Shown here: one piece after another, positions 1-37,827 of the stretch
Layout of the letters: every line of letters starts with the position of its first letter
How positions within the stretch are numbered: position 1 is the stretch's first letter
NCBI GenBank assembly: GCA_937928685.1
Contig: CALGJU010000142.1
Span: forward strand, 1-37,827
Length of the DNA stretch: 37,827 nucleotides
Direction of reading: 5' to 3'
From: an uncultured Granulosicoccaceae bacterium
GTDB taxonomy: Bacteria > Pseudomonadota > Gammaproteobacteria > Granulosicoccales > Granulosicoccaceae
Position numbers and translations under genes: made by a program
The notes under the pieces: model-generated
What the model was told of the DNA's origin: nothing
The model's database searches: none
What the model saw: only the letters and a program-made list of their open reading frames with translations

Positions 1-287
1 CACAGCGAATTTTTTCTTTTTGCAAATATCAATAAGTATTCGACGCAAGAAGAAAATCCACTGTGAAATCAAATCTCTACACGATACGCTCGCCACATCA
101 TGAATAATCCGGGCTAAAGCGTTACCTGGGTCGCAACTCAATCAAAGTATCTAAAGAAAGCGCTCAAGCAATTACTCAGCGTAATTTCTGTACGATATAG
201 CTATATTTCATAACTTCTAAATCTTGGCAAACTTCGGCCGTTATGGCTTTGTAACACCCCTAAGCTCTAACGCAAAGACCGGTATCA

Positions 288-3200
288 ATGATTGAAACCA
301 TAGACACTATATGGCTCACCATAGCCACATTTCTCGTCTTACTGATGCAAGCCGGTTTTCTTCTTCTGGAAGGTGGGCGGGTTCGATCCAAAAATTCAAT
401 CAATGTAGCGCAAAAAAACGCCAGTGACCTAGCCGTGTCGTGGGTGTGCTTTATGAGCTTTGGCTTTCTCATCATGTTTGGTGCCTATGCACCAATGACA
501 GAAGTGAGACAGGCGATTGATCAGTCGCCAAGCCCGATGGAATTTTTATATCAACTTGCCTTTTGTGCCACAGCTGCAAGTATCATCTCGGGCGCGGTGG
601 CGGAACGGATTACTTTCCGCGCTTACCTGGCATTGACTGTAGTGGTATCCGGCTTCATCTACCCTCTGGTTGGTCGAATGATCTGGGGCGATATGTTCAA
701 CTATGAAGTCACTGCATGGCTTTACGAGCGCGGCTTCAGAGATTTCGCGGGCTCAACAGTAGTACACGGTACCGGCGCATGGGTAGGTCTTACCGCGCTG
801 TTAATGCTTGGCTCGCGCACCGGACGTTTTGATAAAAACGGTAAACCCACCGTTATGCAGGGCCACAGCTCTGTCTTGTCACTGGCTGGAATTCTACTTC
901 TGCTTTTCTGTTGGCTGGGCTTTAATGGTGGATCGATCTCACCTTCTAATCCGCTGTTACAGCGTGTGCTTCTCAACACGCTGACAGCCGCTGCATTCGG
1001 GTCGTTAGCCGGTATGTTCATAGGCGCCTGGATTGATAAAGGAGTATTCAACCCAACTCGAATATGCAACGGCATTATCGGTGGTCTTGTCGCCTGTACA
1101 GCCGCTGTGAATGTTATGTCAACGATTGAAGCTATTTTTATTGGCGCTTTCGGTGGTGTGATTGCAACCTACTGCGGCGAACTTCTTCTGGTGAAGTGCA
1201 AACTTGATGATCCGATAGACGTCGTAGCAACCCATGGTATCGCCGGGGTATTCGGAACCTTATCTGTTGCTTTTGTCGGACCAGTGTCAGCACTGCCTAC
1301 CGGCTCAAGACTGAGCCAGTTTGGTGTGCAGCTTGGCGGAGTTATCCTGGTTTTCACCTGCGTATGTCTTGCTGCATATCTGGCGCTGACACTTATCGGG
1401 AAATTCACCAGCCTCAGAGTCTCTGTGCAGGATGAGAAGATTGGCCTGAATTATACCGAACACGGTGAATCTATTGGATCAGAGCGCCTGCAAAGAGCAC
1501 TGGAATCTCACATCACGGGCCAGGTGGGCTTTGGTGCACCGCTCGACGTAGCAAGTAATGACGAAAACTCCGAGCTAGCAGCCTCGATGAATGCACTGCT
1601 CACAAAGCACGAAGAAGCAAAGAAACAGATACGCCTTTCGGAGAAGCGATTCCAGCACTTTGCCCAGACATCATCAAACTGGCTGTGGGAGACAAACCTC
1701 GACTTAGAGTTTACGTTCTTCAGTGCAAACTCCAAGGACAACAATCACAACGAACTTGCGAACGTGCTTACCAGGCCATTTCTGGATATATTAAAAATAG
1801 AAGAACAAGACGAACAGCACGTACGACGTAATGTGGCAGAGCGCAAAGCCACCGGGGCGTTTGAAGCCCGCCTGCAATTCAACGATCAACCGGGTGCAGC
1901 ACTGGTTGAAGTTCGAGGCGTACCCTATTACACACAACGCGGCGATTTTGAAGGTTACCGCGGAACCATCAGCGACATTACTCCTCGTAAAGCCGCAGAG
2001 AATCGCGCTGTATTCTTATCTATGCACGATGATCTAACCGGACTGCTCAATCGTAGAGCGTTAAATGACAGACTACCGGGAATACTGGCTGCCTCTGATC
2101 AAAGTGGACTGACTGCTGTTATTGCAGGCGTTGATCTGGATGGCTTTAAAGCAGTCAATGACAACTACGGGCACAATGCTGGTGACGCCCTGCTGAAAGA
2201 AGTAGCAGAACGATTAGAAGGTGTTCGCAGACCAGATGATCTGGTGTTTCGAACTGGTGGAGATGAGTTTGTTGTTGTTCTTACCGGCTTTGATCCTGAA
2301 CATGCAAGGCAGCAGGCTGAAACGATTTGCAATCGGATCATCGCCGAAGTCAGCAAGCCATTTATGATTGACACCAACTCCACACAGGTCAGTGCGAGTA
2401 TAGGCATCGCGCTGCATCCGGAGCACAGCAACATCGGTGACAATTTAGCCCGACTTGCCGACCTGGCTCTCTATGCCGCAAAAGCCCAGGGAAAATCACA
2501 GGTAATTACTTTCGACCCATCGATGGATGCCGAAGCGCAACGCAGGTTTGCCCTTGAGCGGGATCTGCGCATCGCGATAGATGAACAACAGTTTTACCTG
2601 ATGTACCAGCCACTGATAGATACAAAAACCGAACAGCTCCTGGGCTTTGAAGCGCTGATTCGCTGGTCCCACCCTGAACACGGTGAGATACCACCGGGGG
2701 ATTTCATCTTCGTTGCAGAGCAGCTGCATATTATGGATGAGATTGGTGAATATGTATTGCGAGAGGCATGTCAGTTTGCCGCTCACTGGACAAGCAAAAC
2801 AGGCGAGGCCCCGACTATCGCGGTCAACGTCTCACCAGATCAGTTACGCGGCACAGAGTTCACAGCATTGGTACAAACAGTGTTAACTGAAACAGGTCTT
2901 TCTCCAGCCCGCCTGGAACTCGAAATCACAGAAGATGTACTGGTCAGTGACTTCGACCTGATGAAAGACAAGTTACTCGCACTGCGTGATCTGGGGGTGG
3001 CAATAGCCGTTGATGACTTCGGCAGCGGCCAAACCTCCTTAAGGTACCTTAACCACCTGCCCGTTTCGAAGTTAAAAATTGATCGATCATTTATTCGACA
3101 CCTAAGTGGCGACCCCAAGGCAGCGGACATCACTCGCTCCATTGTTGATCTCGGGCACAAACTAGGCGTCTCCGTACTGGCAGAAGGGGTTGAGGAAAAT

Positions 3201-3338
3201 AATCAACTACAAATACTGAAGAACTGGGACTGCGACCAGGTACAAGGATTCCTGTTTTCAAAGCCTGTGTACGCAGATGCGGTAGATGCATTGATACAAT
3301 ATGATCAGATCGAACAGAAAAAGGCGGTGGGCGAGTAA
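288..3338 (+). CDS. Ammonium transporter (Amt/MEP/Rh) fused to PAS, GGDEF and EAL domains; putative ammonium-sensing c-di-GMP enzyme
   Basis: 1016-aa ORF. N-terminal Amt-like TM region (GAVAERITF, RDFAGSTVVHG, LFCWLGFNGGS, THGIAGVFGTL), PAS-like region (SEKRFQHFAQTSSNWLWETN), GGDEF (RTGGDEFVVVL, motif at 2256-2270), EAL (GFEALIRW at about 2649; AVDDFGSGQTSL). Confidence 0.95.
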   Translation: MIETIDTIWLTIATFLVLLMQAGFLLLEGGRVRSKNSINVAQKNASDLAVSWVCFMSFGFLIMFGAYAPMTEVRQAIDQSPSPMEFLYQLAFCATAASIISGAVAERITFRAYLALTVVVSGFIYPLVGRMIWGDMFNYEVTAWLYERGFRDFAGSTVVHGTGAWVGLTALLMLGSRTGRFDKNGKPTVMQGHSSVLSLAGILLLLFCWLGFNGGSISPSNPLLQRVLLNTLTAAAFGSLAGMFIGAWIDKGVFNPTRICNGIIGGLVACTAAVNVMSTIEAIFIGAFGGVIATYCGELLLVKCKLDDPIDVVATHGIAGVFGTLSVAFVGPVSALPTGSRLSQFGVQLGGVILVFTCVCLAAYLALTLIGKFTSLRVSVQDEKIGLNYTEHGESIGSERLQRALESHITGQVGFGAPLDVASNDENSELAASMNALLTKHEEAKKQIRLSEKRFQHFAQTSSNWLWETNLDLEFTFFSANSKDNNHNELANVLTRPFLDILKIEEQDEQHVRRNVAERKATGAFEARLQFNDQPGAALVEVRGVPYYTQRGDFEGYRGTISDITPRKAAENRAVFLSMHDDLTGLLNRRALNDRLPGILAASDQSGLTAVIAGVDLDGFKAVNDNYGHNAGDALLKEVAERLEGVRRPDDLVFRTGGDEFVVVLTGFDPEHARQQAETICNRIIAEVSKPFMIDTNSTQVSASIGIALHPEHSNIGDNLARLADLALYAAKAQGKSQVITFDPSMDAEAQRRFALERDLRIAIDEQQFYLMYQPLIDTKTEQLLGFEALIRWSHPEHGEIPPGDFIFVAEQLHIMDEIGEYVLREACQFAAHWTSKTGEAPTIAVNVSPDQLRGTEFTALVQTVLTETGLSPARLELEITEDVLVSDFDLMKDKLLALRDLGVAIAVDDFGSGQTSLRYLNHLPVSKLKIDRSFIRHLSGDPKAADITRSIVDLGHKLGVSVLAEGVEENNQLQILKNWDCDQVQGFLFSKPVYADAVDALIQYDQIEQKKAVGE

Positions 3339-3430
3339 CGCATTGACATAGCGCTTACTAAGGCAGTGTTACAACAGCGACTGGCGCTGTTCATCACGCC
3401 TTCAATCTGAAATAATTCACGCTCTATTCA

Positions 3431-4486
3431 TTGCGGCCTGAATGTAAGCCGTTTCAGTCTTTATCAGAGCCTACCACTATCAACCCAACCGCAAACAGCA
3501 GTTCTGAGCCCAACAGTGTTAAACCCGGCATTGCCAAGTGTACGCTGGTCGCGCTATCAGGATTTGCAGTCTTCTCGGCTCACGATGCACTGATAAAAGC
3601 ACTTCCGGACTACTCTGTTTTTCAGATTGGTTTCTTTTCAGTGCTGTTTAGCTTTGTTCCGTTCACTCTTTTTTTAGCAGTAAGCCGTAAAGAATTTTCG
3701 CTGCGACCCAAAAATACTAAACTCGTGGCGATCAGATGCGCATCGATTCTGGGATCAATGCTATTTGCGTTTTATGCGTTCCGAAATCTGCCGTTCACAC
3801 AGGTATACGCACTTATCTTCTCAGCTCCGTTGATCATCACTGTGTTGGCTATTCCGATACTGGGTGAGAAAGTAAAACTATTCAGATGGATGGCCATACT
3901 GATCGGATTTTCGGGCGTAATAGTAGTGCTGGGCGCTCAGTTTGGATCACTTGGCAAGGGACACATTGCAGGCATTCTCTGCGCTCTATGCAGCGCAACT
4001 ACGGCCGTGGTAACAAGAAAAATTGGCGCAAGCGAATCGACACTGACTTTAATTGTCTACCCACTATTAATTAACTTATCTGTCTGTGGACTGGCATTAA
4101 CAAAAGTGTACAAACCGATGCCCGGCATCGTACTTCTGGCTATGTGTGCTATTGGACTATTTGCCGTTATGGGTCAGAGCTTACTGATTTACGCGTATCG
4201 CAACGCACCGGCACAGTACATTGCACCGTTCCAGTACAGTCAGATGGTGTGGGCCGTGATCATTGGGATGATATTTTTTTCAGAAATTCCGCAACTCAAC
4301 ATACTGCTCGGAGCGTCTATTATTATTGCCTCGGGCATTCTAATTGTCTGGCGGGAAATGCAAGTTTCCTCCAACAAACCGATACTCAATACACGCAACT
4401 TCCGCTCTGTATCAGGACCACAAGCTTTCAGTCGAGAGTCAGACCGGAATGAGGTCAATGACGACCACCGTCATAAGGCAGAGTAG
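3431..4486 (+). CDS. EamA/DMT-superfamily transporter
   Basis: 351-aa polytopic protein with two EamA-like halves (AFRNLPFTQVYALIFSAPLIITVLAIPILGEKV; YRNAPAQYIAPFQYSQMVWAVIIGMIFFSE). Start appears to be TTG. Confidence 0.88.
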   Translation: MRPECKPFQSLSEPTTINPTANSSSEPNSVKPGIAKCTLVALSGFAVFSAHDALIKALPDYSVFQIGFFSVLFSFVPFTLFLAVSRKEFSLRPKNTKLVAIRCASILGSMLFAFYAFRNLPFTQVYALIFSAPLIITVLAIPILGEKVKLFRWMAILIGFSGVIVVLGAQFGSLGKGHIAGILCALCSATTAVVTRKIGASESTLTLIVYPLLINLSVCGLALTKVYKPMPGIVLLAMCAIGLFAVMGQSLLIYAYRNAPAQYIAPFQYSQMVWAVIIGMIFFSEIPQLNILLGASIIIASGILIVWREMQVSSNKPILNTRNFRSVSGPQAFSRESDRNEVNDDHRHKAE

Positions 4487-4517
4487 GTAAATTGCCAGTC
4501 ATTGGCATGAGACTACT

Positions 4518-5177
4518 TCAGTCGATGACAGCGGTTGTGAACTCAGCCGCCACCTGTGCTGATTCCTGATAAACATCCACCTCTGATTTTCTTGTGCGCT
4601 TAAGAATTTTAAAAGAATGGTCTGCGGTATCTAACCAATGCAACTTGCATTGACTGCCATGTTTTTCTATCTCACCTTGCAGTAATGACGGTTCTGCTAA
4701 TGCATCTCTGGTTCCACTGAGGAACAACATCGGCAGCTTTATATCTTTAAAGTGCTCTGCTCTTTGAGTTCCCGGCTTACCTGCCGGATGCAGTGGAAAT
4801 GAACACAGCACCAACCCGTGACAATCTACCAGGCCCTGTGCAGCAGCATGCGTTGCCATTCGACCACCGAAACTATGACCGCCAACAAACAGTGGCAGAT
4901 CGAGCCGTTCTTCCAGCACTTTGGCCGCCTGTACAATACACTCTACCGATACGTCTTTTGAATCTACCCGGTGGCGAGCCTGTTGCTTAAACGGAAAATT
5001 AAACCGCAGCGTGGCAATGCCAACTGTTGCAAATGCATTGGCCAGCGCTTCCATATGCACGTGTTTATGATCAGCACCCGCGCCATGAGCGAACAAAAGC
5101 GCAGCATGTGCCGAGTCATTTGTCTTTAAGGTTGCTGCTAACGGCCCGTGATTGGTGTCTAAATCGAATTCTGTCAT
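4518..5177 (-). CDS. Alpha/beta hydrolase, Tex30/KANL3-like (dienelactone hydrolase-like)
   Basis: LLFAHGAGADHKH and FVGGHSFGGRMATHAAA (nucleophile-elbow-like GHSFGG), late DTADHSFK. Confidence 0.85.
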   Translation of the reverse strand: MTEFDLDTNHGPLAATLKTNDSAHAALLFAHGAGADHKHVHMEALANAFATVGIATLRFNFPFKQQARHRVDSKDVSVECIVQAAKVLEERLDLPLFVGGHSFGGRMATHAAAQGLVDCHGLVLCSFPLHPAGKPGTQRAEHFKDIKLPMLFLSGTRDALAEPSLLQGEIEKHGSQCKLHWLDTADHSFKILKRTRKSEVDVYQESAQVAAEFTTAVID

Positions 5178-6103
5178 TACTCGCGCACTACTCCGAGTAC
5201 ATTAGGTAGCGCGCCTCTAAGGGCTGAGTAACTATTAAACCCGAGCGACTGACCTACTGTCTCTTGCCAAATATTATCCAGCGCGCGGCGCGTTTCTTCT
5301 GAGGGCATTGCACTGGCTTTGGCTTTACTGGCCACCTTGCCACTTGCCCCACCCGGTGGTAAGCCCCACACCGGATCCCGAATAGCTCGCAACACATGCT
5401 CATCAAACTGGTGGCTGTTGTTTAACATGTATTCGCGGGAACAGTTTTGCACCGCACATTGAAGTGTTGCGTCACTTATATTTAGTTCGAGAAAGTCAGC
5501 CACCACCTCAACAGCTTTATCTGGTGCGAGAAGCATGTCTTCATAACAAAGTACCAATGTGTCTTCACTGTCTATTCTGTGCCACCAGTCGACAAGATGA
5601 TCCCAGTGACGGCCCGCTGCAGATCCCTGCATATACAACGTGGCTGCAAACTCATCGATACTGATTGACCCCTGTTCAAACCACCAGCCTTCAAAGAAAC
5701 GATAGAACGAAGACAACACATTGACAGGATCACGAAACACCGTGATATATCGACCGCCCTTGGGCAGATCCTTATACAACAGATGACACTTGAACGATCT
5801 GAACCGGTAGGGCTGATCCGCGTGCGGATCAATATTCATATCAACCGCTGACTCAAGCCAGGGCACCACACAGCTGATTTCTTCAAAGTCGGTTGAACAC
5901 TCACTTCGCAACTGATGCACAATTTGCTGCATCCATGTGGTGCCGCTTTTTGAATAGGTAGAAATATATACATCATCGGGTCGTGTACGTAGTTCAGACA
6001 CCGCTGCAGCCGCTTCCGGGCTACGGAAGTTTGCCAGTCGCGCGCAAACCTCTTCTATATTGATCGGTCTGGACAACCCGTCAACACGCTCTTTACTGGT
6101 CAA
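5177..6103 (-). CDS. Sulfotransferase domain protein (PAPS-dependent, cytosolic type)
   Basis: YSKSGTTWMQQIVHQL matches the 5'-phosphosulfate-binding loop; FRDPVNVLSSFYRFFEGWW matches the 3'-PB region. Stop overlaps the start of the downstream hydrolase by 1 nt. Confidence 0.9.
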   Translation of the reverse strand: MTSKERVDGLSRPINIEEVCARLANFRSPEAAAAVSELRTRPDDVYISTYSKSGTTWMQQIVHQLRSECSTDFEEISCVVPWLESAVDMNIDPHADQPYRFRSFKCHLLYKDLPKGGRYITVFRDPVNVLSSFYRFFEGWWFEQGSISIDEFAATLYMQGSAAGRHWDHLVDWWHRIDSEDTLVLCYEDMLLAPDKAVEVVADFLELNISDATLQCAVQNCSREYMLNNSHQFDEHVLRAIRDPVWGLPPGGASGKVASKAKASAMPSEETRRALDNIWQETVGQSLGFNSYSALRGALPNVLGVVRE

Positions 6104-6208
6104 AAGCCACCCCTTTCTTCAAAATAAAGCAACCATACGGCCGTCCTCTGCGATTTGTACCACAGCGAAAGATTATGTGACAGCCTGATAAAACTCAAAT
6201 CGCTCTAA

Positions 6209-6234
6209 AGACAGGCGAAGCAGACAGGCGAAGC
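6209..6234. repeat. Perfect 13-bp tandem duplication (agacaggcgaagc x2)
   Basis: agacaggcgaagc at 6209-6221 and 6222-6234, directly downstream of the 6244-6807 CDS stop (minus strand). Confidence 0.9.
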
Positions 6235-6243
6235 AAATTCTGA

Positions 6244-6807
6244 CTATTGGCGGGCCAGCAACGCTCTGTTATCAGTCATCAGACCCTGATACTCGACTGT
6301 CATATGCTCAAACTGCCTGATCGGGTGAACGAGTTCGAGCCCGCTGGTATCACGCTCATTAAGGGTTGACGGAAAGGTGATTCCGAGAGACACCGGGCGT
6401 AGGGTATCTAAATCATCGCCAACGCCCAAGCCGCTTGTGAAGATTACCTCGCTCTTGCCACTTGCACAGGCATATGGCGAGCTTTCAACTACAGACCCCT
6501 GGTCAATCAGAAGCGTTTCCACGTGACCTGTAAGATTGCAATCACGACCGCTGTTCTGACCCGCCACCGACAAGGTGGCACTCCATCGACACGAGCGACC
6601 ACCAGCAATAACAGACATTTCACCGCTGTAGGTACCAATCATCTCTTTATAGATGGGCGACTCACAAACGCGATCAGTCCAATCGGTCGGCTGAATTACA
6701 GTGGAAATGGCACCTCGCATTGAGTCACCGGTTGAAGAACAGGCAGCCGCAGCGACCAGTGTCAAAATTGAAACAACCACCTTCCCGTTCAGTATTGTTT
6801 TGTTCAA
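6244..6807 (-). CDS. Hypothetical lipoprotein
   Basis: MNKTILNGKVVVSILTLVAAAACSS: signal sequence with a lipobox-like AAAC. No family recognised. Confidence 0.65.
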   Translation of the reverse strand: MNKTILNGKVVVSILTLVAAAACSSTGDSMRGAISTVIQPTDWTDRVCESPIYKEMIGTYSGEMSVIAGGRSCRWSATLSVAGQNSGRDCNLTGHVETLLIDQGSVVESSPYACASGKSEVIFTSGLGVGDDLDTLRPVSLGITFPSTLNERDTSGLELVHPIRQFEHMTVEYQGLMTDNRALLARQ

Positions 6808-7090
6808 AGTTGGCTCCTCAAACTAAATTTACCACGCCTCAACGTGGTGTATCCACGTGACGCAAAGGCCAAATATTACTACGCTGCAAGCAAAATAAAG
6901 GCGCACTGCCTCTCATAAGATAGGCTTACTGACACACAGTTTTACCTCTACGATGGAACTTCCATTGCAATCGCGCCAACACCACTTAAGGCGCCTGCGG
7001 ATGTTAAAATCTGCAAAGCAAGTCGTGGATTTCATGCACCGTATGCTAAGTTAATTGCACACTCCTACCTTTAATAAGCAGGATTTCAAT

Positions 7091-7651
7091 ATGGTTGATC
7101 AAAGCAAAAGAAGAACGATAAAGTTTATCTCAGGCATCGGTGCTGCATCAATCGGCGGCGTCGCACTTGCGGGAACCACAAGTACTGCACTCACGGCTGA
7201 AGTAAAAAGTAACGCATCGAATTCGATCGATTCCGGCCTCTTCTCAGATCACCTGAAAATTCAGATAATCACTGGCAGAACGTCACCGGAAGATACCGTA
7301 ATATTCATCAATGACACCGATCAAAACATCGTAGTGCGAGAGTTTCTACCGCGATTTGTGGCCTTTGAAAATCAGATGATGGATCTCAACGCGATATGTG
7401 AAGCAGAAGAGTTAGTTATCAAGCCACAATATCCTGTCGCAAGCAAGCTCGCCCTCTGGGAAAACCTCGACCTGCTACCAACGACCAGTTACCTATGGGC
7501 AGACAATACGGCGATGGCGCTCAAAACACCCCACACCAGTGTCATTACTATCAACACAGTTGTGCTCGACGGTCGCGCATTGTTGACGCTTGATAAGCAA
7601 CAGCCGATCAGCGTACTCAGCACACTCAGCACACTCAGCACACTCAGCTAA
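7091..7651 (+). CDS. Hypothetical exported protein (Tat-like N-terminus)
   Basis: Track ORF starts at 7055. The ATG at 7091 gives MVDQSKRRTIKFISGIGAASIGGVALAG, a twin-Arg/hydrophobic signal. Ends in STLSTLSTLS. Confidence 0.6.
   Translation: MVDQSKRRTIKFISGIGAASIGGVALAGTTSTALTAEVKSNASNSIDSGLFSDHLKIQIITGRTSPEDTVIFINDTDQNIVVREFLPRFVAFENQMMDLNAICEAEELVIKPQYPVASKLALWENLDLLPTTSYLWADNTAMALKTPHTSVITINTVVLDGRALLTLDKQQPISVLSTLSTLSTLS
7615..7648 (+). repeat. 9-bp tandem repeat (ACTCAGCAC, about 3.8 copies) encoding the C-terminal STL repeats
   Basis: Direct reading: ACTCAGCAC ACTCAGCAC ACTCAGCAC ACTCAGC, then TAA. Confidence 0.9.
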
Positions 7652-7690
7652 CGCGGATTATATCCAGCACAGATCGATACTCGTCTATCA

Positions 7691-7714
7691 TAACGGTGCA
7701 GACCAGCACCGTTA
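7691..7714 (+). other. Perfect 9-bp inverted repeat (TAACGGTGC-agacca-GCACCGTTA)
   Basis: Direct reading; 6-nt loop; ends 17 nt before the ATG at 7732. Confidence 0.8.
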
Positions 7715-7731
7715 GCCAAGAATAAATCGCG

Positions 7732-7959
7732 ATGACAGAAAAAGATAAAATAAGTGACGATGCGCTTCAGGCTTTAAAGATCGCTTTCACGTACATGCCA
7801 CGTGCTATCGAGGTAAACCGCTTCGATCACGGAGATAATTACGAAACGATCTTAGAGCATATTGAGGCCGTGCGGGAAATCCTGCTACTCAACGACACCG
7901 ACCCCGACGAAGTGTACGACGAGATCGATCCTGACTCAGTTCCCAACTCAAGTTATTAA
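7732..7959 (+). CDS. Small acidic hypothetical protein (75 aa)
   Basis: ORF in a gap between supported genes; Asp/Glu-rich C-terminus (NDTDPDEVYDEIDPDS). Confidence 0.6.
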   Translation: MTEKDKISDDALQALKIAFTYMPRAIEVNRFDHGDNYETILEHIEAVREILLLNDTDPDEVYDEIDPDSVPNSSY

Positions 7960-8115
7960 GCCAGTACTGCGAGGCTCCAGCCTTACATCGGGCGCACCGG
8001 CAAGATGGCCCCAACACACAACATCGCTCGTATGATGTTACTTGTATAATCCAGGTTGATATCTCCTGAAGCTAGGCGCTAAACTCGATCAATCCTCCGG
8101 CACGATCGAAAGACC

Positions 8116-9315
8116 ATGAATGGCACTCCCCTCACGCAGCAGCAACTCCTTACACAACAACACTACCTCAGCAAGGATGCTGGCGATTTCGCTGCGTTCG
8201 TAGAATCGGTCAGCCACAACGCCACGCTCACCGATTACCCGCAAGCCAGTAACATAGAACAGAACGCCGTGGTATACAGCCGTTCCACTGTCACCCGCGC
8301 ATGCTCAACCCCTGAAGAGAAAAAAACACTCATGGCTGAGTGGATAAAAGTATGGACCGATGGACCCGGGGTTTTGATGATTACCCAGGCAATGGACCAC
8401 CAGGTTATTGATCGTGCAAACGAGACGTTTGAACGAATCATTAACCAACAAAAAGCCGATGGTGGCGGTAGCGGTGATCACTTTGCAAAAGCCGGTGCAA
8501 ATGATCGCATTTGGAACGCACTGGAAAAGCACGGGAAAGGTGATCCTGAGAACTTTACCCATTACTACGCCAACGAGGCAATTGCGCTGGCCTCAGAAGC
8601 ATGGCTCGGTGCCGGTTATCAGATTACCGCTCAGGTGAACCGCGTAAACCCGGGTAGCGCAGCACAATCTGCGCATCGCGATTACCACCTCGGCTTCATG
8701 GCAGAAGATCAAATTTTAAAATACCCGATGCATGTACACCAATTGTCACCCGCACTCACTTTGCAAGGGGCCATCGCACACTGTGACATGCCGCTGGCGT
8801 CGGGGCCCACACTCTACCTTCCGTATTCACAGCACTTTTCTGAAGGCTACGTTGCATTCACTCGCGATGAGTTTCAACAATACTTTAACAAACACAGGTC
8901 ACAGCTTGAGTTGAAAAAAGGCGACATGGTTTTCTTTAACCCGGCCCTGATGCACGCTGCCGGGGAAAATAAAACGGCTGATATTTATCGCCTGGCGAAC
9001 TTATTACAAGTCTCTTCAGCATTTGGCAGAGCGATGGAATCAATTGATCACTTGGGTCTAATTGATGCAATTTATCCGACACTGGTTAAACCAAACACCG
9101 CAGGAACACTCACAAAAGATCAAATAGTTAATGTAATTTCAGCCTGCGCTGACGGCTATCCTTTTCCCACCAACCTTGATACCGACCTGCCCGCAGGTGG
9201 AATGGCGCCAAAGACCCAACAGCAGTATTTACTGGAAGCACTAGACGACAATACCAATCACGAAATACTACTGGAGAGACTCCAGTCACTCACACGCAAG
9301 CAATCACTCACATAA
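8116..9315 (+). CDS. Phytanoyl-CoA dioxygenase (PhyH)-family Fe(II)/2OG oxygenase
   Basis: HxD in AQSAHRDYHLGF; distal H/R in NPALMHAAGENKTADIYRLANLLQ. Confidence 0.75.
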   Translation: MNGTPLTQQQLLTQQHYLSKDAGDFAAFVESVSHNATLTDYPQASNIEQNAVVYSRSTVTRACSTPEEKKTLMAEWIKVWTDGPGVLMITQAMDHQVIDRANETFERIINQQKADGGGSGDHFAKAGANDRIWNALEKHGKGDPENFTHYYANEAIALASEAWLGAGYQITAQVNRVNPGSAAQSAHRDYHLGFMAEDQILKYPMHVHQLSPALTLQGAIAHCDMPLASGPTLYLPYSQHFSEGYVAFTRDEFQQYFNKHRSQLELKKGDMVFFNPALMHAAGENKTADIYRLANLLQVSSAFGRAMESIDHLGLIDAIYPTLVKPNTAGTLTKDQIVNVISACADGYPFPTNLDTDLPAGGMAPKTQQQYLLEALDDNTNHEILLERLQSLTRKQSLT

Positions 9316-9324
9316 CGATGCAGC

Positions 9325-11202
9325 TTACGTGCTGGTCTGCAGCCGTTTTTTGCCTGATGGATCGTTCGATGTGACCATTCTGACAATTCGCATTAGCAGA
9401 TCTTTGGTTTCCACCGGCTTATATAGAACATCAAGATTCGTCAGGGATGCACGTGTGAGAAAATCAACTGAGGTGTCGCCGGTGACGATGATCGCCGGTA
9501 CCTTTGACCCTATCACGTGCCGTAAGGCTTCAACTGCCTGAACTCCTGTTTTCTGCTCACGCAAACGATAATCAGCCAGTATCAGATCAGGCGAGTAGCC
9601 CTCTGTTGAGACTATTTGCAATGCACTATCTATGTCTTCAGCTGCACGCACTGTGCAGTTCCAACCCTGCAACACGATCACCGTACTATCACGAATGTCT
9701 TCTTCGTCATCAACCACCAGTATTTTAACCCCGGTAAGACTAGACTCGAGTGCGATTTTGGTTTCCGGTTCGCGTTTATTGAGACTGGCCGTTTGAAAAT
9801 TCTTCACCGCTGGCAACCTAATACTGAACCTGGTGCCTTTACCTTCTTCAGATTCCATCTCAAGTTCAACCTCTAGCAGGTCACTCAATCTACGTACAAT
9901 GGACAAACCGAGACCAAGACCTTTACCTCTGTCGCGCTCCTTGTTTCGCAACTGATAGAACTCGGTAAATACAGCCTCTTGCTTAAGCTCTGGAATTCCA
10001 CTGCCCGTGTCGGTAACAGTAACAACCACATGATCTTTAACTCTGGTGCTGGCTATTGTGATGCGACCACTGTTGGTATAAGTCAGCGCATTAGAAATTA
10101 AATTTTGTAAAATACGATCAAGCAATTGCTCGTCAGTGAATACTCGAGAATCATCAGATTCACATATCAATTCAAGCGACTTTTCTTTTGCTTCAGGAAG
10201 AAATCGGCGGTGAATGCGTGTCAATAGCGTATGAATATCAAACTCTTCATTATTAGACTCGATTACACCTGCATCAAGCTTTGAGATATCCAGCAGACTG
10301 TCTAATAAACCAGACAATGACTCCGTAGACAAAGTGGCACAGTTAAGAATATGACGAGCATCCGCAGTACTAACGTGGCGACGCAGTGACCCAAGATATA
10401 AGCCCAATGCGTGCAGTGGCTGACGTAAGTCATGGCTGGCGGCAGCAAAGAAGTTCTGCTGTGCAACACTGGTGTTAACACTCTCGCGCAACTCCCTCAG
10501 CGCCACCATTGCTTTCTGCCCGGCGACCTGAGATTGACGGTAGGACTCGCCAGTCTCACGCATCGCTTTGTACACTAACGCTGCAGCCAACATTAGCGTT
10601 GCCAGAAAAGACACCGCCAGAAATAAAATGCTGTGATATAACTTCTTTATACCAGCTTGTTGCTCCGCAGCAGCTCTGTTATCCAAGTCAAAATAGCTTT
10701 GGGCAAACTCACTGATACCTTCTTTTTGCGAAAATATATCGTTGAGCATTTTATTAATTCGATCACAGCCAATTGAGCTGTCAGGAGACATATCCGCCTG
10801 GTACTTATCGACAAAGGCCAAGCCACTGTCACGCAATCGAGCAGCACTTGTGGCACGACCTTCATCCAGCCAGTAACCAGTACTGGACCAGTGCTTGTAA
10901 ATATTGCGATAGGCACTTTTATAAGCGCTCCATACGATATCAAATTTTTCTATGTACTCCGCATTCGAAGCGCCCGATGGCAACTGATCAGGCGACAAGC
11001 GACAGTCTCTATAACCTGATAGTGCACGCGCAAGCTCATCAAAATTTCTCCCGACCATAAAGGAAAAATTGACTAAGCGAATAGAGCCGACAGAATGAAT
11101 TCTCTGTCCGGCACTGGTAATTTCTTTTGCCAAAAAAGCAATACTTACCACACACAACAGTGCGGCAATCATTGAACATATAATGTAGCTTTTATATTTC
11201 AA
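9325..11202 (-). CDS. Hybrid sensor histidine kinase/response regulator
   Basis: N-terminal TM-periplasmic-TM region; HisKA box FFAAASHDLRQPLHALGLYLGSL; HATPase DTGSGIPE and GKGLGLGLSIVRR; C-terminal REC (ILVVDDEEDIR, LILADYRL, LYKPV). Confidence 0.95.
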   Translation of the reverse strand: MKYKSYIICSMIAALLCVVSIAFLAKEITSAGQRIHSVGSIRLVNFSFMVGRNFDELARALSGYRDCRLSPDQLPSGASNAEYIEKFDIVWSAYKSAYRNIYKHWSSTGYWLDEGRATSAARLRDSGLAFVDKYQADMSPDSSIGCDRINKMLNDIFSQKEGISEFAQSYFDLDNRAAAEQQAGIKKLYHSILFLAVSFLATLMLAAALVYKAMRETGESYRQSQVAGQKAMVALRELRESVNTSVAQQNFFAAASHDLRQPLHALGLYLGSLRRHVSTADARHILNCATLSTESLSGLLDSLLDISKLDAGVIESNNEEFDIHTLLTRIHRRFLPEAKEKSLELICESDDSRVFTDEQLLDRILQNLISNALTYTNSGRITIASTRVKDHVVVTVTDTGSGIPELKQEAVFTEFYQLRNKERDRGKGLGLGLSIVRRLSDLLEVELEMESEEGKGTRFSIRLPAVKNFQTASLNKREPETKIALESSLTGVKILVVDDEEDIRDSTVIVLQGWNCTVRAAEDIDSALQIVSTEGYSPDLILADYRLREQKTGVQAVEALRHVIGSKVPAIIVTGDTSVDFLTRASLTNLDVLYKPVETKDLLMRIVRMVTSNDPSGKKRLQTST

Positions 11203-11720
11203 TACACCGACAATTCAATCAACTGCCAGACCGCGGCATTACGATGCATCTCGTCGTCTATTTCAGGATAATCACTAAAGGGAAACATCATCCACAAGGG
11301 TCCTAGTGATCGAATCGTTAGCATTTCACCATTGAGTTGCCAGGCAACAATGATCGGGTATTTCTCATGCTCTATATCGCGAAAATCATATTTATATTTG
11401 TTTAATCCAATCGCTTGGAAACCAGAGGAGCCTGCACCCACGGCGTTAAGCAAATCGCTCAACAAGACTCCAGAGAACTTAGCCGATCCATCCGTCCATG
11501 GGGTTTGCGTATCAATTTCAGTCACACCAAAAGCCTTTAACATATCAATATCAAACCATGCTTCTCCCGCACTATTGGTATTGCTGATGTTGCCGGTAAT
11601 TTTAAGCAACACATCACCTGAAGGTTTTTGAAGATCCGCTGCGAAAGCTACCCCTATTGAACAGAGTAATACTACGATAGTGGTAGTCATTCTTACAACA
11701 GCTGACACATGCACCTTCAT
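11199..11720 (-). CDS. Secreted protein resembling the sulfite-oxidase/molybdopterin-binding fold (COG3915-like)
   Basis: Signal peptide MKVHVSAVVRMTTTIVVLLCSIGVAFA; FDIDMLKAFGVTEIDTQTPWTDGSAKFSGVLLSDLLNAVGA and LTIRSLGPLWMMFPFSDYPE resemble oxidoreductase molybdopterin-binding proteins. 4-bp overlap with the downstream kinase. Confidence 0.72.
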   Translation of the reverse strand: MKVHVSAVVRMTTTIVVLLCSIGVAFAADLQKPSGDVLLKITGNISNTNSAGEAWFDIDMLKAFGVTEIDTQTPWTDGSAKFSGVLLSDLLNAVGAGSSGFQAIGLNKYKYDFRDIEHEKYPIIVAWQLNGEMLTIRSLGPLWMMFPFSDYPEIDDEMHRNAAVWQLIELSVY

Positions 11721-11769
11721 GAGTGCTCCTTTCTCAATTATAGATTAGGCACAATCTAACAATCTGAAC

Positions 11770-11812
11770 GTCAGTAAGCAAACAGGGTCGCTGGTAAAAT
11801 CGGCTTACTGAC
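11770..11812. other. Perfect 10-bp inverted repeat (GTCAGTAAGC ... GCTTACTGAC, 23-nt spacer)
   Basis: Direct reading of 11770-11779 and 11803-11812, in the gap between the sulfatase 3' end and the 11199-11720 gene start. Confidence 0.8.
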
Positions 11813-11824
11813 ACTGCCTACACA

Positions 11825-13492
11825 TCATTCGTCATCGACAAAACGATGCTGAGCTTTACCGGTAACCGCCTGCAGGACTTCAGCAGGCACCTCACTGCCG
11901 TCTACCACACCCAGCAACACACCAACTCTGCGGGACTTACCCCTTGAGCTGATGATTTCCTGATCTGACTTTGTCGTTCTTTGCGAGGCACGGCGTGACC
12001 ATTGCCCCAGCCGTTCATACATCAGATGTATTGTACTTTCATATTCCTGTGAGTTACCGAGATCGATTAGTTCATCAGGATCGTTCAGCATGTCAAAAAG
12101 CATGGGGCGGAAGCCACCCTCGGCATGCATAAACTTCCAACGCTTATCCACAACCATAAACAATCTGGCTTGCCTGGGCGTCAGGCCGAGCTTATCCACC
12201 ATCATCGTCGCTGAATAGTCAAATTCACTGATGGCAAATTCCCGCCAATCAGCCGGTAATTCACCGCATAGCAAAGGATGTAGAGACTTGCCCTCAACAA
12301 TATGATCAGGCACCTCTCCGCCCGCTGTTTCAATAAAAGTGGCAGTCAGGTCAATACTCTCTACCAGCTCATCACATACGCTACCACGCGTTGCATCTGC
12401 CTGTGATGAAGGATCATAAATTATCAGTGGCACTTTAACCGAACACTCGTGGAACAAGTCTTTTTCACCCAGCCAATGATCACCCAGATAGTCGCCATGG
12501 TCTGACGTCAATACGATCATCGTATCGTCCATATGGCCTGATGACTCCAGGTAGTCAAGCAATACCCCCAATTGATCATCACACTGCTTTACCAACCCCA
12601 TATAGGCTGGCACTACTTTTTCTCTTATCCCTTCAGTAGAAATGGCTTTAGCTATCGCATTCGTAAAGTAGGCTTCATACACCGGGTGTGCGTTGTGTTT
12701 TTCTGCATCACTTCGATTCACCGGCAGGATATGGCTCACGTCATACATGTCATGGTAGGGCTTGGGCACGATATACGGCCAGTGCGGCTTTATAAAAGAA
12801 AGATGACACAACCAGGGTCGATCAGGGTTTGCATTTTCTATAAATTCAATCCCGCAGCGTGTCAGCCAAGGTGTCTCTGAATCTTGTTCACGAATATTCG
12901 CAGGCTTATCCGTGTGTTGTAACAACCACCCGGACGCCAGCTCCATGTCATCTTCAACGCCGGAGTTAGCATAGTCGTGCCAGGGGTTAATACCGGGGTA
13001 TTGCTTTTCACCAAGGTACTGGTTGTACGGCGATGGCTTGGTATCGTACATGCCGTCTGGCCCCATCGGCCAAATGCCATCATCTCTGACGAAAATATCA
13101 AAACCACATTCAGCCACCCGTGCACCAATGATGCTTTCAGCGCTGATACCTAACCTTTCCATGCCCCCCTGATCGACCTGCATATGAGTTTTGCCCACTA
13201 ACCAGGAATCCATTCCGCAATTTCGCAAGTGATCTCCCAGTGTATGCTCACCTACTTTTAGTGGAAAATTATTCCATGCGGCACCATGGCTTTGAACATA
13301 ACGACCGGTATAGAAACTCATACGAGATGCACCACACACTGGCGACTGCACGTAGCAGTTCGAAAATCTAACCCCCTTCGCTGCAATACGATCAAAGTTG
13401 GGAGTATGTAAGTGCGGATGACCCGCGCAACTTAAATAGTCATGGCGGAGCTGGTCGTACATAACAAAAAGAATATTGCGCGCTTTAGCCAT
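11825..13492 (-). CDS. Type I sulfatase (alkaline phosphatase superfamily)
   Basis: NILFVMYDQLRHDYLSCAGHPHLHTPNFDRIA; formylglycine-type motif CGASR at 13322-13336; LTSDHGDYLGDHWLGEKDLFHE. Confidence 0.92.
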   Translation of the reverse strand: MAKARNILFVMYDQLRHDYLSCAGHPHLHTPNFDRIAAKGVRFSNCYVQSPVCGASRMSFYTGRYVQSHGAAWNNFPLKVGEHTLGDHLRNCGMDSWLVGKTHMQVDQGGMERLGISAESIIGARVAECGFDIFVRDDGIWPMGPDGMYDTKPSPYNQYLGEKQYPGINPWHDYANSGVEDDMELASGWLLQHTDKPANIREQDSETPWLTRCGIEFIENANPDRPWLCHLSFIKPHWPYIVPKPYHDMYDVSHILPVNRSDAEKHNAHPVYEAYFTNAIAKAISTEGIREKVVPAYMGLVKQCDDQLGVLLDYLESSGHMDDTMIVLTSDHGDYLGDHWLGEKDLFHECSVKVPLIIYDPSSQADATRGSVCDELVESIDLTATFIETAGGEVPDHIVEGKSLHPLLCGELPADWREFAISEFDYSATMMVDKLGLTPRQARLFMVVDKRWKFMHAEGGFRPMLFDMLNDPDELIDLGNSQEYESTIHLMYERLGQWSRRASQRTTKSDQEIISSRGKSRRVGVLLGVVDGSEVPAEVLQAVTGKAQHRFVDDE

Positions 13493-13587
13493 AAGTAAGA
13501 TTCAAATACGTTAAAGATGCTTACTATTCTACCTGCACTCACCCGCTAAAAACCAATCACGCCTTTGCTTGACAGATTGATCTCACG

Positions 13588-14499
13588 CTAGAACTTTTTG
13601 GGCGGCCTCATGGCCAGATACATTCCCGGTAGAATTAAACAAGCACCTACCGCATGATACCAATGTGGCGGCTCACCCAGTAACCACCAGGCGATCAATG
13701 CGGTGTACAAAGGGCTAACATAGAGCACCAGGCCTGCGCGTGCCGCACCGAGCTCCTGCTGTAAAAACGAGTAGGCCTGAAAAGCCCCGAAACCCGGTAT
13801 CACTGCCGCCACAACAACAATCCATATGGCCTTACCGGTAGCAGCGGGTAACCCGGTGGAGGCTACTTCGGCAATAGTAAATGGCAGCAACACCACCAGC
13901 CCACCGGTAATAATTGCGGCGAGCCTGGTAAACGCCCCCAGGGTACTTTGCCACTTGCGCAATAAAATAGAGTAAAGCGCCCAGCACAGCACCGCAGTTA
14001 AAATCCAAAGATCGCCCCTGGTGAAATTGACTTCAACTAAATTGACCCATGAGCCTTTAATCACGACCATCAACATACCCAGCAATGACAGACCTACCCC
14101 GATGATCTGTAAGCCACGCAATTTATCATCAAACAACACTGCCGATGCGACGGCAATTAATACCGGCGCTAATGCGTACAACAAGCCGATATTCAGCGCT
14201 TCTGTGGTGTGACCACCGATGTAGACAAACGCTCCGCAAATCCACATCCCTAAAGCACCCAGCACTAAAAACCGGCGCCACTCTGATTGCCAGTCAGGCC
14301 ATTGCCGATAAAGTTCCGGTATCGCAAACGGTAGCATCAGACACAATGCCAGCGCCCAACGGGAAAACGCTAAAAAATGCGGCCCTATGACACCGGGTGC
14401 AGCGCGCGCCACAATATAGTTGGCCGACCACAAAGCGGGAGTAAGGACAACGAGAAAAAACGCAAGTTTTTTACGTTGATCAGAAGACAGAGTAGGCAA
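13588..14499 (-). CDS. EamA/DMT-superfamily transporter
   Basis: TM-rich with EamA repeats (TPALWSANYIVARAAPGVIGPHFLAFSRWALAL; LYVSPLYTALIAWWLLGEPPHWYHAVGACLILPGMYLA). Apparent TTG start. Confidence 0.88.
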   Translation of the reverse strand: MPTLSSDQRKKLAFFLVVLTPALWSANYIVARAAPGVIGPHFLAFSRWALALCLMLPFAIPELYRQWPDWQSEWRRFLVLGALGMWICGAFVYIGGHTTEALNIGLLYALAPVLIAVASAVLFDDKLRGLQIIGVGLSLLGMLMVVIKGSWVNLVEVNFTRGDLWILTAVLCWALYSILLRKWQSTLGAFTRLAAIITGGLVVLLPFTIAEVASTGLPAATGKAIWIVVVAAVIPGFGAFQAYSFLQQELGAARAGLVLYVSPLYTALIAWWLLGEPPHWYHAVGACLILPGMYLAMRPPKKF

Positions 14500-14593
14500 C
14501 GGACACGGCCATCACGGAGAGGCTCTGCAGAATAACGTAATCCCTGAACACTTTACAGATATCGGCACCACGCTTTATCCCGTACACTGCCAA

Positions 14594-15601
14594 TTGCCTC
14601 TTTATTTGAAGTACTCCCATGCCATACCGCTGTCTCTTACCACGGCCTGTACATTGAGCACAGAAACGAATCAAAGACCGCTGCTTGGCATTGGCCTTAA
14701 GACCGCCTCTATTTCGTTATTCGTCGTGATGATGGTCGCCATTAAGCTATTGGACGGTGAAGTGCCGATTGGTCAGATCATCTTCACTAGATCAATCATT
14801 GGCGTATTCACGGTTTACCTCTTCTATCTGTTACGAAATCGTGCCAACGGCGTTACTTCTAAAGAACAGTTTGCGATGAAGTCGGTACGTAACCATCTGC
14901 CGTGGGCATTTTCTGCAGCATCGGCCATGGCAATGTGGTTTGTCGCAATTACTCTTATCCCGTTACCCGAAGCGACAGCCATTGGCTTTATTATGCCGCT
15001 TCTGGTCGTCGCATTCGCATGGCTTCTATTGGGTGAAAAAATCCGCCTGGTACGCACTGCCGCAATTGCCTCCGGACTTGTGGGCGTCACGATCATTGTG
15101 TGGCCAAGGCTCGGTGTAGGCGCAGACTACAGCTCCGCCGCTTCACTTGGCGCAGCCCTCTCATTGACTGCGGCCATTGCCTGGGCGTACGCACAAATAA
15201 ACCTTAGACGTTTGTCAGAAACCGAGACCAGTGGATCCGCCGTTATCAGCTTCTCTGTCGCGACCATGCTTATATCGTTAGTGACACTTCCATTTGGCTG
15301 GAGCAACCCGACTGCCACTGAATGGCTGTGGTTAATGCTTTGCGGGGTTGCGGGTGGTCTAGGACAACTAAGCACTGCAGAAGCACTTCGCTTTGCCAGT
15401 CCGTCCATCCTTGCACCGTTTGAGTATTTGTCATTTCCAATCGCAAGCCTGGCAGCCATTGCCTTATTCAATGAACATCCGGATGCGAATATTTGGTGGG
15501 GATTGCCCTTTGTGGTCGCCGGTGGCCTGCTGGTGATATTTCGCGAATATCAGCTCGGCGCGCGTGCAAAAGCGAAAACAGTAACCGCTAGTAAATCGTA
15601 A
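14594..15601 (+). CDS. EamA/DMT-superfamily transporter
   Basis: Ten-TM EamA pattern (PLPEATAIGFIMPLLVVAFAWLLLGEKIRLVRTAAIASGLVGVTIIVWP; FEYLSFPIASLAAIALFNEHPD). Start codon uncertain (TTG at 14594 or a nearby alternative). Confidence 0.88.
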   Translation: MPLYLKYSHAIPLSLTTACTLSTETNQRPLLGIGLKTASISLFVVMMVAIKLLDGEVPIGQIIFTRSIIGVFTVYLFYLLRNRANGVTSKEQFAMKSVRNHLPWAFSAASAMAMWFVAITLIPLPEATAIGFIMPLLVVAFAWLLLGEKIRLVRTAAIASGLVGVTIIVWPRLGVGADYSSAASLGAALSLTAAIAWAYAQINLRRLSETETSGSAVISFSVATMLISLVTLPFGWSNPTATEWLWLMLCGVAGGLGQLSTAEALRFASPSILAPFEYLSFPIASLAAIALFNEHPDANIWWGLPFVVAGGLLVIFREYQLGARAKAKTVTASKS

Positions 15602-15733
15602 CCTTCCACTTTATTAAAGAATCAACCGACCAGAACAACACCCTGGCAAGCTCCAGACAGGTTACCGGGCAGTTGTCATGCAGACATCGACAGGTGACAA
15701 AGCTACAATGCCAGCACATTAACTTTTACGTCG

Positions 15734-16939
15734 TTGTGCAGCCCGATGGAAAACTCAACCTTAGTCAATAAAAGTGTGCTGGCAATCGTGGTTGCCGCTA
15801 TCAGCGCCCTGTTTTTCGGGATCATTTGGCGGTTTCTGGAAGCAATCTTTCTGGCCAGCCTGTTTGCGGCTGTGTTTCATCCATTGTATCGAAAATTCCT
15901 GCGATTTTTTGGAGGAAGCCGCGGCGTGGCTTCGTTGACCACACTGCTGATGGTCCTGTGCTTTGTATTTATACCAATAGTGTTAATCGGCACGGTTTTT
16001 ATAGGCCAGGGAGCTGAACTGGCGTCAAAGAGTCTGCCCTGGGTGCAATCCGTTATTAATGAACCCGGGTTCATCGATAGCCAGCTTGAAAAACTCCCCT
16101 TCTACGAATACTTACTGCCCTATCGCGAGCAGTTGGCAGAACGCCTTGGAAGTGTATTTGTCGGCGCAAGTAGTGCCGCTATGAACGTATTGCAAAGCGC
16201 CACACGCGGCACAGTAAGCGCTGTCATCACAGTTCTTCTGGTGTTCTACACTTTCTTCTTTTTCCTAATGGACGGTGACCGTTTAATAAAAAAAATTCTG
16301 TTCTATTTACCGCTTGACGACAAAAATGAATCATTGCTTCTGCACCGGTTCAGAAGTGTCACCATCGCTACTTTAAAAGGCACCGCTGTCATTGGACTAC
16401 TTCAGGGCAGTCTTGCGGGCATTGGACTCTGGGTCTGTAATATTCCTAACGCACTTTTCTTAAGCATCACCATGATGCTGCTGTCAGTGGTGCCTGGTAT
16501 CGGGGCAGCATTGGTTTGGATTCCCGCCTGCATCTATCTGGCTGCCAACGAGCAATGGGTATTTGCGATCGGCTTGTTCGGCTTTTGTGCTTTACTGGTC
16601 GGCAGTGTCGATAACATATTACGACCGAAGCTGGTTGGGTCAGACACACAGTTACATGAACTCATGATATTTTTCTCAACTTTAGGCGGGCTCCTCACCT
16701 TTGGCATACCGGGATTCATTATCGGTCCAATTATCGCCGCCCTGTTTGTCACTGTTTGGGATATCTACGGTGAAGAATTTAAAGACTGGCTACCAAAAAC
16801 AAACTTTGTCCCACACAGTGAGCGGCACAAAGTCAGTGCCCCGCTCGTGCTGGAGCCCACACCAGAAGATTCAGAGGCCAGTGAACAGACAAGCGAGACA
16901 GGACTGCAATCTGATACTGACGATAAATCGCTCAGCTAA
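15734..16939 (+). CDS. AI-2E-family transporter (YdiK/PerM-like)
   Basis: TM-rich, VFYTFFFFLMDGDRLIKKILFYLPL, SVVPGIGAALVWIPACIYL, DNILRPKLVGSDTQLHELMIFFSTLGGLLTFGIPGFIIGPIIAALF are typical of the family. Confidence 0.92.
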   Translation: MCSPMENSTLVNKSVLAIVVAAISALFFGIIWRFLEAIFLASLFAAVFHPLYRKFLRFFGGSRGVASLTTLLMVLCFVFIPIVLIGTVFIGQGAELASKSLPWVQSVINEPGFIDSQLEKLPFYEYLLPYREQLAERLGSVFVGASSAAMNVLQSATRGTVSAVITVLLVFYTFFFFLMDGDRLIKKILFYLPLDDKNESLLLHRFRSVTIATLKGTAVIGLLQGSLAGIGLWVCNIPNALFLSITMMLLSVVPGIGAALVWIPACIYLAANEQWVFAIGLFGFCALLVGSVDNILRPKLVGSDTQLHELMIFFSTLGGLLTFGIPGFIIGPIIAALFVTVWDIYGEEFKDWLPKTNFVPHSERHKVSAPLVLEPTPEDSEASEQTSETGLQSDTDDKSLS

Positions 16940-17067
16940 ATCATTGTGATCTACATTGTTTGAACTACCTATAACCATGCAGGCACGCTTTATCATTAGT
17001 CACACCAGTGCTATAAGCGCGTTACGCTACACACGCTTCAACAACTTATATTCACCCACAGTAAACC

Positions 17068-18207
17068 ATGAAATATAGCGCTGGCCTTCTGCTGTGCCTT
17101 CTACCCATTCACGCGCTGAGCGCTGCAGATGAAATGTCATGCTCGCTGTCCGTACTGAGTGATCTAGGCTGGCGACTCGCAGACAACCGAGCTGACATCG
17201 GCTTTGAAAATACCGATACCTGCAACACCATTGCGATACCACTTTTTAAATATAATTCAACAACAGAAAGCGCCGATAAAATACGCACCAGAAGCGAACA
17301 AACACTAAAATCAGTTACCAGCAAGTGCCTGTTCAACCGTCGCTACCACCGGTCTGTGAAGGGCGTGATTAACAAGCTGTCTGAGAATCTGGAGTTCAAA
17401 TTTCTACCTGTCGGTGACGACCCACGCGACCCGTTCTCACCACCGGAGGGCACCTGGGATACTTCAAGCGCCAAAGGCTACGATATACCCCTGCAAAGCA
17501 TAAGCAACTCGATCCGTTCACTGTACAAAAAACCATTTGTTGCAGAATGCTCCACCGCAGTCCAAATTGCCCAACTCGCCTCACTCACTGAACACTATGC
17601 TGATCAGACGGATAAAATGATTGATACAAGTGAAGTCGGAATTGGCACATGGAATCAGTATGCCAAAACACCTTCCATCGCAGCCAGGCAATCCTTGTTT
17701 ATCAGTCGCCGCGATAGACGTAAAGACGGCTTATCAAAGCTAGCCTCGATTGGACGTTCGGCTTTTTACGGCCAGGTAGGGTATATAAAACCATATAAGA
17801 ACACTTCATTCATCGACTCCTGGGACAACCGCGGTCAAAACTATATGATCGTCGATGTCACGAACAAAGCGGTGGCGGCAATTAAAGCCCGGGAAAAACC
17901 ATTGAAAGAACTGTCCCGTATTTCACGTAGTATCTGGAAAAAATATCGCAAACGTCAAAGTCGCGGTGAAGCAATAGAGAAACTAAAAAAGGAGATGCAA
18001 GAAGAACTGGAAATGGCCGATCCGTTTTTTAACGACATTAAAATTTATGTTCATCCCTTGCGTACTAAAAATTTCGCAGCACACATTGCTCGCCAGTTCG
18101 GCTACAACCCACGCACCCCCTATGTGTTCGAAGTATACGAAGACTTCCAGCCCGGTTATTTTTATAACCGTTTCATTAACCATCGCATGAAGCAGTGCTT
18201 ACAGTAG
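17068..18207 (+). CDS. Secreted hypothetical protein, possible Cys-dependent enzyme fold
   Basis: Signal peptide MKYSAGLLLCLLPIHALSAAD; 379 aa; FVAECSTAVQIAQLASL and later IKPYKNTSFIDSWDNRGQNYMIVDVTN. No family assigned with confidence. Confidence 0.65.
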   Translation: MKYSAGLLLCLLPIHALSAADEMSCSLSVLSDLGWRLADNRADIGFENTDTCNTIAIPLFKYNSTTESADKIRTRSEQTLKSVTSKCLFNRRYHRSVKGVINKLSENLEFKFLPVGDDPRDPFSPPEGTWDTSSAKGYDIPLQSISNSIRSLYKKPFVAECSTAVQIAQLASLTEHYADQTDKMIDTSEVGIGTWNQYAKTPSIAARQSLFISRRDRRKDGLSKLASIGRSAFYGQVGYIKPYKNTSFIDSWDNRGQNYMIVDVTNKAVAAIKAREKPLKELSRISRSIWKKYRKRQSRGEAIEKLKKEMQEELEMADPFFNDIKIYVHPLRTKNFAAHIARQFGYNPRTPYVFEVYEDFQPGYFYNRFINHRMKQCLQ

Positions 18208-18231
18208 CTCGTTACTTTTACATACAGACAT

Positions 18232-18261
18232 AAAAAAGGCCGCTTTCGCGGCCTTTTTTTT
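18232..18261. terminator. Bidirectional Rho-independent terminator
   Basis: aaaaaaggccgc-tttc-gcggccttttttttc between convergent CDSs. Confidence 0.92.
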
Positions 18262-18276
18262 CGAACTTATAGCGAC

Positions 18277-19791
18277 TTAGTCTTTTGACAAAAGGCCAAG
18301 AAATCTTCGAGTTCCATCTGCCCCGTGAGCATCTAACCAGGCCTGGCCATCCGATAACAACGCCTCAAGGTTAGGGATAGCATCATTCGGATCATTGACG
18401 TTGCCATAGGCAAAGAACTGCGCATTGTTACTTGCACGTTGAGACAGTGAAGCGATAACGGTTTCATCATTATCATCCACAATGCCGTCATTCAGGTGTG
18501 CAGACACCAGGCTCGCGTCACTCGTGTTCCAGGTAATAGAGTAATCGCCCGTCGCCTCGTTCACCAGAGCAAACCCCTCAGCAGTGCCACCACCGTTAAT
18601 ACCGGGAGTAGCGGTCACGTATCGGTATACCGTGCTTGGTGAAATCTGGCGTCGCAATTCACCCTGTGGAAATGCGGCGGTTCTCACTGCCAGGTACAAA
18701 TTTCCAGAGGCTATATTCTGCCTGATAATGGCAATTTGCGCCGCTGACAAAGTGGCTGGTATTGCCCAAGTGGTAGCGTTGATCTTTTCAAACTCAACTC
18801 CGGGGAAGCCATTAGCGCCTTCCGGTCCAATCATCAAGGAAACAAAGGTCGGATCCATTCCGGCGGGCACTGTGACTGTACCCGAGACAGTCCCGTCGAA
18901 GCTCCCATTGGACATGCCAAAACTAAGGCCCGCTACAGCCACTTCAGCAGAGTTGCTACCTGGCAGCGTCTCATCTGAGAAAATATCACCGGCGAAATCA
19001 CCGGTTGCCGAAAGCGATGTACCGGTATCTGTATCACCTGTGTCTGTGCCACCGGTACCGCCTGTGTCTGTGTCACCGGTGCCGCCTGTGTCTGTGCCAC
19101 CGGTGCCACCTGTGTCTGTTCCACCTGTGCCACCTGTATCTGTTCCACCGGTGCCACCTGTATCTGTTCCACCTGTGCCGCCTGTGTCTGTGCCACCGGT
19201 GCCGCCTGTGTCTGTGCCACCGGTGCCACCTGTGTCTGTTCCACCTGTGCCGCCTGTGTCTGTTCCACCGGTGCCGCCTGTGTCTGTTCCACCGGTGCCA
19301 CCTGTGTCTGTTCCACCGGTGCCACCTGTGTCTGTTCCACCGGTACCACCTGTGTCTGTTCCACCAGTGCCACCTGTGTCTGTTCCACCAGTGCCACCTG
19401 TGTCTGTTCCACCGGTACCACCTGTGTCTGTTCCGCCGGTGCCACCTGTGTCTGTTCCACCGGTACCACCTGTGTCTGTGCCACCGGTGCCACCTGTGTC
19501 TGTGCCACCGGTGCCACCTGTGTCTGTGCCACCGGTTCCCGTATCACCGGTTCCGCCCACTGCTGTATCAGCGGCAGTCGAATCATCACCATCATCCAAT
19601 AACAAACCCACAAGCGCTACACCGCCGACGACACCAAGCGCCGTGGTAGCCCCCGAGCCCAGCCCAACCCCTGCAAACCCGCCATTAGTATCACCCTCCT
19701 GCCCGCCTGAACATGAGGTCAACACAACGCTTGAGGCCACCAGAAGTGGGAGAGTTTTTCTTATCTGACTGGAAAGTTTCATACGCTTCAT
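18277..19791 (-). CDS. Lipoprotein with a Gly/Thr/Asp tandem-repeat linker and C-terminal CHRD-like domain
   Basis: Lipobox VVLTSC; Gly-rich hydrophobic segment; (GGTDTGGT)n; C-terminal region with FVSLMIGPEGANGFPGVEF, LSAAQIAIIRQNIASGNLYLAVRTAAFPQGELRRQI, resembling CHRD domains. Confidence 0.85.
   Translation of the reverse strand: MKRMKLSSQIRKTLPLLVASSVVLTSCSGGQEGDTNGGFAGVGLGSGATTALGVVGGVALVGLLLDDGDDSTAADTAVGGTGDTGTGGTDTGGTGGTDTGGTGGTDTGGTGGTDTGGTGGTDTGGTGGTDTGGTGGTDTGGTGGTDTGGTGGTDTGGTGGTDTGGTGGTDTGGTGGTDTGGTGGTDTGGTGGTDTGGTGGTDTGGTGGTDTGGTGGTDTGGTGGTDTGGTGGTDTGGTGDTDTGGTGGTDTGDTDTGTSLSATGDFAGDIFSDETLPGSNSAEVAVAGLSFGMSNGSFDGTVSGTVTVPAGMDPTFVSLMIGPEGANGFPGVEFEKINATTWAIPATLSAAQIAIIRQNIASGNLYLAVRTAAFPQGELRRQISPSTVYRYVTATPGINGGGTAEGFALVNEATGDYSITWNTSDASLVSAHLNDGIVDDNDETVIASLSQRASNNAQFFAYGNVNDPNDAIPNLEALLSDGQAWLDAHGADGTRRFLGLLSKD
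19030..19550 (-). repeat. 24-bp in-frame minisatellite (roughly 20 or more units; GGTDTGGT octapeptide)
   Basis: Repeating ccacctgtgtctgttccaccggtg with synonymous variation (ccg/cca, gtt/gtg). Boundaries are approximate. Confidence 0.95.
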
Positions 19792-20184
19792 TTCTAAACG
19801 CCCTATTCAGTGGTAGTGGCCAGGTAACTCGCCACGGCAAATACTGCGTGCGGCTCGTCTCTATCATGTTCCTGCTAACTGTGAATCTGCAATACCATTA
19901 TGGATGCGTCGACGCCAGTTTTTTGAAGACTGGCCCTCCCCACCCAAACTGCTATCTCGTGCTTGGAACCCACCGGGCAGTTACGTCGTTTCCTGCCATT
20001 AACTCGACACAGGTACAGCACAATCCCTACAATAACCCAAGTTCGCTTAAAACCCACTCCTTATGATGCAAAATTTACATCTGTTTAGTTACGAGTACGC
20101 GAACTTTTCACCTTTGAAATTTCGACCGGCCTCCCTCAATTAAAACACCGGGAAATCCGGCCACAGAAAAAGGCTTATCGCCCA

Positions 20185-20961
20185 ATGATTTTCCCTATTC
20201 GTGACGAAAACCCTCAAATTCAGGTTCCCTATGTCACTTATGCTCTAATCGCCCTCAATGTACTCGCATGGCTGGCCCTGCAGGGGATCGGGGTTGAACC
20301 GGGTTTGAGCCAATCGGTGTGCACCTTCGGCTTAATACCCGCTGACCTCACCGGGGCCGAGTTCAGCCCGAGTCGAATGATGTGCGAGATCGATGGCCAA
20401 CCCGATTGGTACACCCTGATCAGTGCCATGTTCATGCACGGAAGCTGGATGCATTTGATCGGCAATATGTGGTTTCTATGGATTTTCGGCAACAACGTTG
20501 AAGACGCTATGGGGCCGATCCGTTTCGCGGTATTTTATTTACTGTCGGGCCTTGGCGCTGCACTCGCGCAGATAATGGCAGACGCTGGATCCATCATTCC
20601 CATGGTCGGCGCATCGGGCGCTATCGGTGGAGTTATGGGAGCCTATATCGTTTTGTATCCACGTGTGCATGTGCACATGTTTGTCATGGTGATCTTCCGG
20701 TCGTTCGCGGTACCTGCGTATTTAATGTTGGGCTACTGGGTCATTGTTCAGGTGATGGGAGGTTATTCATCGCTTGGGGAAACCGGCGGCGGTGTGGCGT
20801 TCTGGGCCCACATTGGCGGCTTCCTCGCTGGCATGGCATTAATCTTTGTTTTTAAAAATGAACGGTTACTGGCCAAACACCAATACCGCGGCTGGAACCA
20901 AAAACAACATGCTGACGCTAAGTGGAAAAAAGTAGCGACACGCCACCAACGCTGGCAATAA
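20185..20961 (+). CDS. Rhomboid-family intramembrane serine protease
   Basis: MHGSWMHLIGNMWFLWIFGNNVED, catalytic GASGAIGGVMGAY and FWAHIGGFLAGM. Confidence 0.95.
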   Translation: MIFPIRDENPQIQVPYVTYALIALNVLAWLALQGIGVEPGLSQSVCTFGLIPADLTGAEFSPSRMMCEIDGQPDWYTLISAMFMHGSWMHLIGNMWFLWIFGNNVEDAMGPIRFAVFYLLSGLGAALAQIMADAGSIIPMVGASGAIGGVMGAYIVLYPRVHVHMFVMVIFRSFAVPAYLMLGYWVIVQVMGGYSSLGETGGGVAFWAHIGGFLAGMALIFVFKNERLLAKHQYRGWNQKQHADAKWKKVATRHQRWQ

Positions 20962-21070
20962 TTGCCTGTGCCTGACAACACCAGCACTACCTACACAATG
21001 CTACAAATCACACGCAAGCACCCTGCTAATCAATACAGATTACTCCGCATTGAATTAGCAGTGGTCAACT

Positions 21071-21979
21071 ATGTTTGAGTCATGGGTGATAATATCTGTC
21101 GCAGCAGCATTCTTTCAAAACCTCCGCTCCGCCCTGCAAAAACACCTCAAAGGCAAACTCTCTAACAGCGCAGCAGCCTATTCACGTTTTTTATACGCGC
21201 TGCCTTTCTCTCTGCTCTATTTACTCTGCCTACATCAGATTTCAGGCAAAGCGCTACCCGCTATCAACGCAACATTTTTTATCTACTGCCTGCTAGGCAG
21301 CATTGCGCAAATTCTCTTCACCGTCATTCTGCTATGGATGTTCTCTTTTAAAAGCTTTGCGGTAGGCACAACGTTTTCCAAACTTGAAGTGATAGTTGTC
21401 GCTGTTCTAGGGGCAGTGATGCTACATGACACTCTAAGCATAATGGCGGTAGTGGCAATTATTATTTGCGCGGCGGGAGTGGTGACCCTGACAGCCGGGC
21501 AATCAGGAATCAAGGTGCGCGCTCTATTCCAACAATTGTTCAGTAGGGACACTCTGGTCGGCCTTATTTGCGCTTTCTTTCTTGGCAGCTCTGTAGTCTG
21601 CTTTCGGGGGGCGTCCTTGTCGTTGCAGCACTCTGATGTACTCATGGCGGCTGCAACAACGCTTGCAGTCACCCTGTTAATTCAAACCGTATTGATGGGC
21701 TTCTGGATAACCTGGCGCGAGGCCGAACAATGGAAAAAACTTGCACAGGAATGGCGCTGGGCCACAGCGGTCGGTGCCATGGGCATACTCACTTCCATTG
21801 GATGGTTTACCGCTTTCACCATGCAGAATGCGAGTTTCGTTCGCGCCGTCGGCAATATTGAGTTGCTCTTCACCTATCTCTTCTCAATCAGAGTGTTCAG
21901 AGAAAAGGTCTCCAAAGTTGAGATTGCCGGGATGCTGCTGATTGTCACCGGTATCCTTTTTCTGCTTTTGGCAGGCTAA
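21071..21979 (+). CDS. EamA/DMT-superfamily transporter
   Basis: SFKSFAVGTTFSKLEVIVVAVLGAVMLHDTLS and VRAVGNIELLFTYLFSIRVFREKVSKVEIAGMLLIVTGILFLLLAG; TM-rich, about 300 aa. Confidence 0.85.
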   Translation: MFESWVIISVAAAFFQNLRSALQKHLKGKLSNSAAAYSRFLYALPFSLLYLLCLHQISGKALPAINATFFIYCLLGSIAQILFTVILLWMFSFKSFAVGTTFSKLEVIVVAVLGAVMLHDTLSIMAVVAIIICAAGVVTLTAGQSGIKVRALFQQLFSRDTLVGLICAFFLGSSVVCFRGASLSLQHSDVLMAAATTLAVTLLIQTVLMGFWITWREAEQWKKLAQEWRWATAVGAMGILTSIGWFTAFTMQNASFVRAVGNIELLFTYLFSIRVFREKVSKVEIAGMLLIVTGILFLLLAG

Positions 21980-22062
21980 AAACTCAACAACCAATAAAAT
22001 TATCAATTGACGGGCAAACTGCAGATCGCTCATTGCACTGCCGTATTGCTTAACTAAGAGTG

Positions 22063-22078
22063 GTTTTCGCCCGAAAAC
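22063..22078. other. 16-bp palindrome GTTTTCG-CC-CGAAAAC
   Basis: Direct reading in the 21980-22357 intergenic region. Confidence 0.75.
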
Positions 22079-22235
22079 ACTAACTCGACACCACTGTGTA
22101 ACTATTTTGTTACGTAATGTATTCTTTCTGATAATTTATATACACTCAACCACTGTCAGAACTCCGCCAGAAAGTTAGAAAACTCGGACAAATCAGCTGC
22201 TTTCTTAAAATAATTATTACATACAGTGTCTTTTT

Positions 22236-22289
22236 GTCATGACACTTGCATTTTCAATGTCATGACATTAAGGTTCTTTTGGTCATGAC
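22236..22289. promoter_or_regulatory. Three GTCATGAC palindromes at an exact 23-bp pitch; candidate operator or iteron-like array
   Basis: GTCATGAC at 22236-22243, 22259-22266 and 22282-22289; the last ends 68 bp before the ATG at 22358. Confidence 0.75.
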
Positions 22290-22357
22290 GCTTAACTAAT
22301 TAAACCAGCGAAATGCTGCCAAGAATTTAAAAGAACTGCCGGTTTTCTGACAGGACT

Positions 22358-23659
22358 ATGCTCAACCTAAGTGCCGTCAGCCCTAATAACAAAAAAAGCA
22401 AGGTCAAGCGAGTGCACAAAGTTATATTCAATCTAGCATTCTTATACTCGCTACTACCATGGCGGCAGTCAAAGCAGACTCACCTTAGTAAGTCTTTGAT
22501 CTTAATCAGCCTGGCAACACTCACCGTTTTTGCCGCTCTGTTTGTCGGCACTGGTGCAAAAAACGCTCTTTCACCGGAAGGCAGCCATGATTTTCAATGG
22601 ACACCATCCAAAAACGTTCTAGACGGCGTAAACCCCTATCGGGAATTCATTACCTGGCGTGAACAAGGCAACGCATCAGTCCCACCACATTTTTTGAATC
22701 AATCTCCAAGCTATCCTGCCTCTACTTATGTTTTGCTTTCTCCTTTTGCACATCTTGACTGGGAGGACGCGAAGCTCGTTTGGCTGTGCGCCAACCTCGC
22801 GTTCATCGGGCTATTACTGCTCGGCATGCAAAAGGTTTTTCCCGTGAGCAACCCCTTGCTGTTGAGCGTTCTGGTGCTATCTTTTCTTATCGCCTCTCCA
22901 TTACGCACTAGTCTGGGCGCGGGACAACACAATTTCATTAGCCTGGCGGCCTTCATCTGGGCTTACTACTTTGCACTGAACGGTAATAACAAAAGCCTAT
23001 CAGGCATATTGCTGGCTATAGCGTGGATCAAGTACTCACTCACCTTCCCTCTCACACTTTTATTTCTTAGACGCGGCAACCATAAGCCGGTCTTGATCGC
23101 CGCTTTTATACATGCAGCTCTGACCGGTATTGCTGCGTGGCGAATCGGCATGTGGCCACATGAATTTTTCTTCAACTCAGCGCAAGTAGTTCTAATGGGT
23201 GACGGCACCGGCTTTCTAAATCTGGTGGCGATGTGTATGAACCTTGACCTTCCACTACCGATACCCTTAGCCATCATTGCGATAGCAACACTGATTGTCG
23301 CGTTCGCTATGATGAAATATAATGAAGCAGACGACCTTCTGGTTTTAGCGTTCCTCGGTTTGTTCTCCTGTGCTGTCTTCTACCATCATGGCTACGACTT
23401 TGTTGTACTGCTCATGTGTGCATGGGCACTCGCGCAGCAGAAACTGCATGGCGCAGCAGCCGCCTCGACAACATCGTTACTACTTCTGGCCTGGGTCGGA
23501 CAATGGTTGGCACAAGAGCTTACACCGCATTTCGGTCCCTACTTGGCTATGTGCACAGACTACCTGCTTATCTCTGTGTTCTACTGCACCCTGTTCTTTG
23601 TCGCCAAAACCATTTACCAGCAACGGACCACATTCAAAGTAGCCAGCGTTCCATTCTAA
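22358..23659 (+). CDS. GT87-like/DUF2029 polyprenol-dependent mannosyltransferase-family membrane protein
   Basis: HDFQWTPSKNVLDGVNPYREF, SYPASTYVLLSPFAHLDWEDAKLVWLCANLAF; TM-rich. Confidence 0.7.
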   Translation: MLNLSAVSPNNKKSKVKRVHKVIFNLAFLYSLLPWRQSKQTHLSKSLILISLATLTVFAALFVGTGAKNALSPEGSHDFQWTPSKNVLDGVNPYREFITWREQGNASVPPHFLNQSPSYPASTYVLLSPFAHLDWEDAKLVWLCANLAFIGLLLLGMQKVFPVSNPLLLSVLVLSFLIASPLRTSLGAGQHNFISLAAFIWAYYFALNGNNKSLSGILLAIAWIKYSLTFPLTLLFLRRGNHKPVLIAAFIHAALTGIAAWRIGMWPHEFFFNSAQVVLMGDGTGFLNLVAMCMNLDLPLPIPLAIIAIATLIVAFAMMKYNEADDLLVLAFLGLFSCAVFYHHGYDFVVLLMCAWALAQQKLHGAAAASTTSLLLLAWVGQWLAQELTPHFGPYLAMCTDYLLISVFYCTLFFVAKTIYQQRTTFKVASVPF

Positions 23660-23714
23660 AAGAACGTTACATCTACATGCTAGAATTCCGTAACGCTTTA
23701 CGGAACAACCTGTA

Positions 23715-24896
23715 ATGGATGTTAACCCCCTTGTAGACAGCACTGAGTTCCCACCCGTAACGGAAGCGGCGAGCTGGGTGCGGAATAGAACTTTTCCGAC
23801 CGACCTGCCATTGATCGATGTATCTCAAGCTGTGCCTGGCTACCCGACCAGTGACGATGTCCTTGATCATATGGCCAGCGTGCTCCGCGAGCCACTGGTC
23901 AGCAAGTACGGCCATGCGCTTGGGCTGCCGTCTTTACGTTCAGCCTATGCAAATCATGTAAGCGCTAAAGATAATCATGTTAAAGAAGCGAATGTCGCGA
24001 TCACCGCCGGCTGCAACCAGGCGTTTCATGTATCCATCACCGCGTTAGCGGAAGCGGGAGATCAAATCATTCTGCCTTCGCCCTGGTATTTCAATCACAA
24101 AATGTCGCTCGACATGCAGGGCATTGAAGCGGTACCACTGCCCTGCTCTGCCGATCAACAAATGATTCCCAATGCCACCGAGGCTGAGCACTTAATTACT
24201 AAAAGAACTCGCGCTATCGTCTTAATTACACCAAACAACCCAACGGGCCAGGAATTTCCAGCAGATGTAGTAGATGCGTTCTATGAACTATGTAAAAAAC
24301 ACAATATCATTCTGATTCTTGACGAAACGTATTGCGATTTTAGAAAAGATACCTCAGCTGCCGCTCACTCTGTATTCAGCGATCCGGACTGGCACGACAC
24401 AGCAATTCATCTCTATAGCTTTTCCAAAGCCTACGCGCTGGCGGGCTATCGAGTCGGGGCAATTGTTGCTTCAGAGAAATTTCTCGTGCAGGTAACCAAA
24501 GTCCTCGACTGCGTGTCAATATGCGCCCCACAGCTATCCCAGCGGGCAGCTCTTTTTGCGATGCAGAATGTTGATACCTGGAAGCAAGAGAAATGCGCAC
24601 AAATGGTTCAGCGGGCCAAGGCATTCAGCGAGGCATTGAGCACCGATGATCACGGCTATCAGATCACCGCAATGGGCTCATATTTCGCGTATCTGGAGCA
24701 CCCTTTTGATCTACCCGCTCGCACCGTTGCACGCTTTCTGGCTGACGAGGCGAATATTCTGTCTCTTCCCGGCGAAATGTTCGGGCCGGGACAAGAGAAG
24801 CACATTAGAGTGGCCTTCGCCAATGTTTCTCGCCGGCTCATGCCGGAAATTGCGGCGCGAATTGGGCATTTCAGACCGGCAAACCCCAATATCTAG
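23715..24896 (+). CDS. PLP-dependent aminotransferase, class I/II
   Basis: ITAGCNQAFHVSITALAEAGDQIILPSPWYFNHKM, TPNNPTGQEFP, ILDETYCDF, LYSFSKAYALAGYRVG (PLP Lys), HIRVAFANV. Confidence 0.95.
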   Translation: MDVNPLVDSTEFPPVTEAASWVRNRTFPTDLPLIDVSQAVPGYPTSDDVLDHMASVLREPLVSKYGHALGLPSLRSAYANHVSAKDNHVKEANVAITAGCNQAFHVSITALAEAGDQIILPSPWYFNHKMSLDMQGIEAVPLPCSADQQMIPNATEAEHLITKRTRAIVLITPNNPTGQEFPADVVDAFYELCKKHNIILILDETYCDFRKDTSAAAHSVFSDPDWHDTAIHLYSFSKAYALAGYRVGAIVASEKFLVQVTKVLDCVSICAPQLSQRAALFAMQNVDTWKQEKCAQMVQRAKAFSEALSTDDHGYQITAMGSYFAYLEHPFDLPARTVARFLADEANILSLPGEMFGPGQEKHIRVAFANVSRRLMPEIAARIGHFRPANPNI

Positions 24897-25063
24897 CGGC
24901 TTTTTTTGTCGAATTTACAGATTATTTCAAATAAAACAACGTACTACGAATCTGATTGGCTATACTGTTTGTGACCTCAACTACGGGATGTAGAGAACGG
25001 AAAGAGGCCACAGGAAAGTTAATCAGTTCAGGACACAGCTCCTAACAAAACAGGAAAAAAATA

Positions 25064-25363
25064 ATGCTCGGTTCTATAATTTCAGCAGTACTTGGTGGTG
25101 GTGGCGGTCTTCTTGGCGGCAATCTACTTAGCAGCCTTACAGGTCTTGGCGCAGAGAGCGGCATGGGCAACATCGTTAGTGCCGTATCAGGCCTTGTCGG
25201 CGGTGGTGCAATTGGCGGCTTGATGGGTCGCGGTAGCGATGCAGCAGCAGCCGGTTCAGCAGCAGCAAGCGGTTCAATCAACCCTAAGCAGATCATTGGC
25301 GGGCTTCTTGGTGGAGCTGGCGCTGGTGCAATTGGCCAGGCAGTACTTGGAATGCTTACTTAA
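25064..25363 (+). CDS. Small Gly/Ala-rich hydrophobic protein (99 aa)
   Basis: MLGSIISAVLGGGGGLLGGNLLSSLTGLG...GGLLGGAGAGAIGQAVLGMLT; GxxxG-rich; followed by a strong terminator. Confidence 0.75.
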   Translation: MLGSIISAVLGGGGGLLGGNLLSSLTGLGAESGMGNIVSAVSGLVGGGAIGGLMGRGSDAAAAGSAAASGSINPKQIIGGLLGGAGAGAIGQAVLGMLT

Positions 25364-25387
25364 GTTTAAGCACTTCGAATGCAAAAG

Positions 25388-25414
25388 AAGCGCGGCTTGG
25401 CCGCGCTTTTTTTT
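25388..25414. terminator. Rho-independent terminator, possibly bidirectional
   Basis: aagcgcggc-ttg-gccgcgctttttttt between the convergent 25064-25363 (+) and 25420-26025 (-) genes. Confidence 0.9.
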
Positions 25415-25419
25415 GCCCG

Positions 25420-26025
25420 TTACTTTTGCGCAACACCAATCCAATTACACACAGGCGGTGAATGCACTTCCACTTCATCACCACTGACAATAATACCCTC
25501 ACGCTCTACCCACGCGGTTACACCACGCACACGAATGGCGTTCTTTACAAAGGACTTCCCCATTCCCGGCTCTCCACGCTTTGCATAGTGAGCCTCGATT
25601 ATATCGGCCGGGTATTGACAGGGTTCATTTTCAACATCAATGACCAAAGACACACCACCGCTGAATAACAGACGCGTGGCAGGCGGTATCTGAGTAAAGT
25701 CAGGAATACCGGATAAACTTAAATTCGCCCCCAACCATTCAGGCTTTACTTCCGGTATATCCATTCGATCTGCAATTACGGCCAACTCCTCGTCCGAGAC
25801 GATAGACACTTGCCGTGAGTTTCTTATGGTGGTGCCAGGTTTGTACTGTCGCTTGACTCTAACGCACGACGCTCTGGTCAAGCCACTATGGGTATCACCA
25901 TCGAAGCCTGTAAAGGACACTGTAACTGAGTTCTTCTTCACCGTGGTGATGTCATCACTCCCGGCGGTATGAATGCAAAGGCTAGTCACAGCACCTCTGC
26001 AGCCAGTATCTATAATGATTGCCAT
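25420..26025 (-). CDS. MOSC-domain protein
   Basis: FTGFDGDTHSGLTRASC, RNSRQVSIVSDEELAVIA, LGANLSLSGIPDFTQIPPATRLLFSG, ENEPCQYPA. Confidence 0.88.
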   Translation of the reverse strand: MAIIIDTGCRGAVTSLCIHTAGSDDITTVKKNSVTVSFTGFDGDTHSGLTRASCVRVKRQYKPGTTIRNSRQVSIVSDEELAVIADRMDIPEVKPEWLGANLSLSGIPDFTQIPPATRLLFSGGVSLVIDVENEPCQYPADIIEAHYAKRGEPGMGKSFVKNAIRVRGVTAWVEREGIIVSGDEVEVHSPPVCNWIGVAQK

Positions 26026-26067
26026 TGAAAATCTCGCCTCCCAAGTACCAAGACAACAGAAGCAAGC

Positions 26068-27264
26068 TCACTTCACTTTATTCTGAACCTCAAATCGTAT
26101 CACAACCTGCTTATCAACAAATTCATCCTGCCCCTCTCCAACACCAAAGTCATCACGGTTAATCTCAAATTCACCACGACCTATACCATCATCAAGCGTC
26201 ATTTCAAATTCAACCTGCCTACTCACTCCTTTGATAGTCATCTCCCCTTTAACAAGAAATGATGACGAACTGACAGGCTCAAAATCACTAGATGTGAAAG
26301 TCGCCTGCGGATACTCCTTTGACGCAAACCAATCCGCCGTCACCACTGTACCATCAAGCTGTGAATCACCGGTGGTGACACTATCCGTCAGAACGGTCGC
26401 GGTTAACATCGCAGCATCAGCTTGCTCCACATTCAATGACAAAGTCACTGTTACCTCGTCAAAACGACCCACCACAGGTTCACCCAGCTGTAAGGCTGTA
26501 AACCCTACCGAAGAATCAACAGCTTGGTTCTCCTGTGTTATATCAGATGCCCCGGCCGAACCAGATGCGTCTGCTATTGAAGAGGTTACTGTTGCATTTG
26601 TCGTTACAGAAAATTTTGCATTTGCACTTAGATTAAGCAAATACAAGCACCCGGCGGCAGCCAGCAAGAAGCCCGGTAACAGCGCCTGCCTGACATCATT
26701 TTGGTCACGATGCTCAGCGGAGATTGCCATTCGCAAGATAAGCTCATCTTTTTTAACAAACTGATGAAACAACGCTGCAGCCACATGCAGCAGAACCAAA
26801 ACTATCATTGTGTTCGCAAGCCACATATGCGCTTCAACAGATCGCGCAGCAATGACCTCGCTATTTTCCATGTCAGCCAGAACACTTATATGTGGCAGTG
26901 TAATTACCCCAAACAATTCAGTAGTTAAATTTAATGGAGACACAGACACCATTACCCAACCACTGACAGGTATTACCACCATCAACAGGTACATGGCGAG
27001 ATGCGTTGCGTGGGAGGCAATACGTTCAAAGATTGTGGCAGATGTCGGTAACGCTGGTGGTTTGTGGCCTAGCCGCCAGACTATTCTTGCCAGTGCAAGC
27101 AAAAGCACCATAATGCCGAATGACTTATGCCACTGCGTTAGCGTGAACCGGAGTGGGTCAACCTCATCAAGGCCGGTCATATACTTGCCCATGGCAAGCA
27201 GACCCAGTAAAAAAAAAGCGATCAGCCAATGAAGGCTGATCGCAACGGAGTTATATCTGTTCAC
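26068..27264 (-). CDS. Cytochrome b561 fused to a YceI-like domain
   Basis: N-terminal b561 (NSVAISLHWLIAFFLLGLLAMGKYM, TQWHKSFGIMVLLLALARIVWR, HVAAALFHQFVKKD) and C-terminal YceI-like region (FDEVTVTLSLNVEQA, ATFTSSDFEPV, KGEMTIKGVSRQVEFEM, INRDDFGVG). Confidence 0.92.
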   Translation of the reverse strand: MNRYNSVAISLHWLIAFFLLGLLAMGKYMTGLDEVDPLRFTLTQWHKSFGIMVLLLALARIVWRLGHKPPALPTSATIFERIASHATHLAMYLLMVVIPVSGWVMVSVSPLNLTTELFGVITLPHISVLADMENSEVIAARSVEAHMWLANTMIVLVLLHVAAALFHQFVKKDELILRMAISAEHRDQNDVRQALLPGFLLAAAGCLYLLNLSANAKFSVTTNATVTSSIADASGSAGASDITQENQAVDSSVGFTALQLGEPVVGRFDEVTVTLSLNVEQADAAMLTATVLTDSVTTGDSQLDGTVVTADWFASKEYPQATFTSSDFEPVSSSSFLVKGEMTIKGVSRQVEFEMTLDDGIGRGEFEINRDDFGVGEGQDEFVDKQVVIRFEVQNKVK

Positions 27265-27299
27265 TAGGGGTGCGTCGGATACGCAATGGCACTCTGTAT

Positions 27300-27899
27300 T
27301 TATTCAGCCTTAAACATTTCAGCTTGAATTTCCAGCTTGACGTCATCACTGATATACGGCGCGTTCGCACCCAAACCCCAGTCAGAACGCTTCAACCCAC
27401 CTACAGCAGTGATGCCCACTACCGGCTTCTTGTTCATTGGATGCATCATCGCGTTATTCACCGTAACAACCAGCATAACCGGTTTGGTAGTGTCTTTAAT
27501 GGTTAAGTCACCGGTGAGATTAAAAGTGCCATCCGCATTAGCAGATACTTCTGATGTAGCAAACGTAATCATTGGATTTTTTGCAGCATCAAACCACTTT
27601 GGGCTGGTGATGTGTTCATGGAAAATTTCAGAACCAGTATCAATACTGTCAGTGGTGATTTCAACATCCACTTTAGTATTAACCGGATTGGCAGTATCAA
27701 GATCCATCGCAATTTTAAATTCATCAAACGAAAGCGTCGGATTAGACAGACCCAGATGGTTATACTGCAGGTTAATATAGGCGTGCGTGGGATCAACAAA
27801 ATACTTCCCGGAAGGCACGACAGTGAGATCTGCAGCACTGGCTACCGAGGTCAATAAGGTTGAAGCGAGAATTAGGGTGGAGAATTTCATGTCAAGCAC
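27300..27899 (-). CDS. YceI-family periplasmic protein
   Basis: Signal peptide; YFVDPTHAYINLQYNHLG, FDAAKNPMITFATSEV, GDLTIKDTTKPVMLVVTVN, RSDWGLGA. Confidence 0.93.
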   Translation of the reverse strand: MLDMKFSTLILASTLLTSVASAADLTVVPSGKYFVDPTHAYINLQYNHLGLSNPTLSFDEFKIAMDLDTANPVNTKVDVEITTDSIDTGSEIFHEHITSPKWFDAAKNPMITFATSEVSANADGTFNLTGDLTIKDTTKPVMLVVTVNNAMMHPMNKKPVVGITAVGGLKRSDWGLGANAPYISDDVKLEIQAEMFKAE

Positions 27900-28306
27900 C
27901 TTTTACGGATAAAGAATGAGGAATAAGAACGCGATTCTTGGACAGTATTTTTTGGATACGGTTCACTGTGTGGTGTAACGCCGGCAATGAAAGTCTGATG
28001 AGCCAGCAAACCTGACCACATCACACTCTGAATTTCACAGCAGCCCACTCAGATCAAAGTCGTTGCAGCTTACAATCTTATACGGCTATGCTAATTAGAA
28101 CAGATAAATTTAATTGAATATATTGTTTAACAAATTAGAACCCGCCCAGGATTCGATGATGGCAGCCGCGGCGCGGAATCTCCTCGCGCAGACCATAATA
28201 TTGCTGCGATAGGTAGTTCCTCATGGTTGACTTGTTTCCTCACCAAAGCCGGGCGCACCAGATCGCTGAACACCAGAGTTGACAGAACAATTAAGGACGA
28301 ACATTC

Positions 28307-29206
28307 ATGATCACTGAAGCTGAAATTGACCAGTACCACCGCGATGGTGTCTTGTTTGTCGACAATGCACTCACCAATGAACAGCTTCAAGAACTTCAAT
28401 CGGTGACCGCGAACCTTATCGAAAAATCTGGCCGGATCACGCAAAGCAATGATCAATATGACCTTGATGCCGGACACAGTGCAACGAGGCCAAGATTGAC
28501 GCGTATCAAACTACCGCACCTACTCGATCCGATATTCTGGCAAATCGTCAGAAGCAAACAGGTCCTTGATCTGATTAAACCACTGATTAACTCTGAAGAC
28601 ATCAGACTACACACAAGCAAGCTAAACACCAAAGAACCACAAGGTGGCCAGGCAGTGGAGTGGCATCAGGACTGGGCTTTCTACCCGCACACCAATGATG
28701 ACATGCTCGCCATCGGCATCCTTTTGGAGGACGTGACGGAAGACAACGGCCCCCTGTTAGCTATTCCCGGAACCCATCGCGGGCCAATACTGGATCACAG
28801 CAAAGACGGAATATTCTGTGGCGCGATAGATCCGCAAGATCCATTATTCACCCCCGAAAAGGCACTAACGCTCACCGGCCGGGCTGGCAGTTTAAGCATT
28901 CATCACGTGCGAACCTTACACGGCTCTGCACCAAATCTTTCTGACCGGGCGCGCAAGATACTGTTCTTTGAATGCGGTGCCGCAGACGCCTGGCCAATCA
29001 ATGGAAACAGCAGTACCTACACTGGAATGTCACAGGAAGCACTGTGGTTAAAGATGCAAGACAACATCATTTGCGGCCAACAGACACGTCAGGCTCGACT
29101 TAAAGACACTCCGGTACTGATGCCACTAGCACCACCACCGGACCCCACCTCTATTTTCAAGGTGCAACAAAGCGGTGGTGCAGTGAGTGCTTTTATAAAA
29201 GATTAA
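28307..29206 (+). CDS. Phytanoyl-CoA dioxygenase (PhyH)-family protein
   Basis: AVEWHQDWAFYPH (HxD), PLLAIPGTHRG, IHHVRTLHGSAPNLSDRARKILFFE. Confidence 0.92.
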   Translation: MITEAEIDQYHRDGVLFVDNALTNEQLQELQSVTANLIEKSGRITQSNDQYDLDAGHSATRPRLTRIKLPHLLDPIFWQIVRSKQVLDLIKPLINSEDIRLHTSKLNTKEPQGGQAVEWHQDWAFYPHTNDDMLAIGILLEDVTEDNGPLLAIPGTHRGPILDHSKDGIFCGAIDPQDPLFTPEKALTLTGRAGSLSIHHVRTLHGSAPNLSDRARKILFFECGAADAWPINGNSSTYTGMSQEALWLKMQDNIICGQQTRQARLKDTPVLMPLAPPPDPTSIFKVQQSGGAVSAFIKD

Positions 29207-29278
29207 ATGGACAAAATGAAGTCCCAGCCGCCCCGCCCGAAACGCAAAGCGCACTTTGCCCATATGGCCAACACAATC

Positions 29279-31552
29279 TCAACGAGTTACTGACACCTCC
29301 CGGACACAGCGTAGAATTTCCTCGGCGGTCGCCGGAGCGTTCAACGCCGGGAAGTGCTGATAGTCACCCGCTGCCGCAACGGCATCGCGAATAGCGCACC
29401 AGACAGACAGCGCCAACATCAACGGTGGCTCACCGACCGCTTTAGAGCGCATTACCGTCGGCGCCGGGTTAGGGCAGCCCGTCAATAGCTGTACATTGAA
29501 CTCATGCGGCGCATCGCCGATCGCCGGAATTTTATAAGTAGCGGGTCCATCAGAAAGCAAGCGCCCGTCAGCATTCCATTTAAGCTCTTCAGTCGTTAAC
29601 CACCCCACCCCTTGAATAAACCCACCTTCAATTTGACCAATATCTATCGCCGGGTTAATAGAATTGCCAACGTCGTGAATGATGTCAGTACGCAGGATTT
29701 TCGATTCACCTGTCAGAGTATCGATAACCACTTCACTCACTGCCGCACCATTCGCATAATAAAGAAAAGGCCTGCCCTTAGCGTTCTCGCGATCGTAGTA
29801 GATCTCTGGTGTTTTATAAAACCCTGTCGCTGACAACGATACTCTGGCTATCCATGCAGAGTTAGCAAGCTCTGCCCAGCTCATGGCCGGCGCATCGGAA
29901 ATCGCAACACCAGTTGAGTGGAAAGACACAGCATCAGCCTCACAACCGGTGGAATTGACAATATGATCTAATAACCTTTGTTTAATTTTACGGGCCGCGA
30001 CCAAAGCTGCCATACCATTGAGATCAGAACCCGAGGATGCAGCCGTGGCAGAAGTATTGGGCACCTTGTCAGTACGGGTGGCTGATATTTTCATGGCACT
30101 TACCGGCAAACCCAGCTCATCTGATACCACCTGCGCGACTTTCATAAAAAGCCCCTGCCCCATTTCTATGCCACCGTGATTCAGATGCAGCGTACCATCG
30201 GTGTAGAGATGTAGCAGCGCCCCGGCTTGGTTTAAATGGGTGGCCGTAAACGATATACCAAATTTCACTGGCGTTAATGAAATGCCTTTTTTCAGTATCG
30301 GGTTACTTTTATTAAAGGCCCGAATAGATGCCCGTCTACGTCGATAATCAGAAGATACCTCAAGTGACTCTACCATCTTCGGCACAGTGAAATCAGTGAC
30401 CGCCTGGTGGTAGGGAGTTAACTCCCCTTCAGAATAAAAATTCTGCTTTCGAACATCAAGCGGATCTTTATTCAAGGCAAAAGCAATTGCGTCTATAACT
30501 GCCTCAGCAGCCAGCATTCCCTGGGGACCCCCAAAGCCTCTGAATGCTGTATTACTCACTGTATGAGTTTTGCAACGCAAACCATCAATCAACACATTAG
30601 GATAGTAGTAAGCGTTATCACAGTGAAACATCGCGCGATCAACAATCGCGTCAGACAAATCAGGGGAAGAACCACAGTTACCGGCCAACGTATAGCGAAT
30701 TGAATTAATGCAACCATCACTATCAAAAGCCACATCATAGTCATTGATAAACTCGTGACGTTTACCCGTCATCACCATATCGTCCCGGCGTGACAATCGA
30801 CAAATCGTCTTACAATGGTTGCGCTGTGCAAACAATGCCGCAAAACAACAACAAGCGTTTGCATGCGTCTCTTTACCACCGAATCCGCCTCCTAAACGGC
30901 GAGTTTCAAGCAACACATCTTTCATTGCTATGTTCAGCACTTCCGCGACGAGCTTTTGAGCTTCTGTCGGGTTTTGATTTGAACTTAACAAATGAATACC
31001 ACCATCTTCGTCAACGCTGGCGGCGGCCACCTGACCTTCAAGATAAAAGTGCTCTTGCCCGCCCACTGTCACGTTACCGGCCAGACGATGCGGGCCATTC
31101 TCTAAAGCCTGCATTGCCTCGCCACGCTTCATTTGATGTGGCGGCCTGACGTAAAACTCTTTTTCAATCGCCTCTGTTAATTGCAGGACAGGTTTATCTT
31201 TGATGTATTTAACTTTTGCGAGTTTAACGGCACGACGAGCCTGAGCCTGCGTATCTGCCATCACCGCAAATACGGCTTGCCCGTAAAATTCGATTTGCTC
31301 AGAAGTTAACAGAGGATCCCCTTTAAACACCGGACCAATATCAACATGGCCCGGAATATCATCCACCGTGATAACGTCTATCACACCCGGACTGTTTCGA
31401 ACGCCACTAAGATCCATCGATACAATCTTTCCATAGGCAATCGCACTGCCACCAATAGCTATATGCTTGCAACCCATGTCGATAGCATCATCAACATACC
31501 GGGCAGAGCCAGATACATGCTTCACTGCACTGTCGTGAGCTTTAGCAGCCAT
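29279..31552 (-). CDS. xdhB: Xanthine dehydrogenase, molybdopterin-binding subunit
   Basis: GQEHFYLEGQVAAA, RRLGGGFGGKE, NTAFRGFGGPQGM, GGIEMGQGLFMKVAQ, VGEPPLMLALSVWCAIRDAV. Overlaps xdhA by 11 bp. Confidence 0.95.
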   Translation of the reverse strand: MAAKAHDSAVKHVSGSARYVDDAIDMGCKHIAIGGSAIAYGKIVSMDLSGVRNSPGVIDVITVDDIPGHVDIGPVFKGDPLLTSEQIEFYGQAVFAVMADTQAQARRAVKLAKVKYIKDKPVLQLTEAIEKEFYVRPPHQMKRGEAMQALENGPHRLAGNVTVGGQEHFYLEGQVAAASVDEDGGIHLLSSNQNPTEAQKLVAEVLNIAMKDVLLETRRLGGGFGGKETHANACCCFAALFAQRNHCKTICRLSRRDDMVMTGKRHEFINDYDVAFDSDGCINSIRYTLAGNCGSSPDLSDAIVDRAMFHCDNAYYYPNVLIDGLRCKTHTVSNTAFRGFGGPQGMLAAEAVIDAIAFALNKDPLDVRKQNFYSEGELTPYHQAVTDFTVPKMVESLEVSSDYRRRRASIRAFNKSNPILKKGISLTPVKFGISFTATHLNQAGALLHLYTDGTLHLNHGGIEMGQGLFMKVAQVVSDELGLPVSAMKISATRTDKVPNTSATAASSGSDLNGMAALVAARKIKQRLLDHIVNSTGCEADAVSFHSTGVAISDAPAMSWAELANSAWIARVSLSATGFYKTPEIYYDRENAKGRPFLYYANGAAVSEVVIDTLTGESKILRTDIIHDVGNSINPAIDIGQIEGGFIQGVGWLTTEELKWNADGRLLSDGPATYKIPAIGDAPHEFNVQLLTGCPNPAPTVMRSKAVGEPPLMLALSVWCAIRDAVAAAGDYQHFPALNAPATAEEILRCVREVSVTR

Positions 31553-33023
31553 GAGCAGTTACGCGTGTTGCCACTTCTGGTGAATATATTTCACTGGACA
31601 ATCGAATCAGCAGGTTTTCACACACTTGCATTCGGTAAGCCGCACTCGCACGAACATCATCAATCGGTGTGAAGTCCTGCTTTAGTGCCTGACGAGCTTC
31701 TTCTATACACGACTTATCCAATACCCTGCCAATGAGCACCGCTTCAAGTGTCGCTGCCCGCTTAGGAATTTCTGCCATTCCACCGAAGCCAGTAGACGCT
31801 CGAACAATTGTCTCTCCTTCCAAAACTAAATGAATAGCGGCACAGACAGCAGAGATATCATCATCAAGCCGCTTACTTATTTTGTAAAACTTGTTTATCA
31901 CCCGCTGCGACTTATCAGTAGCGTCGAAAACATTGCGAGGAATAGAGAATTCACGAACAAACTCATCTGCCTGCATCGATGTGTTTTTGTATGAGACAAA
32001 GAATTCCTCTGCACTGATGCTTCGCTGACCCCGTAGTGATTGCAAAACGACCGATGCGTTCAACGCGATAAGCACAGGAGGTAAATCTCCAACCGGAGAA
32101 GCATTGGCAAAATTCCCACCGACTGTGGCTTGATTACGGACCTGCGTTCCACCAAAGCGCACCAGCAGCTCTTCAAGATCGGGACACAAAGCGGTAATTC
32201 GCTTGCGAAACTCAGTAAGGCTGAGCCCGGCACCGAATCTAATAAGCTCTGGTTCAACGTTAAAAAACTTAAGCTCTGCAATTTCTCCAATCATAATAAT
32301 TTGATCAAGGGAGTCCAGATTTTGAGTTACACGTAGCGCGAGGTCTGTACCACCAGACAATAACAATGCCGTTGGATAGTCTGCCCGGAGCTGACATAGC
32401 TCTGCTACCGTGTGAGGCCGAAAGAATCCATTACAGTTTTTATCTGACAATTCTGTCTCTGTAATTTCTTTTAACAGTGCAAGCGTTGCCGTCTTGTTGC
32501 GACTGAACTTATCGTCTTCACCAGCCCTCCTCATCGCTTGCTCAGCTGCATCAACAATCGGTCGATAGCCCGTACAGCGACACAAGTTGCCGCCCAACTG
32601 TTGGTCAATGAATTCACGGTCAGGTTGTTGTGTCGGGGGGTTCTGCATGGCGGAAAAAATAGACATCACAAACCCGGGCGTACAGAACCCGCACTGCGAG
32701 CCATGGCAATCCACCATCGACTGCTGTGACGGGTGCAGAGTGTGTTGATCAGCTAAATTTTCAACAGTGATTAATTGCTTGCCCTGTAACGCGCCTGCAA
32801 ACGTTATACAACTGTTTACCGAACGGTATTGCAGCTCCTCTGCACCGGTATCGTTAACGATCCGTTCGGCCAACACCACTGTGCATGCACCGCAATCACC
32901 TGAGGCACATCCCTCTTTGGTGCCACACAATTGCTTGTGCTCCCTTAGATAATCGAGAACCGTCAGGTCAGCTGCGAGAGCGGGCTCTTCAATAATATGA
33001 TCGTTGTATAGGTATCGCAGCAC
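31542..33023 (-). CDS. xdhA: Xanthine dehydrogenase, FAD/[2Fe-2S] small subunit
   Basis: LCGTKEGCASGDCGACTVVL, CGFCTPGFVMS, GNLCRCTGYRPIVDA; FAD region LLSGGTDLALRVTQ, GGTQVRNQATVGGNFANASPVGD. Confidence 0.95.
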   Translation of the reverse strand: MLRYLYNDHIIEEPALAADLTVLDYLREHKQLCGTKEGCASGDCGACTVVLAERIVNDTGAEELQYRSVNSCITFAGALQGKQLITVENLADQHTLHPSQQSMVDCHGSQCGFCTPGFVMSIFSAMQNPPTQQPDREFIDQQLGGNLCRCTGYRPIVDAAEQAMRRAGEDDKFSRNKTATLALLKEITETELSDKNCNGFFRPHTVAELCQLRADYPTALLLSGGTDLALRVTQNLDSLDQIIMIGEIAELKFFNVEPELIRFGAGLSLTEFRKRITALCPDLEELLVRFGGTQVRNQATVGGNFANASPVGDLPPVLIALNASVVLQSLRGQRSISAEEFFVSYKNTSMQADEFVREFSIPRNVFDATDKSQRVINKFYKISKRLDDDISAVCAAIHLVLEGETIVRASTGFGGMAEIPKRAATLEAVLIGRVLDKSCIEEARQALKQDFTPIDDVRASAAYRMQVCENLLIRLSSEIYSPEVATRVTAHGC

Positions 33024-33114
33024 TTGGTATCCGGATTGTGCACATTACTGCTAAAGTGTAGTACCGCAAAACATCAGACACCAATACGATCAAGTTATAT
33101 AGTTTCAGAGGGAA

Positions 33115-33327
33115 TCACTGCTGGGGAAATTTGCCGACCGGCAGAGCAGTGGCTGAGGAGAAATCATCCACAAGCCAATCGAGCTGCAAATCAGCTTCAT
33201 CAAGATTCACTCGAAGACGCAAAGCGCCCGGGCTTTTAGTCTCAGCGAGCTTGACCAGATCTTGCAGCGACTTTGCATGCAATACTACCGACTGATTTTT
33301 ACCTACGATCAGATTGCCTTTAAGCAT
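33115..33327 (-). CDS. Small hypothetical protein (about 70 aa)
   Basis: Track ORF extends to 33393. The ATG at 33327 (MLKGNLIVGKNQSVVLHAKSLQDLVKLAETKSPGALRLRVNLDEADLQLDWLV) looks like the likelier start. Confidence 0.45.
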   Translation of the reverse strand: MLKGNLIVGKNQSVVLHAKSLQDLVKLAETKSPGALRLRVNLDEADLQLDWLVDDFSSATALPVGKFPQQ

Positions 33328-33483
33328 TGTTATTCTCCACCAATGTCCGGAGACTAAACAATCAGGCACTGCAAAGTCACGATCGTTACCCACAGACTGT
33401 GAATAAGATCACGCCGCAGGAAAACCAGAGGATACCCAGGGAACTTCAGTTGACAGGAGACGACATTAAAAGTCGTGCAAAAC

Positions 33484-34248
33484 CTACCGCTGCGGATTGC
33501 TCACCAAGCGGCCGAAAATCCAGCCCGTGATGCCTGAATCGACCGCGGTGACGTTAACCCACCCGCCCTGACGACCGATCTCACTCAATTCATCACCACG
33601 CTCGACCTGCACCAGAATTGAATAGCCATTGCCCGGCCCCTTGCGTAAGTTAACCACCTCAGCATCAACGTACAGCATCTCGCCGAAACTGACATCCGGG
33701 CCAGATGAAGTACCAATCACTACCGGGGTAACGACTCTGTCATCCACAGTCACGATAGTGAAAGTATTTTCTGCGGGCTCAGCGGCTGTGGTAACCACCG
33801 ACGTAATTGGATCTTCAGCGTCTACCGCACTGGAAGCGGCAGTGCTACTTTCAATAGCAGTGGGTGTTGCCTCTACTATGCGTCCGATCTTGCTGCTGCC
33901 CGGCAAATACCAAAAAGCGAAATATCCACCAATTGCCATAATCGACAATACCGCAAGCCCACGCCCCCAGACACCAGCCGCACTGACCAGGTCGCCGTCT
34001 TCACCTGGCCCCAACAACAACCGGCTACCAGATTGACGCATACGATCATTGTGCATTTTTACAAATACAAGGCCGGTAATAATGGCAATTGGCCAAACCA
34101 CAAGCGCGGCCATTGAGCCAAGTTCTGTAAAATACAGCACAGCGAACACGAGTGTTAGAAACACTGCAGCGGCAACACTACTATAGATAAGCCCCAACGG
34201 CCCAAGGACCAGGGTCATAGCGAATTGTGTAGACAGCGATTTCAACAT
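33484..34248 (-). CDS. Membrane protein with C-terminal bacterial SH3-like domain
   Basis: Two N-terminal TM segments; SH3-like VDAEVVNLRKGPGNGYSILVQVERGDELSEIGRQGGWVNVTAVDSGITGWIFGRLV. Start trimmed from 34467 to the ATG at 34248 (MLKSLSTQFAMTLVLG). Confidence 0.82.
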   Translation of the reverse strand: MLKSLSTQFAMTLVLGPLGLIYSSVAAAVFLTLVFAVLYFTELGSMAALVVWPIAIITGLVFVKMHNDRMRQSGSRLLLGPGEDGDLVSAAGVWGRGLAVLSIMAIGGYFAFWYLPGSSKIGRIVEATPTAIESSTAASSAVDAEDPITSVVTTAAEPAENTFTIVTVDDRVVTPVVIGTSSGPDVSFGEMLYVDAEVVNLRKGPGNGYSILVQVERGDELSEIGRQGGWVNVTAVDSGITGWIFGRLVSNPQR

Positions 34249-34510
34249 AACAAAGCTCTTGATACCAAAGCGACAGTCAGCGTAAAGGTGAGGTAGCGTA
34301 TGTTCAAAATCATACACAGTCACAGACGACCGTAAGTTGACGGAGGTCTGAAACACCTTTGACGTCTCACCCCACTGTTGCGACCAAAAAACCGCTTTCT
34401 TTACCCAGCCGACAGACCTGCCAGAACCACACACCTGACACCGCCCGATTCCGCAAATCGGCTGCAACCTATTGGGAATTCAGCTTGTTCTCAACTACCT
34501 TTAAGGTTTA

Positions 34511-34528
34511 GTGTGATCAAAATCACAC
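34511..34528. promoter_or_regulatory. CRP-like palindrome GTGTGAT-CAAA-ATCACAC (TGTGA-N6-TCACA)
   Basis: Direct reading; both CRP/Vfr consensus half-sites are perfect; ends 13 bp before the ATG at 34542. Confidence 0.6.
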
Positions 34529-34541
34529 GGAGACCGGCACA

Positions 34542-36092
34542 ATGCGACACCGATTATTGGCTACCTTTCTGCTCATTTTTCTGCCACTGAGCGCACATGC
34601 AGTGTATTTTCCAGACGGCATCGATTGGACTCACCCCTCCCAGAGTCGCTTCGTGCAATCGCTGTATCTCAACATGCTGGGCCGGGCTCCGGATCCATCA
34701 GAGACGCGACAACGAGTGAGAGATCTGAGAACCAACGACAATCGAACCGCTCGATTACGCATTTTTGAATCCATCAGCCAACTGCCCGAATACCAAAGCA
34801 TCTTTAACGATAACAGCCGATCCTGGCAGATATACCGAGCGCCTGACTACAATTACAACAATGGCGTCGGTTTCTGGCGATATGAAGCCGCCGCCAATGC
34901 ACCGGAAAACTTCCAAAACCTGCCTGGCAATCGAGCGTTCTCTGAAGCCATTGCACACAGCCTTGCCAATTATTACAACGCATTCTGCTATCGCGGTGAA
35001 CCTTGTATTAATAACCCCGAACTCGCTCGTGATCGCGGCTCCAATGTGCTTCCACAAACCACAAGCAGTCGAGCGCACGCCTGCGCAGACCCGACCAATC
35101 TGACCAGTCAGTACAAATGGGTCGCCATCAATGGCACCACCTACCCTCGCGGCATCGGTCGAAACACTATTTGCATGGAAGATTCTTATTATGAAACTGA
35201 CCAGCTGGCGTTGAAGCACTATCAGTGTGAAAGCGGCTTTGAAAATTGCCGTCGCAACCCTGACTTTGATATTCGCGCCAGCCGCGCCGGCACCGATAAC
35301 AACGGCAATGCATCACTATTCTTCCGCGATGGTTCACGACTGGCGGTAATGGAAGTGGATGCGGTACAAGACAACGCCGGTGTAATAGTTGATCCCCAAA
35401 CTGATTCAGAACTGCTATTCAATAGTAACGCTCACGAATGTGCTGACAACACCAAAACCACCAGCAGATTCACCTGGAAAGGCACCACCCGGACAGTCGA
35501 GTCAAAGGGCATCGGGGCAAACACTGTGTGCATGGAAAACTACTACTATGCGGTTGAAAGGCTCACCCTGGTGAGGCATCAATGCTCTACTGGCTTTACC
35601 GATTGCCAACCCGACCCGAAGAACAATATCAAGGCAGAACGCCGCACTCGAGTTGACGGCAACCCGGGGCTTCTATTTGCCAACGGCACAACACTTTCTT
35701 TAACCGCTCGCGGGGTATCACCCACGAATACAACTCTGACCGACGCAAATAACACCCGCCCAATCGGTGACATTCCTGTGGCCGAAACACAGCCACAGAT
35801 GCGAATTTATAACGGCAGTGATTGCGCAGATGCCACCAAGCGGGTGAGCCAGTTTAAGTGGAAAAGCAGTGGCTTAAACAGCTGGCCGGACGGGGTTGGC
35901 GGTCGATTTATCTGCCAGACGAATTCCTACTATGAAATCGAACAATCCAGACTCAGATACTATACTTGCGAAATTAACTACACCAATTGCCGAGCCAACC
36001 CTCGCAAGGATATCAATATCAGTCAAGTAAGCCAGGATGGCAGCATCTGGGCTCTGAGTAACGGCGACCAGCTAACTCTTATTAGCAAATAA
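34542..36092 (+). CDS. Secreted protein: DUF4214-like N-terminal segment plus three Cys-containing repeats
   Basis: Signal peptide MRHRLLATFLLIFLPLSAHA; FVQSLYLNMLGRAPDPSETRQRV...SISQLPEY (DUF4214-like); three repeats starting CADxT at 35082, 35439 and 35823. Confidence 0.8.
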   Translation: MRHRLLATFLLIFLPLSAHAVYFPDGIDWTHPSQSRFVQSLYLNMLGRAPDPSETRQRVRDLRTNDNRTARLRIFESISQLPEYQSIFNDNSRSWQIYRAPDYNYNNGVGFWRYEAAANAPENFQNLPGNRAFSEAIAHSLANYYNAFCYRGEPCINNPELARDRGSNVLPQTTSSRAHACADPTNLTSQYKWVAINGTTYPRGIGRNTICMEDSYYETDQLALKHYQCESGFENCRRNPDFDIRASRAGTDNNGNASLFFRDGSRLAVMEVDAVQDNAGVIVDPQTDSELLFNSNAHECADNTKTTSRFTWKGTTRTVESKGIGANTVCMENYYYAVERLTLVRHQCSTGFTDCQPDPKNNIKAERRTRVDGNPGLLFANGTTLSLTARGVSPTNTTLTDANNTRPIGDIPVAETQPQMRIYNGSDCADATKRVSQFKWKSSGLNSWPDGVGGRFICQTNSYYEIEQSRLRYYTCEINYTNCRANPRKDINISQVSQDGSIWALSNGDQLTLISK

Positions 36093-36168
36093 GACCACTG
36101 CAAAAACCAACCACAGCTCACAGTCCCAACAACTATAGAAAAGTAGTAGAATGCCCCACTAAAACCCC

Positions 36169-36193
36169 GGGCGCTGTTATCAACACAGCGCCC
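36169..36193 (+). other. Strong 9-bp GC-rich hairpin (GGGCGCTGT-tatcaac-ACAGCGCCC)
   Basis: Direct reading; no U-tract; ends 25 nt before the ABC-F ATG at 36219. Confidence 0.75.
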
Positions 36194-36218
36194 TTACTGA
36201 CCCCGCGAATCATAAGCC

Positions 36219-37827
36219 ATGTTGACGTTTACCAATTTGTGCATCCGTCGAGGACCCCGTGTTCTCATTGATGAATGCACATTTACCATTCATCGTGGCC
36301 ATAAGGTCGGCATTACCGGTGCTAACGGCACGGGCAAAACCACACTCTTCCACTTAATACTCGGCAATCTCGCCCCCGACAGCGGCGACTTTGACATGCC
36401 CTCCAACCTGGTGGTGTCACATGTCGCACAAGAGGTTAAGGCCACAGATCGCAACGCAGTCGAATTTGTTATTGACGGTGATCAAGAACTTAGACAACTG
36501 CAAAATCGACTTGAACAAACCAATGATGACGGCATAAAGCAAGCTGAAATACATTCCGCCATTGAGGTAGCCGGGGGTTACACCGCAAAAGCACGAGCAT
36601 CGACGTTATTAAACGGACTCGGCTTTAGTACCGAGCAATTGAGCCAGCCCGTTAACAGTTTTTCAGGTGGCTGGCGGATGCGGTTGAACTTAGCACAAGC
36701 ACTGATGTGCCGGTCAGACGTACTACTTCTTGATGAGCCAACCAACCACCTTGATCTGGATGCCGTCATCTGGCTTGAAGTGTGGTTGAAAAATTACGAT
36801 GGCACACTGCTTCTCATTTCACATGACCGTGAATTTCTGGATAATGTGGTTAAGGAAATTGCACATGTGGAACATAAAACCCTGAAGCTATACACCGGCA
36901 ACTATTCCGCGTTCGAACGATTGCGCGCTGAACATTTATCTGTTCAACAATCAGCCTACATTAAGCAACAACGCGACATCGCACACATGAGTGATTTCGT
37001 CCGACGCTTTAAAGCCAAAGCCACAAAGGCCAAACAAGCGCAAAGCCGCGTCAAAGCGCTGGAACGACTTGAACTCATAGCCCCTGCGCACGTTGACTCG
37101 CAATTTAAATTCAGCTTTAAAGATCCGGACAAACTTCCAGATCCGCTACTACGAATCAAAGCGGCGTCCGTCGGTTACAACGGCACCGCACTGTTAGAAA
37201 AAATAAAGTTGGAGCTGCACAACGACGCCCGTATCGGGCTACTGGGTCCTAATGGTGCTGGTAAATCCACACTCATCAAAATGCTCGCAGGCGAGCTTGA
37301 TGCCATGAGCGGGGAATTCCAATTCGCAAAAGACGTGAACATCGCGTACTTCGCTCAGCATCAGCTGGATCAACTCAATGTCAACGACACACCACTGGAT
37401 CATCTACAACAACTGGATGAAAAAGCCAGTGAGTCGGAGTTACGCAATTTTCTCGGTGGCTTCGGCTTTCAGGGTGATCGGGTATTCGATAAAGTGGCAC
37501 CATTTTCAGGCGGTGAAAAAGCGCGACTCGTTCTGGCCATGCTTGTCTACCAACGACCCAACCTACTGCTGCTGGATGAGCCAAGCAACCACTTAGATAT
37601 TGAAATGCGCCATGCATTAACTGTTGCCATTCAGGAATTCAACGGCGGCATTGTTTTAATTTCGCATGATAGACATCTGCTTAAAATGGCCTGCGATACC
37701 TTATTACTGGTACATGACGGGTGCGTAGAAGAGTTCGACGGTGATATCGACAGCTATCCTAACTGGCTACAAAATCGAGACAAACCAAGCAGTAGCACTT
37801 CAGGTGCGACATCAGCTGCCGGTGCCA
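36219..37827 (+). CDS. ABC-F family ATPase (YheS-like), 3' end truncated by the window edge
   Basis: MLTFTNLCIRRGPRVLIDECTFTIHRGHKVGITGANGTGKTTLFHLILG; two Walker A (GANGTGKTT, GPNGAGKST), two signature motifs (FSGGWRMRLNLAQAL, FSGGEKARLVLAMLVY), two Walker B (LLLDEPTNHLDLD, LLLDEPSNHLDIE). Open to the end of the window, so not in the ORF track. Confidence 0.95.
   Translation, partial: MLTFTNLCIRRGPRVLIDECTFTIHRGHKVGITGANGTGKTTLFHLILGNLAPDSGDFDMPSNLVVSHVAQEVKATDRNAVEFVIDGDQELRQLQNRLEQTNDDGIKQAEIHSAIEVAGGYTAKARASTLLNGLGFSTEQLSQPVNSFSGGWRMRLNLAQALMCRSDVLLLDEPTNHLDLDAVIWLEVWLKNYDGTLLLISHDREFLDNVVKEIAHVEHKTLKLYTGNYSAFERLRAEHLSVQQSAYIKQQRDIAHMSDFVRRFKAKATKAKQAQSRVKALERLELIAPAHVDSQFKFSFKDPDKLPDPLLRIKAASVGYNGTALLEKIKLELHNDARIGLLGPNGAGKSTLIKMLAGELDAMSGEFQFAKDVNIAYFAQHQLDQLNVNDTPLDHLQQLDEKASESELRNFLGGFGFQGDRVFDKVAPFSGGEKARLVLAMLVYQRPNLLLLDEPSNHLDIEMRHALTVAIQEFNGGIVLISHDRHLLKMACDTLLLVHDGCVEEFDGDIDSYPNWLQNRDKPSSSTSGATSAAGA

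Follow-up and report, generated by a model that had tools for sequence, protein, structure and literature searches.

An Amt-PAS-GGDEF-EAL fusion protein of an uncultured Granulosicoccaceae bacterium as a probable ammonium receptor linked to c-di-GMP turnover

Genome annotation usually gives sensory and assimilatory members of the Amt family the same label, 'ammonium transporter'. Ks-Amt5 (PDB 6EU6, whose title includes 'Sensor Amt Protein'), the single published Amt-kinase sensor, comes from Candidatus Kuenenia stuttgartiensis; in it, a sensor-type Amt is fused to a cytoplasmic output, a histidine kinase, through a linker that contains neither HAMP nor PAS. Both pore histidines, the selectivity filter and the Phe gate are retained in this protein; ammonium is nevertheless bound and not translocated, at a site made of Q24, E31, N47, D50, T51, T109 and T112, and methylammonium is ignored (PMC5764959). 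Its pore is blocked by F27, Y30 and F34. A second system, Sd-Amt1, is represented by three PDB entries released in June 2024: 8QJ3 and 8QJ4, titled 'Receptor Sd-Amt1' in the OFF- and ON-state, and 8QPF, which names Shewanella denitrificans. As the Sd-Amt1 chain (644-661 aa) carries a GGDEF domain after the Amt domain, ammonium-receptor Amts with a c-di-GMP output are already known; no paper on Sd-Amt1 or on Amt-GGDEF-EAL proteins was found in the open literature searched. Escherichia coli AmtB shares the Amt fold, pore histidines, Phe gate and conserved Asp but is paired with GlnK and has neither an output domain nor the sensor site. PAS-GGDEF-EAL enzymes, for their part, have other sensory inputs, and all those with solved structures are devoid of an Amt domain.

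Here we describe a gene from an uncultured Granulosicoccaceae bacterium, located in a window of 37,827 nucleotides (the whole stretch of DNA analysed), in which an Amt is joined in one chain to a cytoplasmic signalling output, as seen from its reading frame and Pfam matches. On the strength of sequence comparison, we estimate at roughly three in four the probability that the product acts as a membrane receptor through which external ammonium sets c-di-GMP turnover locally. Relative to known Amt receptors, its new elements are a HAMP-like connector, a PAS domain and an EAL domain.

Domain organization of the fused protein

The first-pass annotation of this DNA had proposed a single-chain Amt-PAS-GGDEF-EAL protein on the basis of short motifs. 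This architecture is borne out by an intact open reading frame, by the presence of all the motifs quoted, and by Ammonium_transp, GGDEF and EAL matches that are all far above Pfam cut-offs (Table 1). A full-length model of the protein (mean pLDDT 85, with Amt helices mostly above 90) matches, part by part, Amt, GGDEF-EAL and PAS-GGDEF-EAL structures. The PDB entries nearest to the Amt part are 8qj3/8qj4/8qpf and 6eu6, with bit scores of 259 against 8qj3/8qpf and 228 against Ks-Amt5, versus a much weaker 105 against AmtB; identity to the sensor-type Amt of Sd-Amt1 is 38-39% in a fold search. The GGDEF-EAL part is 39-40% identical to those of MorA and PA0575.

The PAS module falls below the Pfam cut-off in the window protein (PAS_4, E=0.0055), and its assignment is carried by orthologues and by the predicted fold: PAS models match 12 of the 16 aligned family members, residues 396-580 are predicted to fold like PAS/LOV structures, and the whole model aligns with the PAS-GGDEF-EAL structures PA0861 and DosP. 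Between Amt and PAS, the model shows two helices, a short one (399-410) and a long one (428-461), joined by a loop. This short connector, missed by the first-pass annotation, occupies the position at which HAMP scores above the Pfam cut-off in alphaproteobacterial homologues (E=3.6e-8 for the linker of L146, 2e-8 for L109); we term it HAMP-like because the Pfam match to HAMP is not significant in the window protein alone. Sd-Amt1 differs from the window protein in that just about 60 residues separate its Amt from its GGDEF, not enough to accommodate PAS, and in its lack of EAL.

Table 1. Features of the fused gene in the window, followed by related Amt loci, each designated by its own locus handle.
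Feature	Position	Strand	Details
amt-PAS-GGDEF-EAL gene	288-3338	+	one ORF, ATG start, 1016 aa, no internal stop
Amt domain, sensor-type, all-helical membrane domain	312-1472	+	residues 9-395; Pfam Ammonium_transp E=2.1e-92
Ks-Amt5-type ammonium-binding residues	348-590	+	Q21 348-350, E28 369-371, N44 417-419, D47 426-428, S98 579-581, S101 588-590
HAMP-like connector and signalling helix	1473-1670	+	residues 396-461; model and Pfam HAMP in homologues
PAS domain	1650-1985	+	about residues 455-566; orthologue Pfam matches and predicted fold
GGDEF domain	2022-2498	+	residues 579-737; Pfam 1.5e-41; intact motif 2256-2270
RxxD product-inhibition site (RPDD)	2229-2240	+	residues 648-651, five residues N-terminal of GGDEF; sequence
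EAL domain	2559-3266	+	residues 758-993; Pfam 1.4e-70
Amt tandem, L059	4524-9366		
Amt tandem, L062	6825-11998		
Amt tandem, L065	6035-10831		
Amt tandem, L067	5837-10943		
Unfused Amt and partner gene, L213	4075-6052		
Unfused Amt and partner gene, L214	4119-6121		
Unfused Amt and partner gene, L216	3105-5358		
Unfused Amt and partner gene, L217	2781-4996	-	
Unfused Amt, L215	3032-4336	-	
Partner gene, L215	about 2415-3065	-	

Ammonium site and pore

Alignment places Q21, E28, N44, D47, L48, S98 and S101 of the window protein at the positions of the Ks-Amt5 site. Six of these seven residues are kept or conservatively replaced, the exception being T51, which is L48 here; Sd-Amt1 also has the Q/E/N/D/T/S residues. 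E. coli AmtB has T, Y, V, T, F, G and V at the same positions, and the other two Amts of this genome do not have the set, Q and D being missing. Within the family, Q21, E28, N44, D47 and S101 are invariant. Among 99 fused proteins, 59 from a wider contig scan were set aside because the scan pattern, MQxGFL[LM]LE, contains two site residues (Q and E). In the remaining sample, found without that motif, 39 of 40 fused proteins have the complete set, versus 2 of 42 stand-alone Amts, an association that is not independent per sequence since the site is inherited within the subfamily. An independent phylum sample gave the site in 12/12 readable fused loci, and three unfused Amts of that sample carry it too. 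The conserved site provides a testable sequence rule for separating sensory from assimilatory Amts.

The canonical pore residues (F92, W133, D152, H160, W209, F212, S216 and H316) are all present, from which a working conduit had initially been read. That reading finds no support: Ks-Amt5 keeps the same residues without translocating, so their retention is no proof of conduction. The alignment to AmtB and Ks-Amt5 that the first-pass annotation had proposed thus confirms the pore residues but, as a conduction test, is uninformative. Methylammonium, which it had also named for a c-di-GMP assay, is likewise a poor choice of ligand, since Ks-Amt5 does not respond to it. Some conduction is conceivable, because T51 is replaced by L48 and because, of the bulky side chains plugging Ks-Amt5, F27 alone is kept (Y30 is L27 and F34 is R31 here). 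Two smaller or different plug residues and a canonical pore could also suit a transceptor, whose Amt part would transport ammonium usefully and signal the flux to GGDEF-EAL. We consider this unlikely, both from the precedent of Ks-Amt5 (PMC5764959) and from the position of AmtB S219, the external recruitment serine: A, T, L, G, N or Q has replaced it in 13 of 24 family members, whereas 40 of 42 stand-alone Amts, and the window protein as well, still have the serine. In the Granulosicoccaceae Amt-GGDEF-EAL proteins where this position drifts, the remaining pore is nearly invariant. The drift suggests a relaxed selection on conduction in this lineage.

Enzymatic output and genomic context

Retention of the GGDEF and EAL cores, noted at first reading from motifs, extends to the complete catalytic residues of both domains. 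The GGDEF domain has its signature, metal-binding Asp and substrate Asn/Asp, and the EAL domain has the full E, N, E, DD, K, E, Q set (E788, N847, E879, D909, D910, K930, E966 and Q986). With both sets intact, a degenerate GGDEF-EAL c-di-GMP receptor of the LapD/FimX kind is ruled out. Of the 24 family members, 23 retain an intact GGDEF, and of the 22 that extend into EAL, 20 have its full catalytic set. The RxxD inhibition site, present in the window protein, is lost in seven relatives. Every module is under purifying selection, with a dN/dS of about 0.03-0.05 against the closest orthologue, at 94% identity, and a dS near saturation. Family conservation failed to give the net direction of the enzyme: L057 has lost GGDEF (GPTRF) and kept EAL, whereas L053 and L056 have a degraded EAL and keep GGDEF. 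The net activity, which the first-pass annotation had left open, is thus not readable from sequence, both sites being intact here and single orthologues having lost either one. By analogy with Sd-Amt1, whose sole enzyme is GGDEF, we lean weakly towards ammonium favouring c-di-GMP synthesis. Besides three PilZ genes, this genome contains at least 15 further genes with GGDEF, indicating that c-di-GMP signalling is in use.

The gene starts 287 bases from the contig end, where its upstream neighbourhood is cut. The earlier observation that no glnK adjoins it holds within these 287 upstream bases and the fetched flanks: no GlnK was found in those of any fused locus, including orthologues with 2-9 kb upstream, and GlnK is not near Ks-Amt5 either. 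The sole PII gene found in this genome, in an assembly whose 77% completeness makes absences elsewhere weak, lies on contig C104 and adjoins a separate stand-alone Amt, which is available for uptake. Neighbouring genes (an EamA transporter, a hydrolase and a sulfotransferase) are common only to the closest relatives, past which no conserved operon context was found; the fused gene appears to act alone. Elsewhere in the window, two ORFs, 17068-18207 (+, 379 aa) and 18277-19791 (-, 504 aa), have no Pfam family match, and the second is overlapped by an opposite-strand ORF of 394 aa (18584-19768).

Distribution of the sensor-type Amt module and a model for signalling

The survey of Amt-GGDEF-EAL architectures suggested by the first-pass annotation yielded 23 additional fused proteins with the same architecture (Amt 47-94% identical) from 95 genomes of the genus, family and class; in two of them, a contig end falls before or within EAL. 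The wider contig scan returned 299 relatives. Of these, the best 80 are without exception either oversized fusions or truncated at a contig end, and they span Granulosicoccaceae and Alphaproteobacteria, including Roseibium, Rhizobium, Agrobacterium, Jiella and Stappia. Among an even draw of 298 other Pseudomonadota genomes, 13 have a match lying within an open frame longer than 700 codons. The outputs fused to related Amt domains are GGDEF-EAL, a histidine kinase with receivers, or MCP, the last with or without HAMP. The Amt tree, obtained by a quick search and with long branches among stand-alone Amts, requires 8 output changes for 6 labels versus a shuffled mean of 34; several such changes are expected of a sensory input module. 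In this tree, the window gene belongs to a well-supported group of GGDEF-EAL fusions adjoining kinase fusions, and its Amt groups with Ks-Amt5, Sd-Amt1 and two unfused relatives (SH-aLRT 94). Bit scores agree with the tree in placing the window Amt with Ks-Amt5 and Sd-Amt1, not with assimilatory Amts.

Ammonium control of c-di-GMP, first proposed from the domain content, is well supported by homology, the nearest structures being Sd-Amt1 and Ks-Amt5 and the residues of the ammonium site being nearly all conserved; the literature searched yielded no biochemistry for the window protein or its orthologues. Following these close homologues, the Amt trimer would select NH4+ through a canonical vestibule and capture it in the Ks-Amt5-type intramembrane site (Q21, E28, N44, D47, S98, S101), without efficient conduction. 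Site occupancy would then shift the Amt C-terminus and the HAMP-like connector (396-461), and the PAS-coupled helix would rearrange GGDEF and EAL, displacing the balance between c-di-GMP synthesis and hydrolysis, with synthesis feedback-limited by the RxxD site. A more ambitious version is a two-way rheostat, where ammonium occupancy toggles one polypeptide between synthesis and hydrolysis via the HAMP-like/PAS relay, within a receptor family that plugs one ammonium-sensing Amt module into enzyme, kinase or chemotaxis outputs. We hold this version to be possible but doubtful.

Two other readings displace the signal or the output. As PAS sits between Amt and the enzymes, the Amt part might be a membrane anchor and the true signal (redox or a small ligand) be read by PAS. 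This is decidedly improbable: PAS diverges faster than any other module (against the six closest orthologues, 49-86% identity versus 68-94% for Amt) and goes undetected in some fused relatives, whereas the ammonium-site residues Q21, E28, N44, D47 and S101 are invariant in the family. C-terminal tails of Amts regulate conduction in trans (plant AMTs, AmtB-GlnK), but a reverse control, with the c-di-GMP domains or PAS gating an ammonium transporter whose uptake is the output, is scarcely plausible given the strong purifying selection on both active sites, unnecessary for a module with a binding role alone, and the kinase and chemotaxis outputs found on the same Amt lineage.

If the protein is a receptor of external ammonium, it would couple this signal directly to c-di-GMP, which switches bacteria between motility and surface attachment, with no PII or two-component relay in between. 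The Amt-GGDEF-EAL link reaches beyond Granulosicoccaceae to culturable Alphaproteobacteria (Roseibium, Rhizobium, Agrobacterium and Jiella), and the HAMP-like connector suggests a coupling route from a trimeric transporter fold to standard bacterial outputs.

Other arrangements of related Amts were observed along the way. MCP-fused Amts, some via HAMP, occur in Alphaproteobacteria and in a Rubrivivax MAG (L106, L109, L112, L130 and others of L106-L154) and are candidate ammonium chemoreceptors. At four loci (Table 1), an unfused sensor-type Amt of about 450-480 aa lies in tandem, directly before a longer fusion of the Amt-PAS-histidine kinase-receiver class; it is conceivable that the two Amts form mixed trimers. 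A gene encoding about 214-299 aa comes almost immediately after each of the five unfused site-bearing Amts whose flanks were read; its product might act as a separate partner, in the cytoplasm, to an ammonium-sensing Amt. The four partner genes compared are homologous and have no Pfam family, and the fifth begins alike. In L216, the partner gene (4462-5358, +) carries an extended tandem repeat, in frame, that translates as (DVN)n.
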